Source: Kiritimatiellia bacterium
GTDB taxonomy: Bacteria; Verrucomicrobiota; Kiritimatiellia; RFP12; UBA1067
Length of the DNA stretch: 64,000 nt
Direction of reading: 5' to 3'
Assembly (NCBI GenBank): GCA_017427485.1
Contig: JAFRSR010000121.1
Span: forward strand, 1-64,000
In this document: positions 1-64,000 of the stretch, one piece after another
How the letters are laid out: the number at the start of each line of letters is the position of its first letter
Numbering within the stretch: position 1 is the first letter of the stretch
The notes under the pieces: generated by a model
What the model saw: the letters and a program-made list of their open reading frames with translations, nothing else
Told to the model about the DNA's origin: nothing
The model's database searches: none
Translations under genes and position numbers: made by a program

Positions 1-2
1 AG

Positions 3-350
3 GCCGTGGACACGGCGGGGCGCGCGGAGGTCGGCCGCTTCGAACGCCGTCTCGCGCTGCTGGCGATCATCGCGCAGTCCGCGCCGCTCCTCGGGCTGCT
101 CGGCACGATCGTGGGCATGGCGCGCGTGGTGCTCGTCGTGGGCGGACAGGACCTCGTGACGCGGGCGGACCTCATCGGCGGTGCGATGCAGACGATGGGC
201 GCCGCCTCCGCCGGCATCGTCGTGGCCGTCTCCGTCCAGGCGATGTATGGCATGCTCCGCGTGCGGCTCGACCACCTCACGGCCGACCTCGAGGCCGCCG
301 CGAGCCAGATACTCGGCATCCTTGCCGCCCATCGGGAGGTCGGCGCGTGA
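3..350 (+). CDS. ExbB/TolQ/MotA-family proton channel subunit (3' part only)
   Basis: Inner-membrane proton-channel subunit that, with ExbD/TolR partners, uses proton motive force to energise outer-membrane processes. The frame is already open at the left edge, so the true start lies outside the window. The visible 115 or so residues hold the family's hallmark C-terminal segment: a membrane helix with APLLGLLGTIVGM, then a second helix around MGAASAGIVVAVSVQAMYGM, then a short cytoplasmic tail. The stop overlaps the next GTG start by 4 bp (GTGA), so the two are translationally coupled. Family assignment is firm; whether the substrate system is TonB-like, Tol-like or gliding-type cannot be told. 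Confidence 0.88.
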   Translation, partial: AVDTAGRAEVGRFERRLALLAIIAQSAPLLGLLGTIVGMARVVLVVGGQDLVTRADLIGGAMQTMGAASAGIVVAVSVQAMYGMLRVRLDHLTADLEAAASQILGILAAHREVGA

Positions 351-832
351 CCGGACGCGAATGGGGTTGGCGCCCGGCGCAGGCCGAGGGCATCTGGCGG
401 CACGGCGCGCGCTGGACGAAACCGCTGTTCGCGGCGGTTCCCTGGATCACGCTTGTGCTCCTGCTCGTGATGTTCAGCCTTCTGGGCGATCGCCTCACGG
501 CGGCGCCTGGGGTCGTGTTCGACCTTCCCGCCCCCGTGGGGCGGCAGACCGCCGCCCCGGACATGACGATGCTCGCGTTGCCCTCCGCGAACGTGGGCGA
601 GTCCGGCGGCACGCTCGCCTTCTTCGACGATGCGCGCTACGTGCTGGACGACCCGCAGTCGGTCGCGCTTCTGCGCGAACAGCTTCTCTCGCACGTGCAG
701 GAGGGCTCCGCGCGCGCGACGCTGCTCGTCCTCGCGGACCGGCGCGTTACGTCGGGAGACCTTCTCCGGCTCGTGGGAATCGCCCGCACGGCGGGCGTCA
801 AGCACGTGCAGATCGCGGAGCGTCGCGAATGA
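347..832 (+). CDS. ExbD/TolR-like biopolymer transport protein
   Basis: 161 residues. It has a short N-terminal cytoplasmic part, one membrane helix (about residues 29-48, FAAVPWITLVLLLVMFSLLG) and a periplasmic domain ending in a TolR-like fold (LLVLADRRVTSGDLLRLVGIARTAGVKHVQIA), which matches the usual ExbD/TolR order and size. The GTG start overlaps the upstream ExbB-like stop by 4 bp, and its own stop overlaps the next ATG by 4 bp, so this is a tight operon. The aspartate normally found in the helix of ExbD is not obvious here (the helix is L/V/F rich), so it may be a divergent paralogue. Identification rests on context plus the C-terminal pattern. Confidence 0.75.
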   Translation: MTGREWGWRPAQAEGIWRHGARWTKPLFAAVPWITLVLLLVMFSLLGDRLTAAPGVVFDLPAPVGRQTAAPDMTMLALPSANVGESGGTLAFFDDARYVLDDPQSVALLREQLLSHVQEGSARATLLVLADRRVTSGDLLRLVGIARTAGVKHVQIAERRE

Positions 833-1311
833 GGGATTTCATCCATGAGTGGTGGCCTGTGGCCGCGGTGACGCTGTTCACGCTCTTCCTCGTGGTGCAG
901 ATTCCGCGCAAGGTCATCTTTCCCCCGATGCCCGACGAGAGCGCCGTGACGCCCTTTGCCTCGTTCGTCACGCTCGACGACGACGCCTACGCGGCGGCGC
1001 TCCAGCGGGTGCGCATGTCCTGGCAGCTGCGCGCGCGCACGCAACTCAGCGGCGGGGAGAGCCGCACGACTGCTTTTGACTTCGACGAACCCACTCCCGC
1101 GCCGCGCACGCTGCCGGTCGGTGCGGCGTTTGCGTCCCCGTACCGCGTGCCGCGCGCAGAGCCGCCTCCCCCGGCGCCGCTTCTGCCCGCCACGCTTGCC
1201 CAATCCGGAGTGGAGGGGCTCGCCGAGGCCGCCGAGGCCGTTGGACGTCCGCGCGACGCCGAGCTCCTCGAGCTGCCCGATTCGCTTCAAGAAAAGGAGA
1301 AAACGCCATGA
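829..1311 (+). CDS. Single-pass membrane protein of ExbBD operon, unknown function
   Basis: 160 residues: a membrane helix near residues 9-24 (WPVAAVTLFTLFLVVQIP), then a periplasmic region with proline-rich patches (PTPAPRTLP, EPPPPAPLLP). The topology and position after exbB/exbD suggest a TonB-like linker or a third component of the energised complex. No TonB C-terminal domain is visible, so the role is inference. Start chosen at the ATG in an ATGA overlap with the upstream gene. It ends by overlapping pyrE by 4 bp, and a good AAGGAGA ribosome site for pyrE lies inside its last codons. Confidence 0.7.
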   Translation: MRDFIHEWWPVAAVTLFTLFLVVQIPRKVIFPPMPDESAVTPFASFVTLDDDAYAAALQRVRMSWQLRARTQLSGGESRTTAFDFDEPTPAPRTLPVGAAFASPYRVPRAEPPPPAPLLPATLAQSGVEGLAEAAEAVGRPRDAELLELPDSLQEKEKTP

Positions 1312-1922
1312 TGACCGAACAGGAAATCCTCAAGATATTCGCCGACACCGGAGCCCTCCTCGAAGGGCACTTCGAACTGCGCTCGAAACTCCACTCCGAC
1401 CGCTATTTCCAGTGCGCGAACGTGCTGCGCTACCCGCGCGTCGCCGCGCGCCTCTGCGACGAGCTCGTCGCGAAGATGAACGCCGCGTGCGACGTTGGCA
1501 GGATCGACGGCGTGATCTCGCCCGCCGTGGGCGGCATCCTCGTGGGGCACGAGGTCGCCCGCGCGCTCGACACGAAGTGCGTGTTCGCCGAGAAGGTGCA
1601 GGCGGGAGACGAGGTGGACGCCACCGGCAAGCCCGTCACGAAGCTCGCGATGCGCCGCTTCTCCCTCAAGCCCGGCGAGCGCTATGTGGTCGCCGAGGAC
1701 GTCGTGACGAAGGGCGGCCGCGTGCAGGAGACGATCGACCTCGTGCAGGCCGCCGGCGCGGAGGTCGCCGCCGTCGTGCTGCTCGTCGACCGCTCGAAGG
1801 GCAGCGTGAAGTTCGGCGACATCCCGATGTTCTCCCTCGTGCAGATCCAGCCCACCACGTGGGAACCCGCCGCCTGCCCGCTCTGCGCCGCCGGCGGTCA
1901 CCCCGTCCACCCCGGCTCGTGA
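1308..1922 (+). CDS. pyrE: Orotate phosphoribosyltransferase
   Basis: 204 residues, normal for PyrE. It transfers ribose-5-phosphate from PRPP to orotate, giving OMP in pyrimidine synthesis (cytoplasm). Visible signatures: LHSDRYFQCANVLRYP near the N terminus, GVISPAVGGILVGHEVA, and the PRPP-binding loop VVAEDVVTKGGRVQE (about residues 126-140). It carries the long CPLC-type tail seen in one subgroup. Start: the first ATG of an ATGATG pair, 7 nt after AAGGAGA and overlapping the previous stop; the second ATG is equally possible. It is the last gene of the exbBD operon; a GC hairpin follows. Confidence 0.95.
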   Translation: MMTEQEILKIFADTGALLEGHFELRSKLHSDRYFQCANVLRYPRVAARLCDELVAKMNAACDVGRIDGVISPAVGGILVGHEVARALDTKCVFAEKVQAGDEVDATGKPVTKLAMRRFSLKPGERYVVAEDVVTKGGRVQETIDLVQAAGAEVAAVVLLVDRSKGSVKFGDIPMFSLVQIQPTTWEPAACPLCAAGGHPVHPGS

Positions 1923-1929
1923 CGCCTCA

Positions 1930-1953
1930 CGAGTCGCGTGCTTGCGCGATTCG
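1930..1953 (+). terminator. GC hairpin after pyrE, possible terminator
   Basis: CGAGTCGCG (1930-1938) pairs with CGCGATTCG (1945-1953), with one G-U and a 6-nt loop. There is no U-tract behind it, so it is a weak or factor-assisted terminator at best. It sits just before the promoter of the next gene. Confidence 0.35.
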
Positions 1954-1971
1954 CCTGCCGGTGGTGGATTG

Positions 1972-1980
1972 TGGTATAAT
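1972..1980 (+). promoter_or_regulatory. Extended -10 promoter, leaderless start for the GH28 gene
   Basis: TGG-TATAAT: a perfect -10 with the extended TGN. No good -35 is seen. Only 6 nt separate the hexamer from the ATG at 1987, so the expected start of transcription is the A of the ATG. No Shine-Dalgarno sequence is present. Confidence 0.75.
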
Positions 1981-1986
1981 GTCCGC

Positions 1987-4900
1987 ATGAAACAACTGGT
2001 TCTTCTCTCTGTCGCGGCGGCGGCTGGGTTTGCTCAGGCGGCCGTCTATTCCGTTACGGCATTTGGCGCGAAGGCCGACGGCGCCACCGACTGCACGGCG
2101 GCCATCCAGAAGGCGATCGACCGCGCGGCCGCGGACGGCGGAGGCACGGCGTTCGTGCCCGGCGGCGGCGTGTACCGCACCTACACGCTCCACCTCAAGA
2201 GCAACGTGGAGCTGAAGGTGGACCGCGGCGCCACGCTGAAGGGCGGCGACGATCCGCTGAAGTATCCGCTTTTCCCGCCGACGGACGTGTGGCGGCGGGA
2301 CCGTCCGATACGCTGGAACGCCCGCGCGATGTTCTACGCCGTGGGGCAGACGAACGTGGCGGTGACGGGCGGCGGCACGATCGACGGCAACGCGAAGTCC
2401 GAGACCTTCCACCAGCGCGTCAACGGCGTGTGGACGCGTATGAGCGATACGGAGATTCCCGGCAAGTGCATGATGTTCATGGGCTGCCGCGACGTGAGGC
2501 TCCGCGACTTCCGCCTCGTCGACCCCACGGGCTGGGCCACGTGGTTTCTCGACTGCGACGCCGTGCAGATCAGTGGACTCGCCGTCCACTGCGACCGCGA
2601 GCGTCCCAACGGGGACGGACTCCACTTCGGCGGCTGCCGCGACGTGACGGTGAGCGACTGCATCCTCGACACGCAGGACGACGCCATCATCATCCGCTCC
2701 CACCAGGAGCAGATGCGCGCGCCGCGTCCCTGCGAGCGCGTGACCATTGCCAACTGCTCCGTGCGCTCCAACCAGGGCGCGATCCGCATCGGCTGGACCG
2801 GCGACGCGCCGGTGAAGGACTGCCTCTTCTCCAACATCGTCTGTCCGTACACGCGGCGCGGCATCCTCTTCTCCGTGCCGAAGATGTTCGACCCGGAGTA
2901 CACGCGCGACCCGCCGCGCGGGAACGGCATCCCCGTGCCCGACTTCCCGACCGTGCCGTTCGCGGTGGAGAACTTCCGCTTCGACAACGTCCAGCTCACG
3001 AGCCACTGCGCGCCGATCGTCATCTCCGTGGCGGCGGGCGAGCGCGTGGCGCACATGAAGAACGTCTCATTCTCGAACTGCCGCTTCGTCTCGCAGATGG
3101 CGCCGATCTTCAAGTTCCGTCCGCAGGACAACGTGTCCAACTGGCGCTTCTCGAACGTGGAGTTCGCGATCGAGAAGCCGCGCGGCGCGTTGACCGCCGA
3201 AACGGGCGTCCTCTTCGACAACGGCAAGGACATCACGTTCGACAACGTGAAGTGGACGTGCATCCCGCGCGACCTGCCGGAATGGCACATCACCCTGCAG
3301 CAGATCGCCAACGGCGAGTGGGAGCGCGTGCGCGACCCCCGCACGAACTACGGCATCCTCCGCAAGGCCGCGAAGCCGCGTCCGCCCGCGCCGTTCAAGG
3401 TGCCGGGGGCGCGTCAGTACCCGACGGTGGAGGAACTCGCCGGGGGCGCGAAGCGCTACGTGTACGAGACGCTCACCGACGGCGGGGCCGTCTGGCGCGT
3501 GAAGGTGGTGCTGGAGGAGCGTCCCCGCCCCGACGGCGCCGAATGGCGGGCGACGGTGGAGAACAGCGATCCGTCGCTGAAGGTCGTCGGCTTCGAGGGA
3601 CCCGTCTGCGAATACGGCGACCTACGGCCCGGCTACGCGGCGATTCGCGTAGGACGTGCGAGCATTACCAACTTCCCGACATCGGGGAAGGGTCTGCTGC
3701 TGGCCGCGAAGGCGGAGGCGCCGGGCTGGTACTCCTGCGGCGACCGCGCGCCGCGTCGGCACAAGGAGGCGGACGTGCGTTGCTCGGAGGACCGCGGGCG
3801 AGCGGTGTACGTGTCGGCGTTCGGTCCGTCCGCGAACCTCACCGTGCGGATGCCGAAGCGGCTCTTGGAGGCGTCGTCCGGCGGCGACACGAACGTGTTG
3901 CGCCGTTTCCGCGTGCGCTACGACCACGAGTTCGGCACGGCGGACGTCGGCTTCGAGTACCGCGCTGAGATCGCGCCGGGCGGAACGCGCGCGTTTGGTC
4001 CGGATGTGTTCCTGCGCGAGGAGTCCGAGATGCCGCCTGAAAACTACGGCGAGTGGCAGGGCGACCTGCAGTTCTCGCTTCCGTCCACGCGCACGCGGAA
4101 CACGGTTCCGCGGGCGGCGGACGCCGACCGCGGCTGGATCCAGGCCGAGATTGACCGTGTGGCGGCGGCGGGCGGCGGACGCGTGACGATTCCGCCGGGC
4201 GTGCACGAGACGGGATCGATCCGCCTGCGGAGCCACGTGGAGCTGCATCTGGAGAAGGGCGCGGTGATCAGCGGCAGCGCGCGCCAGGAGGACTACGACG
4301 ACATGCCCGAAGACGTCTGCCCGATCACGCCCGAGTTCTCCGCGAAGGCGCTCGTCACGGCGTGGGACGCGGAGGATATCGCGATTACGGGCGAGGGAAC
4401 GATCGACGGCAACGGGCCGAAGTTCTACGATACGTCCAAGTGGGTGCGGAACAACCCGAAGTTCTGGCGCATCCCGCCGGGGCCGCGTCCGCGCCTCGTG
4501 CAGTTCGCCCGCTGCCGCAACGTGCGGATCGCGGGACCCGTGTTCAAGGATTCGGCGGCGTTCACGATGTACCTGCGCGAGTGCGAGGACGTGTCGATGG
4601 ACCGGATCGTCGTCATGGGCGACCAGCGGATCACGAACGGCGACGGCATCGACCTCGACGGTTGCCGCCGCGTGCGCATCGGCAACTCGTCCTTCAGCAA
4701 CGGCGACGACTGTTTCGCCCTGCGCGCGATCCGCTCGCGGAAGGAGCCTGTGCGTGAAATCGTCTGCGAGGACGTGGTTGTCTCCAACTGCGTCCTCAAC
4801 AGCGCCTGCCAGGCGATCCGCATCGGGTGTCCGTCCGACGACACGATCCGCAACGTGCTCTTCAAGGACATCCGCCTCGCCGGACGCCACAACGGCATTT

Positions 4901-5322
4901 ACTTCGGCAACCACCTCTACTGCCTGAAGGACATCGACGAAGGGTTCCTCGACGCGCACGACATCACGTTCGAGAACTTCACCGGATTCCAGGGCAGCAG
5001 CGCGGCGCAGATTCTCGTGGACGACGGCATTCGCGTGCGCCGCATTTCGGACATCACCTTCCGGAACTTCGACGTCTCGAGCGGCAAGCCGCTTCGCTTC
5101 AAGAGCACGGCGCGGCAGCCGATCGGGAAGGTGACATTCGAGAACTTCAAGGCGAACGTCAAGACGGGCGAGCCCGTGGTCGCGGTCGGTATCGACGGCC
5201 TGACCTACAAAAACGTCACGCTCAACGGCAAGAAGCAACCGGACGGCCCGGTCAAGGCCGTGCCGGGATCGTCGGCGCCGCTCGTGCGCAAACCGCCGAT
5301 CACGTGGGACTGCCTGAACTGA
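1987..5322 (+). CDS. Secreted tandem GH28 polygalacturonase-like protein
   Basis: 1111 residues with signal peptide MKQLVLLSVAAAAGFAQA. Two right-handed beta-helix GH28 domains are joined by a linker. Domain 1 (about 20-480) has NGD at 208-210 and the catalytic pair QDD at 231-232. Domain 2 (about 715-1095) opens with a second copy of the typical GH28 N-terminal pattern (GWIQAEIDRVAAAGGGRVTIPPG) and has NGD at 884-886 and GDD at 907-908. GH28 enzymes hydrolyse alpha-1,4 galacturonan or rhamnogalacturonan, so two non-identical domains may act on different pectin linkages. The GH105 gene downstream fits pectin use. The ATG at 1987 is preferred over an upstream in-frame start because it begins the signal peptide and sits right after the -10. 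Single GH28 proteins are about half this length. Confidence 0.88.
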   Translation: MKQLVLLSVAAAAGFAQAAVYSVTAFGAKADGATDCTAAIQKAIDRAAADGGGTAFVPGGGVYRTYTLHLKSNVELKVDRGATLKGGDDPLKYPLFPPTDVWRRDRPIRWNARAMFYAVGQTNVAVTGGGTIDGNAKSETFHQRVNGVWTRMSDTEIPGKCMMFMGCRDVRLRDFRLVDPTGWATWFLDCDAVQISGLAVHCDRERPNGDGLHFGGCRDVTVSDCILDTQDDAIIIRSHQEQMRAPRPCERVTIANCSVRSNQGAIRIGWTGDAPVKDCLFSNIVCPYTRRGILFSVPKMFDPEYTRDPPRGNGIPVPDFPTVPFAVENFRFDNVQLTSHCAPIVISVAAGERVAHMKNVSFSNCRFVSQMAPIFKFRPQDNVSNWRFSNVEFAIEKPRGALTAETGVLFDNGKDITFDNVKWTCIPRDLPEWHITLQQIANGEWERVRDPRTNYGILRKAAKPRPPAPFKVPGARQYPTVEELAGGAKRYVYETLTDGGAVWRVKVVLEERPRPDGAEWRATVENSDPSLKVVGFEGPVCEYGDLRPGYAAIRVGRASITNFPTSGKGLLLAAKAEAPGWYSCGDRAPRRHKEADVRCSEDRGRAVYVSAFGPSANLTVRMPKRLLEASSGGDTNVLRRFRVRYDHEFGTADVGFEYRAEIAPGGTRAFGPDVFLREESEMPPENYGEWQGDLQFSLPSTRTRNTVPRAADADRGWIQAEIDRVAAAGGGRVTIPPGVHETGSIRLRSHVELHLEKGAVISGSARQEDYDDMPEDVCPITPEFSAKALVTAWDAEDIAITGEGTIDGNGPKFYDTSKWVRNNPKFWRIPPGPRPRLVQFARCRNVRIAGPVFKDSAAFTMYLRECEDVSMDRIVVMGDQRITNGDGIDLDGCRRVRIGNSSFSNGDDCFALRAIRSRKEPVREIVCEDVVVSNCVLNSACQAIRIGCPSDDTIRNVLFKDIRLAGRHNGIYFGNHLYCLKDIDEGFLDAHDITFENFTGFQGSSAAQILVDDGIRVRRISDITFRNFDVSSGKPLRFKSTARQPIGKVTFENFKANVKTGEPVVAVGIDGLTYKNVTLNGKKQPDGPVKAVPGSSAPLVRKPPITWDCLN

Positions 5323-5345
5323 CGTCCGCGTACGCGCCGGAAATA

Positions 5346-5354
5346 TGGTATACT
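5346..5354 (+). promoter_or_regulatory. Extended -10 promoter of the GH105 gene
   Basis: TGG-TATACT about 37 nt before the ATG. A leader with a purine-rich AAGAGGAAA site follows. No clear -35. Confidence 0.65.
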
Positions 5355-5391
5355 TTCCCCGTCGTCACGGCAAAGAAAAGAGGAAACGAAC

Positions 5392-6588
5392 ATGAAGACA
5401 ACGAACCTGATCCTGTTGGCCTGCGCGTCGGCGTGCGCGACGGCCCTTGCGGAGAACACCTGCTGCGGCGCTTGGCCCGAGGGCAAGGATCCCGCCGTCA
5501 TCTCCGCGCGCATCACGGACCAGTTCCTGAGCGGACGTCCCGAGGACTACCATCCGCAGGGCTACCACGGCAACAAGGGTTACGGCTGGAAGCGCCACGT
5601 GCAGTATTCCGTCATCTCCCTGTGGGTGAACGCGATCGAGTGCGCGCGCCTGCGCGGCGACAAGGAACGCGAGGAGAAACTCGTGCGCCTCTTCGACGAC
5701 TTCCTGCCGGGCGGCAAGCTGAGCTTCTGCTGCTCGCGTCCGTACCACGTGGACGACACGATCTTCGGCGCGCTCCCCTACGAGATCTACCTCGGCACGA
5801 AGGAGCCGAAGTACCTTGCGCTCGGCAACTACTACGCCGACACGCAGTGGACGCCGCCTTGCGACGGCACGTTGAAGGAGCGCCACGCCCTGCCGCGCGA
5901 GAAGCAGGAGGAGTTCTGGAAGGGCGGGTACACGCCGCAGACGCGTCTCTGGATCGACGACATGTACATGATCACCGTGCTCCAGAGCCAGGCCTACCGC
6001 GCGACGGGCAACCGCACCTACATCGAGCGCACCGCGCGCGAGATGTGCCTCTACCTCGACGAGCTCCAGCTCAAGGAAGGCCCCGCGAAGGGGCTCTTCT
6101 ACCACGCGCCCGACGTGCGGTACGTGTGGGGGCGCGGCGACGGCTGGATGGCGGCCGGCATGGCGCTCGTCCTCGACCGCCTGCCGGAGGACAGCGAGTA
6201 TCGCGCGCGGATCATGTCGGGCTACCGCCTGATGATGGAGACGCTCCTCCACTTCCAGCGCGCGGACGGCCTCTGGAACCAGCTCGTGGACCGTCCTGAC
6301 GATCCCCGCAACTGGGGCGAGACCTCCTGCTCGGCGATGTTCGCGTATGCGTTCGTGACGGGCGTCAAGCGCGGCTGGCTGCCGAAGGAGTCGTACGGCC
6401 CCGCGTTCCGCAAGGCATGGCTCGCGCTCTGCGACCACCTCGACGAGTTCGCGAACATCTCCGACGTGTGCGTCGGCACGGGCAAGAAGGACGACCTGCA
6501 GTACTACTTCGACCGCCCGCGCGTGAACGGCGATCCCCACGGCCAGGCCCCCATGCTCTGGATTTCCTCCGTGTTGCTGGAGAAATAA
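5392..6588 (+). CDS. Secreted GH105/GH88 unsaturated galacturonyl hydrolase
   Basis: 398 residues with signal peptide MKTTNLILLACASACATALA. An alpha/alpha-six-barrel hydrolase of the YteR/YesR type, which removes the 4,5-unsaturated uronic acid left at the non-reducing end by pectate or rhamnogalacturonan lyases. Signatures: WIDDMYM at 187-193 (catalytic Asp of the family lies here), WGRGDGW at 246-252, and GETSCSAMFAYAF. It follows the double GH28 protein on the same strand but has its own promoter, so the two form a small pectin module. No lyase is seen nearby to make its substrate, so that enzyme must be encoded elsewhere. Cys residues near the mature N terminus (NTCCGAW) could allow lipid attachment, but no clear lipobox is seen. 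Confidence 0.9.
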   Translation: MKTTNLILLACASACATALAENTCCGAWPEGKDPAVISARITDQFLSGRPEDYHPQGYHGNKGYGWKRHVQYSVISLWVNAIECARLRGDKEREEKLVRLFDDFLPGGKLSFCCSRPYHVDDTIFGALPYEIYLGTKEPKYLALGNYYADTQWTPPCDGTLKERHALPREKQEEFWKGGYTPQTRLWIDDMYMITVLQSQAYRATGNRTYIERTAREMCLYLDELQLKEGPAKGLFYHAPDVRYVWGRGDGWMAAGMALVLDRLPEDSEYRARIMSGYRLMMETLLHFQRADGLWNQLVDRPDDPRNWGETSCSAMFAYAFVTGVKRGWLPKESYGPAFRKAWLALCDHLDEFANISDVCVGTGKKDDLQYYFDRPRVNGDPHGQAPMLWISSVLLEK

Positions 6589-6654
6589 TAGAGTGCTCCA
6601 CTTGGTAGAAAACGAAAGATGCCAGGATCGGTGAGATAGCGGTGCGTGATGCCG

Positions 6655-6818
6655 TATGGGGAGCCGCCGTCTCGGCGGCGGTCGGTGCGTGATGCCGTAT
6701 GGGGAGCCGCCATCTTGGCGGCGTCTGCTGCGGATACAGCCGCCGGGACGGCGGCTCCCCATGCTGCGGCGTGCCCTGTGTCCTGCACGATTCGCAGATG
6801 CGCCCCAAACGAAACGAA
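6655..6818. repeat. Palindromic repeat cluster, family A (three half-units in a larger duplicated block)
   Basis: Three copies of a GGGGAGCCGCC/GGCGGCTCCCC palindrome: two in one orientation (6657-6682, 6699-6725) and one inverted (6738-6765). The segment 6687-6818 is nearly identical to 18913-19045, including the non-palindromic tail GATTCGCAGATGCGCCCC. The rest of 6589-6654 shows nothing recognisable. Confidence 0.85.
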
Positions 6819-6847
6819 AAACCGCCTTGCGCCGCAGGGCGGTTTTT
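6817..6847. terminator. Strong rho-independent (bidirectional) terminator
   Basis: AAAAACCGCC (6817-6826) pairs with GGCGGTTTTT (6838-6847). The stem continues inward (CTTGC with GCAGG) to a 3-nt loop and ends in a U-tract on both strands. It ends transcription from the pectin genes and insulates the promoter that starts right at its 3' edge. Confidence 0.88.
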
Positions 6848-6855
6848 GGTATTCT
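6847..6855 (+). promoter_or_regulatory. Extended -10 promoter for the 6.86-7.1 kb RNA and the DGR target
   Basis: TGG-TATTCT, overlapping the last base of the terminator. A start near 6862 would give a leader of about 370 nt before the ATG at 7234. Confidence 0.55.
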
Positions 6856-6861
6856 ATCGCC

Positions 6862-7085
6862 CGTTCTGCGGATTGGGCCTTGAAAACCCAGCCCAAGGGA
6901 CAGACAGATTACCCGCGCGGGAGGGGCGAGCAACCGTAGCCACCGCCGCGTTTGGGTTTTGCGTCAGTGGTGAAGCCTGAGAAACTAAACCAAAGAACGG
7001 CGCTTGAAGAAGGACACTGCCTTCGTGCAGTCTCGCCTCCTTCGTGTATCGTTCGAAGGTTCTCTCAGGCACCTACCCTGATGCA
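6862..7085 (+). ncRNA. Candidate structured RNA or long 5' leader
   Basis: This non-coding stretch lies between a promoter and a protein gene and contains nested complementary arms. GAAAACCCA (about 6880-6888) pairs with TGGGTTTT (about 6952-6960). GCCTGAGAAAC (about 6973-6983) pairs with GTTCTCTCAGGC (about 7062-7073), enclosing a small ACTGC/GCAGT hairpin with a TTCG-containing loop. It could be a small regulatory RNA, a riboswitch-like leader or a DGR-associated RNA. I could not match it to 6S, tmRNA, RNase P, SRP or a known riboswitch. The 3' boundary is uncertain. Confidence 0.4.
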
Positions 7086-7126
7086 TCGGAGGGGGTGTCT
7101 ATTTTCCCGCATCGTTTCCGAAATCT

Positions 7127-7180
7127 GGTAGGGCGGCGTGTCCCCACGCCACCGCTCGGGAAAGCGGCACTCCTGCCGCT
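7127..7180. repeat. Palindromic repeat, family B, with a terminal hairpin
   Basis: Begins GGTAGGGCGGCGTG with an inverted partner CACGCC, followed by AAGCGGCA-CTCC-TGCCGCTT, a perfect 8-bp hairpin. Same family as 8317-8372 and 22867-22920. It lies in the leader of the DGR target; the hairpin could attenuate transcription, but the U-tract is poor. Confidence 0.7.
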
Positions 7181-7233
7181 TCTTCGAAAAAAGGGGAAAG
7201 AGGCGATTTGAAGAAAACCGAAAGGAAACGAAG

Positions 7234-8250
7234 ATGGGCATGAAGCGAACGATGATGATTGCCGGGCTGGCGGCAATTCTGGGAGGGCCGGCCGCCGTGC
7301 CGGCCCAGGCGGCGGTGAGCGTGACGGACGTCACCGCCAAACAGCGCTACCCCTGGAACGGCCTCGTCGATATCACGTGCAACGTGGCGGGCATCGACGG
7401 CGAGACGAACGGCTTGAAATTCGCGGTCGCGGCGGTGATGCCGGATACGGGCAACGCACGCAGCGCACGGAATTTTTGGGTGGTGCAGGGCGGCACCAAC
7501 TCTACAGATCGCGAGGTTCATGCGAACGGCAGCTACCGCCTTCTGTGGGACGCCCGCGCAGACCTCGGCATCGTGCGCTACACGAACATGGTCGTGCGCG
7601 TCAATTTCGATACCCATGAAAAAGTGCAGCTCTGGGAAGGCGGCCCGTATTGGGCCACCACCAACATCGGCGCCGAAAATCCGGAAGACTACGGCTATTA
7701 CTTCTGGTGGGGCGACACGGTGGGCTACAGGCGCGAAGGCAACGCCTGGGTGGCGACCGACGGCTCGTCTTCCAATTTCTCTTTCGGTTCCGGCAACACC
7801 CCGACTTACAATAAAACTCCAGCCACCTTGCAAAGCGAGGGCTGGGTCGTGTCGGAGAACGGCACGTACGTGCTTGCACCGGAGCATGATGCGGCGCAGG
7901 TACAGTGGGGCGGCGGCTGGCGTATGCCGACGTATCAGGAACTGAACGATCTCTGCTACAACAAGTGCGACTGGACGTGGACGACGCAGAACGGCGTGAA
8001 TGGCTACGTCGTTCGCGGACGGGGCGACTACGCCTCCGCGAGCATCTTTCTCCCCTGCGCCGGCTACGGCGACGGGACTTCGCTCAGCAATTCCGGTTCG
8101 TACGGCCGCTGCTGGTCGTCCGTCCCGCTCTCGGACAGCAACGGCTCGTGGTACCTCTACTTCTATTCGGGCGACCACGGCACGTACAGCAACTACTACT
8201 ACCGCAACTACGGTTTATCGGTTCGCCCTGTCCAAGGGTTCGCCCAATAG
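7234..8250 (+). CDS. DGR target: secreted protein with C-type-lectin/FISUMP-like variable domain
   Basis: 338 residues with signal peptide MKRTMMIAGLAAILGGPAAVPAQA (from the second Met). An N-terminal beta domain (about 28-125) is followed by a C-type-lectin-like/formylglycine-generating-enzyme-like domain of the Fibrobacter major-paralogous type: WATTNIGAENPEDYGYYFWWGD, GGGWRMPTYQELNDL, FLPCAGYGDG, and the terminal GLSVRPVQGFA. The last 50 or so residues are unusually rich in Y, S, N, D and G (YSNYYYRNYG), the pattern produced when AAY codons of a template are mutagenised at adenines. This is the variable region of a diversity-generating retroelement, and an RT gene follows. Likely a surface or secreted ligand-binding protein. 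Start: ATG at 7234 after AAAGGA; ATG at 7240 is an alternative. Confidence 0.8.
   Translation: MGMKRTMMIAGLAAILGGPAAVPAQAAVSVTDVTAKQRYPWNGLVDITCNVAGIDGETNGLKFAVAAVMPDTGNARSARNFWVVQGGTNSTDREVHANGSYRLLWDARADLGIVRYTNMVVRVNFDTHEKVQLWEGGPYWATTNIGAENPEDYGYYFWWGDTVGYRREGNAWVATDGSSSNFSFGSGNTPTYNKTPATLQSEGWVVSENGTYVLAPEHDAAQVQWGGGWRMPTYQELNDLCYNKCDWTWTTQNGVNGYVVRGRGDYASASIFLPCAGYGDGTSLSNSGSYGRCWSSVPLSDSNGSWYLYFYSGDHGTYSNYYYRNYGLSVRPVQGFAQ
8092..8247 (+). other. Putative DGR variable region (VR)
   Basis: The C-terminal coding part of the target. Many codons are NNC triplets (TAC, AGC, AAC, GGC, GAC, CAC) interspersed with fixed W, L, F and R codons. The end, SVRPV plus a C-rich CGCCCTGTCC stretch, is where an initiation-of-mutagenic-homing sequence normally lies. 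The exact borders cannot be set without the template repeat, which is not seen in the window. Confidence 0.6.
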
Positions 8251-8255
8251 CGAAC
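8238..8255 (+). other. Hairpin at the 3' end of the VR (spans the stop codon)
   Basis: GTTCGC-CCAATA-GCGAAC: a perfect 6-bp stem with a 6-nt loop containing the TAG stop. DGR targets commonly have a small hairpin/cruciform just 3' of the VR that stimulates retrohoming; this has the right place and size. Confidence 0.5.
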
Positions 8256-8316
8256 GAAGTGAGCGCATTCAATTCTTCAATTCTTTAATTCTTATGGTGG
8301 AATGGTAGGCAGAATT

Positions 8317-8372
8317 GGTAGGGCGCGTTGTCCCCAACGCGCCGCGGCGGCGTGAGGACACGCCACTCTACC
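8317..8372. repeat. Palindromic repeat, family B (complete unit)
   Basis: Opens with GGTAGGGCGCG and closes with CTCTACC, with two internal GC palindromes (GGCGCGTT/AACGCGCC and GGCGTG/CACGCC). Together with 7127-7180 it flanks the DGR target on both sides. The rest of 8256-8316 is an AT-rich run of AATTCTT repeats with no gene. Confidence 0.75.
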
Positions 8373-8385
8373 ATGAAAGGCGAAT

Positions 8386-10482
8386 ATGGCATCGATTGAG
8401 AACAGCCTGAAATACGAATCCGAAGTGGAGCCGGGAAAGATCCGGCTCGTCACGTCGGGCGAGTTCGTGCGCGCCTACAACCGCAGCGCGTGGCTGTTCT
8501 ACTGCTGCATCTCGAAATACAAGGTGATACGGAAATACTCCAAGCAGCAGCAGAAGGACGTGTACTTCCTCGGGTTTCCCGTGAGCAAGCTGCTGGAGCT
8601 TGCGAACGGGCGCGTGTGCACGAAGACGGACTTCGGGTACGACGTCATCCACGACCCGAAGATGCGCGAGGTGTTCGCGGCGGAATTCCGCGACCGGGTG
8701 GTACACCACCTCTTCTACAACTACACGCATGAACTCTTCGAGCGCACGTTCATCGCGGACAGCTACAGTTGCATCGAGGGGCGCGGCACGCACTACGGGG
8801 TGGAGAGGTTGAAGCATCATCTCCTCTCCTGCTCGCAGAACTGGACGAAGCCGTGCTACGTGCTGAAGCTCGACGTGAAGGGCTACTTCATGAGCATCAA
8901 CCGTGCGCGGCTGCTGGTGCGTTGCCGGGAGTTGCTGGGGAGGGTTAAATGTTCACAAATGGCAAATGGCACAATTGTTCACAAATCACAAATGGCAAAT
9001 AGCTGCGACGCGCGGAAGCCCTGCCGCATTTGCATTGATGGCATTGGTGGCAATTGTGAACAATTGAGATTTGTGAACAATGAAATCGCGTTGATGGATT
9101 GGCCTTTGGTGGACTACCTTCTCGAATCCATCTGCATGCTCGATCCAGTGGCGAACTGTCGCATCATCGGCGACAGGGACGAATGGAAGCTGCTGCCGAA
9201 GGAGAAGTCGCTCTTCAACTCGAAGCCCGGATGCGGTCTGCCGATTGGCAACCTCTCGTCGCAACTGTTCAGCAACGTCTACCTCGGCGTGTTCGACGAC
9301 TTCATGAAGCGCGAGCTCAAGTGCCGCCATTACGGACGGTACGTCGACGATGCGTATGTGGTCGCGTCGTCGAAGGAGGAACTTTGGCGCATCGTGCCGA
9401 GGGCGAGGGAGTTCTTGCGCGACGAACTGGAACTTGAACTGAACGAGGCGAAGGTGCGCGTGATCGACGCGCGCAGGGGCGTGGAGTTCCTCGGCGCGTA
9501 TGTGAAGCCGTACCGCACGTATCCGGCGAACAAGGCGCTTCGCAGGATGCGCGGGCGGCTGAAGTCGCTCGACTGGAGCGAAGGGCCGGACAAGGCGCAG
9601 ACGCGCGTGAACAGCATGTTGGGCGTGCTTTCGCACTACGACTGCTGGCACGTGCGCAAGGTGATAACATGGGAAGCGCGGTTGCGCGAACACGGGCGCG
9701 TGACGGACGACTGCCTCAGGTTCGAGCCGGATCGGCTACCTGTCCCACACGGTGTCGTCGTGCGTCAGCAAGGCGGCGCAACGGACGAACGCGAGGATGC
9801 GACACTGCTCGCCCACGACCTCGTACACGATGCGATAGGGGCGGATGATCAGTTGACGGAGGCGGTCCAGGTCGCGTGGCGGGGCGAGAAAGCATGCGAG
9901 CGGAATCCGGGAACCCATGGAGGGCATCGACTCAAGGAGGTTGACCTCCTCGGTGATCTTGGCATGCCACCTGATGCCGTCCTCGTAGGAGAGCGCCGTG
10001 ACGATGGCTCGGATTTGCTCCGTCAATTGTCCACCGGCATGGTTCGACCAGTCAACGGTCATGCAAGTGTCCTTTCGTCAAGCTGCTTTTTGAGCCGGGC
10101 CATCAGGTCGTGGTGCGAAATGAACTCGCCGCGCTCGAACTGGTCGCGTGAGATTTCGACAGACCGTGAAAGTTCCTCGCGTTCGCGGCGGGCTTCGTTG
10201 TCGGCCCAGAGATCCTCGAAGTCGGATATGTCCAATAGGATGGAGGCCGCGTGTCCGTTCTGCGTGATGACGAGCGGACGGTGCGTCCGACGCGTCCGCT
10301 GCATGCAGTCCGCGAGGGTTTGGCGGCATTCGGTGTACGATACCACGTCCTTATCGAGGCGTGGGCGTTGCAAGGTCATTTCTTTGACGGGCATAGAATC
10401 TCCTGTGGGTGAAACGCCCATATTGTACAGCAAACCGTACAGGCATGTCAAGGGGGATGGAAAAAGCAATTTGAAAGGCTGA
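8386..10482 (+). CDS. DGR-type reverse transcriptase with aberrant C-terminal read-through
   Basis: Reverse transcriptase that in DGRs copies a template RNA with adenine errors and feeds the cDNA into the VR of a target. The first 440 or so residues are RT: catalytic Asp 163 in LKLDVKGYFMSI, GCGLPIGNLSSQ (287-293, the IGxxxSQ motif that sets DGR enzymes apart from QGxxxSP of other RTs), and YVDD at 319-322, then the thumb (FLGAYVKPYRTYPANK). Two oddities. Residues 188-235 are encoded by an AT-rich palindromic insert that keeps the frame. After about residue 445 the frame runs antisense through a toxin-antitoxin pair, so the last 250 residues are probably not a real domain and the native C terminus seems lost. 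The gene may be decaying or the tail may be harmless. Confidence 0.8.
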   Translation: MASIENSLKYESEVEPGKIRLVTSGEFVRAYNRSAWLFYCCISKYKVIRKYSKQQQKDVYFLGFPVSKLLELANGRVCTKTDFGYDVIHDPKMREVFAAEFRDRVVHHLFYNYTHELFERTFIADSYSCIEGRGTHYGVERLKHHLLSCSQNWTKPCYVLKLDVKGYFMSINRARLLVRCRELLGRVKCSQMANGTIVHKSQMANSCDARKPCRICIDGIGGNCEQLRFVNNEIALMDWPLVDYLLESICMLDPVANCRIIGDRDEWKLLPKEKSLFNSKPGCGLPIGNLSSQLFSNVYLGVFDDFMKRELKCRHYGRYVDDAYVVASSKEELWRIVPRAREFLRDELELELNEAKVRVIDARRGVEFLGAYVKPYRTYPANKALRRMRGRLKSLDWSEGPDKAQTRVNSMLGVLSHYDCWHVRKVITWEARLREHGRVTDDCLRFEPDRLPVPHGVVVRQQGGATDEREDATLLAHDLVHDAIGADDQLTEAVQVAWRGEKACERNPGTHGGHRLKEVDLLGDLGMPPDAVLVGERRDDGSDLLRQLSTGMVRPVNGHASVLSSSCFLSRAIRSWCEMNSPRSNWSREISTDRESSSRSRRASLSAQRSSKSDMSNRMEAACPFCVMTSGRCVRRVRCMQSARVWRHSVYDTTSLSRRGRCKVISLTGIESPVGETPILYSKPYRHVKGDGKSNLKG
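8948..9083. repeat. AT-rich palindromic insert inside the RT gene
   Basis: A 136-bp AT-rich block in an otherwise GC-rich gene. ATTGTTCACAAATC (8974-8987) and its exact complement GATTTGTGAACAAT (9068-9081) form a 14-bp inverted repeat. A second palindrome, CAATTG-TGAA-CAATTG, lies at 9051-9066, and AAATGGCAAAT motifs repeat. It looks like a small MITE-like or hairpin element inserted between two RT helices without breaking the frame. Confidence 0.65.
9736..10062 (-). CDS. RelE/ParE-superfamily toxin
   Basis: 108 residues, the usual size. Features of the family: an N-terminal helix pair (LTEQIRAIVTALSYEDGIRWHAKITEEVNLLESMPSMG), then RQLIIRPYRIVYEVVGEQCRILAFVRCA, the conserved beta-sheet with the PYRIVYEV core. 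Members either cut ribosome-bound mRNA (RelE) or poison gyrase (ParE); which one cannot be told here. Its start overlaps the antitoxin stop by 4 bp, the standard coupled order (antitoxin first). It lies antisense to the extended reading frame of the reverse transcriptase. Confidence 0.8.
   Translation of the reverse strand: MTVDWSNHAGGQLTEQIRAIVTALSYEDGIRWHAKITEEVNLLESMPSMGSRIPLACFLAPPRDLDRLRQLIIRPYRIVYEVVGEQCRILAFVRCAALLTHDDTVWDR
10059..10394 (-). CDS. Phd/YefM-family antitoxin
   Basis: 111 residues. The N-terminal Phd/YefM DNA-binding half (ECRQTLADCMQRTRRTHRPLVITQNGHAASILLDISDFEDL) is diagnostic: an antitoxin that represses its own operon. The C-terminal tail (RDQFERGEFISHHDLMARLKKQLDE) would mask the toxin. 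The ATG at 10394 has AGGAGA 4 nt upstream; a longer in-frame extension to 10607 was rejected because it crosses the promoter. A sigma70 promoter lies just upstream. Confidence 0.85.
   Translation of the reverse strand: MPVKEMTLQRPRLDKDVVSYTECRQTLADCMQRTRRTHRPLVITQNGHAASILLDISDFEDLWADNEARREREELSRSVEISRDQFERGEFISHHDLMARLKKQLDERTLA
10422..10451 (-). promoter_or_regulatory. Sigma70 promoter of the toxin-antitoxin operon
   Basis: On the minus strand TTGACA (10446-10451), an 18-bp spacer, TACAAT (10422-10427). The spacer and -10 hold repeated TGTAC motifs (CTGTACGG, CTGTACAA) that could serve as the antitoxin's operator. Confidence 0.7.
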
Positions 10483-10494
10483 AAGGAACGAAAA

Positions 10495-13400
10495 ATGAAA
10501 AGAATGTCGATGTTTCTGTTTGCGGCGGTCGCGGCAAACGCGATCCTCCCGGCACGGGGTGGCGATTCCGCGCCGTTCCTGCTGGACACGGCGGACGGCA
10601 CGCGCATAGCGACGGAGGGCGAGGCGATTCCGATTGCCTATTCGCCCCGCTGGGGCAACGCCGCAAGCTGTACGGTGACTGAAAGCGGGAGGGCCGCGCT
10701 TGTCGCGGCCGCGACCTCCGAAGGCACCACCACGTGGACGCCGCAGGGCACGGGCGGCCACACCCTCACGCACACGGCTGGCTCCACCACCTACACCGCG
10801 CAATTCGCGGTGCTGGGCGATGACGTGGAGACTCATGGCGGGACGATCCTTTCCAATGAGACATGGGGGACGAATAAGGTTCATCTCGTCGTCGCGCCGA
10901 TAACCCTTGGCGATAATGACTTTTCCCACTTCTATCGGCTTGAGATACAGTCTGGCGCCATTGTGAAGTTCATGCCTGGGACAGGCTTGTCGATCGAGTC
11001 CAACGCCTATTGTTCGGCTTCAGGGGCAATCTTCACGCATGTGAATGACGATACCATAGGCGGCGACACGCTGATGGACGGCGATTCAACAAGCCCCGTG
11101 ATAGACGACTACGCAGTGTCCAACATGCTGTCTTGGGATGATACGATTGAATTTCGTTACCGCACTGATCCGAATGTGACTCTGTCGGGAACAATTTCAT
11201 CGGGCGAAACCTGGCGCGGACACAATATCTATTGTGTCACCGGTAACCTCACGGTTGCCTCTGGTGCGACGCTCACGATAATGCCCGGTGCTATTGTCAA
11301 ATTCGCAGAAGGGAAATCGCTCACGGTCAACAGCGGCGCAATGCTCACGCTTCAATCCGGCACGATCCTGAAGTTTGGCACGGGGTGCTCGCTCACGGTG
11401 AACGGTTTCTTGGACGCGCAGGGTACCCGCGCCGCGCCGATCGTTTTCACCTCACTGAAGGACGACGCCCACGGCGGCGACACGAACGGGGATGGGGAGA
11501 AGACCTACGCCCAGGCAGGGGATTGGTATCAAATCAGCGTTCCCGGCACGGCCAACTTCAACTACTGCCATGTACTGTACAACTCATCGACCGAGAACAC
11601 GGGTGCGATCGATGCGCGCGGCGGCACGGTCAATTTCGACAACAGCGAAATTGCTCATACTAAGTACGAGTGCGTGAATGCCCACAACAGCGGTTATTTC
11701 ACCGCCCGCAATTCGATATTCCGCGATTCTTCTCTTGGTTTCGGCTACTACGGGAGCGGTCGCGTCAAGGCGTACAACTGCGTGTTTGCCGACTTGACGG
11801 CGGGCATCAGACAAAGCGGCAAGACTCTGGTGAACTGCGTGTTCTATCGCTGCCTCGCCTTTACCGACCAAAGCGGTGATGGTAGCACGTTCAAGAACTG
11901 CGTGTTCTACAATCCATCTGGTTATGGTGCGCAGTCGTATTCCAAGTGCGGTTCCAACGGTAACATCTGGGACGATCCTCTCTTCGTCGACCCCGACAAC
12001 GGCGATTTCCGCATTGCGGCGAACTCGCCGTGTGTGGACGCGGGCGACGGCACGGTCGCACCGGCGACCGATTACTGGGGTCAGCCACGCATGGACGTGA
12101 AGGCGGTCGCCGACACCGGTACGCCCAACTCCGACGGCGTGTGCCCCGACATTGGCATCTACGAGGTGCCCGGCACGGCGCCTGTGCCGCTGCCGGATCT
12201 GGCGGTGGTTTCGGTCGCGACAAGCGCGACCCTCCCGCTTGCGCCCGGAGACTCTTTGGCCGTTACCTACACCGTGACGAACCGCGGCGCGGCGGCGGTC
12301 TCCGGCCTCGTGCGCGACCTCTTCCGCTTCACGGGCGCGGACGCGGCGACGGCGGGCCTTACGGTCGATGCTGCCGAGATCGAGCAGGCGTACAGCGTGC
12401 CGACTGGCGGATGCGCCACGCTCACGGCCACCGTCACCGTGCCAATGCTCAAGGCTGGCAAGTGGAAAGTGGGCGTGATGGTGAATTCCGGGCGCGTTCC
12501 ATACGAGGCGGTGATCGCGAACAATTTCGCTGAGGCGGACGAGATGATTACGGTTGCGGTCGAACCTTTTGCGGTCGGGGAGTCGAAAGACGTGGAAATC
12601 CCAGTTGGCGGCGTGGTTGGCGCGGCGGTGGTTGGACTACCCGCCACCGGCGGCGCGATCGTGGCGGCGCTGCCGAAGGGCGTCGTGTTCTACGCATCTG
12701 CGGGCTATGTGCCCGACGAAACGCGGCACGATGCGGCGGGTGTTCTGCTGGCCGACGGACGCACGGCACTCTTCATTCCGGCGCACGAAGAGGGCGAGAC
12801 GGTGTACGTCACGCTCGTGAACGATTCGAGGGCGGCACAGACGGTGGCGCTTGCGGCGCTGGCTTCAGGCGACGGCCTTGAAGTCGCGAAGCCCGCCGAC
12901 GTGGCGGTGACGGCGAAAGGGCCGAAGGTGACGGCGAAGCTCGTGCTGCCGGAGAGCGTCCGAGACGGGCGCGTGTACGCCGCCTGGGTGGAATACTCGA
13001 ACAGCGGCGACGAGGACGCCGAACTGCCGATCTTCACGGTCTCGCGCACCGGCGGCGGGGCGACGCTTTCGGCGACCGCGAAGGGAACGTATTCGGCGAA
13101 TCCGCTTTCGCTCGTTGGGCTTGCGCCGTCCGCGCCGCGCGGGAAGCTGAAGCCGGGCGAGGCGGGGCGCGTGGCGTTCTACTTCATGTCGTCCGGCAAT
13201 CTGTCGCTGAAGCTCGGCATGGTGACGGAAAAATCGACGTCCGTGCTGAACGGTTTCGCGACGGTCGCCGAATACCGCGCGGGGATGAGCGCGGCGGCGA
13301 CGCGGCTCTGCGCGCGCGGCGGGGCGGAGCCGGGATTCACGGAGGTGCTTGCCCAGGCGCTCAACGAGAAGCGCGGCGCGGGCGGCGCGGCGGTGTGCGG

Positions 13401-16400
13401 AACTTTGAGGCATTCCGCCACGAAGATGCCGATGACGGGAGTGGAGGTGCATCTCGTCTTGACGAATGACTCGTCTGTCGTCGATGCCGTGTTGACGGAC
13501 GCGAACGGACATTTCACGTTGACAGCAGATGATGCGGGCGATTATGCGGTGGACGTACGAGACGTGTTCTCGCATGCGCCTTGTATCGTCTCCCTTGCGG
13601 TCGGAGAGGACACTCCGGTCTCGCTGTCGGCGGTTCCGCTCTCTTCCGTGTCCGGCGTCGTGGGATATTCCGGCACGGCAGAAATCGCCGTCGGCGCGAC
13701 CGTCGTGCTGGACGACCTCTCGACTGCCGATGCCGAGGACAGGGTTGCCGAGACGGACGAATCCGGCATGTACTCGTTCGGCGGACTCGCGGACGGCGAA
13801 TACAGGCTGTCCCTCTATCCGTTCGAGGGCTACGCGCTTGTGGAATCGGATGCTTTCTCGGTTTCAAACGGAGTCCCCGTGTCGCGCAACCTCTCATACG
13901 GTGCGAAGGGGCGGGTTGTCTCCGGGGTCGTGGCGGATGTGGAAACCGGCGCCGTCGTGTCGAATGCGGTTGTGATGTTGTCGCGCGGAGGGACGAGTCT
14001 GGGCGTGACGACAGACGGAGGCGGGCGGTTCAAGTTCGACGGCATCGCCGCCGGACGCTGGGGTTTGACCCTTGAGGCGCCGGCGCATCAGGTGGACGGG
14101 GTGTCCGAGATCGTAGTCGAGGACGGCGCAGGCGAACAGCGCATTGACATTCCGGCGCGCGCCAAATGTCCGTTTGCGGTGTTGCGTCCTGTGGGCATGG
14201 TTCCGCACAAGGCCACGTTCTCCGTTTTGCGCGAGGGAGTCGATTCGCTTGAATGGGATTTCGACGGCGACGGAGTCGCCGACTCAACCTCGGAGACGCC
14301 CGAGTGGACGTATTCTGCGGCTGGCACGTATTCGGTCGCGCTCTCCTATACGGACGGCGACGGCGTACGGAGACGGTCGCAGTGGACGGATGCCGTGAAA
14401 GTTGTCGCGCCATTCGAGAACGTCCTCAAGCCGAACGGCGTACTGGTCTCGGAGGCGGACGGCGTCGCAGTCGAAAGCGTGTCTGAGACGGAACTCGCGC
14501 TTTCCGGTAGTCCGGTTTCGGCATGGGCTTCGCCGGGAACGGTGCTCGGCGCGGAGACTTCGTCGAAGGGCGGCTTCATCCGCCGCGTGGTTTCGTCCGA
14601 GAATCTGGGTGGCGGCCGCTGGCGATTCACGGTCGAGAAGGCGGGGCTGGCCGATCTGTACGAGCAGTATTTCATGTCGGGCGACATTGCGCTGTCGGCG
14701 GCAAAGGCGAGAAAACTCATGGCGGCGCGGCTGGCCTCGGCCTCGCGCAGCGGCTCCGGCGAAGAGGTGTCGCACGGGGCGAAGGTGGTTGTTCCCGAGC
14801 GCGAGGCGGACAATTCGTTTACGCTGCCTACGCTTTCTTACACGCCTTTGTTCTCAGACGCTTCTGCGTCGATAACTGGTTCGTTCGAGGCGTGGAACGG
14901 CGATGCCGTCAAAGGAAGCTACGGGGCGTTGGTGTCCGAGGGACGGGTCTTGATGACGTGGTACTCCGCCACCGACACCTACAAGGCGACGGTCACGGCG
15001 TCCGCCTCCTACACAAAGGACTGGACGAAGGGGTTGACGGGGAAGGAGCCGTTTTCAAAGACCTGGAATCAAAGTTGGGCCGACATTCCGATCGGATGGG
15101 GCTTTTCGCTCAGCCTCCAGACGGACGAAGACCTGAAGTTCTCGATCGAGGGGTCTGGCACCGTGACGGTCGAACAGTCTTTCATGGCGAGACGAACGCA
15201 GATGTTCTTTTTCGACGAGGACGGAGAACTTGACAGCTCCACGACGACAGACTGGGGGGCGACAACCTCCACGAAGAGGAGCATTGCGGGGTCGATTTCT
15301 CCCACTCTTGACGCGTCACTCACGCTGGGTCTGTATGGCTCGTTCGCCAAGTTTGTAGGCCGGGCTGGAGGCGGGCCGAAGGTCGGCGCAAAACTGTCGG
15401 TCACGCAGAGCTTGGGCATCGGGGTCGAGAATTCCTTCTCGGCGGGTTCGTCGGGAGTGGACTTTGACATGGCGCCGATTGTCGAGTCCAAGCTCGAGCT
15501 TGGATTCACCCCTTATGTCGGCGTCAACGTGTCCTGGAAATGGCTGAACATTCCCAAGGCGAAAAAATACGATGTCGATCTGCCGTTGAAGATGGAATGG
15601 CCGAACACGGCAAACGTGGGGAAGATGGGCATGTCAACTGCCGGAGACGGCCTGACCGTGACGTTCACGGCGCAAAACCCGAAGATCGAGGCGACGGGCT
15701 GGATTTTCAAAGACCTGCTCGGTCTGGACGGCGTTGAAGTTCCCGCCGACAAGTTCTTGTGGGGGCTTGGGGACGGATCGCTTCTTCAGGAAGGGCGAAC
15801 CGTTACACATACATACGCCAAGGAAGGCAGGTACAAGATTCGGCTGTTTGGCGAGTCTCCCATCCCAGCTACGCTGATTACGTACACGGGCAGCCCGTTC
15901 GTAAGGACGTCAGTGAAGTGGATCGAGGTATTCGACGACAAGCCGCCAGAGCCGCAGGACTCCGTAGACACCGGCAACAAGACCCCGAAGCAGTCGTGCG
16001 ACCCGAACGAAATGGACGGGCCGGACGGTGTGGGCGAAGAACGCTACGTGAAACCCGGCGAGTGGATGACGTACACCGTCTATTTCGAGAACAAGTCCGA
16101 CGCGGACGTCCCGGCGCAGGAGGTGCGCGTGACGAATCCGCTTTCCGAATGGCTCGACTGGAGTACGTTCGAGATGTGCGATATCGCTTTCTGCAACCAG
16201 GTCGAGACGGGTCTTGCCGGCAAGCAGAACGGGACAATCACTGTTGGTCAGAACGATACTGCGTACAAGGTTCAGGCGACCGTCGCGCTTAATGGCGACA
16301 ACGGGGTTGTAGAGTGGCATCTGCGGAGCTTGGACCCAGCGCGCGCCGACTTCAACTACTGGCCGCCGGACGGCGAGGGCCTGCTGCCGCCCAACGACGC

Positions 16401-18786
16401 CACCCACCGCGGCGAGGGGCACCTCACCTACCGCGTCAAGGTGCGCGACGACGCGCCGGCGAACGTGAAGATCGTGAACAGCGCGACAATCGTGTTTGAC
16501 TACAATGATCCAATTGAGACTGAACCCAACTGGACAAACACCGTTGCGCAGGTTGCGAGCGTGAAGGTCAACGGCGATGTTGAAGGGGAAGTGGCGGATC
16601 TCGATCTGATCGTCGGCATGCCGTATGGCGAGCTGCCCACGCCAAAGGCGCGGGCGGGGCACACCTTTGCCGGGTGGTACACCGGGCCGAGCGGCACGGG
16701 GCGGCGCGTGACGGCGCAGTCGCTCGTGGAGCCTGGCGACAGCCGTCTGTACGCCTATTGGCTTGCGCACGCCTACACGGTTCACTTCGAGCCCAACGGC
16801 GGAGAGGGGACGATGAGCGACCAGGCGTTTGAGTTCGACAAGGAGGACGAGCTTGATGCCAACGCATTCACGCGGAAATTCTACCTGTTCACGGGTTGGG
16901 CCACGAACGAGACGGGCGAGGCTGTGTTTGGGGACAGCGCGGTTGTCACGAACCTCACGGCCATTGACCACAGCACGGTGACGCTCTATGCGACATGGCG
17001 ATACAACGCCGTCGAGGTGTCGTTCGACGCGCAGGGCGGGACGCCCGTCCCGGCGAACAGCCTGTACGAACTGGACGCACCGTACGGTGAGTTGCCGGAG
17101 CTCACGCGCAGCGGCTTTACCTTCGGCGGATGGTACACCGGGCCGAACGGCACGGGGCGGCGCGTGACGGTTCAAGACCATGCGCAGGCGGATGTCACGA
17201 AACTGTACGCGCACTGGCTCGCGCACGCCTACACCGTGCGGTTCCATGCCAACGGCGGCACCGGGCTGATGAGCGACCAGGCGTTTGAGTTCGACAAGCC
17301 TACGGCACTCGATGCCAACGCCTTTACGCGGCAGGGGTTCTCCTTCGCGGGCTGGGCCACGAACGCGACGGGCGTGGCGGTCTACGCCGACGGCGTTGAG
17401 GTGAGAAACCTCACGGATGTCGATGGCGGCGTGGTGACGCTCTACGCCACGTGGACGGTCAACTCCTACACCGTCACGTTCGACGCGAACGGCGGTGTGG
17501 GCGGCTGGAGCCGTGAGATGGAATACGGCGCGGAGATCCATGCGCCTACGGTGACGCGCGAGGGCTACACCTTCGCGGGTTGGCAGCCCGTGCTACTCGG
17601 GACCGTTCCGGCGAACGACGTGACGTTCACGGCGCAGTGGGAGATCAGCGAGATCGTCAAGCCGGACCCTGGGCCAGAGCCCGATCCCGAGCCGGTCGCG
17701 GAGGAGACGCCGCGTCTGTGGACCGAGGTGACGGGCGCGGCGCCGTCGGCGGCCACGACCTACGAGGGTTATCTCTACGACGCCAGCGGGAACGTGAAGG
17801 GCACGATCCAGGTGAAGGTGGGCAAGCCCAACAAGAAGACCGGTCTCGCCGCCGTGAAGGCGACGGTGATCGGGACGGACGGCAAGAAGAAGACGCTCAA
17901 GGCGGCCGAGAAGGGCAAGGCGCAGATCGCGGGTGACGGCCCGACCACGATTCCGCTTGCGGGCGGAGACGCCTGCGAGGTGATCCTCGGCGCGAAGGGC
18001 ATGGGCGGCACGTATGGCGCGTATGTGATCGACGGCTCGCTGAACGTGTTCGCGTCGAAGGACGCGGCGGACAAGTCCGTCGCGGCGGGAGTGCTCGGCA
18101 AGTGGAAGGGCACGGTGAACGTGGCGTGGCGGCTCGTCGGGGACGGCTCGCCCTACCAGACGCTGTCGGTGACCATCGCCGCCAAGGGCAAGGCGAAGGT
18201 GGCCGGGACGCTCGCGGACGGGACGAAGGTGAGCGCGAAGGGGCAGCTGGTCGTGGGAGAGGAATGGTGCTGCGTGCCGGTGGTGGTGGCCAAGAAGGCG
18301 AAGCTCGCGTTTGCGGTGTGGTTGCCGTTGAACGAGAAAGCCGCCGGGACGGCGGCTCCCCATGGTGCGGCCGCTCCGGTAGTGGTCGGGCTTGACGATG
18401 CGATTGCGGGGAAGCCGGGGACGTTGAAGGCCGGGGCGGCGTTCAGGCTGGGCGGCGAGATGGGCGATGCCACGTACGAGGCCTACTTGCCGAACGGCGT
18501 GCCGGTGACGGGCGGCGCGAAGTGGACGCTGCCGAAGGCCGGCAAGGTGCAGCAGGCGAAGGACGGCACCGTGGACGCGGCGAAGCTGGGCGAGAATCCC
18601 TCCGCGCTGAAGCTCACGTACAAGGCGAAGGACGGGACGTTCAAGGGCTCGTTCAAGGCGTATGCGGACGTGGGCGGGAAGCCGAAGGGGACGACGGTGA
18701 AGGTGACGGGCGTGTTGGTGGGGGGCACGGGGTATGGCGCCGCGACGGTGAAGGGCGGCGGCGGTGTGGCCGTGACGGTGGAGTGA
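10495..18786 (+). CDS. Giant secreted surface protein: beta-helix, CARDB, PKD, InlB-type repeats
   Basis: 2763 residues with a signal peptide (residues 1-22). Order: right-handed beta-helix (about 110-560) ending in the SPCVDAG...PDIGIYE pattern; CARDB-like adhesive domain (566-682); carboxypeptidase-regulatory/CNA-B-like repeats (about 975-1220); PKD domain (1222-1306, WDFDGDG); long beta-rich region (about 1450-1720); DUF11/DUF7619-like domain (1833-2017, CDPNEMDGPDG); four InlB B-repeats (2041-2382, GYTFAGW, TLYATW); and a C-terminal pair of related beta modules (about 2420-2763, AxYEGYLYDASGNVKG and ATYEAYLPNGVPVTG). Probably an adhesin or cell-surface matrix protein; no catalytic site seen. 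Palindromic elements lie in frame at 10687-10720 and 18340-18375. It starts about 100 bp from the divergent TA operon with AAAGGAACG upstream. Confidence 0.85.
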   Translation: MKRMSMFLFAAVAANAILPARGGDSAPFLLDTADGTRIATEGEAIPIAYSPRWGNAASCTVTESGRAALVAAATSEGTTTWTPQGTGGHTLTHTAGSTTYTAQFAVLGDDVETHGGTILSNETWGTNKVHLVVAPITLGDNDFSHFYRLEIQSGAIVKFMPGTGLSIESNAYCSASGAIFTHVNDDTIGGDTLMDGDSTSPVIDDYAVSNMLSWDDTIEFRYRTDPNVTLSGTISSGETWRGHNIYCVTGNLTVASGATLTIMPGAIVKFAEGKSLTVNSGAMLTLQSGTILKFGTGCSLTVNGFLDAQGTRAAPIVFTSLKDDAHGGDTNGDGEKTYAQAGDWYQISVPGTANFNYCHVLYNSSTENTGAIDARGGTVNFDNSEIAHTKYECVNAHNSGYFTARNSIFRDSSLGFGYYGSGRVKAYNCVFADLTAGIRQSGKTLVNCVFYRCLAFTDQSGDGSTFKNCVFYNPSGYGAQSYSKCGSNGNIWDDPLFVDPDNGDFRIAANSPCVDAGDGTVAPATDYWGQPRMDVKAVADTGTPNSDGVCPDIGIYEVPGTAPVPLPDLAVVSVATSATLPLAPGDSLAVTYTVTNRGAAAVSGLVRDLFRFTGADAATAGLTVDAAEIEQAYSVPTGGCATLTATVTVPMLKAGKWKVGVMVNSGRVPYEAVIANNFAEADEMITVAVEPFAVGESKDVEIPVGGVVGAAVVGLPATGGAIVAALPKGVVFYASAGYVPDETRHDAAGVLLADGRTALFIPAHEEGETVYVTLVNDSRAAQTVALAALASGDGLEVAKPADVAVTAKGPKVTAKLVLPESVRDGRVYAAWVEYSNSGDEDAELPIFTVSRTGGGATLSATAKGTYSANPLSLVGLAPSAPRGKLKPGEAGRVAFYFMSSGNLSLKLGMVTEKSTSVLNGFATVAEYRAGMSAAATRLCARGGAEPGFTEVLAQALNEKRGAGGAAVCGTLRHSATKMPMTGVEVHLVLTNDSSVVDAVLTDANGHFTLTADDAGDYAVDVRDVFSHAPCIVSLAVGEDTPVSLSAVPLSSVSGVVGYSGTAEIAVGATVVLDDLSTADAEDRVAETDESGMYSFGGLADGEYRLSLYPFEGYALVESDAFSVSNGVPVSRNLSYGAKGRVVSGVVADVETGAVVSNAVVMLSRGGTSLGVTTDGGGRFKFDGIAAGRWGLTLEAPAHQVDGVSEIVVEDGAGEQRIDIPARAKCPFAVLRPVGMVPHKATFSVLREGVDSLEWDFDGDGVADSTSETPEWTYSAAGTYSVALSYTDGDGVRRRSQWTDAVKVVAPFENVLKPNGVLVSEADGVAVESVSETELALSGSPVSAWASPGTVLGAETSSKGGFIRRVVSSENLGGGRWRFTVEKAGLADLYEQYFMSGDIALSAAKARKLMAARLASASRSGSGEEVSHGAKVVVPEREADNSFTLPTLSYTPLFSDASASITGSFEAWNGDAVKGSYGALVSEGRVLMTWYSATDTYKATVTASASYTKDWTKGLTGKEPFSKTWNQSWADIPIGWGFSLSLQTDEDLKFSIEGSGTVTVEQSFMARRTQMFFFDEDGELDSSTTTDWGATTSTKRSIAGSISPTLDASLTLGLYGSFAKFVGRAGGGPKVGAKLSVTQSLGIGVENSFSAGSSGVDFDMAPIVESKLELGFTPYVGVNVSWKWLNIPKAKKYDVDLPLKMEWPNTANVGKMGMSTAGDGLTVTFTAQNPKIEATGWIFKDLLGLDGVEVPADKFLWGLGDGSLLQEGRTVTHTYAKEGRYKIRLFGESPIPATLITYTGSPFVRTSVKWIEVFDDKPPEPQDSVDTGNKTPKQSCDPNEMDGPDGVGEERYVKPGEWMTYTVYFENKSDADVPAQEVRVTNPLSEWLDWSTFEMCDIAFCNQVETGLAGKQNGTITVGQNDTAYKVQATVALNGDNGVVEWHLRSLDPARADFNYWPPDGEGLLPPNDATHRGEGHLTYRVKVRDDAPANVKIVNSATIVFDYNDPIETEPNWTNTVAQVASVKVNGDVEGEVADLDLIVGMPYGELPTPKARAGHTFAGWYTGPSGTGRRVTAQSLVEPGDSRLYAYWLAHAYTVHFEPNGGEGTMSDQAFEFDKEDELDANAFTRKFYLFTGWATNETGEAVFGDSAVVTNLTAIDHSTVTLYATWRYNAVEVSFDAQGGTPVPANSLYELDAPYGELPELTRSGFTFGGWYTGPNGTGRRVTVQDHAQADVTKLYAHWLAHAYTVRFHANGGTGLMSDQAFEFDKPTALDANAFTRQGFSFAGWATNATGVAVYADGVEVRNLTDVDGGVVTLYATWTVNSYTVTFDANGGVGGWSREMEYGAEIHAPTVTREGYTFAGWQPVLLGTVPANDVTFTAQWEISEIVKPDPGPEPDPEPVAEETPRLWTEVTGAAPSAATTYEGYLYDASGNVKGTIQVKVGKPNKKTGLAAVKATVIGTDGKKKTLKAAEKGKAQIAGDGPTTIPLAGGDACEVILGAKGMGGTYGAYVIDGSLNVFASKDAADKSVAAGVLGKWKGTVNVAWRLVGDGSPYQTLSVTIAAKGKAKVAGTLADGTKVSAKGQLVVGEEWCCVPVVVAKKAKLAFAVWLPLNEKAAGTAAPHGAAAPVVVGLDDAIAGKPGTLKAGAAFRLGGEMGDATYEAYLPNGVPVTGGAKWTLPKAGKVQQAKDGTVDAAKLGENPSALKLTYKAKDGTFKGSFKAYADVGGKPKGTTVKVTGVLVGGTGYGAATVKGGGGVAVTVE
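10687..10720. repeat. Palindromic element, family C, in frame in the giant surface gene
   Basis: GGGAGGGCCGCGC followed by its GCGGCCGCG partner closely matches the reverse complement of the intergenic copies at 18805-18832 and 18865-18892. It encodes residues around SGRAALVAAATSEG. Confidence 0.6.
18340..18375. repeat. Palindromic element, family A, in frame in the giant surface gene
   Basis: GCCGCCGGGACGGCGGC followed by TCCCCATG and TGCGGC is the same string as the intergenic copies at 6740-6775 and 18964-18999. It adds the alanine-rich stretch KAAGTAAPHGAAAP to the C-terminal module. Confidence 0.8.
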
Positions 18787-18803
18787 GGGGGCGGCGCGGG
18801 GGG

Positions 18804-19045
18804 TGCGGTCGCGACGGAGCGCGGCCCTCCCCGAATTGTCGCCGCCAAGATGGCGGCTCTCCATGCGGCCGCGACGGAGCGCGGCCCTCCCCGTTGCGGG
18901 CGCGCAGGAGGGGCGTGATGCCGTATGGGGAGCCGCCATCTTGGCGGCGTCTGCTGCGGATACAGCCGCCGGGACGGCGGCTCCCCATGTTGCGGCGCGT
19001 CCTGTTTTCCGCACGATTCGCAGATGCGCCCCAAACGAAACGAGA
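18804..19045. repeat. Intergenic cluster of palindromic repeats (families A and C)
   Basis: Two family C units (18805-18832, 18865-18892), a family A half-unit (18840-18863), and a long block 18913-19045 that duplicates 6687-6818 almost base for base. Nothing coding is supported in 18787-19146. Confidence 0.85.
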
Positions 19046-19076
19046 AACTGCCGCGGATGCGCCCCTCCCGTGGTGC

Positions 19077-19105
19077 TTGACAGACGGAAAGGGGTCTGCG
19101 ATAAT
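19077..19105 (+). promoter_or_regulatory. Canonical sigma70 promoter of the DUF5696-like gene
   Basis: TTGACA (19077-19082), a 17-bp spacer, TGC-GATAAT (19100-19105). The only plus-strand promoter here, apart from the one before mraZ, with a consensus -35. AAGGAG precedes the ATG at 19147. Confidence 0.85.
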
Positions 19106-19146
19106 ACGCACGGCTTGTGGAAAGAAGCCGTTAAGGAGAAAATGTC

Positions 19147-22100
19147 ATGTCAAAGATTCGTTCAAGAATGAAGCACGTTTTCACGTTTCTGGTTGCGGTG
19201 GCCGCGCTCGCGGCGTCCGCGTACTTGCCGCCCGTTGAGGAGCGGTGTGGGGTGAAGGTGGAGATCGGGTCGTTCCCGCAGAAGATCGAGCGGAACAACA
19301 AGAACCCGTTCGCCTGGCCGCTCGGCGTCACCGAGGTGGAGGCCGGCGCGCCGCGTTCCTTCCCCGTGACGCTGGAGAACAAGACGGACAAGTCCGTCTC
19401 CGGCGAGCTGGAGGTGTGGATGAACGACGACTGGGACGTGGCGGGTCCGCAGGGTCCCATTACGCTCGCGCCTGGGGAGAAGAAGGAACTGTCGTACACG
19501 GGCACGTCGCGTCCGCGCGCGCTCAACGCCCTCTATCCCGTCCACGCGCGCTTCACGCCCGCGGGCGCGAAGAAGGAGGACGCGCCGCACCCGATCGCGA
19601 TCTTCATGTACAAGAATCCCAACGCGCCGCGTCCCGTACGGAAGTCCCCGCAGCCTAAGCTCGCCCCCGGCGCGTTCAGTCTCGACGCCGGCTTCGCGCG
19701 CACGACATTCATCGAGGTGAAGGGCAAGGTGATGGCCGTCGATGCAGACGGCGCGCCGAAGGAATGGGGTGCCCACATGACGAAGGGGCGTCCTTCCCCG
19801 CGCGGCGAGGCGAAGGCCGGCTTCAACACGCACCCACCCTACAAGAAGGGCGCGGGGTTCATCTGGAGCGACTTCCCGCTGGATCTGCCGGCCGTGACGC
19901 CGCTCGCGTTCTCCTGCTCCAACTTCCTTGTGGACAACCACGGCCAGCCGCCGTCCGACGGTGCCGAGTACAAGGTGTTCGTGGTTGAGGAGGGACGCGA
20001 GCCGCAGCTCGTCTGCTCGCAGACCGTGAAGGACATACTCACGTGGCAGGACATGTCGGGCGACCTCTCGCCGTGGGCGGGTAAGAAGATCACGCTTCGT
20101 CTCTGGACGGGTCCCGGCCCGAAGATGAACACGTGCTGCGACGGCGGCGGCTGGGGCGACGTGAAGCTGCTGGTGGGCCCGCAGCCGAAGACGCCGGATG
20201 AGTCCGACTGGACGGCGCGCGGCGCGTCGGCGCTCGCGGCCGCGAAGGCGGCGCGCACGGCGGGGACGGACGCGGCGGCGGGGCGTTGGCGTCTGGAGGC
20301 GAACGGTGTCGTGTACGGCGCGGGCGTGGCGTATGGAGCGCGCGGGCTCATCGACGGCGCGCTCGCGTTCACGGACGGCGAGAAGTCGGTCGTGTTCCGC
20401 GGCTTCACCGCGAAGGTGGCGACGGACGACGGTGCGCCGCCGCCCGAGGCAAAGGCCACGATCCGCGAGGAAAAGGGCACGCTGCGCGTTTCCTGGTCAA
20501 TTCCCGGCGTGACGCGCAACGCGGCCGGGTTTCCGCGCATCGTCGACCTCGCGGTCGGCCCCGCCTCCGAGACACCGTATCGCGTCTACATGGGATTCGG
20601 CAACGTCGTGGAGGGACCGAAGAAGTTCTCGCTCCACGCGAACGGGTTCGGACTCTCCACGCGCCACGTGGGCGCGGACTACGCGAACGGGCTGTCCGTG
20701 GTGCAGGCCGTGGACGTGGTGCAGGACTCGGTGAGCTGCGACGGAGAGAAGAACCTCTTCGCGCTCCACGCGCACCATGACGCGACGTTCACGTTCGTGC
20801 CCTCGTCGAAGGGCTCGTTCGAGGCGGGACGCCGGTTCCGCGCCGTGGCGGGCTACAAGGCGAGCCCCGGACGCGCCGCGCTCGGCTCGCGCATGTGCCT
20901 CGACCAGTGGGGGGGCGACTACGCCAAGGCGGCGGAGGGCCTGGCGAAGGCGGCGAAGTACGGTCTGAACGACTCGATCTTCGTGAAGCACGCCTGGCAG
21001 CGCTGGGGGTACGACTACCGTCTGCCGGAGATCTATCCGCCGGCCGGCGACCCGGCGGCGTTCGGCGCGATGCGCGACGCGTGCCGCGCCGGGGGCATGC
21101 TCTTCTGTCCGCACGACAACTACACGGACATCTACCCCGACTGCGACGGCTACACCTACGACCTCACGGTGTTCAACCTCGACGGCACGCCGCAGCTCGC
21201 GTGGTTCAACCCCGGACGCCACGCGCGCTCCTACCGCTGGGCGCCGCACGCGTTCCACCCGTGGTGCCTCCGCAACGCGAAGCTGCTGAAGGAGGGATAC
21301 GACCCCGACGCGATCTTCATCGACGTCTTCACGGCGCACGGTCCGTTCGACTACATCGACCGCGAAGGGCGCTTCCACTCGAAGAACGAGACCTCGGCGA
21401 GCTGGGGACGTGGCTTCGAGATGTACAGGCAGGGTTTCCAGCGTCCCGACACGGTGTGCGTGAGCGAGGCCGGTCAGGACCACCTCGTGGGCATCGCGGA
21501 CGCCGGGCAGAGCGACCACTTCGGCGCGCCGAAGGTGCTGGGCCGGGGGAACTTCGCGGACAGCGAGCGCACGCCGTGGCACGACATCGCGACGCACAAC
21601 TACTACGTGCTCTTCGCGGGCGGGCTCGGCGGACGCTACCAGGAGGAGGACGGCTGGCACAAGGGCGGTGACGCGGAGCTGCACGGCTACGCCTCCGACG
21701 ACTACCTCTCCAACGGCATCATCGGCGGACGCAACCCGATGTGCGACGGACCGTTCTCGCGCAACGCGGTGAAGACCTACTGGCTCCAGCACGATGCGTG
21801 CGCCGAGCTCGGGAGCGCCGAGTTCCTCGACCTGAAGTACGAGGGCAACATCCACTGCCAGCATTCCTTCTTCTCCGACGGCGGGGAGGTGTGGGCCAAC
21901 CGCCAGACGAACGCGACGTGGCGTCTGCCGAACGGCATCGTACTGCCACCCTACGGCTACTACGCGCGCACGCGCAACACGGCGAGCGGCGTGGTGGAGA
22001 AGGACGGCGTGCGCTGTGCCTTCGCGAAGTCGCCGAAGGGCATCTTCATCGACGCGCGCAAGCCGTCCTTACGGCGCGCCTACGGCGCCGTCACGTATCC

Positions 22101-22803
22101 GCTGCGCGCCGAAGCCGTCGCGCCCGACCGCCTGCGTCTCCACGTGTCGTGGGAGATGACGCGCCCGGCGCCCGACTACCAGCCGTTCGTGCACATCTGC
22201 AATGAGGAAACGGATCACGAGGGCATCGTGTTCCAGTGCGGCATGGCGCGCGCGAAGGAAATGTTCGCGAAGGCCGGCAAGTACGAGACGTTCATTGACC
22301 TGGCCGTGCCGGCCGGCACGGTTGCCGGCACCTACCGGGTGCGCTACGGCGCGTGGTGTCCGAAGGGCGGCCACCGCCTTCCGCTCGGCGGCGCGCCGAC
22401 GGACGGCGGCAGCCGCATCAAGGGCGGCACGATCGAGGTGGCGCGCGCGGACGGCAGGATCTCCGGCGTCACGTGGAAGCCCGAGGGCTCGCCCGACGAG
22501 GCGGCGGCGCGCGACCGTTTGCTTGGCGTGAACCGCGCGGGACGCGCCGTGCAGTTCGCCGGCTTGAAGACGGACGGCACGTTCCGCTTCGCGGACTGGA
22601 CGATCACGCCGCTTCCGGACACCGACGCCTTCTCCGCCGAGATCGACCTCGCCGCGTTCAGCGCGGCGGGCCGCACGGTGGCCGGCGTGGACATGGTTGA
22701 TCCGGAAGACGGCGCCGCTGCGCCGACCTGGAGCCAGACGGGCAACGTCCTCAAGGTCGCCTGCGACGCGAAGTCCTTCGCCTACCGCATCCGCCTGCGC
22801 TAG
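19147..22803 (+). CDS. Large secreted putative glycoside hydrolase (DUF5696-like)
   Basis: 1218 residues with a signal peptide (KHVFTFLVAVAALAASA). N-terminal beta-sandwich (about 30-340); a galactose-oxidase/supersandwich-like region (about 380-580); a TIM-barrel-like core (about 580-930) with LDQWGGDY, KHAWQRWGYDY, LFCPHDNYTDIYPDCDGY, FIDVFTAHGPFDYIDREGRFH and VSEAGQDHLVG, whose Asp and Glu residues are candidate catalytic groups; and C-terminal beta domains (about 960-1218). The core resembles DUF5696/GH101-neighbour proteins that act on O-glycans or similar, but I cannot name the substrate. Start: ATG at 19147, 7 nt after AAGGAGA; another ATG at 19142 is out of frame. Monocistronic from a strong promoter. 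Confidence 0.7.
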   Translation: MSKIRSRMKHVFTFLVAVAALAASAYLPPVEERCGVKVEIGSFPQKIERNNKNPFAWPLGVTEVEAGAPRSFPVTLENKTDKSVSGELEVWMNDDWDVAGPQGPITLAPGEKKELSYTGTSRPRALNALYPVHARFTPAGAKKEDAPHPIAIFMYKNPNAPRPVRKSPQPKLAPGAFSLDAGFARTTFIEVKGKVMAVDADGAPKEWGAHMTKGRPSPRGEAKAGFNTHPPYKKGAGFIWSDFPLDLPAVTPLAFSCSNFLVDNHGQPPSDGAEYKVFVVEEGREPQLVCSQTVKDILTWQDMSGDLSPWAGKKITLRLWTGPGPKMNTCCDGGGWGDVKLLVGPQPKTPDESDWTARGASALAAAKAARTAGTDAAAGRWRLEANGVVYGAGVAYGARGLIDGALAFTDGEKSVVFRGFTAKVATDDGAPPPEAKATIREEKGTLRVSWSIPGVTRNAAGFPRIVDLAVGPASETPYRVYMGFGNVVEGPKKFSLHANGFGLSTRHVGADYANGLSVVQAVDVVQDSVSCDGEKNLFALHAHHDATFTFVPSSKGSFEAGRRFRAVAGYKASPGRAALGSRMCLDQWGGDYAKAAEGLAKAAKYGLNDSIFVKHAWQRWGYDYRLPEIYPPAGDPAAFGAMRDACRAGGMLFCPHDNYTDIYPDCDGYTYDLTVFNLDGTPQLAWFNPGRHARSYRWAPHAFHPWCLRNAKLLKEGYDPDAIFIDVFTAHGPFDYIDREGRFHSKNETSASWGRGFEMYRQGFQRPDTVCVSEAGQDHLVGIADAGQSDHFGAPKVLGRGNFADSERTPWHDIATHNYYVLFAGGLGGRYQEEDGWHKGGDAELHGYASDDYLSNGIIGGRNPMCDGPFSRNAVKTYWLQHDACAELGSAEFLDLKYEGNIHCQHSFFSDGGEVWANRQTNATWRLPNGIVLPPYGYYARTRNTASGVVEKDGVRCAFAKSPKGIFIDARKPSLRRAYGAVTYPLRAEAVAPDRLRLHVSWEMTRPAPDYQPFVHICNEETDHEGIVFQCGMARAKEMFAKAGKYETFIDLAVPAGTVAGTYRVRYGAWCPKGGHRLPLGGAPTDGGSRIKGGTIEVARADGRISGVTWKPEGSPDEAAARDRLLGVNRAGRAVQFAGLKTDGTFRFADWTITPLPDTDAFSAEIDLAAFSAAGRTVAGVDMVDPEDGAAAPTWSQTGNVLKVACDAKSFAYRIRLR

Positions 22804-22823
22804 GCCCTTGGCTTTGGAAGGGC
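22804..22823 (+). terminator. Hairpin after the glycosidase gene
   Basis: GCCCTT (22804-22809) pairs with AAGGGC (22818-22823) around an 8-nt loop right behind the stop codon. No U-tract follows, so its terminator role is uncertain. Confidence 0.3.
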
Positions 22824-22866
22824 GCATCCGCGAATCGTGCGGGGTGGTAGATTGTACGCCGAGTCT

Positions 22867-22920
22867 GGTAGGGGCACGCGTCCCGCGTGCCCGCGGTCGC
22901 GCGGGACGCGCGATCCTACC
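22867..22920. repeat. Palindromic repeat, family B
   Basis: Opens GGTAGGGGCACGCG and closes CGATCCTACC, with internal palindromes GCACGCG/CGCGTGC and GTCGCGCG/CGCGCGAT. Same architecture as 8317-8372. Confidence 0.75.
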
Positions 22921-22933
22921 GGCATGGAAATGG

Positions 22934-23008
22934 TTACTCAATTGATAGTAACGAAGTCTTTTTGATGAAATCTTCGCCGACCGCGCGGCCGAACAGCAGA
23001 AATATCTC
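22934..23008 (-). pseudogene. 3' remnant of a patatin-like gene
   Basis: On the minus strand it encodes FGRAVGEDFIKKTSLLSIE and then a stop. This aligns with the end of the intact patatin-like protein at 34022-34876 (IGHAAGEDFVKKTPALSIE), and the bases after the stop (ATGGTTACTCAATTGAT on the plus strand) also match at 34018. Only the last 20-25 codons are recognisable; upstream it dissolves into the recC promoter region. A relic of a duplication or of a recombination that left one 3' end. Confidence 0.7.
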
Positions 23009-23038
23009 GTTGCCCCCTTGCGATGGATATTCGCATTT

Positions 23039-23047
23039 TGGTAGAAT
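23039..23047 (+). promoter_or_regulatory. Extended -10 promoter of the recCBD operon
   Basis: TGG-TAGAAT, 24 nt before the ATG, with AAGGAG between. No -35 is recognisable. Confidence 0.6.
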
Positions 23048-23071
23048 GTTTTCGTTTGAAGGAGTAGAGTC

Positions 23072-26000
23072 ATGTCATTGAAGATCTATTGCGGAAGCCG
23101 GATCGAGAATCTGGCGGAGAAGTTGAAAGAGTTCCTATTGAAGGATCGACAGGGCAAGGATAAGGATCCGTTTTTGTTCTCCAAGGTCGTGGTGCCGAAC
23201 GTCAATGTGGCGAAGTGGCTGCAGATACGGATGTTCGCCAAGGAGCCGGACCTCTGCGCGGGCATCAAGTTCCCTTTCATGGAGAAGGAGCTGAAGGAAT
23301 TGATGATGGCGGGGCTGCCGCCGGAAGAGCGGGCAGAAGTCGATCTTCTGCCAGACCATGCCTACGCGAATGCGATTGTGTCCATCCTGCTGGCGGATCC
23401 TAGGAAACAGCCGGAGCATGGCAAACTCGCCCCGTTTCGTAGCTACATCATGAACTCTGATGATCCCGCAGATGCAGTCGCGATTACCGAACAGAAGCAG
23501 GCGGCGATGACTTGGCAGCTGGCGGACAAGCTAGCAAACCTGATGGACTCCTACGAGGTGTATCGTCCTGAGATCATCGAGGAGTGGCTGGGAACCGGAA
23601 AGTGCCCATACGACTTGCCGAAAGGCGCAACGGCAGAAGCGGAGGCCGCGCTGGCGCGTGCGCTGTGGGGCACGAATGGAAAATTCCAGCAAGATGGTAA
23701 GCTTTTGTCGTTGCGGCAGCTGTATAACCGAGTCAAGGGAAAAGCTCCAAGCGAGACACCGAAGACAATCTACTTCTTCGGACAGTCGACGCTTTCCTAT
23801 CTGCAGGCGCAGATTCTGGTCTGGCTGGCGAAGACGCACAATGTCGTGGTGTTTTACCGCAATCCCTGCCGCGAGTTCTGGGAGGATATCAAGACGGCCA
23901 AGGAGGAACGCAAGGCGCGCGGGGAAAGCATTGCCGGTGCCAATCCTGAAGAAGAAGTCATTTGCGAGAACGAGCTTCTCAAGACGCTGGGCATCGCGGG
24001 ACGGGAGACGTTGCGCTTGCTGGTGGAACTTGAAGCGTCGCCGGATGAAGCCGAGCGAATCGGATTCGACAGGGAGTCGCTTGACGATGAAGAGGCTGCG
24101 GATGAAACGGTTCTAGAAAAGATGCAGGAATCCATTCGATGCCGAACGAGTGAGGTCGCGAAATGCCGACAGGATGCGTCGGTTCAGATTGTCGGCACGC
24201 CCGGCGTGCGCCGCGAGATCGAGATGGTGTACAATTCGATCCTCGGAAGCGTCGCACGTCCGAAAGAGGTATCGGGAAAGCGTCCGTGGCCGGACTGCTC
24301 GTTCTCGGACATCGCCGTGATCGTGCCGGACATGCAGACGTACCGTCCGGTGATCGAGGCCGTCTTTGATGCGCGTGGCGAGGTGCCGTACGGCCTTCTC
24401 GACACGTCCGCCAGCGACGACAGCAATTACCTTCGCGGGTTCCTCTCCTTGATAGAGCTCGGACGCAAGGGGCTGAACCGTGAGCGGCTTTTCAACGTGC
24501 TGGAGAATCCGTGCGTGCAGCGCGCGCTGGGGTTCGCACGCGAGGATGTCGTCAAGTGGCGTGAACTTACCGAGAAGATCGGCGCCTTCGACGGGTTCAA
24601 GCACGATGACGATGCGGGGTATTTCGACTGGTCGTCGGCGCTGAAGCGTCTTCGCCTTGCGCGGCTCGCCAACAAGGTCAGCGACGAGGACGGGAACGAC
24701 CTTCCGCTCGTCAATGCTGGCGGAGACGAGGCTCTCAAGCTTTCCGAAGTCGTGGAACTGCTGTACCGCGATTTGTCCGACACGCTGTTCGACGAGGAGG
24801 GGAAGCCTCGCGCCCTGCCGTTAGTCGCCGATCGGGAGGAAGACGGGACGCGCGCAGACTGTTGGGCGGAACGCCTGGTTCGTCTCGCGAAGTCGTATCT
24901 TGCAGTCGATAAGGATGACAATCTCGAGAACAAGGTGGGTCAGTCCGTGATCGGGACGCTCTACTCGCTTGGGGGGATTTCCGGCGGGCAGAGCTTTGAA
25001 CTGGCCGCGTCCGCAGTGGAGCATTTCGTGGGCGGCATCCCCTGCCGCAAGGGCAGTTTTCTGACGAGCGGCGTCACGATCGGCGGATTCTCTTCCCTGA
25101 GCGCGATTCCGTTCAAGCAGGTTTACATGATGGGCATGGGCGCGGGTGGTTTCCCGGGCCGCGCAAGCGACTCCACGCTGGACGTTCGCGGAACGGGCTG
25201 GCGTCTGGGCGACGTCTCGATTCCGAACCGCAACCGGTTCCTGTTCCTCGAATCCATCATGTCGGTTCGCGACCGGCTGGTTTTCAGTTACCCCAACAAG
25301 GACATCGAGAAGGACGCGGAGCTGTTCCCATCCGGCATCGTGCGGGAGGTGGAGAAGTTCATCGGCAAGCACGTGCTGGACTACGATGCCCAGACGGAGG
25401 AGAAAGATAAAAAGTTCCAGGAGTTCAAGTGTTATCCGCTTCTGGAACGTGGAGAAGCGGGGCCGCGCAAGGAGGGCGAGAAGCGTCCGACAGACGACAT
25501 CGTCTGGGTAGCCGACGATCCCTTCGCGGGGCTGCTGCCGACGTATTCCAAGGCGGCGCGAAAACTGGCACGCGCGCGGGCCGAGGGGGAGGGTGCGAAA
25601 CTTGAAGTCAAGGCGGTCACGGAGGAGGAGGCAAAGCCGAGGTTAGAACTTTCGGCGAAGGTTCTGGCGGATTTCCTGAAGAATCCTGTCCGTGCCGTGA
25701 TGCGCTATCGTTTCGGCATCAGTGTGGCGGGCTATCTTGAAACCGACCTCGACCCGGATAGTCCGCTTGGTTCCTTGGATGGCCCCGACAAGTGGAATCT
25801 CCAGGCGAAGTGGCTGGAGTCGGATGCGAGCGGGGAAATGGAAAAGGAGATTCGCCGACTGCAGCTGTCTGGAAAGATGCCGACGGGTTTCCTCGGCGAA
25901 TACGCCAAAAGCGCAATCATGCAGAAGGCCGGTGCGGGACTTGACGGCATCAAGGCTTTCGTGGAGGGTTTTGCCCTGTCCGACGGTAAAGACAACACGT

Positions 26001-26641
26001 TGCATCTTGACCACGTTGCTGATTTTGGCATCGGCGGAGCGGATGAACTGAAAGTGCGCTTTGTCGCCGAGGTCCTGAACTGGAAGGATGAGGGGGACGA
26101 AGTGCCGGTGCTCGTGACGGGATGGCTTGGGGAGAAGGTGCCCAAACTACCGTCCGATAATTGCTTTGACGCCTTTCTTGCCTATCTGATGGCCTTGCTC
26201 TCAGGGAAGTGTACGGCGCAAAGGTTGAAGGTTGGAGTTGTCGATCTCACGAACGGAACGACCTGCGCCTGGATGTGGAGTGGTATTGACGCCGATATGG
26301 CGGGCAAGTATCTCGAAACGCTCGCGCGGTCTTTCCTGACGTATGAACAGACACGTGACGGCAAGATGGTCGACTTCACCAGCAAGAAACTTTTGGAGGC
26401 CTTGAACAAGTACAAGCCGCCGTATGCCTGGGACGAGATACTGGAGACGGTGACTGGCGAAGATCACGACAATTCAAGCCGTTCCTTCAACAACGACCTC
26501 GTGTTGGAGCAGAATCTTGAGCGGTTCAAACGAGAACCAGGAAATGGCGAGGAGCTTAAGGGAATATACGAGGAACGCTACCAGCTGCCAGTGAGCGGCA
26601 CCCGTGTGGAGACGGTTGAAGAGGAGGCGAACCATGAGTGA
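23072..26641 (+). CDS. recC: RecBCD exonuclease V gamma subunit (RecC)
   Basis: 1189 residues. The N terminus shows the RecC pattern (SRIENLAEKLKEFL...VVVPNVNVAKWLQIRM...AGIKFPF) that begins an inactivated helicase-like fold. Further on are the SF1-like stretches SDIAVIVPDMQTYRPVIEAVF and VYMMGMGAGGFPG. The C-terminal half corresponds to the nuclease-like domain that reads Chi in E. coli. RecC grips DNA and joins RecB and RecD in the complex that resects double-strand ends. It overlaps recB by 8 bp. The Chi sequence of this organism cannot be told from the window. Confidence 0.88.
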   Translation: MSLKIYCGSRIENLAEKLKEFLLKDRQGKDKDPFLFSKVVVPNVNVAKWLQIRMFAKEPDLCAGIKFPFMEKELKELMMAGLPPEERAEVDLLPDHAYANAIVSILLADPRKQPEHGKLAPFRSYIMNSDDPADAVAITEQKQAAMTWQLADKLANLMDSYEVYRPEIIEEWLGTGKCPYDLPKGATAEAEAALARALWGTNGKFQQDGKLLSLRQLYNRVKGKAPSETPKTIYFFGQSTLSYLQAQILVWLAKTHNVVVFYRNPCREFWEDIKTAKEERKARGESIAGANPEEEVICENELLKTLGIAGRETLRLLVELEASPDEAERIGFDRESLDDEEAADETVLEKMQESIRCRTSEVAKCRQDASVQIVGTPGVRREIEMVYNSILGSVARPKEVSGKRPWPDCSFSDIAVIVPDMQTYRPVIEAVFDARGEVPYGLLDTSASDDSNYLRGFLSLIELGRKGLNRERLFNVLENPCVQRALGFAREDVVKWRELTEKIGAFDGFKHDDDAGYFDWSSALKRLRLARLANKVSDEDGNDLPLVNAGGDEALKLSEVVELLYRDLSDTLFDEEGKPRALPLVADREEDGTRADCWAERLVRLAKSYLAVDKDDNLENKVGQSVIGTLYSLGGISGGQSFELAASAVEHFVGGIPCRKGSFLTSGVTIGGFSSLSAIPFKQVYMMGMGAGGFPGRASDSTLDVRGTGWRLGDVSIPNRNRFLFLESIMSVRDRLVFSYPNKDIEKDAELFPSGIVREVEKFIGKHVLDYDAQTEEKDKKFQEFKCYPLLERGEAGPRKEGEKRPTDDIVWVADDPFAGLLPTYSKAARKLARARAEGEGAKLEVKAVTEEEAKPRLELSAKVLADFLKNPVRAVMRYRFGISVAGYLETDLDPDSPLGSLDGPDKWNLQAKWLESDASGEMEKEIRRLQLSGKMPTGFLGEYAKSAIMQKAGAGLDGIKAFVEGFALSDGKDNTLHLDHVADFGIGGADELKVRFVAEVLNWKDEGDEVPVLVTGWLGEKVPKLPSDNCFDAFLAYLMALLSGKCTAQRLKVGVVDLTNGTTCAWMWSGIDADMAGKYLETLARSFLTYEQTRDGKMVDFTSKKLLEALNKYKPPYAWDEILETVTGEDHDNSSRSFNNDLVLEQNLERFKREPGNGEELKGIYEERYQLPVSGTRVETVEEEANHE

Positions 26642-29600
26642 GGAGAACAAAGTCATCAAAGAGCGGCTGGGTGAGCGTGACGCGCAGGGCTGCTTTTGCG
26701 ACGATAAGTACGTCTGCAACACCATCGACTATACGAGGGATGCAATCATCGAGGCGTCTGCGGGCACGGGCAAGACATACACGCTCCAGAGCATCGTCCT
26801 CAAGTTGTTGCTGGAGGGGACTATCGATAGCGTGAAGAACCTGCTGCTCGTGACATACACGGAGAAGGCGGCGGGCGAGCTCAAGGACAAGATCCGCGAG
26901 GTGCTGGATGAGGCCGGGTGCCTGCCATCGGACTTTGACGAGGTCACGATCTGCACGATCCATTCCTTCTGCCGCAGCCTCCTGACGGAATACGCCTTCG
27001 AGAACCGCGTCCCGATGCAGGTGGAAATCGGAGGCTCGGATAATGACCTCATCCACCGCGCCGTGCGCACGGCCCTCCAGTGTGCCGAGTTCAAGGCGCG
27101 TTACGGGACATCGTACGGAGCCTACATGGAAAAAGCAGGCCTGACGTCCACGGATGACCTCGTGGCGGCGGCCGAGAACGAATTGAAGGACAGTATGAGG
27201 TTGGGACAATCGCCGTCTGCCCCGGACGATGTCTGCAATGATGTTCGCCGAATTCTTCAGGAAACTATAAAGGTTACCAGTTTCAATTTTGAAGGTTTGG
27301 CCGTCCATGGCAGCGATAAGGGATTCCAGCCGGCATGTGAGATTGTCCGTGCAAAGAGCAATGACTTTTCTGCTGAAGATTTCCTGAAATTGTTTGACGC
27401 GGTTTCGAGCATTGCTGGGGTGTCAGTGAAGCAAGGCAAAACATTTGAGAAGTTAAATCCACGTATCAAAGTCGACGGGAAATGGGCTCGCCTATATGAA
27501 GTTCGTCCAGACCTGCGCAGATTCGCAGAAACGTTGCGAAATGCACGCGAAGTTCTTTCGAGGCAATTTGTAAACGGCCTTGCATTCCTCGCATGGCCAG
27601 TGTTCAAGCGTCTTAAGGAAGAAGTGTCCATGCTGACGTTCGACGATCTTGTGAGCCGAGCCCACGATGCCATCGTCGCAGAGTCCAAATTGGGCGAGCA
27701 GAGCGTGTTGCTCAAGTCTATACGCCATACATACCGCATTGCGCTTGTGGACGAATTCCAGGATACCGACGGCAAGCAGTGGGAGATATTCAAGAGCATC
27801 TTCTCGGATGAGGTCAACAAGATCGACGATGGACCCAAGCCGAAGCAGGGCGCGCTGCTGGTTGTCGGTGACCCCAAGCAGGCGATCTATTCCTTCAGGG
27901 GAGCGGATGTCGGGGCTTATCTTATAGCCAAGGGAGATATCACAAAATACAATGCCGCCGCACGCCACTCGCTGGACACGACTTACCGCTCTTCTCCGAA
28001 ACTCGTCAATGCGTTCAATAGGATTTTCGGCGCGAAGGTTGGAGCTGATCCTTTCTGGTTTGAGGGCATGAAGGAAGGTGACGGAAGCATCGACTACGAA
28101 GATGTCAACCCGCCGCCGGACGGTACCGAGAAATTCAATGGGATTGCGCCCCATGACGAGTTCGGCGAGCCGGTGGAGCTACTGGAATCTCTGCCGCAGG
28201 ACAAGGAGCCAAAGACGCCGGCTGCCTCCAATTCGGGATATGGAAACAAGACACGCTGTCTGCCTGAGTTCCTGCGCAACACCGCGCGGGAGATCAAACG
28301 TCTCATGGCGCTTAATCCCGCCTATACGACCGTGGACAAGGACACCGGCGGACGGGTGCCGCACACATTCTCCTACCGTGACATGTGCATTCTTGTGCGT
28401 GGGCATGCAGACGCGAACAAGGCGCGGGAGATTCTTGCCTCCGCCAACATTCCCTTTTCAATCTACAAGGAGCAGGGAATATATGCCTCTGCCGAGGCCG
28501 AGGCGTTGCTTGCGCTCTTCGACTTCCTTTCCGTGCCCAGTCGGCGCGGACGTCTTGAGGCGCTTTTGCTTACCCCCCTCTTTGGATATAGTCCGGATCA
28601 GCTTGAGGCTCGGCGCAAGCAGGAAGATCGCGAATTCTCCAAGCAGCTGGATGTTTGGCAGGAGCTTGTTTCCAAGAAGGAGTGGAGCAAGTTGTTCGAA
28701 AGCGTGATGAACGATACCTTGCTCGCGCATCCGGCCAAGGACGATTCCGACTTCGACCGTCGCTGGGCGGCGACACGTCAGATACTCGACAAGCTTTTGG
28801 AACAGGTTGGGCGTAAGGCGCAGACAATCGACGAGTTCGCGGACGTTCTTCGCTCTTGGCGTCAGGACGACAAGCGCGCCGGAGAAGACGGGGCGCTGCG
28901 GCGCAAGGAGTCCGATGCTGATCGCGTCCAGATCATGACGATGCACGTCTCGAAGGGACTGGAGTACCCGGTCGTGTTCATCGCGTGGGGCTTTGGAGAA
29001 CTTGCCTATCAGGTCAAGGACGAGGAGAAGGAGGCAGCCATTCGCGAGGAGAAGCGTCTGCTCTACGTGGCACTGACCCGCGCAGAGCATAAGCTTTACC
29101 TTCCCTGGTCCCGATGGGCACAGCATCAGCGACTAGTTAAAAGCAAGGCGGCAAATGAAAAGATCCCGGTAAGTGAAACCGGCATCGGCAGCGCTGGCTC
29201 GGCGTTGCTGATCCAGGAGGGAAATCCGAATTCCGGTTTCCTTGCCCGCGGTATCCGCGCGTTCTTCAAAAGCGACGATGCGGCGAAGTGCGATGATGCG
29301 GCGAAGGCGGCAGTGATGAAGGTGTCGGAACGCCTGCGGAAGTTCGATAGCATGCCGAAGAGCACTTCCAAGCAAGATGCCGCGACAGAGGTCGGAGCCG
29401 CGGATCCTAAAATCAAGGTTTACGAGCTGGATGCCAATGCGCTTGCGCGGCAGAAGATCGATGACGATTCGTACTCGTCCGTCCATCGAAAAGCGAAAAA
29501 AGCCGTCGAATCGGCGGATGATGCCGGCAAGGGCGACGAAAACCATGACGATGACATGTCGCAGAATAAGAAGACTCTCCTGCCGCGCAACAACATTTCG

Positions 29601-30368
29601 GGCGACGTGTTTCACGAGATCATGGAGACGCTGTGCAACAACGACGACTCCGACGGCGAGACGCTGGGATTCTGTACGGTAGGCAAGGCGGATTTCGGGA
29701 CATTAGTGAAGAAAGCGAAATCCCCCTTGCTGAGCCTTATTGGCAAGGTCATGCGCAAGCATCAGCTTTCCTCTCAGAAAGGCGCGAAGGACGCTCAGAA
29801 AGACGCGAAGGGGGAAACCACGGAGCTTGTGCTGGCCCGCATGGTCTGGCGTGTGTTGAACATTCCGATTGTCATTGGCGGCAGGCCAATCGTACTCAAG
29901 GACATTGGCGCATCCAACCGTCGTGCAGAGCTGGAGTTCGTGGTGAATCGCGCGAAAGTGCTGGGCGATGAGGTTGCATCGGACGGCGGCGGTCGCGGGG
30001 CGACCGCCCTACCGGATCCGCAGAGTGAAAGCACGTTTAACGGAAAAATCGATCTGCTGGTTCGCCCCGATGGCTTGGGAGCGCCCGTCTACATCCTTGA
30101 CTGGAAGACGAATTCGCTATCAGACTATGGTTCTAAGGCCCTGGAGCGCTCGATGACGAAGTCGGACTATCACCTCCAGTACAGATTCTACTCGCAGGCG
30201 GTGCGGTATTGGCTGCATGGAGCCGAGCTCGGCGGGGTAGCCTACCTGTACGTCCGCGCGGGCGAGCATTCGAAGAGTCTAGAGGGGGATACGGGCGTAT
30301 TCGTCGCCAAGGCTGCGGATATCTCCCAGGAGACCTGCCGTGCGGCAATCAAAGATGCATTGAAGTGA
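26634..30368 (+). CDS. recB: RecBCD exonuclease V beta subunit (helicase-nuclease)
   Basis: 1244 residues. 3'-5' SF1 helicase plus nuclease. Walker A ASAGTGKT at 41-48; VTYTEKAAGELKDKI (motif Ia); Walker B VDEFQDTD near 372; GDPKQAIYSFRGAD; MTMHVSKGLEYPVVFI; VALTRAEHKLYLPW (motif VI). C-terminal nuclease: FHEIMETL near 991 and the catalytic LDWKTN with D1156 and K1158, then YHLQYRFYSQAVRYW. Start at ATG 26634 after GAGGAGG, overlapping recC; an upstream in-frame ATG at 26604 has no ribosome site. A family B palindromic element is translated at about residues 1117-1127 (GGGRGATALPD) just before the nuclease motif, apparently tolerated in a loop. Confidence 0.93.
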   Translation: MSEENKVIKERLGERDAQGCFCDDKYVCNTIDYTRDAIIEASAGTGKTYTLQSIVLKLLLEGTIDSVKNLLLVTYTEKAAGELKDKIREVLDEAGCLPSDFDEVTICTIHSFCRSLLTEYAFENRVPMQVEIGGSDNDLIHRAVRTALQCAEFKARYGTSYGAYMEKAGLTSTDDLVAAAENELKDSMRLGQSPSAPDDVCNDVRRILQETIKVTSFNFEGLAVHGSDKGFQPACEIVRAKSNDFSAEDFLKLFDAVSSIAGVSVKQGKTFEKLNPRIKVDGKWARLYEVRPDLRRFAETLRNAREVLSRQFVNGLAFLAWPVFKRLKEEVSMLTFDDLVSRAHDAIVAESKLGEQSVLLKSIRHTYRIALVDEFQDTDGKQWEIFKSIFSDEVNKIDDGPKPKQGALLVVGDPKQAIYSFRGADVGAYLIAKGDITKYNAAARHSLDTTYRSSPKLVNAFNRIFGAKVGADPFWFEGMKEGDGSIDYEDVNPPPDGTEKFNGIAPHDEFGEPVELLESLPQDKEPKTPAASNSGYGNKTRCLPEFLRNTAREIKRLMALNPAYTTVDKDTGGRVPHTFSYRDMCILVRGHADANKAREILASANIPFSIYKEQGIYASAEAEALLALFDFLSVPSRRGRLEALLLTPLFGYSPDQLEARRKQEDREFSKQLDVWQELVSKKEWSKLFESVMNDTLLAHPAKDDSDFDRRWAATRQILDKLLEQVGRKAQTIDEFADVLRSWRQDDKRAGEDGALRRKESDADRVQIMTMHVSKGLEYPVVFIAWGFGELAYQVKDEEKEAAIREEKRLLYVALTRAEHKLYLPWSRWAQHQRLVKSKAANEKIPVSETGIGSAGSALLIQEGNPNSGFLARGIRAFFKSDDAAKCDDAAKAAVMKVSERLRKFDSMPKSTSKQDAATEVGAADPKIKVYELDANALARQKIDDDSYSSVHRKAKKAVESADDAGKGDENHDDDMSQNKKTLLPRNNISGDVFHEIMETLCNNDDSDGETLGFCTVGKADFGTLVKKAKSPLLSLIGKVMRKHQLSSQKGAKDAQKDAKGETTELVLARMVWRVLNIPIVIGGRPIVLKDIGASNRRAELEFVVNRAKVLGDEVASDGGGRGATALPDPQSESTFNGKIDLLVRPDGLGAPVYILDWKTNSLSDYGSKALERSMTKSDYHLQYRFYSQAVRYWLHGAELGGVAYLYVRAGEHSKSLEGDTGVFVAKAADISQETCRAAIKDALK
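29984..30014. repeat. Palindromic element, family B, in frame in recB
   Basis: GCGGTCGC-GGG-GCGACCGC followed by CCTACC, i.e. the inverted form of the GGTAGGGCGGTCGC end. It lies between helicase and nuclease parts of recB. Confidence 0.6.
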
Positions 30369-30381
30369 GAGGAACTTTGCC

Positions 30382-32355
30382 ATGACAATTGAAGAAGCGG
30401 TGCGGCGGTTGCGTCTATTCGGGATCCCGCCAGCGGGCGACGGAACGAAGGAGGTCCGGGATGTTCTTGCTCACATTCTCGCGGGAGGCGCGCTGTCGCT
30501 TTCGGATATGCAGTCCGCACGCGATGTTGTGGAGCACCTGCGGTCCAAGGATCCGGGCGTGTATCTGTTCCTCGCCGCGATGTGCCTTTCGCTGAAGGAC
30601 GGGAATACGTTCCTTCGGATCGGGAAGGGGGCGGACCTGCTGAAGAAGGCGGGGCACATGGAGGATGGACATGACGCCAAGCACAACACATCGGTCGATG
30701 AGTGCTGGGTGAAGTATGCGCAGGCTGCAGGCGATGTGCTGGCGAAAGGGGATGGACAGCTTGTCACTTGCACGGACGTCGCCAAGGACGAAAAGGGATG
30801 GTTCTTCGAACGGGTCTGGGATTCGGTGAAGGCGGTGTCGGACAGGCTGAGCGAGATGGCGGGGGAAGGAGATTTTGGCGAGTTGCCGGAGGAGATTGTC
30901 CGCAAGTCGGTTCTGTTTAACGGCAAGGATGGTCAATACTCCTTGAACGGTGAACAGCAACAAGCCGTAAGGACGGTTGGAAAACGTCGGTTCACCGTGG
31001 TCACCGGAGGACCTGGTACGGGCAAGACGACGGTGGTCTGCGCAATCTTGCGCGCCTTGATGGAGAGCAAAGTCGTGACCGCCGAGGACGTTGCGCTGGT
31101 TGCGCCGACCGGGCGCGCCGGACAGCGGATGGGGGAGTCGATACATGACCAATGCGAAGCGGCGGTCGGAATGCCCGCAGAGATCAAAAGTCAGATCAAG
31201 GAAATGTCAGGCGCGACGATCCACACGACATTGGGCGGCTTTCCGCCGAACTGGAAGTACACGAAGGAGAACCAACTCCCGTACAAGCTGGTAATCGTCG
31301 ATGAATCGTCGATGGTTGACGTGCACCTGATGAAGGCACTCCTCGATGCGTTGCCCGATCAATGTCGTCTAGTGTTGCTGGGCGATAAGGACCAGTTGCC
31401 GTCCGTTGAAGCGGGGGCGGTGCTGGGCGACGTGGTGGCAAACTATGACGAACGGACGGTCGTCGAGCTGAAGGAATCGAACCGCTTTAAGGGGGCGCTC
31501 GCCGATTGCGCCCGCGCGGTCAATGGGGGCGACAAGGCACTCTTCGAAAAATCGGCTAAGGTATTGCCGGTTGCGGGCGAGGTCTGGACGGAATCCTTGT
31601 CCAGTGAGGATGACGAGAACGTCAACCGCGTGTTCCATTATGACATCGGGGAATCGGTGAAGCCGGATGCCTGCCGCAAGCTGCTTCTTGAATGGGTGCG
31701 TAACTACGGGCTGCTTCACGTCCCGGCAGACGCGGCCAAGGGAACGGCTCGGGCCGAAGGTCTGCTTATCGGCGCCGCGAAGTCAGTGGGGACGGACAAT
31801 TCCGTTTTCAAGGATGGTACAAAGACAGATGAGGTCGCTGCTTTGTTCACGCAGCTTAACCAGTCCCGCATCCTGACAGTGGTGCGCGAGGGCCCGTTTG
31901 GGGCCGTCGGCATCAACGACCTTGTCATTACGGAGCGATTTGGCGGACGTCGCCCGGCGAATCCGCTGTCGAAGGTCGGCGTGCCTGTCATCGTCACGCG
32001 AAACACGCGCGAACGGAATCTCTGGAACGGGGACATCGGCGTGACCGTGAGGGGGCCGGACGGGATGACCGTTTTGTTCCCGCGGGGCAAGAAGGTCGCG
32101 GTGTGTCCTGTTGGCCTCCTGCCCGAGCATGAGCTTGCGTATGCGATGACGGTGCACAAGAGCCAGGGGTCGGAGTTTGGGAACGTGATGGTGGTTTTGC
32201 CCGACGACAAGGAGCATCCGCTTCTCAACAGGCAGATCGTCTACACCGGCATCACCCGCGCGAAGAAGCGGGCCGTGCTCGTGGGAACCAGGGCGGCGCT
32301 TGACACGGCGCTGAAGAGGAAGGTGGAAAGGGACACCGGGATTAAGCGACACTAA
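30382..32355 (+). CDS. recD: RecBCD exonuclease V alpha subunit (RecD helicase)
   Basis: 657 residues. 5'-3' SF1B helicase. An N-terminal RecC-contacting domain (1-190), then Walker A TGGPGTGKTT (208-217), VALVAPTGRAGQRM, Walker B LVIVDESSMVD, LLGDKDQLPSVEAG, LKESNRF, VTRNTRERNLWNGDIG, and the C-terminal AYAMTVHKSQGSEFGNVMV plus YTGITRAKKRAVLVG. Fourteen nt after recB with AGAGGAA upstream. The order recC-recB-recD, without ptrA, is common outside the enterics. Confidence 0.93.
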   Translation: MTIEEAVRRLRLFGIPPAGDGTKEVRDVLAHILAGGALSLSDMQSARDVVEHLRSKDPGVYLFLAAMCLSLKDGNTFLRIGKGADLLKKAGHMEDGHDAKHNTSVDECWVKYAQAAGDVLAKGDGQLVTCTDVAKDEKGWFFERVWDSVKAVSDRLSEMAGEGDFGELPEEIVRKSVLFNGKDGQYSLNGEQQQAVRTVGKRRFTVVTGGPGTGKTTVVCAILRALMESKVVTAEDVALVAPTGRAGQRMGESIHDQCEAAVGMPAEIKSQIKEMSGATIHTTLGGFPPNWKYTKENQLPYKLVIVDESSMVDVHLMKALLDALPDQCRLVLLGDKDQLPSVEAGAVLGDVVANYDERTVVELKESNRFKGALADCARAVNGGDKALFEKSAKVLPVAGEVWTESLSSEDDENVNRVFHYDIGESVKPDACRKLLLEWVRNYGLLHVPADAAKGTARAEGLLIGAAKSVGTDNSVFKDGTKTDEVAALFTQLNQSRILTVVREGPFGAVGINDLVITERFGGRRPANPLSKVGVPVIVTRNTRERNLWNGDIGVTVRGPDGMTVLFPRGKKVAVCPVGLLPEHELAYAMTVHKSQGSEFGNVMVVLPDDKEHPLLNRQIVYTGITRAKKRAVLVGTRAALDTALKRKVERDTGIKRH

Positions 32356-32391
32356 GCTTTCAAAAGGTAGCGGACACGGGGCGCGGAAGTG

Positions 32392-32400
32392 TGGTATAAT
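32392..32400 (+). promoter_or_regulatory. Extended -10 promoter, leaderless start for the AAA ATPase
   Basis: TGG-TATAAT; the GTG start at 32408 lies 7 nt beyond the hexamer. No Shine-Dalgarno sequence is present between them. Confidence 0.7.
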
Positions 32401-32407
32401 AAACGCC

Positions 32408-33979
32408 GTGGAGAAATGCTTCAACATCGCGGGGCCGTGCTTCCCGGACGAGCACTACATGTTGCCGGCGCTTGAAAGGCTGCCGGGGATCATGCGCATC
32501 GTCGAGCAACGTAGCTACTTCGTGTTGCACGCCGCGCGGCAGTCAGGCAAGACGACGGCGCTCTTGGCGCTTGTGAAGGAAATCAATGCGAAGGGCGAGA
32601 TGAACGCCCTCTATTTCACCGTCGAGACCGTCCAGCGGTTCACTGACCCCAGAGACGGAATACCGAAGATCGTGGAGTCGATGCGCAATGCCGTCTTGCG
32701 TCATCCAATCTTCAAGGATCTCGTCCGCGATCCCGATTCGTCCATTCCCGCGCTTCTCCCGCCGCCGCGGGGTCTGGATGTCAAGGCGCTGCTTGCCATG
32801 TTATCCGAACATTCAAAGAAGCCGCTCGCCGTGTTCTTCGACGAGGTGGACTGCCTTTCGGACGACACGCTCGTGACTTTTCTCCGCCAGCTACGTGACG
32901 GCTACATTACGCGGGACACTTCACCTTTCCCCTCGTCGATCGCACTTGTTGGGATGCGCGATATCCGCGACTACAAGGCTCGGATCCGTCCGGACGGCCA
33001 GACGCTCGGCGACGCGAGCCCGTTCAACATCATCAAGCGCGACCTGACGATTCCCAACTTCGGCAGGGATGACGTAGCCCGTCTCTACGCGCAGCATACA
33101 GAGGCGACCGGACAGGTCTTTTGCGACGGGGTTGTGGACAGGGTGTACGAATACACGCGCGGCCAGCCGTGGCTCGTGAACGCCCTTGCCGAGGAGTGCG
33201 TCGAGAATATCCACGCATATCGTTACGACGAGCCTGTTACCGTCGATGACATCGCCACGGCGAAGGAGACGATCATCCGCGCAAGGGGCACGCATGTGGA
33301 CAGCCTCATGGAACGGCTGAAGGAACCGCGCGTGAGACGCATCGTGGAGCCGGTCATTCTCGGCAAGGAACGCGGAATGCCCGTCAATGATGACGACTAT
33401 AGATACGTCCTTGATCTAGGGCTTCTCCGCGAGAACGAGAACCGCGTACTCGTCCCGGGCAATTCGATGTATGCCGAGATCATCCTCCGGTATCTTTCCA
33501 ACGACGAGCAGGTGTATTTCTACTCGAAGTACGAGAAGCCGTTCTGGCTCAAGCCCGACGGCTCGCTCGACATGCCCGCGCTGATGGCGGAGTTCCAGCG
33601 GTTCTGGCGCGAGAACAGCGGGGCGGACCACGAGGTGTACGGCTACAACGAGGCGACGCCGCACCTCGTGCTGATGGGCTACCTCCAGCGCGTCGTGAAC
33701 GGCGGAGGGCGCATCGCCCGCGAGATGGCGCTCGGCTCGAAGCGCCTCGACCTCTGCGTGGAGTTCGGGAAGTTCCGCTACGCCGTGGAGCTCAAGATGA
33801 AGCGCAACTTCTCGCCGACCGAATCGCCCGCGCAGCTCGTCGGCTACCTCGACCACCTCAAGCTTCCCGAAGGCTGGATGGCGATTTTCGACGATGACGC
33901 GTTAAAGTCCTGGGACGAGAAGATCTACACCCGCGACGAGGTGGTAGACGGCAAGACCATCCACTTCATCGGACTGTGA
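32408..33979 (+). CDS. AAA-like ATPase with C-terminal PD-(D/E)XK-type region
   Basis: 523 residues. P-loop AARQSGKTT (42-50, with Ala replacing the usual first Gly), Walker B PLAVFFDEVDCL (about 137-148), GMRDIRDYK, and a winged-helix-like middle (about 250-360). The C-terminal part (about 430-510: KRLDLCVEFGKFRYAVELKMKR) has the D...E-x-K arrangement of PD-(D/E)XK nuclease folds seen in AAA-ATPase/DUF1703-like proteins. Role unknown; relatives are often scattered and sometimes linked to defence or transposition. The GTG at 32408 is chosen because of the promoter; the next ATG (32416) is out of frame. It is next to recD but has its own promoter. Confidence 0.75.
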   Translation: MEKCFNIAGPCFPDEHYMLPALERLPGIMRIVEQRSYFVLHAARQSGKTTALLALVKEINAKGEMNALYFTVETVQRFTDPRDGIPKIVESMRNAVLRHPIFKDLVRDPDSSIPALLPPPRGLDVKALLAMLSEHSKKPLAVFFDEVDCLSDDTLVTFLRQLRDGYITRDTSPFPSSIALVGMRDIRDYKARIRPDGQTLGDASPFNIIKRDLTIPNFGRDDVARLYAQHTEATGQVFCDGVVDRVYEYTRGQPWLVNALAEECVENIHAYRYDEPVTVDDIATAKETIIRARGTHVDSLMERLKEPRVRRIVEPVILGKERGMPVNDDDYRYVLDLGLLRENENRVLVPGNSMYAEIILRYLSNDEQVYFYSKYEKPFWLKPDGSLDMPALMAEFQRFWRENSGADHEVYGYNEATPHLVLMGYLQRVVNGGGRIAREMALGSKRLDLCVEFGKFRYAVELKMKRNFSPTESPAQLVGYLDHLKLPEGWMAIFDDDALKSWDEKIYTRDEVVDGKTIHFIGL

Positions 33980-34021
33980 GGACCTGACGATGGTGCATGA
34001 AATGAATTTTCGGCATCATGG

Positions 34022-34876
34022 TTACTCAATTGATAATGCCGGGGTCTTCTTGACGAAATCTTCGCCAGCTGCGTGGCCGATGTCGTAGATGCGCTGCATG
34101 CGCGCGGGGTCGTGGCAGACGCGCGAGATGTCGAGCGGCTCCTGGGGCGCGATGAGCGCGGCGGCGCCGGCGGCCACGCGCGCGTCGATGTACTCGAGTG
34201 TCTCGTTGTACCAGACGTGGCGCGTGGTGAGCGCCTTGTAGATCGCGGGGTGGCGTCGCAGAAGGGGCTTCAGGAGGCACATGCGCTTCTTGGGGAACTT
34301 GCGGTAGCCGTGCGGACGCGTGGTGATCACGAGGTTCCAGTCGTAGCCCAGGCTCTCGAAGTAGCGGAGCGGGATGCCGTCCGAGAGCCCGCCGTCGAGC
34401 AGTTCGCGTCCGTCAATAGCGACGGGACGCGAGACGATCGGCATGGAGGCCGAGGCTTGGATCCACTTGAATGCGGTCTCGTCGGCCGCGTCGAGCCGTT
34501 TGTAGACGGGCTGGCCCGTGGCGCAGTCCGTGGTGACGACGTGGAACTCCATCAGATTCGCGGCGAAGGCCGCCGCGTCGAACACGTCCAGCTCGAGCGG
34601 CAGCTTGCGGTAGCAGAAATCCGCCCCGAAGAGGTCGCCCGTCGTGAGGAGCGACTTCCACGAGCAGTAGCGCGGATCGCGCGCGAAGCGTTTGTTGTAG
34701 CGGATCACGCGCCCGATCTGCCCGCTCTTGTAGTTGCAGCCGAAGCAGGCGCCGGCTGAGACGCCGACCACGCCGTCGAACGCGACGCCGCGCTCCATGA
34801 GCACGTCGAGCACGCCCGCCGTGAACAGGCCGCGCATCGCGCCGCCTTCCAGGACCAGTCCTCTCTTCGCATGCAC
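34022..34876 (-). CDS. Patatin-like phospholipase
   Basis: 284 residues. Ser-Asp dyad lipid acyl hydrolase: oxyanion loop GLVLEGGAMRGLFTAGVLD at the N terminus, nucleophile elbow GVSAG (FDGVVGVSAGACFGCNY), and catalytic Asp in DGGLSDG. It belongs to the YjjU-like subgroup (KWIQASASMPIVSRPV). Cytoplasmic; no signal peptide. Start GTG at 34876 is preferred: it is 6 nt from a good -10 and directly precedes the first beta-strand; a longer frame to 34981 has no support and would run over the divergent promoter. A relic of a second copy of its 3' end lies at 22.9 kb. The gap 33980-34021 holds nothing. Confidence 0.88.
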   Translation of the reverse strand: MHAKRGLVLEGGAMRGLFTAGVLDVLMERGVAFDGVVGVSAGACFGCNYKSGQIGRVIRYNKRFARDPRYCSWKSLLTTGDLFGADFCYRKLPLELDVFDAAAFAANLMEFHVVTTDCATGQPVYKRLDAADETAFKWIQASASMPIVSRPVAIDGRELLDGGLSDGIPLRYFESLGYDWNLVITTRPHGYRKFPKKRMCLLKPLLRRHPAIYKALTTRHVWYNETLEYIDARVAAGAAALIAPQEPLDISRVCHDPARMQRIYDIGHAAGEDFVKKTPALSIE

Positions 34877-34882
34877 GCCTAT

Positions 34883-34891
34883 AGTGTAGCA
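34883..34891 (-). promoter_or_regulatory. Extended -10 promoter, leaderless start for the patatin gene
   Basis: Minus strand TGC-TACACT with 6 nt to the GTG start. No ribosome site lies between. Confidence 0.6.
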
Positions 34892-34962
34892 AATCCGTCT
34901 TGCCGGGACAACGGGCGCCCATTGGCAATTCTGTGTCCGCACTTGCGCGAACGCAGGGATTT

Positions 34963-34971
34963 TGCTATTCT
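34963..34971 (+). promoter_or_regulatory. Extended -10 promoter of the SGNH gene
   Basis: TGC-TATTCT, 39 nt before the ATG. The leader carries a strong AAGGAGG ribosome site (34995-35001). Confidence 0.6.
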
Positions 34972-35010
34972 GTTGCCACAAACATCGACGGACTAAGGAG
35001 GGAACGACAA

Positions 35011-38000
35011 ATGAGAAAAATCGCGTATGTGGCGGCGATGGGTATCGCCGCGTTGGTGGCAGGCGCGGCGCAGGGCGCGGCGGCGGACAACCCCGTGCTG
35101 CGCATCATGCCGCTCGGCGACTCGATCACGCACGGGTCGCAGTCCGTGCGCGGCAACGGCTACCGCGCGCCGCTCTACGTGGCGCTCACCAACCTCGGCT
35201 ACAACGTGAACTACGTGGGTACGGAGACGGACAACTACGGCAAGGAGGATCCCTTCCTCGCCGACAGCGACCACGAGGGCCACAGCGGCTGGAAGATCGA
35301 GAACGCCTCCAACGGCATCTACGACTTCATCCCGGAGTTCTTCTCCCAGATCGACGACCCGCACGTGATCCTCCTCCACATCGGCACGAACGACACGGGC
35401 GACGGAGAGCCGGCTTTCCGCAGCGAGGCCACCAACCGCCTCGTGCGCCTCCTCGACCGCATCCACGAATGCCAGCCCTCCGCCAAGGTGGTGGTGACCA
35501 CGCTCATGCGGCGCTACACGACGGCCGGCGACTTGACGAACAACTGGAAGTACGCCGCGATCACGAACGTGTTCAACCCCGCCATCCCCGGCATCGTCGC
35601 CGACCAGCAGGCGAAGGGGCAGGCCGCCTACTTCCTCGACATGCACGCCGCCGTGTCGGACTGGGACCAGATCGCCGACACCGTCCATCCCAACGACGTG
35701 GGCTACACGAACATGGCGAACGCCTGGGTGAGCGCCGTCACGACGATCGTCCCCGACCCCGCGAACTTCGCGACGGAGAACGACCTCGCCGTGGTGCAGA
35801 CGACGATGGAGATTGTGGGCGAAGACGCGTTTGCGATCAACTTCACGTTCAACCAGAAGGTCACGGCCGCGACGGCGACCAACGCGGCGAACTGGACCGT
35901 GTCGGGGACGGAAGCCGTGCCGGCCATCACGCTCTCCGCCGACCAGCGCACGGCCACGCTCGCGTTCCCGTCCGGCGAATACTACTCGCCCGTCACGGTG
36001 ACGGCGAAGCAGGGCGGCGTGCGCAACGCGACGGGCGGCAAGACGCTCCACGCCGACGCGACGCTGACGATCCCCGGCGTGTTCCCGCAGGGGGCGTACC
36101 GCTACGTGCCGCCGGAGGAGTTCAACAGCTACCGCCTCGTCTACGACCTCGACATCCCGGCCAAGGGCAACTTCGGGAGGGTTCCCGTGCCCTACACCGT
36201 GGACGACGCGGCGAAGATCGGCGCGTTCAGCCGCGTGGCCTACTACCTGGAGCTGCAGAAGGCGGGTGAACCGATGCAGTACGTGTGGGTGTCGATGGAC
36301 GCGTTTACGAACGACGCCGCGCGCGTAGGCGTGCCGGTGGGCTGGCAGTTCCAGAAGGACGTGACGAACCTGCGCGTGTGGAGCAACGTGCCGAACATCC
36401 GCACGAACGAGACGATCGCCGTCGGCAACATCGAGTTCTGGCCGGTGAGCTTCGAGGGGACTGTCACGCGCGGCCTTGAAGGGGCGCTCGCCGTGTACGA
36501 CATGGACGACAAGCCGACGAGCGGAGAATACGGCTCCATGCAGGTGCACGATACGGCCCGTACCACGAACAGCTGCATCTTTACCTACAACAGGTTCCAG
36601 AAGAACGACGCGACCGAGCTGGGCATCGGGCCGCACTACAACGCGAACAACAAGGGCTGGGACTGGACGCAGACGTACAACGCGGGACAATATTCCCTCC
36701 GCCACTTCCAGGTGTACGTGCTACCGGAAGCGTCCGCCACGGTCGCGCCGGAGATCGTCTCGGCCACGCCGACGTTAACGAGCGACAGGACGGTGGTGGA
36801 CGTGAAGTTCTCGGTGGACGTGCTGCTGGACGGCCTCGACGGGGCGTTCTCCGTCTCGTCCGGCTACGTGACGTCCGTCGAGCGCGATGGAAACGACTTC
36901 TCGCTCGTCCACGTCTACGTGGCGGGCGTGGCGTCGGACAGCTTCAACCTGTCGGTGGACGGCGCGCGCGTGAAGGCGGCGGCGAACGGCGCCACGCCGA
37001 TGGCGGCAGGCGCCACCCTGACGCTCGCGCGTCCGCTTCCGACGGGCGTCGCCGAGCACGTGCCGGCGGAGCTCCGCGCGGGCTACTTGCCGCTCTACTC
37101 CCTGAACGTGCCGGTCACGAAGGGCGTGAACTGGCGCAACCGCGTGCCGTACTACCTGGACGCGACGCGGAGCCTGCCAGACGGCGCCGAGCGCGTGGCG
37201 TACTACTTCGAGCAGGTGAAGAAGGACGGGACGGGGACGAACTTCGTGTGGGTCTCGTTCGACGCCTGGACGGACGACCTCGCCAAGTTCGGCGTGCCGG
37301 CGAACGACAGCATCGGCTTCGGGCAGAAGTGGGTGACGAACCAGGACGTGTTCTCAAACGTGGACGGCGTCGTGAACGGCACGGGGATGGACGGCGGGTT
37401 CCTCGAGTTCTGGCCGCACAACTACGGGGGATCTAACGTCAACCACATCCCTTATGCTTCGGACTCCACCTGCGACTGGGGCGACAGCTTGACGGGCGGC
37501 GCGACCACGTGGCACGCCTGCATGCAGGTGCACAACGTGACGAACCGGCAGACGATCTTCGGCATCAGCAACTTCAACGGCAGCAACACCAGCCAGCCGG
37601 TCGGCGCCGGCATCGGCAACAACACGCAGTACCGGGCCAACAGAAGCGCGACCGGCACGATCAACCCAGACTGGACACAGGCATACGACAACGCCGACAA
37701 CTTCTCCAGCATGAGTCTCCACGTCCTCGTGCGGCCGAAACCGGACGTGCCCGCGCATGTGGCCGCGAACGTGCCCCAGGCGAAGGACTACACGCTCCTC
37801 TACCAGATCGACGTGCCTACGCCGTTCAACAGCCACAACGCGGCGCAGTACGCGGCCGCGCACACGGTCGACAACCGCGCGCGCTACGCCGGCCGGCACG
37901 TCGCGCGCGTGGGCTACTACCTGGAGCTGACGACGACCAACGCGACTCCCACGACGACCTGGTGCTGGGCGGCGTTCGACGGCTTCACGGACGACCTCGC

Positions 38001-39696
38001 CTCCTACTCGTTCGCCACGAACGGCAACATCAAGCGGTTCGTCTCGAACCTCGACGTCGCCTCCAACGTGAGCGGCGTGAAGCAGGGCCGGTACGCGGAC
38101 GGCAACATCGAGTTCTTCTTCTCGTCGTACGGCAAGGGCAACAGCCTCAACATCGGCGCGAACACGGGCCGGTACGACTTCGACGACTTGCCGAGTTCCG
38201 CGACGGCCGCCGGCTACAGCTGCCTGCAGATCCACAACTACAACGAGGCGCAGACGCTGATCTCCATCAGCCGGCTCCGCCACTCCGACGGCAACACGGA
38301 CATCGGCATCGGCAACTACTCGACGGCGGCCAACCAGGACTGGACGCAGACGTACAAGGCCCCCCAGTACGCCGTGCGCCGCCTCTACGTGTTCGTGGCG
38401 TTCGAGACGACGCCGTCCGCGATCTTCCACGCCGTCGCGAGCCTGGACCGGACGAAGGTGAGCGTGGCGTTCGACGAGACCGTGCCGCCGCAGCTGCGCG
38501 ACCCCTCGGCGTGGACGTTCACGTCGGGCAACGCGGCCGTGGCCGACGTCGTTGCGTCCCCGGTCGACCCGCGCGAGGTGGTGCTGACGCTCGCCGCGCC
38601 GCTCGCCGCCTCCGCGAGCTACACGCTCCAGTGCGCCTACACGTCCTGCGGCGAGGCGAAGACGGCGAGCACGTCATTCACGACCGCCGCCGCCGACCCG
38701 CTTCCCGCGTTCCTCACGGCGGAGGCCGTGCCGGAAGCGGGCGACTACACGCTCGTGAACCTGCTGAACATCCCGCACACGACGTTCAGCTACACGTGGA
38801 CGGACGCGCCGTATGCGGTGGACGAGTCGCGCTTCGGAAACATGGCCTTCGACCGCGTGGCCTACTTGCTGCACCTCGTCGGCACAGACGGCTTGGAGCA
38901 ATGGGCGTGGGCGTCGATGGGCGCCTTCACGGACGACCTTTCGAAGATCGGCTTGCCGACGAAGCGCCGCGTCAACGACTTCCAGGAATACGTGACGAAC
39001 CTCTCCGTGCGCGCCTACCGGTCGGACGGTACTCTCCACGTGACGCCGGGCGACTTCCCGGACGGCAACATCGAGTTCTGCTGGCACGACTTCAGTCAGG
39101 CAAATTCCAAGGGGATTCCCAATGCCAACCCAGACGGCAACAACGTCTATGACTGGGGCGACTCGTGGACTTTCACCACCAAGCCGGGCTACGGCTGCCT
39201 GCAGGTACACAACTACCAGCAAAGCCAGGTGATTCTCTCCGTATCCCGTACGGGAGCGTCCGCGGGACCGACGACGTTGCGCTATGCCTCGCTCGGCATC
39301 GGCAACCGCAGCGAGCAGGCGGACGCGGAGAAGGACTGGACGACGGCTGCGAACGGCGCGAGCTTCACGACGAGCGACCTGTACGTGTTTGTGCGCCCGG
39401 CAGTGGCGTCGAAGGGCAGCGGCCCGGCGTTCACGATCCAGCCGCAGCCGGCGGTCGTCGGCATCGGGAAGCCGCACGCGCTCCACGCCTTCGCGCCGGG
39501 CGCGGTGCGCTACCAGTGGTTCAAGGGGACGACGCCGATCGCCGGCGCCACGGGCGCCTGGCTCGACGTGGACACGGGCACGCCGGAGAAGGCCCGGTAT
39601 TCGGTGGTCGCCTATGCGGACGACGCGAACTACACCGCGTCCGAAACGGTCACGGTGCGCGTCGGCGATAAGAGCACGTGCGTCTTCGTGCGTTAG
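35011..39696 (+). CDS. Secreted SGNH/GDSL esterase with four repeated C-terminal modules
   Basis: 1561 residues with a signal peptide (1-24). An SGNH hydrolase domain (about 28-250) of the CE3-like type: block I MPLGDSITHG (Ser), block III HIGTNDTG (Asn), block V DTVHPNDVGY (Asp-His). It likely removes acetyl groups from polysaccharide. Next come Ig-like spacers and four copies of a 215-230-residue module (about 363-574, 680-910, 914-1133, 1244-1465). Each copy has RVAYYLE, V(S/A)xDAFTDD, a GNIEFxx strand, CxQxHN, IGIGN and DWTQTY blocks and ends LYVFVRP. A C-terminal Ig-like domain (1470-1561) ends CVFVR. The modules may bind carbohydrate; I do not recognise a named family. Confidence 0.8.
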   Translation: MRKIAYVAAMGIAALVAGAAQGAAADNPVLRIMPLGDSITHGSQSVRGNGYRAPLYVALTNLGYNVNYVGTETDNYGKEDPFLADSDHEGHSGWKIENASNGIYDFIPEFFSQIDDPHVILLHIGTNDTGDGEPAFRSEATNRLVRLLDRIHECQPSAKVVVTTLMRRYTTAGDLTNNWKYAAITNVFNPAIPGIVADQQAKGQAAYFLDMHAAVSDWDQIADTVHPNDVGYTNMANAWVSAVTTIVPDPANFATENDLAVVQTTMEIVGEDAFAINFTFNQKVTAATATNAANWTVSGTEAVPAITLSADQRTATLAFPSGEYYSPVTVTAKQGGVRNATGGKTLHADATLTIPGVFPQGAYRYVPPEEFNSYRLVYDLDIPAKGNFGRVPVPYTVDDAAKIGAFSRVAYYLELQKAGEPMQYVWVSMDAFTNDAARVGVPVGWQFQKDVTNLRVWSNVPNIRTNETIAVGNIEFWPVSFEGTVTRGLEGALAVYDMDDKPTSGEYGSMQVHDTARTTNSCIFTYNRFQKNDATELGIGPHYNANNKGWDWTQTYNAGQYSLRHFQVYVLPEASATVAPEIVSATPTLTSDRTVVDVKFSVDVLLDGLDGAFSVSSGYVTSVERDGNDFSLVHVYVAGVASDSFNLSVDGARVKAAANGATPMAAGATLTLARPLPTGVAEHVPAELRAGYLPLYSLNVPVTKGVNWRNRVPYYLDATRSLPDGAERVAYYFEQVKKDGTGTNFVWVSFDAWTDDLAKFGVPANDSIGFGQKWVTNQDVFSNVDGVVNGTGMDGGFLEFWPHNYGGSNVNHIPYASDSTCDWGDSLTGGATTWHACMQVHNVTNRQTIFGISNFNGSNTSQPVGAGIGNNTQYRANRSATGTINPDWTQAYDNADNFSSMSLHVLVRPKPDVPAHVAANVPQAKDYTLLYQIDVPTPFNSHNAAQYAAAHTVDNRARYAGRHVARVGYYLELTTTNATPTTTWCWAAFDGFTDDLASYSFATNGNIKRFVSNLDVASNVSGVKQGRYADGNIEFFFSSYGKGNSLNIGANTGRYDFDDLPSSATAAGYSCLQIHNYNEAQTLISISRLRHSDGNTDIGIGNYSTAANQDWTQTYKAPQYAVRRLYVFVAFETTPSAIFHAVASLDRTKVSVAFDETVPPQLRDPSAWTFTSGNAAVADVVASPVDPREVVLTLAAPLAASASYTLQCAYTSCGEAKTASTSFTTAAADPLPAFLTAEAVPEAGDYTLVNLLNIPHTTFSYTWTDAPYAVDESRFGNMAFDRVAYLLHLVGTDGLEQWAWASMGAFTDDLSKIGLPTKRRVNDFQEYVTNLSVRAYRSDGTLHVTPGDFPDGNIEFCWHDFSQANSKGIPNANPDGNNVYDWGDSWTFTTKPGYGCLQVHNYQQSQVILSVSRTGASAGPTTLRYASLGIGNRSEQADAEKDWTTAANGASFTTSDLYVFVRPAVASKGSGPAFTIQPQPAVVGIGKPHALHAFAPGAVRYQWFKGTTPIAGATGAWLDVDTGTPEKARYSVVAYADDANYTASETVTVRVGDKSTCVFVR

Positions 39697-39733
39697 GAAC
39701 TGTCAAGGAAATAACCGATAAGGGAAAAATGTC

Positions 39734-40921
39734 ATGAAAAAGAGTCTGGCTCTCCTGCCGATACTGGCGGGGTTCTTCGTGATGGGGTTCAGCGACATCA
39801 TCGGCACGGTGATGAACCAGGTGAAGGCGGAATGCGCGCTTTCCGACGTCACGGCGGGATTCCTGCCGTCGATGATCTTCATCTGGTTCTTCCTCATCTC
39901 GATCCCCACGGGCGTGCTCTGCGGGAAGATCGGGCGGAAGAACACCGTTCTCGTCTCGCTCGGCGTCACCGTGTTCGCGATGCTCCTGCCGCTCGCGGCG
40001 AACGCGGAACGGTTCTGGATCTACTTCATCGCCTTTGCGTTGCTCGGCATCGGCAACACGATCATCCAGGCGGCGCTTCCCGCGCTCATGAGCAACGTGG
40101 TCGCGCCCGACCAGCTGACGAGCCGCATCTCGCTCGGACAGTTCGTCAAGGCCGTCTGCGCGGCGCTCACGCCCGTGTTCGTCTACCTTACGGCCACGGC
40201 GCTCGGCAACTGGAAGCTGCTCTTCCCGCTGTATGGCGCGCTCACGGTCGTCGCCGCGCTCTGGCTGTGGTTCTCGTCCATCCCCGATGAACGGGAAGAG
40301 ACGCGCTCCGGCGCGTCCGCCACAACCACTTTCGGCAGTTGCCTCGCCATGCTGAAGCATCCCTACGTGCTCGCGATGACGGTGGGCATCCTCTTCTCGG
40401 TTGGAGCGGACGTGGGCTTCGCGGTGGCGATCCCCGAGTACCTCAAGAACGTCTACAAGGTCGATCTCAACAAGGCGGGGATGGGACCGACGGTCTACTT
40501 CGTGGCGAAGACGCTCGCGGCGATCGGCGGGGCGGCGCTTTTCGCGAAGGTGTCGGCGGCGAAATGCTTCCCGTGGTGCATGGGGCTCGGCATCCTCGCG
40601 ACGGCGGGCATCTTCTTCGCGGGCACGCCGTTCGTGTTCCTCGCGTGCGTGTTCGTGGCGGCGCTCGCCACGGCGAACAGCTTCGGCATGTGCATGGGCC
40701 TCGCGCTCGACAAGGTGCCGGAGAAGGCGAACGAGATCACGTCGCTGATGGTGATGGCGATCGTGGGCGGCGGCATCGTGACGCCCGTCCTCGGCTTCAT
40801 GCAGAAATCCGCGGGGGCGATCGGCGTCGTGTGCGTCCTGCTCGCCTGCCTCGCCTATCTTTTCGCGCTCGGCCTCTTCGCCGGACGTTCATCTGCCAAG
40901 AAGCAGGTGGCCCAGAAATGA
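39734..40921 (+). CDS. MFS transporter (FucP-like sugar permease group)
   Basis: 395 residues with 11-12 predicted membrane helices. Visible: helix 1 LLPILAGFFVMGFSDIIGTVM, the loop 2-3 motif GKIGRKNTVLVSLG, helix 4 region LLGIGNTIIQAALPALMSN, and the C-terminal half from YVLAMTVGILFSVGADVGFAVAIPEYL. The layout resembles the FucP/glucose-galactose branch, so a sugar released by the neighbouring hydrolases is a reasonable cargo. Start at ATG 39734 after a weak AAGGGA site; the 37-nt gap to the SGNH gene suggests co-transcription. Confidence 0.8.
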   Translation: MKKSLALLPILAGFFVMGFSDIIGTVMNQVKAECALSDVTAGFLPSMIFIWFFLISIPTGVLCGKIGRKNTVLVSLGVTVFAMLLPLAANAERFWIYFIAFALLGIGNTIIQAALPALMSNVVAPDQLTSRISLGQFVKAVCAALTPVFVYLTATALGNWKLLFPLYGALTVVAALWLWFSSIPDEREETRSGASATTTFGSCLAMLKHPYVLAMTVGILFSVGADVGFAVAIPEYLKNVYKVDLNKAGMGPTVYFVAKTLAAIGGAALFAKVSAAKCFPWCMGLGILATAGIFFAGTPFVFLACVFVAALATANSFGMCMGLALDKVPEKANEITSLMVMAIVGGGIVTPVLGFMQKSAGAIGVVCVLLACLAYLFALGLFAGRSSAKKQVAQK

Positions 40922-40986
40922 CGACACCGTGCCTGTCACCGCGGCGAGCGCTTCCGGCGGTCATACGCCGGAACAGGAGGAATGCG

Positions 40987-42060
40987 ATGAGGATGTGCAA
41001 ATGCGTATGGGCGCTGGTGGCCGTTGCCCTGTCGGGCGCGGCCCTTTCGGCTCAGCCGGAATGGAAGCCGGTGGGCGAGCTGCAGGTCGCCTCGATGAAG
41101 GTGATGGCGCCGCAGATTGCGGAACTGGGCCGCCAGGCCAATTTCACGCTGCTCCCGATGCTCGTGCGGCAGTGGCTCGCCGCGACGGAGCCCGGTATCG
41201 CCTTCGGCGCGCCGATGGAGACCGCGGACTGGGGCATGAAGTTGTTCATGCGGGAAAATGTGCTCGCGGCCGTGACGGTGTGGCCGGTTGCGAAACCGCC
41301 CGCCGCCGACAAGCCCCTCCCCAAGGACACCGTCCTTACAAAGGACGGCAAGTGGGCGTGCATGTGCGAGGACGTTTCGCTCGCTCAGGAAGTCGCCGAG
41401 AAGGACGTTTCGTTCCGAAAGCCCCTGAAGAAGGGACTCGTGAGCCTGACGCTTGACGGACGGGTTCTCCTTGACCGCGCGGAGGATATCCTTCGCGAAG
41501 CCGTTCAGAATGCCGAGGCGGGCGAGCAGAAGAACGGACACGGGCAGAAGAACGAACAGAAGTCTCAGGAGGACGCCGGCATCGCCGCCGTTGGTTCCTT
41601 CGCGAAGGATCTGGAATCGTTCGGGGCCGTCGTGGGCGTGTCGAAGAGGGGGCTTGACCTGCGTTTCCGCGCCGTCCCCCGCGCGGGCAGCGCCCTCGCG
41701 GGCGCATCCCGTTCGCTGCCGGAGGATTTCCTGAAGCTCGCGAAGGGGGAAGGTGTTGAGATAAGGTCGTTTGTGGGTTCGCCGTCGGCCGTGAAGGACG
41801 TCGCTGACTGGAAGGAACTCATGTCGGTCCTGCCGGAATGCAAGGAGGCGAAGGAGCCGCTGTTCGCGTTCACCATGCCGCTCGTCGGGGCGTTTCCGGC
41901 CAAGGCTTCCGCGTCCTCAACCACCTCCGCCACGCCCGCTTCGGCGTGGGTGTTCGCCTGGCGCGACGGCAAGGACTACCGGGTCATTTTCCGCATCCCC
42001 TCCGCCGAGCTTGCCAAGGCGATGATGGAAATCGTCCGGTTGCCGGGGGAGGCGACGTGA
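40987..42060 (+). CDS. Secreted protein of unknown function
   Basis: 357 residues. Signal peptide MRMCKCVWALVAVALSGAALSA. The mature part is mixed alpha/beta with no recognised motif and a low-complexity Gln/Lys/Glu stretch (NGHGQKNEQKSQED, about 178-192). Strong AGGAGG at 40975-40980, 6 nt before the ATG. Its stop overlaps the GTG of the protease gene (GTGA), so the two are coupled; it could be a partner or substrate of that protease. Confidence 0.7.
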   Translation: MRMCKCVWALVAVALSGAALSAQPEWKPVGELQVASMKVMAPQIAELGRQANFTLLPMLVRQWLAATEPGIAFGAPMETADWGMKLFMRENVLAAVTVWPVAKPPAADKPLPKDTVLTKDGKWACMCEDVSLAQEVAEKDVSFRKPLKKGLVSLTLDGRVLLDRAEDILREAVQNAEAGEQKNGHGQKNEQKSQEDAGIAAVGSFAKDLESFGAVVGVSKRGLDLRFRAVPRAGSALAGASRSLPEDFLKLAKGEGVEIRSFVGSPSAVKDVADWKELMSVLPECKEAKEPLFAFTMPLVGAFPAKASASSTTSATPASAWVFAWRDGKDYRVIFRIPSAELAKAMMEIVRLPGEAT

Positions 42061-44039
42061 GTGCGCTTCGCCCGGCCGCGCTGTTTGGCGCCGTGGCCGT
42101 GGTCTGCCTCTGCGCGGGCGCGGAAACGAACGGGGTGAGCGCGGAGCTGTCCCGGGAAATCGGCCATGTGCTCGAGGAGATGCACATGACGCGGCGCGCG
42201 CCGGACGACTTCATCTCCCGCCGGGCGTTCACGAACCTGCTCGACGCATGCGACGCACGGCACATGGTCTTTCTCGCGGGGGACGTGGCCGAGTTCGCGA
42301 AGACGCGGGACAAGCTCGACGACATGTTCAAGGCGGGCGACTTCTCCTTCGCGCGGCGTGTCCGCGAAAGGTACCGCATGCGACTGAAGGAATGCACGGC
42401 ATTTGCCACCAACGCGCTTGCGGGCGCGCTGCATCCGGTCGGCAATCCTTCCGCATACGTCTTTGACCGTTCGCACGAGCCTTGGCCGCAGGACGACGCG
42501 GCGCGCGACGCGATCTGGTCGGCGCGGTTGGCGAGCGAGGCTCTTGTGCGCCCAGCGAGTTCCCTTGTGCGGTCATACGCCGACGCGCTGGAGACGGAGA
42601 TGAAACGCGGAGAAGATGCGGCGGACGAGGACTTCATCATGTCCGTCGTCTCCGCATACGACGCCCACACGATTTACCTTTCACCGAAGACGCACGGGCT
42701 CCTCGAAGCCCAGCTCAAGCTCTCCTTGTGCGGGGTCGGAGCGCAGTGGACGGCGAAGGACGGCGTCGTCGTCTTCACGCGCCTCATCCCCGGCGGCCCG
42801 CTGTCCAAGGACGGCCGCGTCGCCGCGGGCGACCGGCTCGTGGCCGTCTCCTCGAACGGCGACGGCGCCTTTACGCGGGTTGCCGGGCTCGGCGACCTTG
42901 AACTGGTCGCCCTTTTCAGCGGGAAGGAGGGAACGCGCATCTCGCTGGAAATCGAGCATGCGGACGGCCGGTGCGAAGTGGTCACGGTCAAGCGTGAGCG
43001 GATCGAGGTGGCGGACCTTGCCGCATCGTCCCAGACGGTCGAGACGCCGGCCGGACGCCTCGGCTACCTGCGCCTGCCGTCGTTCTACGTGACCGCCCCG
43101 TCGAAAGGCGGCGCACCGCGCTCGTCAAGCGAGGATGTCCGCAGGGAACTGCGCAAACTCAGGGAGGCGGGCGTGAAGGGCGTGCTGTTCGACCTTCGCG
43201 GCAACTCCGGCGGGTCGCTGGACGACGCGGTGAAGATCATCGGGATGTTCGTGGGGGGCGGTCCGGCCGTGCGCATGACGGGGCATGCGGGCGAAGTGGC
43301 GCTGGACGTGCTCGGCGGCGGCGTCGAATGCGACACGCCGCTGGTCGTCCTGGTGAGCCGGGAGAGCGCGAGCGCGGGCGAGCTTGTTCCGGCGACGTTG
43401 CAGGACACGGGACGTGCGGTGGTGGTGGGCGACCGCACGGTGGGCAAGGGGACGGCGCAGTCGGTCGTTCCCCTTGAAGCCCTTGAGGGTGCGGCGCTTT
43501 TCGTGACCGAAGGACGCTTCTACCGCATCACGGGCGGATCCACGCAGCTGAGGGGCGTTGAGCCGGACATCGCGCTTCCGTGCTTTGCGTCCTACTGGAA
43601 GGGCGAGGAGGGGTTTGCGCATCCGGTGGAGTGGAACGAAATTGCGCCCGTGCCGTTCCAGAAGAGCTGGGACATGGACCGGTTCGTGCCGGAGCTGCGC
43701 ACGGCGTCCCTGACGCGGCGTGCCGCCGGAAACGCGGCGTGGAAGCGCCACAAGCGGCTGGTCGCCTGGGCGAGGGAATGCAACGAACGCACGTCCGTGC
43801 CGCTCTCACATGACGCGCGCAAGGCGATGCGCGCGCGCGACGATGCGGTCGATGCGGAGTTTGAACGGCTGGAGCGCGAGGGTTTCGACCCCGCGCACCG
43901 CGTGGCCGACGCCGCGCTGGACGAGGCCTTGAACATTCTTGCCGACCTCGTGCGTCTCAACGCGGGACGCGCCCTGCCGAAAACGCAAGCGGCCGCGTTG
44001 GACGGATCGGGTCTCTTTGAAGGCCTGAACGACGACTGA
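42057..44039 (+). CDS. Tsp/Prc-type carboxy-terminal processing protease (S41)
   Basis: 660 residues, the length of Prc-type enzymes. N-terminal export segment (LFGAVAVVCLCAGAETNG). Tsp N-terminal helical domain (YRMRLKE), PDZ (about 225-315, GVGAQW..., GDRLVAVSSNGDG), S41 core with GYLRLPSFYV, FDLRGNSGGSLDDAV, Ser 439 in SRESASAGE and Lys 464 in VGKGTAQ. The Ser-Lys spacing of 25 is the same as in E. coli Prc. It degrades or trims periplasmic proteins from the C terminus. Start GTG at 42057 in a 4-bp overlap, after GGGGGAGG. Confidence 0.9.
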   Translation: MSALRPAALFGAVAVVCLCAGAETNGVSAELSREIGHVLEEMHMTRRAPDDFISRRAFTNLLDACDARHMVFLAGDVAEFAKTRDKLDDMFKAGDFSFARRVRERYRMRLKECTAFATNALAGALHPVGNPSAYVFDRSHEPWPQDDAARDAIWSARLASEALVRPASSLVRSYADALETEMKRGEDAADEDFIMSVVSAYDAHTIYLSPKTHGLLEAQLKLSLCGVGAQWTAKDGVVVFTRLIPGGPLSKDGRVAAGDRLVAVSSNGDGAFTRVAGLGDLELVALFSGKEGTRISLEIEHADGRCEVVTVKRERIEVADLAASSQTVETPAGRLGYLRLPSFYVTAPSKGGAPRSSSEDVRRELRKLREAGVKGVLFDLRGNSGGSLDDAVKIIGMFVGGGPAVRMTGHAGEVALDVLGGGVECDTPLVVLVSRESASAGELVPATLQDTGRAVVVGDRTVGKGTAQSVVPLEALEGAALFVTEGRFYRITGGSTQLRGVEPDIALPCFASYWKGEEGFAHPVEWNEIAPVPFQKSWDMDRFVPELRTASLTRRAAGNAAWKRHKRLVAWARECNERTSVPLSHDARKAMRARDDAVDAEFERLEREGFDPAHRVADAALDEALNILADLVRLNAGRALPKTQAAALDGSGLFEGLNDD

Positions 44040-44086
44040 CTGCATCCGAACTTTTGCGATTTGAATGCCACCGAAAGTCAGGGAAA

Positions 44087-44095
44087 TGATATAAT
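44087..44095 (+). promoter_or_regulatory. Extended -10 promoter before the metallophosphoesterase
   Basis: TGA-TATAAT, 56 nt before the ATG at 44152. A purine-rich AGGAAAGGAAGC lies in the leader but far from the start codon. Confidence 0.6.
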
Positions 44096-44151
44096 GAAGC
44101 GCAACAGGAAAGGAAGCAGACAAGCATCTGGAATCGTCTCGCTAGTTTAAC

Positions 44152-45294
44152 ATGACAACTCGACGCAACTTCATCATGTGCGGCGCCGCCTTGGGCACGG
44201 TCTGGGCGGGAGGGCCGCGCTCCTGCGCGGCCGCTTCATCCTCCCCCGGCGACGCCTATTCAATCTCGATCCTCGGCGACACGCACTTCGACGCCGCCCC
44301 CACGAGCCTCTACCACGGCAAGTGGGTGCCGCGCCACCAGAACGACTGGCGCGACCGGCAGAACGAGTTCAGGCGCAACCAGGACATGTGGGCCACGCGC
44401 CTGCCGCGCCTGATCGCCGCCGCCGCCCAGACGCGCCGTCCCGACACGGCCTACCTCTTCCAGATGGGCGACCTCATCCAGGGCGACTGCACCGACTACG
44501 AGACGCACCTCCGCTTCTTCAAGGACGCCCAGGCCGCCTGCTCGAAGGGTTTCGGCGACCTGCCGTTCCTCACCGTCTGCGGCAACCACGACATCCGCGG
44601 CGGCGGGGACAAGGCGTTCGACGCCTACATCCTGCCCATCGCCGCGAAGGCGATCGGGAAGCCCGTCACGAGCGCCAACTTCCTCTTCTTCCACGGCCCC
44701 GACGCCTTCATCTTCGTGGACTTCATGCGACCCGACGCGGCGAAGATCGACGCGATGCTCGGCGCGAGCGAAGGCGCGCGCCACACGTTCTTCGTGCTGC
44801 ATTCGCCCATCGGTCCGTACGACGGCTGGGGCGCGTACTGGTTCCTCTTCGGCAAGCCGGCGGATGCGGAAAAACGTCGGGCGCTGTTCGTGCGGCTCCT
44901 CAAGCGCCGTGCAATCGTGTTGTGCGGGCACATCCACCGCACGCAGATCCGTCGCTGGGTGCGTCCGGAAGGGGAGCTCGTGGAGTTCTCGGCGAACAGC
45001 GTGTGGCGTCCGCAGGAGGATACGCCCAAGGTACTCTTCGACACGCCCGCTCGTTTTGGCGAGTACGTGAAGGCGCATCCCGCCCGAATGGACGAGGACC
45101 ACGACGGCTGCCTCCAGAAACGTACGGTACCCGAACTCCTTGCGCTCGTGGAGGAGTACCGTCCCGGCCTCGTCGAATACCGCCAGACGCAGTCGGCCGG
45201 GCACTACATGCTCCGCGTCTCCGGCGCGCGCGTGGAAATCGACTTCTACGCCTGTGACTCGCTCGTTCCCACCGAGACCTATCGCCTCGTTTGA
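44152..45294 (+). CDS. Exported metallophosphoesterase
   Basis: 380 residues with a Tat-like N terminus (MTTRRNF). Calcineurin-like phosphoesterase with all five metal-binding blocks: LGDTHFD, MGDLIQGD, CGNHDIRG, HSPIGPYDG and LCGHIHRTQ. Probably hydrolyses a phosphomonoester or diester outside the cytoplasm; substrate unknown. A family C palindrome (44208-44234) encodes AGGPRSCAAA at the signal-peptide end. The ribosome site is poor, so the start is the least certain part. Confidence 0.85.
   Translation: MTTRRNFIMCGAALGTVWAGGPRSCAAASSSPGDAYSISILGDTHFDAAPTSLYHGKWVPRHQNDWRDRQNEFRRNQDMWATRLPRLIAAAAQTRRPDTAYLFQMGDLIQGDCTDYETHLRFFKDAQAACSKGFGDLPFLTVCGNHDIRGGGDKAFDAYILPIAAKAIGKPVTSANFLFFHGPDAFIFVDFMRPDAAKIDAMLGASEGARHTFFVLHSPIGPYDGWGAYWFLFGKPADAEKRRALFVRLLKRRAIVLCGHIHRTQIRRWVRPEGELVEFSANSVWRPQEDTPKVLFDTPARFGEYVKAHPARMDEDHDGCLQKRTVPELLALVEEYRPGLVEYRQTQSAGHYMLRVSGARVEIDFYACDSLVPTETYRLV
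44208..44234. repeat. Palindromic element, family C, in frame in the signal region
   Basis: GGGAGGGCCGCGCTCC then GCGGCCGC: two or three differences from the reverse complement of 18865-18892. Confidence 0.5.
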
Positions 45295-45355
45295 CGATAG
45301 ATTGCGCTCTATATGCCTTCTGTTGCAAATTCTCGCTGGTATCGAACCAGATATA

Positions 45356-45364
45356 TGATATAAT
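45356..45364 (+). promoter_or_regulatory. Extended -10 promoter of the small repeat protein
   Basis: TGA-TATAAT, 33 nt before the ATG at 45398. Confidence 0.65.
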
Positions 45365-45397
45365 TCCACCAACTTGTAGCCAAAAAGGGACAAAGTG

Positions 45398-45868
45398 ATG
45401 AAGAAGACATTGAGATTCTTGCTGGTCGCAGTCGCCGCGATGTGGTGTTGCGCCGCTTCTGCCAAAGAACCTGCCCATCATGACAAAGGCGACGATTCGA
45501 GGCTGTGGTTTCCGCTCGGGCTGTCGATCATCGCGCCGCCCGTGCAGCTTCCCAGCCCTTCGCACTCGCTTTTCGGCGCAATGGTGAATCTCGGGTACGG
45601 GCAGATGACGGATGTGTGCCTTCTTGACGTGGGGCTCATAAATAACGTGACGAGCACCATGGCAGGTCTGGAAATTGGCCCCGTCAACATTGCTGACTTG
45701 TGCTATGGCGGGCAGGTGGGCGCGCTCAACATCACGACTACGCTCTACGGCGCCCAGGTGGGTGTCGTCAACATCACTGGCGACCTGCATGGGTTGCAGC
45801 TTGGCGTCCTCAACTTCTCGTCAAATGGCGGTGCGCTGGTGTTTCCGATCCTGAACTTCGGGTTCTAG
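45398..45868 (+). CDS. Small exported protein with G-x-Q-x-G-x-x-N repeats
   Basis: 156 residues. Signal peptide (MKKTLRFLLVAVAAMWCCAASA). The second half is a run of short beta repeats: LEIGPVNIADLCYGGQVGALNITTTLYGAQVG, VVNITGDLHGLQLGVLNF. This pattern is seen in small surface-repeat proteins of unknown function across PVC and Spirochaetes. A GTG 3 nt upstream (45395) is an alternative start. No enzyme motif; presumably cell-surface. Confidence 0.7.
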   Translation: MKKTLRFLLVAVAAMWCCAASAKEPAHHDKGDDSRLWFPLGLSIIAPPVQLPSPSHSLFGAMVNLGYGQMTDVCLLDVGLINNVTSTMAGLEIGPVNIADLCYGGQVGALNITTTLYGAQVGVVNITGDLHGLQLGVLNFSSNGGALVFPILNFGF

Positions 45869-45909
45869 CCCGAGGAGGGGCGTTCCTTCCTTGTGTTTAG
45901 GGAATGGTT

Positions 45910-45918
45910 TGGCATAAT
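45910..45918 (+). promoter_or_regulatory. Extended -10 promoter of the PATR-repeat gene
   Basis: TGG-CATAAT, 27 nt before the ATG at 45946. AAAGGA precedes the start. Confidence 0.6.
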
Positions 45919-45945
45919 AATCGCATTTATCTCAAAGGAAAAACT

Positions 45946-48900
45946 ATGAAACTTGAGCGGATGTATGTTCAAGGGTGCAAAATAGGCGTTCTTCTCGGTG
46001 TGTTGACATGCTGCTGGAGCGCGGAGGCCGCCGAGTACGTGTGGACTGGCGCGGAGGACGGCTACTGGACGAACGCCGCCAACTGGATGGTGTCCGGTGC
46101 GGTGGCCACGCAGCCGCCGGGGCAGGTCGACCTTCCGGACGGAACTGTCGGGGGCGACCTTGGCGACACGGCCGTTTTTTCCCAGGCGTCCGCCAACACG
46201 ACGATCAACCTCGCCGGACACCACTCGATCTTTCACGTGACGGTGACGGGCGCACAGACGCCGGTCTACACCTTCGGCATGTCGGACGCCCAGATTCTTC
46301 GCTTTGAATTTGAAGGCATCTTGCTGGTCGACGCCTCGGTCGTGAACATGCCCTTGCTGACCTGCGGGCTGGGAATCGTGACCGACGGCATGAAGACGGC
46401 GTTCAACGTGAGGTTCGAGAACAATGCCTCCGAGACGCTCGTCCTCAACAAGGTGGGGTACATCACGAAGGCCACCGGGGCGAGCGGTTGGCTGGAAACG
46501 ACGCTGACGCTTGCCGGAACGGGCGATTTCCGGCTGGCCGGCGCGTTGACGAGCATGAACGGCTGGCAAGTGAAACCCACCTTCAGCGCGCCGAAGGTGA
46601 CGGTCGTCGCGGACTGGACCGGCTTGCACGGGCTGGTGCTGTCACGGGCGGCGGGCCACACGCTTGAGCTGGAGAATGGCGCGATCGTGGCGATGGGCGA
46701 CAGCTGGTGCCAGCTGACGGTCAATTACGACGCGGAGATCAGTGGCAACGGGACTGTTCGCATGGCGAGCAGCAACAGGGGCGGGACCGTTGGCTGGTAC
46801 GACGGCGAAATCAACATCGCGGAGAATCGCACGCTTACGGTCGGCGCGAACGTGACGCTGACGAACTCGAAGTCCGACTCTACCTGGATCGGCAAGGCGA
46901 CCCGAGTCGGTGCCGGCGTGCTTGTCATCAACGGGCCCAACACGATGCCGGGTTCGATTTTGCTGCATGCTGGCATCACGCGCGTCTCAAACATCTCGCA
47001 GTTGGGCGGTACGGCGGCAGGGATGGACCTGATCGTCGTGCGCGGCGGTGCGCGTCTGGTGTACACGGGCGCGGGCGAGACGACGGCGCGGATGGTCGTG
47101 ATGACGAACGGCAACGCCATCGTCGAGCAGGCGGGCACGGGGCCGCTCGTCATGAACGGCGCGATGACCACGCTTGCGGGGAAGACCGGCATGCTCACGC
47201 TGGTAAATGGCTCGAACGCAGACGCGACGTGGAACGGCGTGATTCCGTCCGACGTGACGGGCGTGATGGTGCAGGGCGACGGAGGCTGGACGCTGACGGG
47301 CGCCAATGGCGTGCAGAGCTACACGATTGCGGGCGGCGGTCGGCTGTGCCTGACGGGCGATGCCGCAACTGCCGGCGTGGCGACGGTCAGCACGGGGCCT
47401 TCAGGCACCGGCGTGTTGCGCGTCCTTGACGGCGAGACGGTGACGCTGGCCGGGCTTTCCTCGGCCGGCGGCACGCTGAACGTCGTGACGGAGGGTTCGG
47501 GCAAGGTGGTCGTGCCGGGACAGAGCGGAATGGCGCCGGGATGGCTCGTCCTCAACGGGAAGAACAGCGAATACGAGGCTGACGGAACGCTTGCCGTCGC
47601 CTCCTACACGACGACCACGTCCATCGCCGCGCGGGGCGACGTGGTGCCGAACGACGCGACGGCGATGGTGGGCATCACCTCGGCGGGGTCAGGCGGCGCG
47701 GACACGCTCGCGGCCGATGCCACGGCGGTCGCGGGCCTTGTCCAGAAGTCCGACACCCCTGCGACCATCGACGTCGCGGCCAACCAGGCGCTGACGGCCG
47801 ACATCCTTGCGGTGAACGACGGCAAGGCCTCGCTCGCGGTGGGCGCGACGGCCGGCACGGGCACGTTCGCCGCCGGTTCCGCCGGCACGCTGATCCTCGA
47901 CAACGCGAATCCGGACGCGTCTCTCACGATCGCCGCCACGGCCGACCTCTCCACCGCGGCGACGGTGGACAAGCGCGGCCCGGGCGCGGTGCGGTTCGAG
48001 GGGCCGGTCGCGCCCTGGAACGGGACGATGATGGTCAACCGGGGCGAGGTGGTGCTCGCGAACGACGCGCAGGCCGTGCCGGCGTTTGCGCTTTCGGGAT
48101 CTGCCACGTTCGCCAAGGAGGGGGCGGCGGACTGGACGCTGACGAAACTTCAGCCGGACTTCACGGGCGATTTCGTCCTGCGCGGCGGCGTCACTCGTCT
48201 TGGCAGCATCGACTCGCGCGTGCTGGGCGCGACGAGCGCGATGCTGACGATCACGAACGGCGCGGCTCTCGATGTTTCCGGCGGACTTTCAAATGGAACG
48301 TTTGAGAACTTGCGGCTCGGCAAACGGCATATACGCATCGCGGGCGCAGGGCCGGACGGCCACGGGGCGATTCGACCGGATGGGTTTGACGCGGTCTCTG
48401 GTGCGGAAAAGGGCGCCACGAACGTAAACTATAGCCTGTTTAACGGAACCCGCATCACGCTCCTGGACGATGCGTCGATCGGTCTCGGGACGGCGGGCGG
48501 CGTCCGATACGGGATTAACGCATCGGCCGTGATCGACCAGCAGGGACACACTCTGGTGATAACCAACTCGGGAACGTTTGAGATGAGCTATTCCTCGTTT
48601 ACCAATGCGGGTCCCCTCGTGATTGCGCCCGGGGATTCCTCCATCGACTTGCTGTTGGAGACCGACACCAATCTTGGCGGTGCGGACGCCCCGCCGGTTA
48701 CCGCGCACGCGAAAACGATGATCACTTTCGCCCAAAGCATGCCAGCGCAGTGGCGCCCGCTGAACGTGCTGGCCGACGACTTTGTGTTCTACAACTGGCA
48801 CTGGTACAACCCCGACGATCCAGAGCGCAACGCATGGTCCGGGCCAATCAATCTGGTGAATCCCGAATCGCGGGTTACCCTCAACGTATACAGCCAGTCG

Positions 48901-51150
48901 GATCGTACGATTCGCCTCAACGGCCAGATATCCGGTCCCGGCGGCGTCAAGACATCTGGCACGGGCCGATACTTCTTCTCGTATCCCTCCAACACGTGGA
49001 CGGGCGCGAGCACCTTCACCGCCAACAACTGGCCGGGGTTCTGGCAGTTCGACTACGCCGGTTCGCTTCCGGCGTACTCCAACGCCACGTTCGCGGCGGG
49101 TGTAGTTAGGTTGCCGATGGGGACCGGCGACCGGTGGCCGACCGACCGGCTGGCGGACTTCCTCAACGAGGCGAACATGGCGTCCGGCACCATCGTGCAG
49201 CTGGACACGGCGGAAGGGGACGCGCATCTCGACTACTCCGTCCGCGCCGTGACCAACGCGATGAAGGGCACGCTGCGCAACGGCGGAACGGGCAAGCTCG
49301 TCATTTCTGGCCCCGGCGACTTCCCCGGCAACCTGAAGTTCAACAGCGCCTGGACGGGCACCGTGGAGGTGACCGGCAGCGAAGCCGTGTCGATCAGTGC
49401 CGCGAAGCCGCTCGCGCCGGCCTCCGACGGATTCACGCGCATGCTCGCGTTCCGCGACGCCGCCGACGTGCGGTTGGGGAACGGCAAGTTCGTTCTCAGC
49501 GACAGCGCGAACACCTACGGCATGCTCAAGGTGGAGAATTCCCGCCTTGTATACGAGAACTTCCTGACGTCCACGGGCGGCTTCCAGATCGGATACTCGG
49601 GCACGGATATAATGGAGGTGTCGGGCGAGGGCACGGTGATCACCAATCTGTTCAACATCGGTTACTTCGACACCGGACACGGTGCCGTGTACCAGCGCGG
49701 CGGCGAGGTCGCCAACGTGGGCATGGACGGCCAGCACTACGGCATCGTGGGCGGTTCGTCTCATAGCTACGGCTACTACGAGCTTTCGAACGGCCGGTAC
49801 AAGATGCTTGGAGCGCATCGTGTCGGGTTCAACCTCGGCAACGGCATTCTGGCGATCCACGGCGGCGAGGCCGAATGCGTTGTGCCCGAGGGGTTGAGCT
49901 CGTCCTGCCTCAACCTCGGCGTGGACCATTCCGTCGGCGTCCTGTACATGAAGGACGGCACGTTGCGGCTGGGACCGGCTTCATTGTCCATCTGCGAGTG
50001 GAACAATACGCATCATGACGGCATCGGCGTGATTTCGCTTGACGGACCCGACGCCCGGATCGTCTACGACGCGACGTTCGACCGCCTCGGCGTCTCGTCC
50101 AACGCGCTGGCGATCGTCAACCTCAACGCCGGCGTGCTGGAGACGCGCACCATCGCGAGGAGCGTGCGCAGCGGCAACGCGCCCTGGGTCGGGGCGAAGG
50201 TCTACGTCAACTTCGGCGGCGGCACGCTCAAGCCGAGCGCGTCGAATGTCAACCTGTTCGGCACAGGCCTCTACGAGGTCGACCGCGTGACGTCCTTCGC
50301 GGGCGGCGCGGTGATCGACACGGCCGGGAGCGACCGCACGGTCGACGTGCCCATCGAGGCGCCGGAGGGCATGGGCGTGGCGTCCGTGGACGGCACGGGC
50401 ATCGTCGGCGAGACGTTCGTGGGGCCGCCGATCGTCCTCATCGAGAACACGGGAACGAGCGAGGGCTACGGCGCCACGGCGTATGCGGACTTCGATTCCG
50501 TCACGCGGAAGGTGACGGGCATCCACGTGACGAGCCCGGGCTGCAACTACACGTCGGCGCAGGCCGTCTTCCGCTACGGCAAGCCGTGGATCACGAACGC
50601 GGTGACGCTGGCCGCGTCGCCTTCGGGCGGCATCACGAAGAAGGGCGAGGGCACGCTCACGCTCAACGCGGCGAACTCCTTCACGGGCGCGGTGTCCGTG
50701 GAAGGCGGCACGCTCAAGGTCGGAACCGACGGCGCATTGCCGTCCGTCGCGCCGGTCTCCCTCTCCGCGGGCGGCACGCTCGACCTGAACGGGCGTTCGC
50801 TCTCCTGCAGCGCGATCTCCAGCACGGGCGGCGCCGTCGCGAACGGCACGCTCACGCTTCCCGCCGCGCTCACGGTCGACGTCGCCGAGGCGAAGGCGGG
50901 CAACTGCCTCACGTTCGCCTCGGGCTCGTTCGCGTTTCCCGCGAACGCCACGCTCACGCTGGAGAACGCGCAGGCGGTCAATCCCGACGACAAGACGTAC
51001 ACGCTCCTGAAGATCACCGGGACGGGCTCGTTCGCCAACCTGCCCCGCCTGACGAACGACGATCTCGACCCCTGGACGCTCACGCTCGGGGCCGGCGGAC
51101 GCGAGGTGCGCCTTGCCTTCCCGCGCGGCACGATGCTGATCTTCCGGTAA
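45946..51150 (+). CDS. Giant autotransporter-associated beta-strand repeat protein
   Basis: 1734 residues. Signal peptide (about 1-32, CKIGVLLGVLTCCWSAEAAE). The mature N terminus YVWTGAEDGYWTNAANW is the typical cap of PVC-type passenger proteins. The rest is beta-helix with glycine-rich rungs and passenger-associated repeats, clearest near the end (GGITKKGEGTLTLNAANSFTGAVSVEGGTLKVG). No outer-membrane beta-barrel follows; the chain ends GREVRLAFPRGTMLIFR, so it is exported by another route or anchored by its C terminus. The short hydrophobic-Arg end resembles CVFVR of the SGNH protein. Probably an adhesin or matrix protein. It is the first gene of a run continuing to 58.2 kb. Confidence 0.85.
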   Translation: MKLERMYVQGCKIGVLLGVLTCCWSAEAAEYVWTGAEDGYWTNAANWMVSGAVATQPPGQVDLPDGTVGGDLGDTAVFSQASANTTINLAGHHSIFHVTVTGAQTPVYTFGMSDAQILRFEFEGILLVDASVVNMPLLTCGLGIVTDGMKTAFNVRFENNASETLVLNKVGYITKATGASGWLETTLTLAGTGDFRLAGALTSMNGWQVKPTFSAPKVTVVADWTGLHGLVLSRAAGHTLELENGAIVAMGDSWCQLTVNYDAEISGNGTVRMASSNRGGTVGWYDGEINIAENRTLTVGANVTLTNSKSDSTWIGKATRVGAGVLVINGPNTMPGSILLHAGITRVSNISQLGGTAAGMDLIVVRGGARLVYTGAGETTARMVVMTNGNAIVEQAGTGPLVMNGAMTTLAGKTGMLTLVNGSNADATWNGVIPSDVTGVMVQGDGGWTLTGANGVQSYTIAGGGRLCLTGDAATAGVATVSTGPSGTGVLRVLDGETVTLAGLSSAGGTLNVVTEGSGKVVVPGQSGMAPGWLVLNGKNSEYEADGTLAVASYTTTTSIAARGDVVPNDATAMVGITSAGSGGADTLAADATAVAGLVQKSDTPATIDVAANQALTADILAVNDGKASLAVGATAGTGTFAAGSAGTLILDNANPDASLTIAATADLSTAATVDKRGPGAVRFEGPVAPWNGTMMVNRGEVVLANDAQAVPAFALSGSATFAKEGAADWTLTKLQPDFTGDFVLRGGVTRLGSIDSRVLGATSAMLTITNGAALDVSGGLSNGTFENLRLGKRHIRIAGAGPDGHGAIRPDGFDAVSGAEKGATNVNYSLFNGTRITLLDDASIGLGTAGGVRYGINASAVIDQQGHTLVITNSGTFEMSYSSFTNAGPLVIAPGDSSIDLLLETDTNLGGADAPPVTAHAKTMITFAQSMPAQWRPLNVLADDFVFYNWHWYNPDDPERNAWSGPINLVNPESRVTLNVYSQSDRTIRLNGQISGPGGVKTSGTGRYFFSYPSNTWTGASTFTANNWPGFWQFDYAGSLPAYSNATFAAGVVRLPMGTGDRWPTDRLADFLNEANMASGTIVQLDTAEGDAHLDYSVRAVTNAMKGTLRNGGTGKLVISGPGDFPGNLKFNSAWTGTVEVTGSEAVSISAAKPLAPASDGFTRMLAFRDAADVRLGNGKFVLSDSANTYGMLKVENSRLVYENFLTSTGGFQIGYSGTDIMEVSGEGTVITNLFNIGYFDTGHGAVYQRGGEVANVGMDGQHYGIVGGSSHSYGYYELSNGRYKMLGAHRVGFNLGNGILAIHGGEAECVVPEGLSSSCLNLGVDHSVGVLYMKDGTLRLGPASLSICEWNNTHHDGIGVISLDGPDARIVYDATFDRLGVSSNALAIVNLNAGVLETRTIARSVRSGNAPWVGAKVYVNFGGGTLKPSASNVNLFGTGLYEVDRVTSFAGGAVIDTAGSDRTVDVPIEAPEGMGVASVDGTGIVGETFVGPPIVLIENTGTSEGYGATAYADFDSVTRKVTGIHVTSPGCNYTSAQAVFRYGKPWITNAVTLAASPSGGITKKGEGTLTLNAANSFTGAVSVEGGTLKVGTDGALPSVAPVSLSAGGTLDLNGRSLSCSAISSTGGAVANGTLTLPAALTVDVAEAKAGNCLTFASGSFAFPANATLTLENAQAVNPDDKTYTLLKITGTGSFANLPRLTNDDLDPWTLTLGAGGREVRLAFPRGTMLIFR

Positions 51151-51159
51151 GGAGACGCG

Positions 51160-52584
51160 ATGAAAGAAATGAAGCATGTCACAGCGCTGGCAGGTGCGGC
51201 GCTCTCCCTTGTCTGCGTCGCCGGCACGGTGACGTTCACCGAAGAGACCGGCGTAATCCGCAATCCCGGACAGGGCTGGTCGACCATGGGCGGCAAGTGG
51301 TCGTTTGACCAGTCGGATCCAGTCGTCAACGTCGGGTCTGTCTATTGCCGTTTTTCGTGGACGAGCCTCGAGCCGGAGGAAGGACGCTACAACTGGAAGC
51401 CCTTGGACGAGCTGCTCGCGTTCGCGGCTTCGAAGGGATTGCCCGCTTCCTTCCGCATCATGTGCGCGAGCCAGCATAGCAATACCGGCTGGCCGACGCC
51501 GCCGTGGGTGTTCAAGAAGGGGGCGAAGGACGAGCCGTTCATTGTGCCGAAAGTCCTGCGCGGGCAGCCGACGAACATGGTGCACCACACGCCCGTGTTC
51601 GACGACCCCGTTTTCATGGCGGCGCACAAGCGCTTCGTGAAGGCCCTTGCGGCCCGGTACGACGGCGATCCGCGCCTCGCGGGACTCGACCTCGGCAGCT
51701 ACGGGCATTGGGGTGAATGGCACTGCGGCGGGCTGCCGCCGGACACGAACCGCTACGTGGCGGCGGAGGCTCGGGCGAAGTTGAAGTGGGTGCCGCCGCG
51801 CAAGTTTCCGTTCGAGATCCGCAAACAGTACGCGGACTGGTATCTGGAAAACTTCAAGAAGACGCCGATCGTGTTCATGACCGATGACTGGGAGGTGCTG
51901 CGCTACGCGCTCGGGGACGGCCCGACCGCGCGCGTGGGGCTTCGCCGCGACGGCGTAGCGTCGCCGTGGCACTTCAAGCGCTGGATCGGCACTACGCCGT
52001 ACGACGCCATCCCGCGCATGGGCGACGTGTGGAAGGACCGTCCGGTCTGGTTCGAGTTCTTCGGCAGCGGCAAGTCGATTGTGGAGAAGGGCTGGGACCT
52101 TCCATATGCGGTGGAATGGATGCTCACGAACCACGTCAGCGTGGTGAATACGTGTCCGTTTTCGCCTTGGCAGCTGAAGGACGATCCCGTCCACTATCCG
52201 CTCCTGCGGAAACTCGACTTGTACGCGGGCGCGCGCCTTGTGCCGCAGGAGGCAACCGTGCAGCGCAGCGGACGGCGCGTGACGGTGTCGCTCTCGGGCG
52301 TGAACAAGGGCGTGGCGCGGATTCATCTGCCGTACGTGGCACAGATCGTCGTCACCGATGCGGCCGGACGCGAGGTGATGGTGCATGAGGCGGCAGCTGA
52401 TCCCGGGACGTGGCTGCCGGGGCCGTTCCGTTTCTCGGAGACGTTCAGCCTGCCGCCCTCGGCCGGCGCCGACGTGTCGTTCGCGATTCGTTTGCGCCAC
52501 CGCCACGGCATCTTCCGCAACTTCCGTTTCGCGGCCCGCGAAACGTCGCCGGACGGCTCCCTGCCGCTTGGCTCAGTAAGATGA
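51160..52584 (+). CDS. DUF4832-type putative secreted glycosidase
   Basis: 474 residues, weak signal peptide (KHVTALAGAALSLVCVAG). TIM barrel of the GH42/GH5-like clan: NPGQGWSTM, SWTSLEPEEGRYNWKPLDELL (opening strand-helix typical of these families), LDLGSYGHWGEWHCGG with a candidate acid/base Glu, and VFMTDDWEVL. A C-terminal beta-sandwich follows (about 350-474). Substrate unknown. GGAGA 4 nt before the ATG and 9 nt after the upstream stop, so co-transcribed with the PATR gene. Confidence 0.72.
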   Translation: MKEMKHVTALAGAALSLVCVAGTVTFTEETGVIRNPGQGWSTMGGKWSFDQSDPVVNVGSVYCRFSWTSLEPEEGRYNWKPLDELLAFAASKGLPASFRIMCASQHSNTGWPTPPWVFKKGAKDEPFIVPKVLRGQPTNMVHHTPVFDDPVFMAAHKRFVKALAARYDGDPRLAGLDLGSYGHWGEWHCGGLPPDTNRYVAAEARAKLKWVPPRKFPFEIRKQYADWYLENFKKTPIVFMTDDWEVLRYALGDGPTARVGLRRDGVASPWHFKRWIGTTPYDAIPRMGDVWKDRPVWFEFFGSGKSIVEKGWDLPYAVEWMLTNHVSVVNTCPFSPWQLKDDPVHYPLLRKLDLYAGARLVPQEATVQRSGRRVTVSLSGVNKGVARIHLPYVAQIVVTDAAGREVMVHEAAADPGTWLPGPFRFSETFSLPPSAGADVSFAIRLRHRHGIFRNFRFAARETSPDGSLPLGSVR

Positions 52585-52619
52585 TTTTCCGTATCTCGAA
52601 AACAGAAAGGTAGAAAACC

Positions 52620-53870
52620 ATGGTAACAGAAAACACGTTTGGCATTTCACGCAAGAGCTTCCTTGGCGGATCGCTCGCGTTGCTCGCGGCGGCCAGATCC
52701 TCCGCCGCGCCGGAGCCGGCGAAGAAAATCCAGGGTTTTGACGAGACGAACGCGGGCAAGCTCGCCGCACAGGCGTGGACGCCGTTCTCCGACAGGAAGG
52801 TGCGCGTGGGCATCGCCGGCGAGGGCTACTGCTCGTTCGGCTCGGCGTTCGGGTACCAGAACCACCCCAACGTGGAGGTGGTGGCGTGCACGGACCTCGA
52901 CGCCGGGCGCTGCAAGCTCCTCCAGGAGCGCGTCAAGGCGCAGAAGACGTATCCCAGCTGCGAGGAGATGATCAAGCACGCCGCGGAGGACAAGCTCGAG
53001 GCCGTCTACATCGCCACCGACGCGGCGAGCCACGTGCGCCTCGCGATCATGGCGCTGGAGCACGGCCTCAACGTCGCTACGGCCGTTCCCGCGTTCCTCG
53101 GCAAGGACCAGCTCGAGTTCGTGCCGCGCCTCCTCGACGCGGTGAAGCGCAGCGGGAAGGTCTACCAGATGAACGAGACGACGGCATTCCGCGCGTCCTG
53201 CTACGCCATGCGCAAGCTCTACGAGGCCGGCAAGCTCGGCGCGATCACCTACACCGAGGGCGAGTATTTCCATCCCGGCTCGAACAACATCACTGACATC
53301 TCCAACAACAACAGCTACAACGGCTGGCGGTACGGCTTGCCGCCGCAGTACTACCCCACGCACTCGAACGGCTACTACACGTGCGTGACGCACAAGCGGT
53401 TCGTGAAGGTGTCGTGCACGGGCATCCCGTCGCTCAAGTTCAAGTACGCGAAGGGCAACGCCTACAACAACCCGTACGGGAGCGAGTACGCGATGTTCAC
53501 GTGCGAGGACGGCTCGGCCGCGCGCATGCTCGTGTCGTGGGATGTGCCGTCCTACGGCGGCGAGGACGGGCGCATCTGGGGGCAGAAGGGCTGCTACGTG
53601 CCGGAGAAGGGCGGCTACCGCGGCTGGTTCGACGCCGAGGTCAAGAAGATGGCGATCGCGAAGCCTCAGCTCCCGCCCGGCATGCCCGCCGGCGGACACG
53701 GCGGCTCGCACGGCTATCTCACGGACGACTTCATCCGCGCGATACTCCTGCCCGACCACAAGCCGTGCGTGGACGTGAAGACGGCCCTCGACACGACGAT
53801 CGCCGGCGTCTACGCGCACCTCTCGGCGATGAAGGGCGGCGAGACGCTCGCCGTCCCGGCGGTGGTGTAA
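52620..53870 (+). CDS. Gfo/Idh/MocA-family oxidoreductase, exported
   Basis: 416 residues. N-terminal segment ISRKSFLGGSLALLAAARSSAA resembles a Tat signal without the second Arg. Rossmann fold with the nucleotide loop VGIAGEGYCSFGSAF, VEVVACTDLDAGRC, IATDAASHVRLAIMALEHGLNV; the usual EKP is replaced by VPAFLGKDQ, so catalysis may differ. C-terminal alpha/beta domain with a Tyr/Asn-rich stretch. Such proteins often act on sugar derivatives or in NAD-dependent glycosidases of the GH109 type. AAAGG precedes the ATG. Confidence 0.8.
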   Translation: MVTENTFGISRKSFLGGSLALLAAARSSAAPEPAKKIQGFDETNAGKLAAQAWTPFSDRKVRVGIAGEGYCSFGSAFGYQNHPNVEVVACTDLDAGRCKLLQERVKAQKTYPSCEEMIKHAAEDKLEAVYIATDAASHVRLAIMALEHGLNVATAVPAFLGKDQLEFVPRLLDAVKRSGKVYQMNETTAFRASCYAMRKLYEAGKLGAITYTEGEYFHPGSNNITDISNNNSYNGWRYGLPPQYYPTHSNGYYTCVTHKRFVKVSCTGIPSLKFKYAKGNAYNNPYGSEYAMFTCEDGSAARMLVSWDVPSYGGEDGRIWGQKGCYVPEKGGYRGWFDAEVKKMAIAKPQLPPGMPAGGHGGSHGYLTDDFIRAILLPDHKPCVDVKTALDTTIAGVYAHLSAMKGGETLAVPAVV

Positions 53871-53890
53871 TCTGTTCTGAGGGCGGTGCC

Positions 53891-56386
53891 ATGAAAAAAG
53901 AGTCGATCCTTGCAACGGCCTTCGCGGCCGGAATCGTCGCGGCTGCGGCCGCATCGGAGACGCTGTCGCTGAACGGCGCGTGGAAGCTGGAGACGTTCGC
54001 CCAGCCGGACGACGGCGCGGTGCGTTCGCTGCCGCTGCCGACGGGGCTGGCGGTGAAAAGCTACCAGGCCACCGTGCCGGGGTGCTGCGAGATGGAGCTC
54101 GTGAAGGCTGGCGAGATGCCCGATCCGATGTTCTCCACGAACGCTCTCGCGTTCACGACGCTGGAGGGCAACCAGTGGCTCTACACGAAGACGTTCCGCT
54201 GTCCGGCGCGCGAGCCGGGCGAACGGGCGGTGCTCGCCTTCGACGGCATCGACACGCTCGCGGACGTGTTCCTCAACGGGGAGAAGATCGGCGAGGCCGA
54301 CAACATGCTCATCCCGCACGCGTTCGACGTGACGGACCGGATCCGGGTCGGCGCGGAGAACACGGTGCAGGTGCTGATCCGTCCCGTGGGCCTCGCCTCC
54401 GGCGTGGAGCGGATCGGCGAACTCGGCTACACGATGAGCGGCGGCGCGGACCACGAGCGCATCCGCAAGGCGCCGTACATGTACGGGTGGGACACGATGC
54501 CGCACATGCCGTTCAGCGGCATCTGGCGCGACGTGCGGCTGGAGGTGCGTCCGGCGGTGCGCATCGAGGATCCCGCCTGGATCGTACGCGACCTCAACGT
54601 CAAAACGCGCTGGGCGAACGTCCTCGCGCGCGCCCGCATTCCAGCGCCGTTCCGGCACTTCTACAAGGCGCGCGTGCGCTGCACGCTCTCGCGCGGCGGC
54701 AAGGTCGTGGCCGCGAACACGCGTCCCTACCGCGGGCCGCACGTCAGCGTGTTTCTCTCGCTCTCCAACGTCGAGCTCTGGTGGCCGCGGGGCGCGGGCG
54801 AGCAGCCGCTCTACGAGGCGGCGATCGAGGTCGTCGGGGAGGACGGGTCGGTCCTCGCGCGCGACGCGCGCAAGATCGGCATCCGCACGATCGCCCTCGA
54901 GTACGACGACCGCAAGCTGCCGGAACGTCCGGGCCGGTTCCTCTTCAAGGTGAACGGCGAGCCGATCTACGTCCGCGGCGTGGACTGGATCCCGCTCGAC
55001 CCGATCCCCTCCCGCCAGGCGGCGCAGCTCGCGTGGACGCTGCCGATGATGGCCGACCTCAACTGCAACCTCGTGCGCGTGTGGGGCGGCGGCGTGTACG
55101 AGCCGGAAGAATTCTTCGACTGGTGCGACGCGAACGGCGTGCTGGTGTGGCAGGACTTCATGATGGCCTGCACGATGCCGCCGATGGACGACGCCTTCGC
55201 CGAGGCGATGAAGAAGGAGGTGCTGTCCGTCGTGCTGCGCCTCCGGAACCACGCCTCGCTCGCGCTCTGGGCCGGCGACAACGAGAACGACCAGGCGGGC
55301 GGCTGGAGCCTCGGCAAGGGGCTCATGCGCGACCCGAACAAGAACCGCATCACGCGCGAGGTGATTCCCGCCGTCCTGCACGAGTACGACGTCACGCGCC
55401 CCTACCTGCCCAGCTCGCCCTACGTGAGCGAGGCGGCGTTCCGCGGCGAGACCGAGCCGTGCGAGGACCACCTGTGGGGAGGGCCCCGCGCGTGGTGGAA
55501 GACGCCCTACTACACGAACAACGCCTGCTGGTTCTGCAGCGAGGGCGGCGCGCACGCGCTGCCCGCCCGCTCCACGATCGAGAAGATGATGCCGGCCGCG
55601 GACGTGGCGCGCATCTGGTCGAACCCCGACGCGAAGGAGTGGAAGAAGCTCGACTGGATGCCGCAGTGGCGCTACCGGGCCACCTGCCCCTACCTGGAGC
55701 CGAACGTCTACCCGTGGTTCCGCAACGACCTCATCCTGAAGCAGACGTCCGCCCTGTTCGGCGACGTGCCGCGCCATGACCTCGACCTCTTCATCGCCCA
55801 GTCGCAGAGCGCGCAGGCGGAGGCCATCAAGTTCCAGGTGGAGCTCTTCCGCTCGCAGAAGTTCACGAAGAAGGGCGGGTTCGTGGTGTGGAACCTGCGC
55901 GACGGCTGGCCGACGATCTCCGACGCCGTCTGCGACTCCTTTGGCACGAAGAAGAAATCCTATTTCGCCCTCAAGACCGCCTACCGCGACGTGCTGCCCA
56001 TCGTGACCGAAGACCGGCGGCTCGTGGTCGTGAACGACCTCCTCGCGCCCGTGAAGGGACATGTGAAGTTGACGGAGGCGGCGACGGGCAAGGTCGTGCT
56101 GGAGCGCGACTACGAGGCGGCGTCCAACGCCGTGACCGACCTCGCGCCCGTCGCGTGGGACGGCCAGGGCCTCTTCATCATCGATTATACGGTGCAAGGC
56201 ACGGCGGGTCGGGACGCCCCGCCCTACCAACACGACGGTAGGGCGCGGCCTCCGGACGCGCCGCCCAGCCAACGCGACGGTAGGGCGCGGCCTCCGGACG
56301 CGCCGCAAACGTTCCGCACGCACTACCTCCACGGCGAACCGCCGTTCAAGTGGTTGGACTACTCGGAATGGACCAAGGGGCTCTGA
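53891..56386 (+). CDS. Secreted GH2 beta-mannosidase-like enzyme
   Basis: 831 residues. Signal peptide (KKESILATAFAAGIVAAAAAS). Jelly-roll sugar-binding domain (ETLSLNGAWKLETF, about 22-190), Ig-like domain (about 200-310), TIM barrel from about 330. Acid/base candidate Glu 465 in WAGDNEND, nucleophile candidate Glu 551 in FCSEGGAHALP. This layout is that of beta-mannosidase/exo-glucosaminidase GH2 members. Near the C terminus (about 771-806) palindromic elements encode the peptide DGRARPPDAP twice, joined by PSQR; the enzyme presumably tolerates it as a tail loop. The next gene starts 1 nt after its stop. Confidence 0.85.
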   Translation: MKKESILATAFAAGIVAAAAASETLSLNGAWKLETFAQPDDGAVRSLPLPTGLAVKSYQATVPGCCEMELVKAGEMPDPMFSTNALAFTTLEGNQWLYTKTFRCPAREPGERAVLAFDGIDTLADVFLNGEKIGEADNMLIPHAFDVTDRIRVGAENTVQVLIRPVGLASGVERIGELGYTMSGGADHERIRKAPYMYGWDTMPHMPFSGIWRDVRLEVRPAVRIEDPAWIVRDLNVKTRWANVLARARIPAPFRHFYKARVRCTLSRGGKVVAANTRPYRGPHVSVFLSLSNVELWWPRGAGEQPLYEAAIEVVGEDGSVLARDARKIGIRTIALEYDDRKLPERPGRFLFKVNGEPIYVRGVDWIPLDPIPSRQAAQLAWTLPMMADLNCNLVRVWGGGVYEPEEFFDWCDANGVLVWQDFMMACTMPPMDDAFAEAMKKEVLSVVLRLRNHASLALWAGDNENDQAGGWSLGKGLMRDPNKNRITREVIPAVLHEYDVTRPYLPSSPYVSEAAFRGETEPCEDHLWGGPRAWWKTPYYTNNACWFCSEGGAHALPARSTIEKMMPAADVARIWSNPDAKEWKKLDWMPQWRYRATCPYLEPNVYPWFRNDLILKQTSALFGDVPRHDLDLFIAQSQSAQAEAIKFQVELFRSQKFTKKGGFVVWNLRDGWPTISDAVCDSFGTKKKSYFALKTAYRDVLPIVTEDRRLVVVNDLLAPVKGHVKLTEAATGKVVLERDYEAASNAVTDLAPVAWDGQGLFIIDYTVQGTAGRDAPPYQHDGRARPPDAPPSQRDGRARPPDAPQTFRTHYLHGEPPFKWLDYSEWTKGL
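56203..56306. repeat. Three palindromic family B units in frame in the GH2 gene
   Basis: One inverted unit (56203-56228, ends CCCTACC) and two direct units (56237-56263 and 56279-56306, start GGTAGGGCGCGGCC) exactly 42 bp apart. All keep the reading frame and introduce no stop. Confidence 0.85.
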
Positions 56387-56387
56387 C

Positions 56388-58163
56388 ATGAGCAACGCGA
56401 TCAAGGCGGTCGTCTGCGACTTCGACGGCACGTTCTCCACCTTGCGCTGCGGGTGGGAGGCCGTGATGAAGCGCATGATGCTGAAGTACCTGCCCGACGA
56501 GGCGTGGATCGACGAGTTCATCGGCGAGACGACGGGCGTGCAGACCATCCTTCAGATGAAGGGTTTTCTGGGGGAGTTGAAGCGGCGGGTCGAGACGCCC
56601 CGCCCTACCGACGCGACGGTAGGGCGCGGCCTCCGGACGCGCCGCCCTGTCATCCCTTCCGACGATCCGTGGTTCTACAAGAACGAGTACAACGCGATGC
56701 TGATGGAATCAGTCGCCGTGAAGCGCGACGAGGTTCTGTCGGGCAAGGTGCCGGCGGTGACCTACCACGTGCCGGGCGCGATCCTCTTCCTCCAGGCGCT
56801 GAAGACGCGCGGCGTGAAGATCTACTTCGCGAGCGGTACGGACGAGGCGGACGTGCAGGCCGAGGCCGCGGCGCTCGGGTTCGCCGGGTTCGCGGATGGC
56901 ATCGCGGGCGCGCTGCCGCAGAGCGAGGCCTGCGCAAAGGAGGCGGCGCTGAAGCGCCTCGTGGAGCAGGCGGGTGTGGCGCCGGACGAGCTGGCGGTCG
57001 TCGGCGACGGCAAGGTGGAGATCGCGCTCGGCAAGGCGCTTGGCGCGCGCACGCTCGGCGTCGCCACCAATGAAACGGACTTCTCGATTCTCAACGCCGC
57101 CAAGAAGGCGCGGCTCGAAAAGGCAGGCGCGGACATGATCGTGGGCGACTTCCGCGACCTGCGCCCCATCCTCGATTTCCTTGGACTGGGCGCGAATCCC
57201 TCGTTCGCGTTCGACAAGATCAAGACGTACGACGCGCACGATCGCACGAACCTCGTGACGATCGAGTCGATGTTCCGTCCGGGCGTCGATCCCGTGCCGG
57301 AGTGGACGGACGACGGCTTCGACGAGCTGGTGGACCGCGTGGTGGCTGCGCGGAAGAACGGCCGCCCGGTCGTGTTCTCCATGGGCGCGCACGTGATCAA
57401 GAACAACATGTCGCTCTATCTCATCGACTTGATGGAGAAGGGGATCATTACGCACATCGCGGGAAATGGCGCGTGCTCAATCCACGACTTCGAGCTCGCC
57501 TACCTGGGCGGCACCTCCGAGGACGTGCCCACGGCCATCGAGGACGGCTCGTTCGGCATGTGGGAGCAGACGGGCCGATGGATGAACGAGGCGATCCAGC
57601 AGGGCGCGGCGGCGGGCTACGGCTACGGCGAGTCGCTCGCGCGCTACATCGACGCGCACCGGGAGCGCTTCCCGTACCGCGAGCAGTGCGTGCTCTACAA
57701 GGCGTGGACCTTCGGCATCCCGGCCACCTACCACATCGCGCTCGGCACGGACATCATCCACCAGCATCCGATCGTCGATTTCGGCGCGATCGGCGTCGCC
57801 TCGGGACGCGACTTTCACACGATGTGCAACGCAATCTCGCAGCTCGACGGCGGCGCGTTCCTTAACTTCGGATCGGCCGTGATCGGCCCGGAGGTATTCC
57901 TGAAGGCGCTCTCCATCAGCCGCAATCTCGGCCATCCGACGTTCAAGATCACGACGGCGGACTTCGACCTCAAGCCGCTCGGCGACTACCGCTGCAAGAT
58001 CGGCTACGAGGACCCGAACTACTACTATCGCCCGCGGAAGAACATCGTCAACCGCCCCGTCTCCTGCGGCGGCAAGGGCTGGCACTTCGTCGGCGACCAC
58101 AAGGAGACGATTGCAAATCTCTGGAAGAGATTGACCGATTTGCCGATGGCGGCACGGAGGTAA
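56388..58163 (+). CDS. HAD hydrolase fused to a deoxyhypusine-synthase-like domain
   Basis: 591 residues. N-terminal HAD phosphatase/phosphoglycolate-type domain (1-270): VVCDFDGTFS (nucleophile Asp), IYFASGTDEADV, and VVGDGKVEIALGKALGARTLGV. C-terminal domain (about 290-585): FSMGAHVIKNNMSLYLIDLMEKGIITHIAGNG, CSIHDFELAYLGGTSEDV, GTDIIHQHP, an arrangement I relate to deoxyhypusine-synthase-fold proteins in bacterial sugar/heptose loci; that assignment is tentative and no polyamine chemistry is implied. The HldE-like kinase downstream favours a sugar-phosphate role. A family B insert encodes about residues 66-87. Confidence 0.65.
   Translation: MSNAIKAVVCDFDGTFSTLRCGWEAVMKRMMLKYLPDEAWIDEFIGETTGVQTILQMKGFLGELKRRVETPRPTDATVGRGLRTRRPVIPSDDPWFYKNEYNAMLMESVAVKRDEVLSGKVPAVTYHVPGAILFLQALKTRGVKIYFASGTDEADVQAEAAALGFAGFADGIAGALPQSEACAKEAALKRLVEQAGVAPDELAVVGDGKVEIALGKALGARTLGVATNETDFSILNAAKKARLEKAGADMIVGDFRDLRPILDFLGLGANPSFAFDKIKTYDAHDRTNLVTIESMFRPGVDPVPEWTDDGFDELVDRVVAARKNGRPVVFSMGAHVIKNNMSLYLIDLMEKGIITHIAGNGACSIHDFELAYLGGTSEDVPTAIEDGSFGMWEQTGRWMNEAIQQGAAAGYGYGESLARYIDAHRERFPYREQCVLYKAWTFGIPATYHIALGTDIIHQHPIVDFGAIGVASGRDFHTMCNAISQLDGGAFLNFGSAVIGPEVFLKALSISRNLGHPTFKITTADFDLKPLGDYRCKIGYEDPNYYYRPRKNIVNRPVSCGGKGWHFVGDHKETIANLWKRLTDLPMAARR
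56584..56646. repeat. Palindromic family B pair in frame in the HAD fusion gene
   Basis: An inverted unit ending CCCTACC and a direct unit starting GGTAGGGCGCGGCC. Same element as in the GH2 gene just upstream but read in another frame (TVGRGLRTRRP instead of DGRARPPDAPP). Confidence 0.85.
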
Positions 58164-58170
58164 CGGAGTC

Positions 58171-58185
58171 CACGGAGACACGGAG
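58171..58185. repeat. Left inverted repeat of the GxxExxY cassette
   Basis: CACGGAGACACGGAG, preceded by the related GGAGGTAACGGAG. Its exact complement is at 58792-58806. Confidence 0.8.
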
Positions 58186-58247
58186 ATTGATTTGGAGTTT
58201 TGCTCCGCACGCCCCATCAAAAATCCTCTCACAAGGATATTGGCACA

Positions 58248-58790
58248 ATGGCTACGATAGACTACGGCGGACCAGACAGTGAGTTGACTGGCAAGATAAT
58301 CGGTTGTGCCATAGAGGTACATCGCCACTTCGGATGTGGACTTAAGGAGGAGGCTTATGAAATTGCGCTTTGCTGGGAACTTCGCCAGTTGGACTTGAAA
58401 GTGGAACGTCAGAAAGCCTGTCCTGTAATCTACAAGGGGATGGATCTTTCACAAGAGAACGAGCGCCCGCGTAGGATCGACATCCTTGTAGAAGACAGGA
58501 TTGTCGTGGAGTGCAAGGCATTGCCATCAAATGACTATGTTTTCAAGGCGCAATGCCTTACTTATTTGAAGATGTTGAACCTTCGTGTCGGACTTGTGCT
58601 GAATTTCGGACTTCCCACGCTCAAGGCCGGTATCCAGCATGTCATAAACGAAACTAAGGAAGAGTATCTCAGTCGTTTGAGAAAGGAGCAGCCAGTAATA
58701 TACCGTGCTGTTATTGAGGAAGAAAGTCAGACGCTATCACAAATCGGAGAGGAGTGCATTGAGATGCGCGCAAGCATATCTCCAAAATGA
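58248..58790 (+). CDS. GxxExxY family protein
   Basis: 180 residues. The name-giving signature is GLKEEAY (residues 31-37) after IIGCAIEVHRHFG. Further family features: RIDILVEDRIVVECKALPS (a PD-(D/E)XK-like D-x(n)-E-x-K), QCLTYLKMLNLRVGLVLNFG. The biochemical role is unproven; the fold suggests a nuclease relative. Start ATG at 58248 after AAGGAT. Its base composition is lower in GC than its neighbours and it is bracketed by 15-bp inverted repeats, so it appears to have been inserted between the HAD fusion and the kinase genes. Confidence 0.85.
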   Translation: MATIDYGGPDSELTGKIIGCAIEVHRHFGCGLKEEAYEIALCWELRQLDLKVERQKACPVIYKGMDLSQENERPRRIDILVEDRIVVECKALPSNDYVFKAQCLTYLKMLNLRVGLVLNFGLPTLKAGIQHVINETKEEYLSRLRKEQPVIYRAVIEEESQTLSQIGEECIEMRASISPK

Positions 58791-58791
58791 C

Positions 58792-58806
58792 CTCCGTGTC
58801 TCCGTG
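58792..58806. repeat. Right inverted repeat of the GxxExxY cassette
   Basis: CTCCGTGTCTCCGTG, perfect complement of 58171-58185, beginning 2 nt after the stop codon; similar CTCCG motifs follow. Confidence 0.8.
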
Positions 58807-58889
58807 CGCTCCGGTTCCTCCGTGTTGGCGCCGCAGGCCATGACATCAGAACAAGTTAACGCATTAAAAGAAGTTAAGGAGAATCAAGC

Positions 58890-59894
58890 ATGAAACACAA
58901 CCTGGAGAAACTCGGCAAGGGGCGGATCGGCGTGATCGGCGACTTCTGCCTCGACGTGTACTGGCATGCGGACATGACGAAGAGCGAGCTCTCGCGCGAG
59001 ACGCCGCACTTCCCGCTGCCGATCGTGCAGGAGCGCCTTTCGCCCGGCGGCGCGGGCAACGTGGCGATGAACGTGCTCGCGCTGGAGCCGAAGAAGGTGT
59101 ACGCCCTCGGCGTGTTCGGCGACGACTGGCGCGGACTCGCGCTGAAGGGACTGCTGGAACGGGCCGGCGCCGACGTCTCGGGCGTCGTGCCCGACCGCGC
59201 GCGCGTGACGAATACCTACATCAAGCCGCTCCGCAAGGGGTATGCCGAGAACGTGGTGTACGAGGATCCGCGCCTTGACTTCACGAACTACGAGCCGCTT
59301 GCCGCCGCCACGGAGAAGAAACTCTTGGCGCTCCTCGATAAGGTGGCGAAGAAGATCGACGTGCTCTGCGTCTGCGACCAGATGCCGTTCGGCTGCATCA
59401 CCGAGGCGGTGCGCGACCGGATTTGCGAGCTGGGCGAGGCCGGGCTGCGGGTGATCGTGGACAGCCGTGACCGGATCGGGCTCTATTCGAACGCAATCGT
59501 GAAGCCCAACGAGATCGAGGCGTCGCGCGTGTTCAAGGGGAAGGTCAAACCGACCGACTTCGAAAAGCTTGCGAAGCTGCTGGAGGTCCGCACGGGCCGT
59601 CCGGCGATCGTGACGGCGGGCGAGAAGGGGTGCTACGTCTCGGAGAAAGGGTGCGTGACGCACGTGCCCGCGTGCAAGGTGACGGGCGAGATCGACTTCT
59701 GCGGCGCGGGCGATACGTTCCTATCCTGCCTCGCGTGCGCGACGGCGGCCGGTTTTCCGCTCGTCGACGCGGCGACGCTCGCCTGCGCGGCCTCGGCCGT
59801 GACGATCAAGAAGCTGCGGACGACCGGCACGGCGTCCCGCGCCGAACTCTTTGCGCAGTTGCATGAGCGGTACGCGGACAGTGAAATGCAGTAG
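58890..59894 (+). CDS. PfkB-family kinase, HldE/RfaE kinase-domain-like
   Basis: 334 residues. Sugar kinase resembling the kinase half of HldE, which makes ADP-heptose precursors for LPS. Signatures: GDFCLDVYWHAD, SPGGAGNVAMNV, TNTYIKPLRKG, and the ATP/catalytic motif DFCGAGDTFLS near residue 272. The nucleotidyltransferase half of HldE is absent, so the adenylyl step would need another gene; the specific sugar is inferred. AAGGAG upstream. It was probably next to the HAD fusion before the GxxExxY cassette arrived. Confidence 0.82.
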   Translation: MKHNLEKLGKGRIGVIGDFCLDVYWHADMTKSELSRETPHFPLPIVQERLSPGGAGNVAMNVLALEPKKVYALGVFGDDWRGLALKGLLERAGADVSGVVPDRARVTNTYIKPLRKGYAENVVYEDPRLDFTNYEPLAAATEKKLLALLDKVAKKIDVLCVCDQMPFGCITEAVRDRICELGEAGLRVIVDSRDRIGLYSNAIVKPNEIEASRVFKGKVKPTDFEKLAKLLEVRTGRPAIVTAGEKGCYVSEKGCVTHVPACKVTGEIDFCGAGDTFLSCLACATAAGFPLVDAATLACAASAVTIKKLRTTGTASRAELFAQLHERYADSEMQ

Positions 59895-59935
59895 CGTTTT
59901 GGGCCGCATTTCCCGTGTACATCCTTTCCGCGTTG

Positions 59936-59944
59936 TGCTATACT
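59936..59944 (+). promoter_or_regulatory. Extended -10 promoter of ilvC
   Basis: TGC-TATACT, 44 nt before the ATG. An AAAAAAGGAG ribosome site lies about 10 nt before the start. Confidence 0.65.
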
Positions 59945-59988
59945 ATCCCGCAATTCCGCCTCAGCGGAGAAAAAAGGAGTAAAGAAAG

Positions 59989-61101
59989 ATGGACATCAAT
60001 TTCGGCGGCGTCGTCGAGAAAATCGTAACGCGCAAGGAATTCCCGCTCAAGAAGGCCCAGAAGGTCCTCAAGGGCAAGACGATCGCGGTGCTTGGCTATG
60101 GCATCCAGGGGCCGGGCCAGGCGCTCAACATGCGGGACAACGGCATCAATGTGATCGTCGGCCAGCGCAAGTCCACGAAGCCCAATTCGAGCTGGAAGCG
60201 CGCGATCAAGGACGGCTGGGTGCCGGGCAAGACGCTCTTCTCCCTTGAAGAGGCCGCCGAGAAGGGCGACGTGATCATGATGCTCACGTCGGACGCCTCG
60301 CAGCCCACGATCTGGAAGGCGATCGAGAAGTACGTCACGCCCGGCAAGGCGCTCTACTTCTCGCACGGCTTCGGCTACGTCTACAACAAGCTCACGGGCA
60401 TCAAGCCGCAGAAGGGCGTGATGCTCGTCATGGTGGCCCCGAAGGGCTCGGGCACGTCCGTGCGCCGCAACTTCCTCTCCGGCGCGGGCATCAACAGCTC
60501 CTACGCCTACGAGCCGAACGGCGCGGACGAGGCGAAGACGCGCGAGCTCACGATCGCGATCGGCATCGCGGTCGGCTCCGGCTACCTCTTCCCCACCACC
60601 TTCGAGCGCGAGGTCACGAGCGACCTCGTGGGCGAGCGCGGCATCCTCATGGGCGCGCTCTGCGGCGTGATGGAGGCGCAGTTCTACACCCTCCGCGCGA
60701 ACGGCCACAGCCCGAGCGAGGCGTTCAACGAGACGTGCGAGGAACTCACGCAGAGCCTCATCCGCCTCGTGGACGAGAACGGCATGGACTGGATGTACTC
60801 CAACTGCTCGCAGACGGCGCAGCACGGCGCGCTCAAGTGGCGCCCGATCTTCCGCAAGGCCGTGGAGCCCGTATTCAAGAAGCTCTACGCGAGCGTGAAG
60901 ACGATGAAGGAGGCGAAGGAAGTCATCCGCGACACGGGCCGTCCCGACTACAAGGAGTTCATGGCGGCCAAGCTGCAGGACATGCACGACGGCGAGATGT
61001 GGCAGGCCGGCGCGGCCGTGCGCTCGCTGCGTCCGCACGAGAAGGCCAAGGCCAACGCCGCGACGGCGGCGGGCGTCCGCGGCCGCAAGATCGTGAAGTA
61101 A
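59989..61101 (+). CDS. ilvC: Ketol-acid reductoisomerase
   Basis: 370 residues. Catalyses isomerisation and NAD(P)H-dependent reduction of acetolactate/acetohydroxybutyrate in valine, leucine and isoleucine synthesis (cytoplasm). The N-terminal Rossmann domain has LGYGIQGPGQALNMRDNG and VIVGQRK; the KARI domain has FEREVTSDLVGERGILMGAL and NETCEELTQSL, holding the metal-binding acidic residues. The sequence style (FPLKKAQKVLKGKTIAVLGYG) is that of the Bacteroidetes-like group. No other ilv gene is near. Confidence 0.93.
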   Translation: MDINFGGVVEKIVTRKEFPLKKAQKVLKGKTIAVLGYGIQGPGQALNMRDNGINVIVGQRKSTKPNSSWKRAIKDGWVPGKTLFSLEEAAEKGDVIMMLTSDASQPTIWKAIEKYVTPGKALYFSHGFGYVYNKLTGIKPQKGVMLVMVAPKGSGTSVRRNFLSGAGINSSYAYEPNGADEAKTRELTIAIGIAVGSGYLFPTTFEREVTSDLVGERGILMGALCGVMEAQFYTLRANGHSPSEAFNETCEELTQSLIRLVDENGMDWMYSNCSQTAQHGALKWRPIFRKAVEPVFKKLYASVKTMKEAKEVIRDTGRPDYKEFMAAKLQDMHDGEMWQAGAAVRSLRPHEKAKANAATAAGVRGRKIVK

Positions 61102-61111
61102 GGGACTTCGC

Positions 61112-62794
61112 ATGACCTCGGCCGAAATCGAGGCCCGGGCCCGCGCGGTGCCGCCGGAGGAACGTCCGGTGCCCACCGCGCGGCTTTCGTCTCTCGGGGC
61201 GTTTCTCGGCATCTACGGGGGCGAGCACATCGCCGCCACCGAGTTCGTGATCGGCGCGCTCCTCGTGACGTGGGGCGTGCGGGCCTCGGAGCTCCTACTC
61301 GGTCTCGTCGTCGGCAACTTCCTCGCCACGCTCATGTACGCGGTCGTGTGCGCGCCGATCGCGGTGGACACGCGCCTCTCGCTCTTCGCCTACCTGCGCA
61401 AGGCGACGGGACCGTGGTTCCAGAAGGCGTACAGCGCGGCGTGGGGCCTCACCTCGATCTGCTACGCGGCCACGATGACGGCGATCGCCGTGTCGTCCCT
61501 GCGCGAGGCGTGCGGTTTCCCGATCCAGCTGCACTGGTATCCCACGAGCGCGGGGTGCGTGGCGCTCACGCTCGCCCTCGCGGCCGTGACGGTGTTCGTG
61601 GCGGCATACGGTTTCCGCGGCGTCGCGCGTTTCTCGGCCATCTGCGCGCCGTGGATGATCACCTGCTTTTTCTGCGGCGCCTGCGTGGCGTTGCCGATGC
61701 TCACCGGCGCGACGGGATTCGGGAGCGTGGACTCTCCCGCCGCGCTCCTGCGCCTCTTCGAGACGCATATCTTCACGGGAGAGGTCCCCGCCGGTCAGCC
61801 GCACCTTTCCTTCTGGCACGTCGCGGCGTTCGCCTGGATGTGCAACTTCGCCTACCACGGCGGACTCAACGACATGGCGATCTTCCGCTTCGCGAAGAAG
61901 GCCCGCTACGGCTGGGTGGGCTTCTACGGCATGTACGTGGGCCACTTCTTCGCCTGGACGTGCGCCGGCGTGATGGGCGCCACGGCGGCGCTCCTCCTCA
62001 AGACCAACCTCGCGCAGCTCGACTCCGGCGCCGTCACGCGCGTGATCCTTGGCTGGACGGGCCTCCTGGCCGTCGTCGCCGCGGGCTGGACCACGGCCAC
62101 GCCGAACATCTACCGCGCCGCGCTCTCGTTCGCGACGTTCTTCCCGAAGGCGACGCTGCGCCAGCTCTCGTTCGGCGTGGGCGCGGTCATCGCCGTTTCG
62201 GCCTGTTTCCCCGCGATGATGCAGGTGGACAAGCTCGTCTCCTACGTCGTGTGGCTTCTCTCGAGCGTCGGGGCGGTCTGCCTCGTGGAACACTGGATTT
62301 TCCCGCGCATCGGCTTCACGCGTTTCTGGTGTCTCTACCGCGGCCTGCGGATCAACCCCGCGGCACTCGGCGCGTGGGGCGTGTCGAGCGCGTTCATCAT
62401 CGCCGCGCTTGCCGGCGGCTGGATGCATCCGTTCTTCCTGTTCCTGCCGTCCTTCCTGATCGCGGCCGTCGCGTACGTGGCGTTCGCGGCGCTCTGCGGC
62501 GCGCGTGCGCCGGTGCCGGCGGACGTGTGGAAGGATGTCAACGCCGTCGAGGCGCGCGTCGCCGCGCTTGCGGAAGAGGACGCGGCAACAGAAGGCGTTG
62601 CCGCGCCGGAGACCGCGCCCGTTCGCAACACGCCGTTGCGTCTTTTCCGCTTTCTGCCTGTCCTCGTTCTCGCGCTGCTCGCCGGACTGGCCGTTGCCGT
62701 GGCCGCTGGCGGATTGTCTGCCGATACTTTCCGAACGCTCGCGCTCGTGCTGACGGGCGCCTATTTTGCCGTTGCTGCCGTGTTAGCCCGATAG
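61112..62794 (+). CDS. NCS1-type nucleobase/cation symporter
   Basis: 560 residues with about 12 membrane segments. The NCS1 (CodB/purine-cytosine permease) pattern is seen in SLGAFLGIYGGEHIAATEFVIGALLV, the paired helices around FRFAKKARYGWVGFYGMYVGHFFAW, and AGWTTATPNIYRAALSFA (TxxNIY motif of the family). Unusual: an extended C-terminal tail with a soluble stretch (about 470-510) and two more helices. Cargo not known. It begins 10 nt after ilvC and is probably co-transcribed. Confidence 0.75.
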   Translation: MTSAEIEARARAVPPEERPVPTARLSSLGAFLGIYGGEHIAATEFVIGALLVTWGVRASELLLGLVVGNFLATLMYAVVCAPIAVDTRLSLFAYLRKATGPWFQKAYSAAWGLTSICYAATMTAIAVSSLREACGFPIQLHWYPTSAGCVALTLALAAVTVFVAAYGFRGVARFSAICAPWMITCFFCGACVALPMLTGATGFGSVDSPAALLRLFETHIFTGEVPAGQPHLSFWHVAAFAWMCNFAYHGGLNDMAIFRFAKKARYGWVGFYGMYVGHFFAWTCAGVMGATAALLLKTNLAQLDSGAVTRVILGWTGLLAVVAAGWTTATPNIYRAALSFATFFPKATLRQLSFGVGAVIAVSACFPAMMQVDKLVSYVVWLLSSVGAVCLVEHWIFPRIGFTRFWCLYRGLRINPAALGAWGVSSAFIIAALAGGWMHPFFLFLPSFLIAAVAYVAFAALCGARAPVPADVWKDVNAVEARVAALAEEDAATEGVAAPETAPVRNTPLRLFRFLPVLVLALLAGLAVAVAAGGLSADTFRTLALVLTGAYFAVAAVLAR

Positions 62795-62799
62795 GGGTA

Positions 62800-62852
62800 G
62801 TGGGGCTTGGTGGGGAGCTGTGTGGGGCCTGGTGGGGCGCTGTGTGGGGCCT
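62800..62852. repeat. Tandem G-rich repeat with phased GTGGG motifs
   Basis: Two copies of a 22-bp unit (62809-62830, 62831-62852, one mismatch), preceded by a partial one. GTGGG occurs at 62800, 62810, 62822, 62832 and 62844, spaced 10, 12, 10 and 12. Could bind MraZ or form a G-quadruplex. The remaining gap 62853-63030 shows no gene; its end is AT-rich (TTTTTTCAATTTTTCAA), possibly an UP element. Confidence 0.55.
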
Positions 62853-63032
62853 AGCGGGGGGCGCGCGGAGCCTGAAGGCCCTTTGGGGCGCTTGATCTCA
62901 ATGTGGTGCTGAACCCCTCGCGCAGAGGCCGTGAAGTGCGTTTTGCCCTTTATTTTCAAGGGTTTCCTTGATTTTCATTTACATGGAGGAATGGGGCGCC
63001 TAAAAATTTTTTCAATTTTTCAATTTTTCGGT

Positions 63033-63061
63033 TTGACATTCGGTGGGGAAAAGTGTTTACT
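63033..63061 (+). promoter_or_regulatory. Promoter of the mraZ-rsmH (dcw) operon
   Basis: TTGACA (63033-63038), 17-bp spacer, TTTACT (63056-63061). A start near 63068 leaves only about 5 nt before the mraZ ATG. Confidence 0.75.
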
Positions 63062-63067
63062 AGTGTC
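63043..63067 (+). promoter_or_regulatory. MraZ-box-like operator overlapping the promoter
   Basis: GTGGG (63043), GTGTT (63053), GTGTC (63063): three GTGKN repeats at exact 10-bp spacing. MraZ is known to bind tandem TGGGN-type boxes with 5-bp gaps before its own gene, so autorepression is expected. Confidence 0.6.
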
Positions 63068-63072
63068 CAGCG

Positions 63073-63555
63073 ATGTCAATAAAAGGTAGACAGAGTGTCG
63101 AAGAGACGAGAGAGGTGGCCACCGGCTTGCTGGTGAACACCTACGAACGTCCTCTTGACCCGAAGAAGCGCCTTACGGTTCCTAGCGTCTGGCGCCATGC
63201 TTTGGGTTCCGACTACGTCTACGTCATGAAGGAGGAGGGGAAACCCTGTCTCCAGCTCATCCCGAAAGGGGTGTTTGAGTCGCGTATGGCGGGCATCCAG
63301 GAGGAGGCCCTGTCAGACGACGATCTCAATGACGTACTCGAAAGGGTCGGCGAAGACTCGGAGCTCCTTGAGTTTGACGTGCAGGGGCGCATCCGCATCA
63401 GTGACCGGCTGCTTGCGTATGCGAACCTGAAGGGTCCCGTCGTCATGAAGGGTGCGGTTCGGATGGCCCGTCTTTGGGCTCCCGAAAACGTACCCGAACG
63501 GACGCCGGAGGAGTCGGAGAACCTGCGGGCCGCCAGGAAGCGGCTGCGTTTCTGA
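63073..63555 (+). CDS. mraZ: Transcriptional regulator MraZ
   Basis: 160 residues. AbrB-like regulator of the division and cell-wall cluster. The two swapped-hairpin signatures are visible: RPLDPKKRLTVPSVWR (about 26-41) and LLEFDVQGRIRISDRLLAYA (about 97-116). An N-terminal extension and a basic C-terminal tail (RAARKRLRF) make it a little longer than usual. The start has no ribosome site and a leader of only a few nt. rsmH follows after 13 nt with AGGAGG. Confidence 0.93.
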   Translation: MSIKGRQSVEETREVATGLLVNTYERPLDPKKRLTVPSVWRHALGSDYVYVMKEEGKPCLQLIPKGVFESRMAGIQEEALSDDDLNDVLERVGEDSELLEFDVQGRIRISDRLLAYANLKGPVVMKGAVRMARLWAPENVPERTPEESENLRAARKRLRF

Positions 63556-63568
63556 GGAGGAAGGGAAC

Positions 63569-64000
63569 ATGCACATTCCTGTACTTCTCAGGGAAGCGGT
63601 TGATTCGCTGGCGGTTCGTCACGGGGGCGTGTACGTCGATGGAACACTGGGGCGTGCCGGCCACGCGCGGGAGATCATCCTGCGCGGCGGTGCGGGCACG
63701 ACCCTGGTGGGTGTCGACCGTGACGAGCAGGCTCTTGCGGAGAGCGCCGCGGCCCTTGAGGGGTTGGCGGGCGCGAAAGTTGTTCTGGTCCACGGATGCC
63801 ATGGTTCGATCGCGGAGATCGTGCGGGGCGAGGGAATAGGAGAAGTCGATGGGATTCTGCTTGATTTGGGCGTGTCGAGTCCTCAACTGGATGAACCCGG
63901 TCGCGGGTTCAGCTTCCGGGCGGACGGGCCTCTTGACATGCGGATGGATCGGTCGCGGGGCGTGACGGCGGCGACGTTGGTCGCAACGCGGTCGGAAGAG
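63569..64000 (+). CDS. rsmH: 16S rRNA (cytosine1402-N4)-methyltransferase, 5' part
   Basis: The first 144 codons, open at the window's right edge. SAM-dependent enzyme (MraW) that methylates C1402 of 16S rRNA. Recognised by HIPVLLREAVDSLAV, YVDGTLGRAGHAREI, LVGVDRDEQAL, GILLDLGVSSPQLDEPGRGF and the diagnostic DGPLDMRMD. AGGAGGAAGGGA precedes the ATG. With mraZ it opens the dcw cluster, whose ftsL/ftsI/mur genes should continue beyond. Confidence 0.95.
   Translation, partial: MHIPVLLREAVDSLAVRHGGVYVDGTLGRAGHAREIILRGGAGTTLVGVDRDEQALAESAAALEGLAGAKVVLVHGCHGSIAEIVRGEGIGEVDGILLDLGVSSPQLDEPGRGFSFRADGPLDMRMDRSRGVTAATLVATRSEE

What the first reader, a model, noticed from the sequence alone, without database searches (positions are those of the whole stretch)
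7234..9720. Diversity-generating retroelement: hypervariable lectin-like target plus DGR-class RT, with no template repeat in sight
Seen: a secreted C-type-lectin/FISUMP-like protein with a Y/S/N/D/G-rich end (SNYYYRNYGLSVRPV), followed by an RT with IGNLSSQ and YVDD. The IGxxxSQ motif is the accepted mark of DGR reverse transcriptases. A 3' hairpin sits at the VR end. I found no A-rich partner of the VR and no Avd gene in the 64 kb. Either the template was lost when the RT tail was replaced by the toxin-antitoxin pair, or it acts in trans. A DGR in a PVC-type genome diversifying an exported binding protein is of real interest.
Basis: partly seen in the sequence, partly recalled or inferred. 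Interest (0 to 1): 0.85.

Follow-up and report, generated by a model that had tools for sequence, protein, structure and literature searches.

The report
Degenerate hypermutation element with lost template
This rumen-bacterium locus is the remains of a diversity-generating retroelement, a known kind of system that rewrites one end of a binding protein; here a deletion of about 1.2 kb removed the template and helper gene, so the target gene carries the marks of past hypermutation but almost certainly can no longer be rewritten by this locus.

Summary
A secreted Lcl_C/DUF1566-type protein (7234-8250) is followed by an ORF with IGNLSSQ and YVDD, and no template repeat (TR) lies in the 64 kb. The RT is a DGR RT: its closest solved relative is the 328-aa RT 8ub7 (the BPP-1 DGR RT, identified from memory), and it sits at 100/100 support with three Kiritimatiellae RTs whose loci all carry a TR/VR pair. 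Those intact relatives show what is missing: target, MutS-like accessory (MSL), Avd, TR, RT. In the window the first 87 codons of the "RT" are really the MSL start, joined at 8643-8649 to the RT core. The deletion removed the rest of MSL, all of Avd, the TR and the RT N-terminus. The toxin-antitoxin pair displaced only the RT's last residues and stop. The VR still bears a DGR footprint: against a relative's TR, 26/52 mismatches at template A versus 12/137 elsewhere (P=3e-9), AAY wobble positions untouched (0/20). No cognate TR or Avd exists in the 90%-complete genome, although three further orphan targets and one unrelated, intact-looking DGR do. Degenerate DGRs with remote targets are already described (PMC10907252), so this is a new member of a known kind.

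The parts
7234..8250 (+). Target gene: secreted protein with C-terminal Lcl_C/DUF1566-like domain carrying the VR
   Evidence: ORF; Lcl_C E=1.8e-4; orthologous targets 55-71% identical in intact DGR loci L070, L071, L095
8051..8244 (+). Variable repeat (VR), orphan; its 3' end (GTTCGCCCTGTCCAAGGGTTC) is IMH-like
   Evidence: Matches the TR of G011 at these coordinates, 78%; mismatches 26/52 at TR-A versus 12/137 at other positions, P=2.7e-9; AAY positions 1-2 21/40, wobble 0/20
8248..8294 (+). Post-VR recipient element: imperfect hairpin GCGAACGAAGTGAGCGC plus tail CATTCAATTCTTCAATTCTTTAATTCTT, beginning at the target's stop codon
   Evidence: Same element after target genes across the order; 3 pattern hits in the own genome, all at targets, reversed-pattern control 0; weak fold
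8386..8646 (+). Remnant of a MutS-like accessory gene (first 87 codons of about 165)
   Evidence: 84% identical to MSL of G011 over codons 1-90; separate ORF in relatives; MutS_I E=0.02 for the G060 homologue
8643..8649 (+). Deletion junction (3-4 bp microhomology, TCA/ATCA); about 1.2-1.34 kb missing relative to G011/G023
   Evidence: Pairwise alignments of both sides to intact relatives
8648..9732 (+). DGR reverse-transcriptase core lacking its N-terminal ~60 residues; IGNLSSQ and YVDD present
   Evidence: Alignment A1; RVT_1; phrog_1423 E=1.6e-74; PDB 8ub7 E=9.6e-37; tree
8945..9084 (+). MITE-like dispersed repeat inserted in frame in the RT between motif A and IGNLSSQ, with inverted-repeat arms
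   Evidence: Inverted repeats; about 20 short matches elsewhere in the own genome; remnants at the same site in G011 and G023, absent in G060
9733..10482 (+). Read-through tail of the RT ORF, antisense to the toxin-antitoxin genes (native RT end and stop lost)
   Evidence: Relatives stop shortly after DDCLRF
9736..10062 (-). ParE/RelE-family toxin
   Evidence: ParE_toxin E=1.1e-7
10059..10607 (-). Phd/YefM-family antitoxin (true start probably internal, near 10395)
   Evidence: PhdYeFM_antitox E=4.1e-10, match to residues 87-145

Best explanation
The locus is a degenerate DGR. An ancestor carried target-MSL-Avd-TR-RT and diversified the C-terminus of the exported target by mutagenic retrohoming: A-mutagenised cDNA copied from the TR RNA replaced the VR, with the post-VR hairpin marking the recipient. 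A deletion of about 1.2 kb across 3-4 bp of microhomology then fused MSL codon ~87 to the RT core and removed the rest of MSL, all of Avd, the TR and the RT N-terminus. A toxin-antitoxin pair now sits at the RT's 3' end. The target is left as a frozen, formerly hypermutated binding protein. Shown: the anatomy, the footprint and the absence of a cognate TR/Avd from the assembly. Inferred: loss of activity, and that the loss was recent (no clear acceleration of RT protein evolution).
For: Window RT ORF residues 1-88 and 86-445 match separate places 1.2-1.3 kb apart in G023, G011 and G060. Those loci encode target, MSL, Avd and RT with an A-biased TR/VR (G060: 157 matches, 25 A mismatches, 0 others). 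Junction aligned. Avd confirmed as phrog_3206 'Avd protein of DGR', E=1e-16. Window VR footprint: P=2.7e-9 and wobble 0/20, while the 5' part of the same gene shows the opposite, third-position pattern and TR-versus-TR comparison shows no A excess. RT clade support 100/100 with three TR-bearing loci; 23 of 30 related RT loci have an unambiguous A-biased TR/VR. No TR or Avd in own genome and no TR in window.
Against: RT dN/dS is still low (0.13-0.16 for the window and its two closest relatives, versus 0.09-0.10 between the intact relatives) and the long chimeric ORF is open, so decay is not visible in the RT core itself. The genome is a 446-contig MAG at 90% completeness, so a TR could be unassembled. 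There are no reads to exclude assembly error, but the junction does not lie in the TR/VR repeat or any long repeat.
Confidence: 0.9

Rival explanations
1. Still diversified in trans: a TR (and Avd) elsewhere in the cell or in co-resident strains templates the window VR, with the chimeric RT or another DGR's RT doing the copying.
For: In the relative G011, whose DGR is complete, a remote gene on another contig (C102) carries a VR with 21/51 A mismatches versus 6/137 others, so trans targeting is likely in this family. RT core is under purifying selection. Mixed intact and degraded DGR variants are described in Thiohalocapsa (PMC10907252).
Against: No cognate TR or Avd in the 6.3 Mb assembly. 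The genome's other DGR (C431) has an unrelated FGE-type TR. The window RT lacks its N-terminus.
Confidence: 0.07
2. Assembly artefact: the real genome has an intact DGR and the contig is a false join or a minority variant.
For: MAG with 446 contigs, 7% contamination; TR/VR repeats are hard to assemble.
Against: The join lies in MSL and RT core, not in TR/VR or another long repeat; it is in frame with 3-4 bp homology; none of the missing pieces appears on any other contig.
Confidence: 0.05
3. The RT belongs to another class (retron, group II intron, defence RT) and the lectin-like gene is an unrelated neighbour.
For: Group II, DRT and retron models give hits, below their curated cut-offs.
Against: Best structure relative is 8ub7 at 1e-36 against 1.7e-9 for group II; IGNLSSQ motif; nested among TR-bearing DGR RTs; VR footprint.
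Confidence: 0.01
4. The MSL-RT chimera with its repeat insertion is a new functional protein, not debris.
For: Open reading frame, low dN/dS in the RT core, MSL start and its reading frame retained.
Against: One genome only; RT N-terminus, Avd and TR lost together; the C-terminus runs into antisense toxin-antitoxin sequence; other relatives show independent truncations of MSL (G009, G057, G016), which fits decay.
Confidence: 0.03

Closest known systems
Complete DGRs of rumen Kiritimatiellae (L070 goat rumen RGIG3447, L071 RUG14821, L095 UBA3783)
   Same: Same target family, MSL start, RT core (78-80% identical best segments) and post-VR element; L071 and L095 also share the downstream giant secreted protein
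   Different: They keep MSL, Avd, TR and the RT N-terminus; the window lacks most or all of these and has a toxin-antitoxin pair at the RT end
Degenerate DGR loci and remote targets of Thiohalocapsa PB-PSB1 (PMC10907252)
   Same: Loci with missing RT or TR, MITE-like repeats, remote VR genes, kinase- or NTPase-fused lectin targets
   Different: Other phylum; there intact loci of the same class and population variation were shown; here no cognate TR is found and no reads are available
Bordetella phage BPP-1 DGR (RT 8ub7; hairpin/cruciform work PMC3240598)
   Same: DGR RT with Avd partner in relatives; C-terminal VR followed by an IMH-like end and a hairpin element at the stop codon
   Different: Bacterial, not phage; extra MSL accessory; the window copy has no TR or Avd and a weak imperfect hairpin
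DUF1566/Fib_succ_major DGR targets of gut microbiomes (PMC4159848)
   Same: Same type of C-terminal variable domain
   Different: Those were found in human microbiomes as RT, TR and VR together

Membership tests
Diversity-generating retroelement (functional) | RT of the DGR clade (IGxxxSQ motif, groups with DGR RTs) | tested here: met
   IGNLSSQ and YVDD; 8ub7 E=9.6e-37; 100/100 with TR-bearing loci
Diversity-generating retroelement (functional) | Template repeat paired with the VR, mismatches at template adenines | tested here: not met
   None in window or own genome; present in sister loci
Diversity-generating retroelement (functional) | Accessory protein (Avd/HRDC/MSL) | tested here: not met
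   Avd absent from own genome; MSL cut to 87 codons
Diversity-generating retroelement (functional) | Complete RT | tested here: not met
   N-terminal ~60 residues deleted, native C-terminus and stop lost
DGR target gene | C-terminal VR with A-site footprint | tested here: met
   26/52 versus 12/137, P=2.7e-9; wobble 0/20
DGR target gene | IMH-like 3' end and downstream inverted repeat | tested here: met
   Conserved end and post-stop element in most relatives' targets; pairing in the window copy is weak
DGR target gene | C-type lectin fold around the VR | tested here: inconclusive
   Weak Lcl_C match; AlphaFold2 models of low confidence, pLDDT 55-57, no significant fold matches
DGR target gene | Ongoing variation in the population | not testable with these tools
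   No reads or second strain available
Retron / group II intron / DRT | Scores above curated cut-off for the family | tested here: not met
   group_II_RT_mat 84.6 bits versus cut-off 300; Drt and retron models far below cut-off

The most novel reading that the evidence does not exclude
In rumen Kiritimatiellae a VR-plus-hairpin-plus-tail cassette has spread to many genes (secreted proteins, a kinase-fused and a GTPase-like-fused protein), forming a trans-acting DGR target network. The window records its repeated loss, leaving whole repertoires of frozen, formerly hypermutated sensors; some may still be rewritten in cells that keep the template.
Probability: 0.3. Interest if true: 0.6.

Novelty: new member of a known kind. 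Interest (0 to 1): 0.4.

Why it matters
It is a clean natural knock-out of a DGR: template, accessory and RT N-terminus gone, target and recipient element kept. Compared with close relatives that have the full system, it allows a direct test of whether VRs freeze once the template is lost, and of what selection does to a formerly hypermutating protein. The order-wide spread of the same VR cassette suggests DGR repertoires in gut bacteria are larger than surveys see: the Roux et al. survey looked for an RT within 1 kb of an imperfect repeat and states that it would not detect remote targets (PMC8144416), so orphan target genes like these would be missed.

Tried and rejected
Toxin-antitoxin insertion as the cause of template loss: rejected, the TR in relatives lies upstream of the RT core and the RT is complete to DDCLRF. 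TR elsewhere in window or genome: not found. Use of the second DGR (C431): its TR encodes an FGE-type repeat unrelated to this VR. Pseudogene decay seen as raised dN/dS: only slightly higher, not decisive. Target fold by AlphaFold2 (two jobs) and Foldseek: low confidence, no usable match. PDB search with the target domain: best hit 8q4e at E=0.063, not significant. Avd against PDB by single sequence: no hit. Viral contigs: only two distant relatives. First TR/VR scan timed out and was redone with seeds. The mismatch counts printed for L148, L143, L109, L128 and L130 refer to the TR in the same stretch, not to the local VR, and were not used.
Full report
What is there. The window is contig C50 of a 6.3 Mb, 446-contig MAG (90% complete, 7% contamination). 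The relatives that match best are Kiritimatiellae MAGs, two of them from ruminant sets.

The RT ORF is a chimera. Searching 192 relatives showed that residues 1-88 and 86-445 match separate places 1.2-1.3 kb apart in three genomes. Reading those loci gave complete DGRs: target, a ~165-aa accessory, Avd, a template repeat in frame upstream of the RT core, and the RT. The TR/VR pairs are typical: in G060, 157 matches, 25 mismatches all at template A, none elsewhere. The accessory has a sub-threshold MutS domain I match (E=0.02) and Avd matches bAvd (E=4.9e-9, just under the curated cut-off) and phrog_3206 'Avd protein of DGR' (E=1e-16). The name MSL for the MutS-like accessory is from memory of the DGR literature; no paper naming it was found in the library. 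Aligning both sides puts the window's join at about 8643-8649, with 3-4 bp of shared sequence. Lost: half of MSL, all of Avd, the TR and ~60 RT N-terminal residues. At the other end the RT is complete to DDCLRF; only its last residues and stop are displaced by a ParE/Phd toxin-antitoxin pair. Between motif A and IGNLSSQ the RT carries a MITE-like repeat with about 20 short matches elsewhere in the genome. Remnants at the same site in G011 and G023, which have complete DGRs, suggest it is tolerated.

It is a DGR RT. The profile's best solved relative is 8ub7 (E=9.6e-37; 328-aa RT, from memory the BPP-1 DGR RT), far ahead of group II (1.7e-9) and retron/DRT proteins. In a 54-row tree it groups at 100/100 with L070, L071 and L095, inside an 18-row clade with Bacteroidota (99/100). 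Of 30 related RT loci, 23 have an unambiguous A-biased TR/VR pair (24 with L086, whose direction is unclear); scans for C, G or T bias give only a few weak hits.

The target bears a DGR footprint. Against the G011 template, the window VR differs at 26/52 template-A positions and 12/137 others (P=2.7e-9). Within AAY codons, positions 1-2 differ at 21/40 and the wobble at 0/20 (P=1.6e-5). The 5' part of the same gene shows the ordinary opposite pattern (third positions 0.50, first and second 0.17-0.19), though A positions there are also somewhat more variable (0.37 versus 0.26). Template against template shows no A excess. Several of the non-A differences fall in the IMH-like 3' end (alignments).

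The recipient element. Directly at the stop codon lies GCGAACGAAGTGAGCGC plus an AT-rich tail. Its pattern occurs three times in the genome, each after a target gene, and never in the reversed control. The same element follows many targets across the order. Some relatives have a strong hairpin (G060, G057, G001); the window form is weak by folding energy (G001 sequence). In BPP-1 such a hairpin/cruciform downstream of VR is needed for efficient homing (PMC3240598).

No template remains. The window has none, with positive controls. The G011 template region finds only target genes in the own genome above noise and Avd finds nothing. The genome does hold another, intact-looking DGR on C431 with an HRDC accessory and an FGE-type target, but its template is unrelated.

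A wider pattern. The own genome has three more genes with this variable domain: C212 (secreted, strong footprint), C8 (kinase-fused, no hairpin, weaker footprint) and C409 (GTPase-like, hairpin present, footprint not clear at codon level). In G011 a gene on another contig carries a VR close to that genome's TR (21/51 versus 6/137), so remote targeting is likely there. Matches to the domain occur in 56 of 144 relatives, many with the post-VR element and A-biased differences, in genomes without this RT. MSL truncations in G009, G057 and G016 point to repeated decay. These P values compare genes that share ancestry, so they should not be multiplied together.

Activity and timing. RT dN/dS for the window and its two closest relatives is 0.13-0.16 versus 0.09-0.10 among the intact ones, and window-specific residue changes are not more numerous (11 versus 9, 17, 19). 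This suggests recent loss rather than long decay; it does not show activity.

Known context. DGRs number >30,000 and mostly diversify C-terminal lectin-fold domains (PMC8144416). DUF1566 and Fib_succ_major are common targets (PMC4159848). Degenerate DGR loci, MITE-like repeats, remote targets and kinase/NTPase-fused targets are described in Thiohalocapsa (PMC10907252). The window is therefore a new, well-resolved degenerate member of a known kind. What deserves a further look is the order-wide spread of the VR cassette. Main limits: a fragmented MAG, no reads, one genome for the deletion, and no confident structure for the target.

Noticed in passing
own genome C431:1-9000 (L059, L002): A second, intact-looking DGR: RT, HRDC accessory, FGE-sulfatase-type target, TR/VR with 15 A and 2 other mismatches.
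   Followed up: partly
own genome C8 (L061:2733-4541) and C409 (L062:3047-4657): Orphan variable domains fused to a Ser/Thr kinase (C8) and to a weak double-GTPase match (C409), like conflict-system sensors.
   Followed up: partly
G011 C102:11458-11646 (L141): Remote VR of a complete DGR, in a GTPase-like gene on another contig; 21/51 A mismatches versus 6/137 others.
   Followed up: partly
window 8945-9084: MITE-like repeat inside the RT, about 20 short matches in the genome and many in related genomes; some read in frame in other ORFs.
   Followed up: partly
L057 (G009 C225): Target and truncated MSL run into an ORF that looks like a REP-associated tyrosine transposase (by eye, not tested) where Avd, TR and RT would be.
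   Followed up: no
window 10495-18786: Giant secreted protein with a GDSAPF.LDT start; a similar gene follows the target or DGR in G011, G060, G009, G057 and own C212.
   Followed up: no
L072-L085: RTs about 39-53% identical, most with TR/VR, in Bacteroidales MAGs, many from ruminants: possible transfer of this DGR type between phyla.
   Followed up: partly
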